From assembly GCA_007132865.1 (NCBI GenBank), contig SLNU01000302.1, positions 1-7,628 on the forward strand: a DNA stretch of 7,628 nucleotides, in the 5' to 3' direction. A program made the position numbers and the translations under genes. This DNA is from Bacteroidales bacterium (GTDB lineage Bacteria > Bacteroidota > Bacteroidia > Bacteroidales > UBA7960). Below the pieces are notes generated by a model, which ran no database searches, had not been told where the DNA came from, and saw nothing but the letters and a program-made list of their open reading frames with translations. This document shows positions 1-7,628 of this stretch, one piece after another (position 1 is the stretch's first letter; every line of letters begins with the position of its first letter).

Positions 1-1
1 C

Positions 2-1330
2 GGACTGGAAACCCGGGTAGACGAAGTGGGCAATGTGGTCATCCGCAAGCCTGCCACGGCCGGACTAGAGCAAAGGCAGACCATCGTACTGCAGGGACAC
101 CTCGACATGGTGCCGCAGAAAAACAATGATACCCATCATGATTTTGAACAAGATCCGATCAGCCCGTTTGTGGACGAGGAATGGGTCAAGGCCCGGGGAA
201 CCACACTGGGTGCAGACAACGGAATTGGGGTGGCGGCTGCCATGGCCGTGCTGCAATCTGACAGCCTGGAACACGGGCCCATTGAATGCCTCTTCACGAT
301 AGACGAAGAAACAGGCATGACCGGGGCCTTTGGGATCAAACCGGGATTTCTTCAAGGAGACATCCTGATCAACCTGGATTCGGAAGACGAGGGCGAACTA
401 TATATAGGCTGTGCCGGCGGCGTTGACACCAATGCCAGTTTCCATTATAAGGAAGAGACTGCTCCGTCTGACCATGTCGCATTCCAGATCGATGTAAAAG
501 GGCTCAAGGGTGGGCATTCCGGACTGGATATTCACCTGGGCAGGGGCAATGCCAATAAGATCCTGAACCGCTTCCTCTGGATGGCCACACATGAATTTGG
601 CGGCGGCATCGCCGCCATCAACGGGGGAAGCCTGAGGAATGCCATTCCCCGGGAAGCCATGGCTATTCTCACCATTCCAAAATTCAAATCAGAGGCCTTC
701 AAAACCAAAGTGGCATCGCTTGCTGCAAAGATTTCCAATGAACTGGCTGCGGCAGACCCGGACCTGTTCATTCAGCTTGCGCCTGTGGAAACACCGGCCA
801 CGGTGATGGACCATGAAACGGGGAAAAGCCTTGTTTCGGCGCTTTACGCCTGCCCCAACGGGGTAATCCGTATGATCACGGAAATGCCGGGGGTCGTGGA
901 GACCAGTACCAACCTGGCCATCGTGAAGTCCGGCAACAAAAAGGTGGAAATCGCCACCCTGCAGAGAAGCTCTGTGGATTCTGCCAAGGACGACCTCTGC
1001 ATCATGATGCGCACGGTCTTTGAATTGGCCGGGGCGAAAGTGGAGCATGCCGGGGCTTACCCGGGATGGAAACCCAACGTACACTCCCCCATCCTGAAAA
1101 CCATGGGGGAGGTATATGCAAATACGTTCGGCAAAACACCTGAGCATAAAGTGATCCATGCGGGACTGGAATGCGGGCTGTTGGGAGGGGTGTACCCAAA
1201 CCTCGACATGATCTCATTCGGGCCCACCATCAGAAACCCGCACTCGCCAGACGAGAAGGTGAACATCCCCTCGGTGAAGCTGTTCTGGGAATTCCTAGTG
1301 GAGACGCTGAAAAATGCGCCTGAAAAATAA
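2..1330 (+). CDS. pepD: Aminoacyl-histidine dipeptidase (Xaa-His dipeptidase, M20 family), 5' end missing
   Basis: Cytosolic zinc dipeptidase of the M20C (PepD) family, which cleaves Xaa-His dipeptides such as carnosine. The frame is open from base 2, so the gene enters from the left edge. Compared with E. coli PepD as I remember it, about 43 N-terminal residues are missing. The GTG at 26 is an internal valine (GLETRVDEVGN reads straight through), not a start. Visible motifs: GHLDMVPQKNND with the metal-ligand His at 98-100 and its following Asp; ARGTTLGADNGIG with the bridging Asp at 215-217; DEETGMTGAFG with the catalytic and ligand Glu pair at 305-310; LDSEDEGELYIGCAGG with a metal-ligand Asp near 377; KGGHSG in the lid/dimerisation domain; and a C-terminal SFGPTIRNPHSPDEKV with the last ligand His at 1241-1243. 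All expected catalytic residues in the visible part are intact. No clear terminator follows. The assignment is firm; the exact substrate range is family knowledge. Confidence 0.96.
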   Translation, partial: GLETRVDEVGNVVIRKPATAGLEQRQTIVLQGHLDMVPQKNNDTHHDFEQDPISPFVDEEWVKARGTTLGADNGIGVAAAMAVLQSDSLEHGPIECLFTIDEETGMTGAFGIKPGFLQGDILINLDSEDEGELYIGCAGGVDTNASFHYKEETAPSDHVAFQIDVKGLKGGHSGLDIHLGRGNANKILNRFLWMATHEFGGGIAAINGGSLRNAIPREAMAILTIPKFKSEAFKTKVASLAAKISNELAAADPDLFIQLAPVETPATVMDHETGKSLVSALYACPNGVIRMITEMPGVVETSTNLAIVKSGNKKVEIATLQRSSVDSAKDDLCIMMRTVFELAGAKVEHAGAYPGWKPNVHSPILKTMGEVYANTFGKTPEHKVIHAGLECGLLGGVYPNLDMISFGPTIRNPHSPDEKVNIPSVKLFWEFLVETLKNAPEK

Positions 1331-1355
1331 GCCTGAGAACCATCATCTGGCGACA

Positions 1356-1435
1356 TATATATGTAAAGTGTAAAAACCTTGGTGCTCCCCCGGCTGCAAT
1401 TGCATATAAAGACTCCTGGGTTCCTATATATGTAA
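1356..1435. repeat. 11-bp direct repeat TATATATGTAA, two copies
   Basis: TATATATGTAA occurs at 1356-1366 and again at 1425-1435, 69 bases apart start to start. The first copy overlaps the perfect 12-bp palindrome ACATATATATGT (1353-1364); the second copy has only half of the palindrome (CCTATATATGTAA). The pair sits upstream of the membrane coiled-coil gene, where a pair of operator half-sites could be, but low-complexity AT sequence can give this by chance. Confidence 0.45.
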
Positions 1436-1448
1436 TTACTTGACTGCC

Positions 1449-1479
1449 TTTGCTTTTGTAATGGGTTATGGTTACATTG
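1449..1479 (+). promoter_or_regulatory. Weak candidate Bacteroidota promoter for the 1504 gene
   Basis: A TTTG at 1449-1452 is followed after a 20-base gap by TACATTG at 1473-1479, which matches most of the Bacteroidota -7 element TAnnTTTG. The transcript would begin near 1485 and leave a leader of about 20 bases. The match is imperfect, much weaker than the rpmH promoter in the same window. Confidence 0.25.
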
Positions 1480-1503
1480 CCATGAAACTAAAACCAAAAA
1501 GCC

Positions 1504-2418
1504 ATGGAATCTCAACGTGCAAACCCTCCGGGAAATGCAAACCCTTCGGGCCGCAGGTCCAAAAACCTGTTGACTGGTTTAATTGTCGCCGCCGCCTTTT
1601 TGCTCATAGCCATTTTGGTGGTTATTTTCCTGTTTTCCAGAAACAACAGCCTGAATGAGCAGCATGCGGCACTGGAAGCCGAAACCACAAGCCTGACGCA
1701 GGAACAGCAGCGCCTGCTGGAAGAAAAATCAGGCAGGGACCAGCGCATCCTGAACCTGCAGGATGAAATTCAGGCGTTGTCAGACTCACACGCGCAGGCC
1801 CTTCAGGAAAGAGACCGGCAAATTACCAGGCTGGGCCGGCGGGCTGTGGAAGCGGGTGAATTGGAGAAAGTGCTGGTCCAAAACGAGGCCCTCCAGACTG
1901 ACTACGACAAACTCCACAAGCAATACGGCCAGCTGCTGTTGGAACATGAAGACCTGGACAGCAAGCATACCAAAGCCCTGGCAAAATACAAGGCCCTGGA
2001 GGACAGTGTAAACCAAAGCCGCGAACTGCAGGCCGGCAATATTTTTGCACTGACCAAATGGGAACGCTGGCTTTGGGCGGACCGCTACTATGTGAATCAG
2101 GCAAGGCGGATCGACGAAACGATGGTCAGCTTCGAGATCAGCGCGAACCCGTTTGCCCCGGCTGGAATACGCAAGATACATTTGAACATGGTTGACCCGG
2201 CCGGCAGGATATTGTATCCATCGGGCGAAAGCTTTCAACTTGCCGGAAGCGCAGAGGAAATTGCATATACCAAAATGCAGGAGATCAGGTACAGCGGGGA
2301 GCCCGTAAAAGTGCAATTTGCCCTGGCCCACCCGGAAAATCTTGAGCCGGGCACCTATTTGTTTCGCGTTTATATTGACGGCAAACTTTCCGGGGAAAGG
2401 CAGATCAGCCTGGAATAA
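1504..2418 (+). CDS. Membrane-anchored coiled-coil protein with C-terminal beta-rich domain, unknown function
   Basis: A 304-residue protein I cannot name. Residues 1-20 are a polar Asn/Pro/Gly tail ending in positive residues (GRRSK). Residues about 23-45 form one hydrophobic membrane helix. Residues about 48-175 are Glu/Gln/Leu/Lys-rich, a long predicted coiled coil. From about 178 to 304 comes a compact domain beginning FALTKWERWLWADRY, with alternating hydrophobic strands and an EPGTYLFRVYIDGKL strand near the end, which looks like an immunoglobulin-like beta sandwich. The positive-inside rule puts the N-terminus in the cytoplasm and the coiled coil and C-domain in the periplasm. From memory, coiled-coil hypothetical proteins with a similar C-terminal pattern (DPxGxxL, then PGTYxxxV) are common in Bacteroidota. 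The ATG at 1504 was chosen because it gives the N-in tail before the helix; no strong Shine-Dalgarno is present. It is probably transcribed alone, because the rpmH promoter follows. Being a real gene is nearly certain; its role is unknown. Confidence 0.88.
   Translation: MESQRANPPGNANPSGRRSKNLLTGLIVAAAFLLIAILVVIFLFSRNNSLNEQHAALEAETTSLTQEQQRLLEEKSGRDQRILNLQDEIQALSDSHAQALQERDRQITRLGRRAVEAGELEKVLVQNEALQTDYDKLHKQYGQLLLEHEDLDSKHTKALAKYKALEDSVNQSRELQAGNIFALTKWERWLWADRYYVNQARRIDETMVSFEISANPFAPAGIRKIHLNMVDPAGRILYPSGESFQLAGSAEEIAYTKMQEIRYSGEPVKVQFALAHPENLEPGTYLFRVYIDGKLSGERQISLE
1519..1550 (+). repeat. Short in-frame tandem duplication in the N-terminal tail
   Basis: GCAAACCCTCCGGG (1519-1532) recurs as GCAAACCCTTCGGG (1537-1550), 18 bases later, with one mismatch in 14. 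The period is six codons, so the frame is kept and the protein reads ANPPG then ANPSG in its cytoplasmic tail. It looks like a small in-frame slippage duplication. Confidence 0.55.
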
Positions 2419-2454
2419 GCAAGTCCGAGGCTTATTATAAACGTTTTCCGGAAG

Positions 2455-2500
2455 TTTTTTAAAAAAGGCTTTGGGTAATATGAATTTTTATCTAACTTTG
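2455..2500 (+). promoter_or_regulatory. Strong Bacteroidota-type promoter of rpmH with AT-rich upstream element
   Basis: TTTG at 2470-2473 and TAACTTTG at 2493-2500 are separated by exactly 19 bases, a full match to the Bacteroidota vegetative pattern (-33 TTTG, -7 TAnnTTTG). Just upstream lies T6A6 (2455-2466), which falls at about -40 to -51 from the expected start near 2505 and could act as an UP-like element, as is usual for highly expressed ribosomal protein genes. The leader before the rpmH ATG would be only about 17 bases. Confidence 0.8.
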
Positions 2501-2522
2501 CAGTCCTAAAATCTGAACGAAA

Positions 2523-2678
2523 ATGAAACGGACATACCAACCCTCGGTAAGGAGAAGAAAAAACAAGCACGGATTCCGGAAAAGGATGGCCAGCAAGAAT
2601 GGACAGAAAGTCATTGCCGCAAGACGAGCAAAGGGCAGAAAGAGGCTTTCCGTATCTGATCAAAAGACCCACAAATAA
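2523..2678 (+). CDS. rpmH: 50S ribosomal protein L34
   Basis: This 51-codon gene encodes the small, very basic L34 protein of the large ribosomal subunit, which binds 23S rRNA. The N-terminus [19 protein letters not shown] is the family signature, followed by [27 protein letters not shown], the usual second half, and a short extra tail ending KTHK before TAA at 2676-2678. Length and composition are normal for the family. The ATG at 2523 is fixed by the conserved MKRTYQPS start; the leader (CTGAACGAAA) has no Shine-Dalgarno, as is common in Bacteroidota. In many bacteria rpmH is followed by rnpA near dnaA; here it is flanked by its own strong promoter and a terminator and is clearly monocistronic, with no rnpA following. 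Confidence 0.98.
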
Positions 2679-2682
2679 GTTT

Positions 2683-2710
2683 TGGTTAAACACCTGGTTT
2701 TAGTTAACCA
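2683..2710 (+). other. Stem-loop between rpmH stop and its terminator
   Basis: TGGTTAA (2683-2689) is the exact reverse complement of TTAACCA (2704-2710), giving a 7-bp stem around a 14-base loop that can itself form a 4-bp AAAC/GTTT stem (2688-2691 with 2697-2700) if the outer stem gives up two pairs. It starts five bases after the rpmH stop and lies directly before the terminator hairpin. It may simply protect the 3' end of the mRNA. Confidence 0.45.
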
Positions 2711-2711
2711 T

Positions 2712-2746
2712 AAAAAGATAACCTGCATCGGGTTATCTTTTTTTTT
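2712..2746 (+). terminator. Rho-independent terminator of rpmH
   Basis: GATAACC (2717-2723) pairs perfectly with GGTTATC (2731-2737) around a 7-base loop TGCATCG. A run of nine T residues (2738-2746) follows. The five A residues before the stem (2712-2716) can pair with the first five T residues, so it might also work in reverse. The structure ends rpmH transcription about 35 to 70 bases after the stop codon. Confidence 0.9.
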
Positions 2747-2808
2747 ACCCCAACTCAGTGTATATTTACCGCTTATTGTTAAAAAGCCATTCCATAAAAA
2801 ATTAACCC

Positions 2809-3924
2809 ATGAACATGATCCGCAGGTCTGGTCTTTTCATGCTGGCGGTGGTCATGCTGCACGCCTGCCAGCCTACCGCCACGCATGAAACGCAAACCGA
2901 AACCTTTGTCGAGGGCCAGAAGCATATATTGCTGATGCATCCGACAGTGAACAACCTCAGAACTTTTTACTTCCTGACAACGCAGGGACTGTTCACCCTC
3001 CCGGAAGATTACCGCGTGATCGGGGTTTACCACAATGAAGGTCGTTACGACTACAGCCTTTCTGAAGCCTTTGTTCTGGAAGAAGGACTGGAGAACATTG
3101 CATTGCTGGGACTGGAACCCGCACTGGGGCAGGATGAGCTGTTCGGCGAAAATGCGCTGTCCCCAACCTTTACGGAGCTGTTCTCGAACTCAAAGGGGGT
3201 GATTTTTTTCGGCGGACCCGATATCCCGCCGGCCGTTTACGGGGAGGAGACCGACCTGCTGACGGTCATCACCGACCCCCATCGCCACCACCTTGAATTG
3301 TCCTTTTTGTTTCACCTGCTGGGCGGATACCAGGATGCATCCCATAGCCCCTTGATGGAGGCTGACCCCCACTACCGCATCCTCGGGATCTGTCTGGGCA
3401 TGCAAAGCATGAATGTGGCCACGGGCGGCACCCTGACGCAGGACATCCCGACGGCTGTCTATGGCAAAACAAGCGTGGAGCAGGTGCTTGCATTGGAGCC
3501 AGACATGCAGCACAGAAATTACCAGACCCATTTTTCGCTTGACCAACAGATTACCTCTTATTCCTATCATCGTATCCGCATGGAGCCCGGATCAGACCAT
3601 GCGGCATTGGTAGCCGGACCGGAGAGCTTTCCGGTGGTCATGAGCTCTCACCACCAGGCAGCCGACAAGCTGGGAAAGGGGTTCCGCGTAACTGCATGGT
3701 CGATGGACGGGAAGGTCGTGGAAGCAATCGAGCATGAGACATACCCCCATGTGGTGGGCGTGCAATACCACCCGGAGCTAAGGTTTATTTACGAAGCGGA
3801 AACCAAGGTGGGACATGTGCCCGGAAAGCAAGCGGAGCATTCTTACATGGACCTTTGGCCGGGGGAAAAGGGAGCGGATTTCCACCGGGACTTCTGGTCA
3901 TACATCGGGGTCATGTACCCATAA
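2809..3924 (+). CDS. Lipoprotein with class I glutamine amidotransferase-like (peptidase C26) domain
   Basis: A 371-residue predicted lipoprotein. The N-terminus RRSGLFMLAVVMLHAC is a type II signal peptide with lipobox LHAC, giving acylated Cys20. The +2 position is Gln, and no acidic surface-export motif follows, so a periplasm-facing outer-membrane location is likely. The catalytic domain matches peptidase C26 (gamma-glutamyl hydrolase / PuuD-like): FFGGPDIPPAVYGEE near 133-147; ILGICLGMQSMNVATGG around nucleophile Cys195; QDIPTAVYG at 211-219; SSHHQA at 279-284; and GVQYHPEL with His321 and Glu323 of the triad. Family members cleave gamma-glutamyl bonds (gamma-glutamyl-GABA, folate polyglutamates). 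At 371 residues it is about 110 longer than PuuD, mostly from the extra N-terminal stretch. All catalytic residues are present, so activity is likely; the substrate is unknown. The ATG at 2809 is followed by a second ATG at 2815, and either gives the same signal peptide. TATATTTA at 2761-2768 is only a weak promoter candidate. Confidence 0.87.
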   Translation: MNMIRRSGLFMLAVVMLHACQPTATHETQTETFVEGQKHILLMHPTVNNLRTFYFLTTQGLFTLPEDYRVIGVYHNEGRYDYSLSEAFVLEEGLENIALLGLEPALGQDELFGENALSPTFTELFSNSKGVIFFGGPDIPPAVYGEETDLLTVITDPHRHHLELSFLFHLLGGYQDASHSPLMEADPHYRILGICLGMQSMNVATGGTLTQDIPTAVYGKTSVEQVLALEPDMQHRNYQTHFSLDQQITSYSYHRIRMEPGSDHAALVAGPESFPVVMSSHHQAADKLGKGFRVTAWSMDGKVVEAIEHETYPHVVGVQYHPELRFIYEAETKVGHVPGKQAEHSYMDLWPGEKGADFHRDFWSYIGVMYP

Positions 3925-3927
3925 CAG

Positions 3928-3957
3928 CTGGAACTGCGACATTTTTTTGTAATTTTG
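3928..3957 (+). promoter_or_regulatory. Candidate promoter of the DUF4834-yfhO-glycosyltransferase operon
   Basis: TAATTTTG at 3950-3957 is a full match to the Bacteroidota -7 element TAnnTTTG. At the 19-base spacing used by the rpmH promoter the -33 position reads GCTG (3927-3930), only half a match. Transcription would start near 3962, giving a leader of about ten bases before the ATG at 3972. Its position just after the lipoprotein stop supports the short form of the next gene and a separate transcript. Confidence 0.45.
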
Positions 3958-3971
3958 ATGCTTTTGCGCCC

Positions 3972-4202
3972 ATGCTTAGACTCATTGCCACATTCATACT
4001 TATATATCTGGTGTTCAGGATCGTCACAGCCTGGATCATGCCCATGGTGGTCAGATGGTATGTGAACCGTTACAAGAAAAAGTATTATGACAGAAACCAG
4101 CAGGTCAGAAAGGAGGAACCCCCTTCCAAAACCGACCAGCTGGGAGAATATGTGGACTTTGAAGAAGTAAAGGAGGACGACCCAAAATCCAACACCCAAT
4201 AG
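3972..4202 (+). CDS. DUF4834-like small membrane protein
   Basis: A 76-residue protein. Residues 1-27 (LRLIATFILIYLVFRIVTAWIMPMVV as core) form one hydrophobic membrane segment; residues 28-48 are strongly basic (RWYVNRYKKKYYDRNQQVRK), so the C-terminal part is probably cytoplasmic. It ends with QLGEYVDFEEVKEDD, which matches the (L/V)GEY(I/V)DFEE signature I associate with DUF4834 proteins of Bacteroidota. The frame is open back to 3855, but I chose the ATG at 3972: it begins after the upstream stop (3924), follows a TAnnTTTG box, and gives the family's usual start at the membrane helix. The last six residues PKSNTQ and the TAG stop are encoded entirely by the first three units of the 7-bp repeat array. 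Function unknown; from memory these proteins often precede yfhO, which is the case here, so a role beside YfhO is a reasonable inference. Confidence 0.82.
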   Translation: MLRLIATFILIYLVFRIVTAWIMPMVVRWYVNRYKKKYYDRNQQVRKEEPPSKTDQLGEYVDFEEVKEDDPKSNTQ

Positions 4203-4307
4203 CCAACACCCAATACCCAACACCCAACAGCCAACAGCCAACACCCAACAGCCAACACCCAACAGCCAATAGCCAATAGCCAACGTCCAACAGCCAATAG
4301 CCAAAAT
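4182..4307 (+). repeat. Heptanucleotide tandem array, 18 units of CCAAYAS
   Basis: Eighteen 7-base units run without a phase break. Units vary almost only at position 5 (C or T) and position 7 (C or G): CCAACAC, CCAACAG, CCAATAG and CCAATAC, plus one CCAACGT at 4280-4286. Both end units are CCAAAAT (4182-4188 and 4301-4307). A looser 14-base period is also visible, with CCAACAC-CCAACAG pairs at 4217, 4238 and 4252. The array codes the last six residues and the stop (4200-4202) of the DUF4834 protein, fills the 103-base gap, and its last two bases are the first two of the yfhO ATG. It is C/A-rich with few G, so the mRNA here should be almost unstructured. The minus strand of the units has no stop in any frame. 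Confidence 0.97.
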
Positions 4308-6822
4308 GGAAAAAATAAAACGCCTGCTGTCCCGGTGGGACCCCAAATCCTGGATCCCCTACCCTGTCGCAATCGCATTGTTCGTCATTCTGTCCATCGC
4401 CTATGCCAGTCCCCTTCTCCAGGGCCGGGTGCTGGTGCAGCAGGACATCATCAAGTTCCAGGGCATGGCCAAGGAGATTGCCGACTTCAGGCAGGAAACC
4501 GGGGAGGAGGCCCTGTGGACCAACTCCATGTTCGGCGGCATGCCGGCATTCCAGATCTCGGTGGTCTATGCCAACAACATTGCCAACTACCTGCATGAGA
4601 TCATGACACTCGGGCTGCCCCGGCCAGCCGATATGATATTCCTGTATTTTGCCGGGTTTTTCATCTTCCTGTTGCTGCTCCGGGTGAACCCCTGGATTGC
4701 CCTGGCAGGGGCAGTGGGCTTTGCCTTCTCATCCTACCATTTCATTATCCTGGAGGCCGGACACAACTCAAAGGCTGTGGCCATCGGATACATGGCGCCG
4801 GTACTGGGAGCCATTATCTATACCTTCAGGGGGAACTACCTGTGGGGAGGCATATTGTTTGCCATCTTCATGGGACTGCAACTATGGGCCAACCATTTTC
4901 AGATGACCTATTACCTGGGCATTATCGTACTCATTTATGGCGTGTTTGTCCTGGCTGAACACCTGCGCGAAAAGCAGACGCACAGGATGCTGCGGGCCAT
5001 GGGGGTGCTGGTGGCGGGATTGGTGGTGGCAGTCGGACTGAATACCGGGAATTTCTGGTCTACTTACGCTTACACCTCTGAGACCATGCGCGGGGGCTCT
5101 GAACTGACCCTGGATGACCGGCAGCAAAGCAGTGGACTTTCAAAGGAATACATCACCAGCTGGAGCTACGGCAAGCAGGAAACTTTCAGCCTGGTGATCC
5201 CCAATGTGAAGGGAGGAGCGACCGGAAGGCTGGCAGAGAACCAGCGGGCGATGGACCGGGTCGATCCGGAGCTGCACCAGCTGCTCGGCTCAGAGAACCA
5301 TTACTGGGGCAACCAGCCCTTTACCTCGGGATCCGTCTACGTGGGGGCCATCGTAATCTTTTTCGCCATTCTGGCCCTGTTCCTTGTGAAGGGTCCGATG
5401 AAATGGGTAATGGTGATAGCCACCGTGCTTTCTGTCCTGCTGGCCTGGGGAAAGAACTTCATGCCGCTCACTGAATTTTTCATTGACCACTTTCCGGGCT
5501 ACAACAAGTTCCGGGCTGTGTCCATGACCCTGGTCATCGCGGAACTCTGCATCCCGGCCATGGCTTTCCTGGGCCTGAATGAGCTGTATAAGAACCCGTC
5601 GAAGCTGACGATCAGGAGCCAGGCTCTGTGGGGAAGTGTACTATTCACGGCAGGCATATTATTGATTTTCTACGTTGCCCCGAAAGCCTTTTTTAGTTTT
5701 TTCAGCCAGGAGGAAGCCTTCACTTTCCGTGAGCTGGGCGCCTCCGAACCGATGTTTGCAGCCCAGCTCAATCAGTTTACCGATATACTGGAACAGACCC
5801 GCATCCATATCTTCCGCATGGATGTGCTCAGGAGCCTGCTGTTCAGCCTGGGTGCCGCCTTGCTTGTGATCCTGTTCATCCGGAGGAAATTGACCCGGGT
5901 GGCTTTTATAGTCCTGCTCGTGGCGCTGATCACGGTCGATATGTGGCCAGTGAACAAACGCTACCTGAACGACAGCCACTTCCAGCCAAGGCGGCGGGCC
6001 GAGGTGCCATTTGCCCCGCGTGCGGCCGACCAGTATATTTTGTCAGATCAGACCGGACCATTCAGGGTGCTGGACCTCACTGAGAGCCCGTTTAACAGCT
6101 CCCGGACCTCCTATTACCACCATTCGATCGGAGGCTATCACGGCGCCAAGCTGCAACGCTACCAGGACCTCATCGACTTCCGGATCACCCCGGAGATGAT
6201 CCGGATGGGGACCAAGCTGCAGCTGACCTCGAGCCTGGACTCCGTGGCCGCAATCTTCCCGGAAATTCACACGCTTAATATGCTCAACACCAGGTATTTA
6301 ATAACCAACCCGGAAACCGCTCCACAATACAACCCCCATGCGCTGGGAAATGCATGGTTTGTGTCCAACTACCGCCTGGTCGGCAATGCCGACGAGGAGA
6401 TGCTGGGCCTGGAGGAGATCGACCCGTCGGCCACCGCCTTGGTAGACAGGCGCTTTGCAGGCCACCTGGAGGGGAAGGCTTTCCGTTCAGACCCCAATGC
6501 CTGGATCGAACTCACAGACTATCAGCCCAACCGGCTTATATACCGCTACAGCGCAGGCAGCGAACAACTGGCCGTTTTCTCCGAAGTATATTACCCGGAC
6601 GGATGGAAGGTCTTCATCAACGGGGAGGAGGCCGGTCACTTCCGGGCGAACTATATCCTGCGGGCCATGGTGCTTCCGGCGGGCAGCCATGAAATCGAAT
6701 TCCGCTTCGAGCCACAAACCTATCAAGCCGGGGAGAAAATATCGCTGGCATTCAGCATACTGCTGGTACTGGTGGTGGTGGGGGCAGGTGTTTTGCATTT
6801 TCGTCGGATGGACCAGGCTTAG
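4306..6822 (+). CDS. YfhO-family polytopic membrane protein (GT-C-like)
   Basis: An 838-residue inner-membrane protein of the YfhO family. I count about 14 hydrophobic segments: roughly 17-37, 108-127, 129-147, 155-173, 178-196, 199-218, 228-248, 343-362, 365-381, 404-424, 440-460, 507-525, 529-546 and 811-831. Large extracytoplasmic parts lie at about 250-340 and 548-810. The C-terminal motif YYPDGWKVFINGEEAGHFRANY (762-783), then LPAGSHEIEFRF (790-801), is the characteristic YfhO ending. LVQQDIIKFQG in the first outer loop (Asp47) is where GT-C enzymes keep a catalytic Asp. Characterised Gram-positive YfhO-type proteins are linked to glycosylation of teichoic acids; the Bacteroidota role is not known to me, but envelope sugar transfer is the best inference. 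The ATG at 4306 lies at the end of the repeat array (CCAAAATGG) and gives a basic N-terminus before the first helix. The gene sits between the DUF4834 gene and a GT4 gene, all co-directional. Confidence 0.93.
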   Translation: MEKIKRLLSRWDPKSWIPYPVAIALFVILSIAYASPLLQGRVLVQQDIIKFQGMAKEIADFRQETGEEALWTNSMFGGMPAFQISVVYANNIANYLHEIMTLGLPRPADMIFLYFAGFFIFLLLLRVNPWIALAGAVGFAFSSYHFIILEAGHNSKAVAIGYMAPVLGAIIYTFRGNYLWGGILFAIFMGLQLWANHFQMTYYLGIIVLIYGVFVLAEHLREKQTHRMLRAMGVLVAGLVVAVGLNTGNFWSTYAYTSETMRGGSELTLDDRQQSSGLSKEYITSWSYGKQETFSLVIPNVKGGATGRLAENQRAMDRVDPELHQLLGSENHYWGNQPFTSGSVYVGAIVIFFAILALFLVKGPMKWVMVIATVLSVLLAWGKNFMPLTEFFIDHFPGYNKFRAVSMTLVIAELCIPAMAFLGLNELYKNPSKLTIRSQALWGSVLFTAGILLIFYVAPKAFFSFFSQEEAFTFRELGASEPMFAAQLNQFTDILEQTRIHIFRMDVLRSLLFSLGAALLVILFIRRKLTRVAFIVLLVALITVDMWPVNKRYLNDSHFQPRRRAEVPFAPRAADQYILSDQTGPFRVLDLTESPFNSSRTSYYHHSIGGYHGAKLQRYQDLIDFRITPEMIRMGTKLQLTSSLDSVAAIFPEIHTLNMLNTRYLITNPETAPQYNPHALGNAWFVSNYRLVGNADEEMLGLEEIDPSATALVDRRFAGHLEGKAFRSDPNAWIELTDYQPNRLIYRYSAGSEQLAVFSEVYYPDGWKVFINGEEAGHFRANYILRAMVLPAGSHEIEFRFEPQTYQAGEKISLAFSILLVLVVVGAGVLHFRRMDQA

Positions 6823-6858
6823 GCCAACGACCCGCATCTTAGGCCCACGTACCGCATG
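6819..6858 (+). repeat. Imperfect 20-bp tandem duplication spanning yfhO stop and next start
   Basis: TTAGGCCAACGACCCGCATC (6819-6838) is followed directly by TTAGGCCCACGTACCGCATG (6839-6858), 16 of 20 bases identical. The yfhO stop TAG (6820-6822) is in copy 1. The glycosyltransferase ATG (6856-6858) is the end of copy 2; the same place in copy 1 reads ATC. The 33-base gap between the genes therefore consists entirely of this duplication. Confidence 0.85.
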
Positions 6859-7628
6859 AAAAAGGTATTAATCATCAGCTATTACTGGCCGCCAAGTGCC
6901 GGAGCGGGCGTGCAGCGCTGGCTCAAGTTCAGCAAATACCTCCGGGACTTTGGATGGGAACCCGTGGTCTATACGCCTGAAAACCCGGAATCCCCCCATG
7001 ACGACCATTCCCTTCTGTCAGACATCCCCCAGGGCATGCTGCAGCTGAGGAGGTCGATCAGGGAACCCTACCATCTTTACAAGCTTTTTACAGGCAGAAG
7101 CGGCAAGGAAAAATTCCAAGCGGGATTTTTAAATGAAAGGAAGAAACCAGGCCTGGCAGACCAGGCAGCTACTTGGGTGCGGGGCAACTTTTTCATCCCG
7201 GATGCCAGGAAGTTCTGGATCCGCCCCTCCCTGAATTACCTTTCTGCATGGCTGCGGGACCACCCGGTGGATGCCATGGTATCCACCGGTCCGCCACACA
7301 GCATGCACCTGATTGCGCTGAAGCTGAAACAGCGGCTGGGAATCCCCTGGCTGGCAGACTTCCGTGACCCATGGACCCGGATCGACTTCTACCACAAGCT
7401 ACGCCTTACCAGGTGGGCCGACCGCCGACACCGCTACCTGGAAAACCTGGTCCTTACCACCGCCGACAGGGTGGTGACCGTTAGCCGGCATGGTGCGTCA
7501 GACCTGGAGGAGATTGGTGGCAGAGAGGTGGAGGTGGTCACCAATGGGTTTGACCCCGATGACTTCCGGGACATCCCCCCTTTTGACCACGAAAAATTCT
7601 CCCTGACCCACCTGGGCTCCATGAATGC
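6856..7628 (+). CDS. Glycosyltransferase family 4 (GT-B fold), 3' end missing
   Basis: The frame is open from the ATG at 6856 through the right edge: 257 codons visible, so the gene is cut. The start MKKVLIISYYWPPSAGAGVQRWLKFSKYLRDFGWEPVVYT (first 40 residues) is typical of the N-terminal Rossmann domain of GT4 enzymes: a beta strand, then a Gly-rich acceptor-side loop (PPSAGAG). Later come VDAMVSTGPPHSMHLIA, GIPWLADFRDPWTRIDFY, DRVVTVSRHGASDL and VEVVTNGFDPDDF, the last being the usual linker motif just before the C-terminal nucleotide-sugar-binding domain, whose beginning (FSLTHLGSMN) is at the edge. The Glu-rich EX7E donor site would be beyond the window. The enzyme is cytosolic or membrane-peripheral and should move a sugar from a nucleotide or lipid-linked donor onto a glycan or lipid acceptor. 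Its start is inside a 20-bp tandem duplication 33 bases after yfhO, so translation is probably coupled or co-transcribed. Donor and acceptor cannot be told. Confidence 0.92.
   Translation, partial: MKKVLIISYYWPPSAGAGVQRWLKFSKYLRDFGWEPVVYTPENPESPHDDHSLLSDIPQGMLQLRRSIREPYHLYKLFTGRSGKEKFQAGFLNERKKPGLADQAATWVRGNFFIPDARKFWIRPSLNYLSAWLRDHPVDAMVSTGPPHSMHLIALKLKQRLGIPWLADFRDPWTRIDFYHKLRLTRWADRRHRYLENLVLTTADRVVTVSRHGASDLEEIGGREVEVVTNGFDPDDFRDIPPFDHEKFSLTHLGSMN

Follow-up and report, generated by a model that had tools for sequence, protein, structure and literature searches.

The junction between a small open reading frame (ORF) and a yfhO-family gene in a Bacteroidales bacterium is built from a tandem array of seven-base units, and this raises the question of what the array is and how it came to join the two genes. 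The whole stretch of DNA analyzed, referred to as the window, has 7,628 nucleotides. The array occupies positions 4182..4307 on the forward strand and is composed of 18 heptamers (18 × 7 = 126 bases) of consensus CCAANAN, all in a single register without any phase break. Positions 1-4 (CCAA) are invariant in 18 of 18 units. Fifteen units conform to CCAAYAS, the first and last units are CCAAAAT, and one is CCAACGT. Position 7 is C in six units, and only there does the opposite strand carry GGG. TRF places a period-7 array at 4189-4304 with a score of 141 and no indels. Hence, TRF and the unit reading confirm the register-perfect array of 18 heptamers given in a preliminary description of this DNA, and the unit reading also bears out its CCAAAAT ends, the right one entering the yfhO ATG. 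The same description had the array filling the whole gap between the genes with no phase break. None is seen, but the array starts within the upstream gene and the true intergenic part is 4203-4305. Outside the array, the window has just three CCAAYAS heptamers, all solitary, and the array has no head-to-head partner there. No Rfam family reached its gathering score in the window, and neither sigma-70-like promoters nor terminators were predicted in 3880-4400, where a sigma-70 model says little for Bacteroidota.

The window encodes, in order, an M20-type peptidase, an ORF with a weak, sub-cut-off DUF6377 match, a C26-type amidotransferase, the small ORF, yfhO, and a glycosyltransferase. The small ORF (3972..4202, forward strand) encodes 76 residues ending in EDDPKSNTQ, of which PKSNTQ and the stop codon are supplied by units 1-3 of the array (4182..4202, forward strand), the stop being the TAG within CCAATAG. 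The name DUF4834 for this gene comes from the preliminary description; a Pfam search with the small-ORF protein returned no family at E 0.001. At the other end, unit 18 (CCAAAAT, 4301..4307, forward strand) shares its final two bases, AT, with the yfhO start codon at 4306-4308 and places an A at -3. The yfhO-family protein (4306..6822, forward strand) has 838 residues and scores 26.1 bits with Pfam YfhO, slightly below the cut-off of 28.5; PF09586 is present in many relatives. The leader RNA is predicted to have no more structure than shuffled sequences (z 0.94, with 164 of 200 shuffles folding equally well). The C/A-rich leader, unstructured relative to shuffles and with A at -3 of yfhO, is compatible with the translation-leader role suggested for it in the preliminary description, but nothing shows that it evolved for yfhO. 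The window also has a second repeated spacer joining two genes, an imperfect 20-base tandem duplication at 6818-6857 (TRF score 59), which holds the yfhO stop codon and ends at the ATG of the glycosyltransferase.

The list of open reading frames and protein matches also includes a mechanical reading of the reverse strand, 4085..4378, with the sequence LLAVGCWVL. We regard it not as a gene but as an artefact of the repeats, whose reverse strand reads through without stops. The LLAVGCW-type reading has 47 protein matches among 114 candidates. Spurious LLAVGCW-type proteins arising from repeats had been named in the preliminary description for Bacteroidota; this is supported by matches with names from Bacteroidales and Saprospiraceae, but the matches also carry the names Xanthomonas citri, Aeromonas, Delftia, and Oscillospiraceae. 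A literature search for LLAVGCW found nothing.

The same junction was inspected in relatives through a yfhO-family scan of bacterial and archaeal genomes, from which the best 80 of 486 loci (1.27 Mb) were analyzed, mostly from Bacteroidales or other Bacteroidota MAGs. Runs of three or more CCAA[CT][AG]N units occur in none of the 80 loci, and three CCAANNN units are found in the 300 nt or less 5' of yfhO at none of them. The junction spacer is readable at 61 of the 80 loci and has three CCAA units in 0 of 61. The small ORF was matched by tblastn at 36 of the 61 readable junctions, and in 34 cases it lies no more than 120 nt from the yfhO start. Its order with yfhO is thus kept across junctions free of the array, which means that the gene order is widely maintained without it. 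Two in-register units, CCAACAG CCAAAAG, lie ten bases 5' of the yfhO ATG in L003 (1604-1617), a locus otherwise free of arrays; this pair is perhaps the seed or the remnant of an array. Ten short period-7 runs made of other units are present in seven of the 80 loci (L015, L026, L030, L038, L054, L076, and L079), compared with 0-6 runs each for periods 5, 6, and 8-11.

Closer relatives give a different picture. The nearest yfhO locus (L001, 94% identity) belongs to a genome referred to here as the sister genome (G001), but its contig opens only at yfhO residue 11 and thus misses the orthologous junction. With the small ORF as query, 13 proteins were found. The tails of P0121 (PTANSQ, then stop) and P0126 (PTPNTQ, then stop) correspond exactly to three heptamers read in frame, the last being CCAATAG, and the tail of P0122 (QKPNTQ, then stop) can be read as two units plus a partial third. 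A heptamer-type tail is absent from P0123, P0124, P0125, and P0127. P0122 and the yfhO protein P0003 (88% identical) both list a contig with a length of 385,452 and are probably encoded on the same one. Because the P0121, P0126, and P0122 tails read as heptamers, an array at the yfhO junction seems to be common to some near relatives, with turnover of units, as judged from protein tails instead of DNA. The preliminary description had held that a role at this junction would be unlikely if the array were missing from close relatives with the gene order intact. Such an absence is found in the more distant relatives, with no array at the 61 readable loci of 80, but not in the two closer ones with exact heptamer-like tails, and the third departs from it in part.

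On 25 contigs of the sister genome, at least 38 blocks are four or more units long; the window array brings the number to 39. This reading covers the 25 contigs, one of them (C195) for its first 20,000 bases only, and more arrays are possible. In G001, overlapping matches number 100 for the exact three-unit pattern and 421 (143+278) for five CCAA cores at a 7-base spacing; such cores at a spacing of 8 or 6 give none. A period scan of 254,600 bases, made up of G001 loci mostly picked for arrays, the window, and control contigs of which five were masked, gave 44 period-7 runs and at most two for any other period from 4 to 12. Arrays of four or more units are found in none of the 13 usable G001 control contigs (18 were taken, and five consist only of N). 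Several contigs break off at an array, and array counts from assemblies are therefore probably too low. The median array length in G001 and the window is 15 units. Unit composition was derived from 580 units in 37 blocks, window included; as blocks were required to have at least five CCAA, the statistics are conditional on the core. Positions 1-4 deviate in seven of 2,320 bases, leaving CCAA 99.7% fixed (99-100% per position). Position 5 is C in 269 units, T in 228, A in 76, and G in seven (top base 46%), and position 6 is A in 460, G in 95, C in 20, and T in five (top base 79%). Position 7 is near random (C 149, G 181, A 129, T 121; top base 31%).

Placement of the arrays is tied to gene edges and depends on orientation. 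In the sister genome, 24 of 33 3' ends of the CCAA strand come within 12 nt of a gene boundary (14 at starts and 10 at stops), as against four of 26 5' ends. These boundaries come from a custom gene caller whose start sites are rough, and the ATG test was therefore repeated independently of the calls. A long-frame ATG, with a frame of 50 or more codons or of 25 or more if cut off by the contig end, falls between -7 and +12 at 17 of 37 3' ends versus two of 33 5' ends. At two of these 17 ends (L123 and L127), a longer stop-adjacent frame is present as well. Stop-adjacent frames at 5' ends (10/33) were left out, as some of them merely read through the facing array without a stop. None of the 39 blocks is inside a called gene, and L111 alone had been placed inside one by earlier versions of the caller. 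Random placement, genes included, had been named as a finding that would speak against a role of the array; the G001 arrays are not random, with 3' ends hugging gene boundaries and no block inside a called gene.

Ten head-to-head pairs are present in G001, and nine of them share the center TTRG|CTAA. Eight of the ten pairs are free of a spacer, six with TTGG|CTAA and two with TTAG|CTAA. L115 has the TTRG|CTAA center before a later phase break (by eye), and L119 has a different center. The L126 pair folds at -82.5 kcal/mol versus -49.4 for shuffles (z -7.47), and its arms can pair. In L126, L118, L128, and L175, the two arms mostly differ in unit subset, CCAAYAG/CCAACAA versus CCAAAGT/CCAATGT/CCAACGT.

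Beyond the sister genome, five CCAA cores at a spacing of 7 occur in 59 of 395 genomes of the phylum (G001 included), at 8 in 17, and at 6 in 10, and G001 tops all 395 at spacing 7. Together with the blocks of G001, these genomes bear out the alternative reading already offered in the preliminary description, that the window array is one member of a dispersed heptamer family. Four exact CCAAYAS units are found in G001 and in three of 58 other searched relatives. Arrays of CCAAYAS units are also present in G004, G020, G031, and G037, and among the matches listed, genomes mostly have their own unit sets. A letter-reversed control with AACC-spaced heptamers matched many genomes (G385, for example, with 38+75), so heptamer arrays are generally common and not restricted to CCAA; the wrong-spacing controls (8 and 6) gave some matches too. 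AACC-spaced heptamers are present in large number in G385, G177, G150, G267, and G427. G244 is an exception to the excess of 7, having CCAA arrays at an 8-base period (56+18 matches). A viral or mobile-element origin was considered and rejected, as four exact units occur in only 22 stretches on 21 contigs of a 2.9 million-contig viral set, too few for a carrier.

Two generalizations from the sister genome failed in other genomes. The first is the outward rule, by which the 3' end is nearer to a gene than the 5' end. With both flanks called, it is followed by 15 of 20 blocks in G001 and the window and by 41 of 42 in G356. The other counts are 8/10 in G037, 5/6 in G438, 1/1 in G031, 1/2 in G020, 1/4 in G004, 4/13 in G431, and 4/13 in G158; five listed G356 places and two contig-edge G438 places are left out of the counts. 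The pooled value outside G001 is 65 of 91, but it is made by G356, and the remaining 24 of 49 show no excess. A general outward rule is therefore rejected, and the orientation rule is bound to some lineages, because the seven genomes other than G356 pool at 24/49. The second is a general 4+N+1+N unit, which is rejected because position 6 varies in G158 and G431 among the matches listed; in these two genomes positions 1-4 were fixed by the search, so their constancy carries no information. Three features of individual genomes were observed along the way. The outward arrays of G356 (L151-L170) often flank terminator-like hairpins or recurring palindromes (by eye), and in the same genome CCAACAT units turn in register into CATCTGT/CATCCGT units (by eye). 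In G431 (L221, contig C8, 1551-1634), CCAAGTA and CCAAATT strictly alternate over most of the length, giving a 14-base period.

Heptanucleotide long simple sequence repeats and an excess of period 7 in some bacterial genomes were reportedly described by Mrazek and colleagues in 2007, as cited in PMC4679880 and PMC4692102, with slippage proposed as the cause. The closest likeness to the present arrays is found in the heptamer repeats GGGAATC of Xanthomonas and GGGGA(C/T)T of Nostoc (Rehm et al. 2015, PMC4692102). In the portions of that paper drawn on here, the Xanthomonas heptamers have positions 1-4 and 6 conserved and positions 5 and 7 variable, are mostly intergenic, and usually have four units. 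The 5' end of their G strand is near an ORF, so that the C strand runs into genes. They lie antisense upstream of ORFs or sense past stops, and inverted pairs number 70 and 75 in two Xanthomonas genomes. The closing statement of the paper leaves the role of its heptamers still to be found. The window array shares with both groups the tandem 7-nt unit. The Xanthomonas pattern of conserved positions 1-4 and 6 and variable positions 5 and 7 recurs in G001 and the window, with position 6 varying in G158 and G431 among the matches listed. The G001 arrays are likewise dispersed and mostly intergenic, with 0/39 in called genes. The C-rich strand runs toward the nearest ORF in the window's lineage and in G356, though not in general, and inverted pairs are present (10 in G001), though none at the window array. 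The differences are equally clear. The letters are other than those of Xanthomonas and Nostoc, and the quadruplex-capable GGG tract is not kept, since position 7 is C in just 149 of 580 units. The median length is 15 units in G001 and the window in contrast to mostly four in Xanthomonas, and the arrays are mostly flush with start and stop codons in contrast to an average distance of about 28 nt.

A second group consists of the TAACTGA direct repeats described from Beggiatoaceae, Cyanobacteria, and five Bacteroidetes, near upstream of start codons (MacGregor 2015, PMC4679880). Going by the parts of this paper used here, the likeness lies in intergenic heptamers close 5' of starts, with long arrays and other heptamers in some Bacteroidetes. 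The TAACTGA unit is fixed, with two to six copies in the main genome and one indirect repeat, whereas the present arrays have a variable CCAANAN unit and commonly form head-to-head pairs. TAACTGA as a unit is not in the unit list of G001 and the window. The CCAANAN family, its spread in the phylum, and the TTRG|CTAA center were not found in a literature search, with most subscription journals lying outside that search. We file the window array as a new variant among known intergenic heptamer arrays that works alike, and place it outside the G-quadruplex family because the unit layout holds in G001 but the GGG tract does not.

What, then, is the array at the yfhO junction? Arrays of this kind are dispersed in the sister genome, sit at gene edges, and keep one register and a constant core, and in the window one of them stands in place of the spacer of the relatives. 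Probably, the lineage has a heptamer satellite dispersed between its genes, of which the array is one copy; it would spread until it reaches coding sequence and act as a passive leader without structure. Arrays would arise in intergenic DNA, and replication slippage together with unequal exchange or gene conversion would lengthen them and mix their units. Purifying selection on genes would halt the spread at coding sequence, and as a result arrays would end flush with start and stop codons. At the yfhO junction, the array would have taken the place of an earlier spacer and of the earlier tail of the upstream ORF, and it now supplies the stop codon of that ORF and a nearly unstructured C/A leader for yfhO. 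As the phylum initiates translation without relying on Shine-Dalgarno pairing, its ribosomes may tolerate such a leader; Bacteroidetes lack Shine-Dalgarno sequences and tune initiation by secondary structure and an A at -3, according to excerpts of PMC6847099. Selection may also account for the orientation at gene starts. The CCAA strand would be favored there because it gives an unstructured leader, whereas the TTGG strand brings TTG starts and stop-free upstream frames. As CCAA is near-perfectly conserved beside a random position 7, we infer that either selection or the copying mechanism keeps the core constant. Three observations do not fit the satellite. Slippage and drift predict neither a random position 7 next to four near-invariant ones nor centers shared by nine of ten pairs, selection on leaders leaves the orientation at stop codons unexplained, and the outward rule is absent from seven other genomes pooled (24/49). 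The random position 7, the shared center, and the orientation at stops might instead reflect a binding protein or a dedicated building activity.

The first of these, a multivalent binding platform, is unlikely but has several points in its favor. A putative trans-acting DNA- or RNA-binding protein would read CCAA (or TTGG) every 7 bases, and its binding would maintain the arrays, for instance as insulators or translational regulators. The near-invariant CCAA next to variable positions 5-7, the tight gene-edge placement in G001, and the arrays of CCAAYAS units in four further genomes agree with this, and a binding protein was proposed for the TAACTGA repeats in the sections of MacGregor 2015 (PMC4679880) considered here. 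However, arrays facing both starts and stops present opposite strands in the transcripts, other genomes have different units, and 55 of the 58 other searched relatives of G001 are without four exact CCAAYAS units.

The second, a directional element built outward from the TTRG|CTAA center by a dedicated copying or recombination activity, is rather improbable. It would account for the spacer-free TTRG|CTAA center in eight of ten pairs and for that of L115 before its phase break, for 3' ends that reach genes while 5' ends mostly do not, and for the 41 of 42 outward blocks of G356, some of them around terminator-like hairpins or palindromes. The differing center of L119, the unpartnered window array, and the pooled remaining genomes, which break the rule, argue against it; moreover, palindromic slippage or template switching would produce this pattern with no dedicated enzyme involved. 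There is only a slim chance that, in a wider form of this idea, a dedicated lineage-specific activity builds and keeps heptamers of four fixed and three looser positions, working outward from TTRG|CTAA on the CCAA strand to the gene, rewriting intergenic DNA, leaders, and even stops, with other Bacteroidota having their own versions and Xanthomonas and Nostoc distant counterparts.

A G-quadruplex element of the Xanthomonas/Nostoc type acting on transcription is very unlikely. Unit layout and orientation are as in the consulted parts of PMC4692102, but the G strand has GG, and GGG only where position 7 is C (149 of 580 units, 6 of 18 in the window). Hardly any weight falls on a phase-variable leader that tunes yfhO through unit number. 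Tandem repeats flush with a start codon could in principle vary in number, but the G001 arrays are at many loci and also at stops, which make up 10 of the 24 flush 3' ends. An assembly artefact or chance can practically be dismissed even though several array-bearing contigs terminate at arrays, as separate assemblies (the window, G001, and proteins of other sources) point to arrays with different unit orders, and 18 in-register CCAA cores far exceed expectation.

We therefore return to the dispersed satellite as the preferred reading and consider what the arrays mean for the lineage. The layout and orientation of the Xanthomonas heptamers reappear in a Bacteroidales lineage whose repeats use other letters and have not kept the G tracts, suggesting that G-quadruplexes do not unite this class of repeats. 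The arrays overwrite native spacers, a leader, and the stop codon of a conserved gene pair, and they can create false ORFs and break assemblies. This lineage and its sister genome are thus a place where the cause of such arrays, be it slippage, selection, or a dedicated factor, could be tested.
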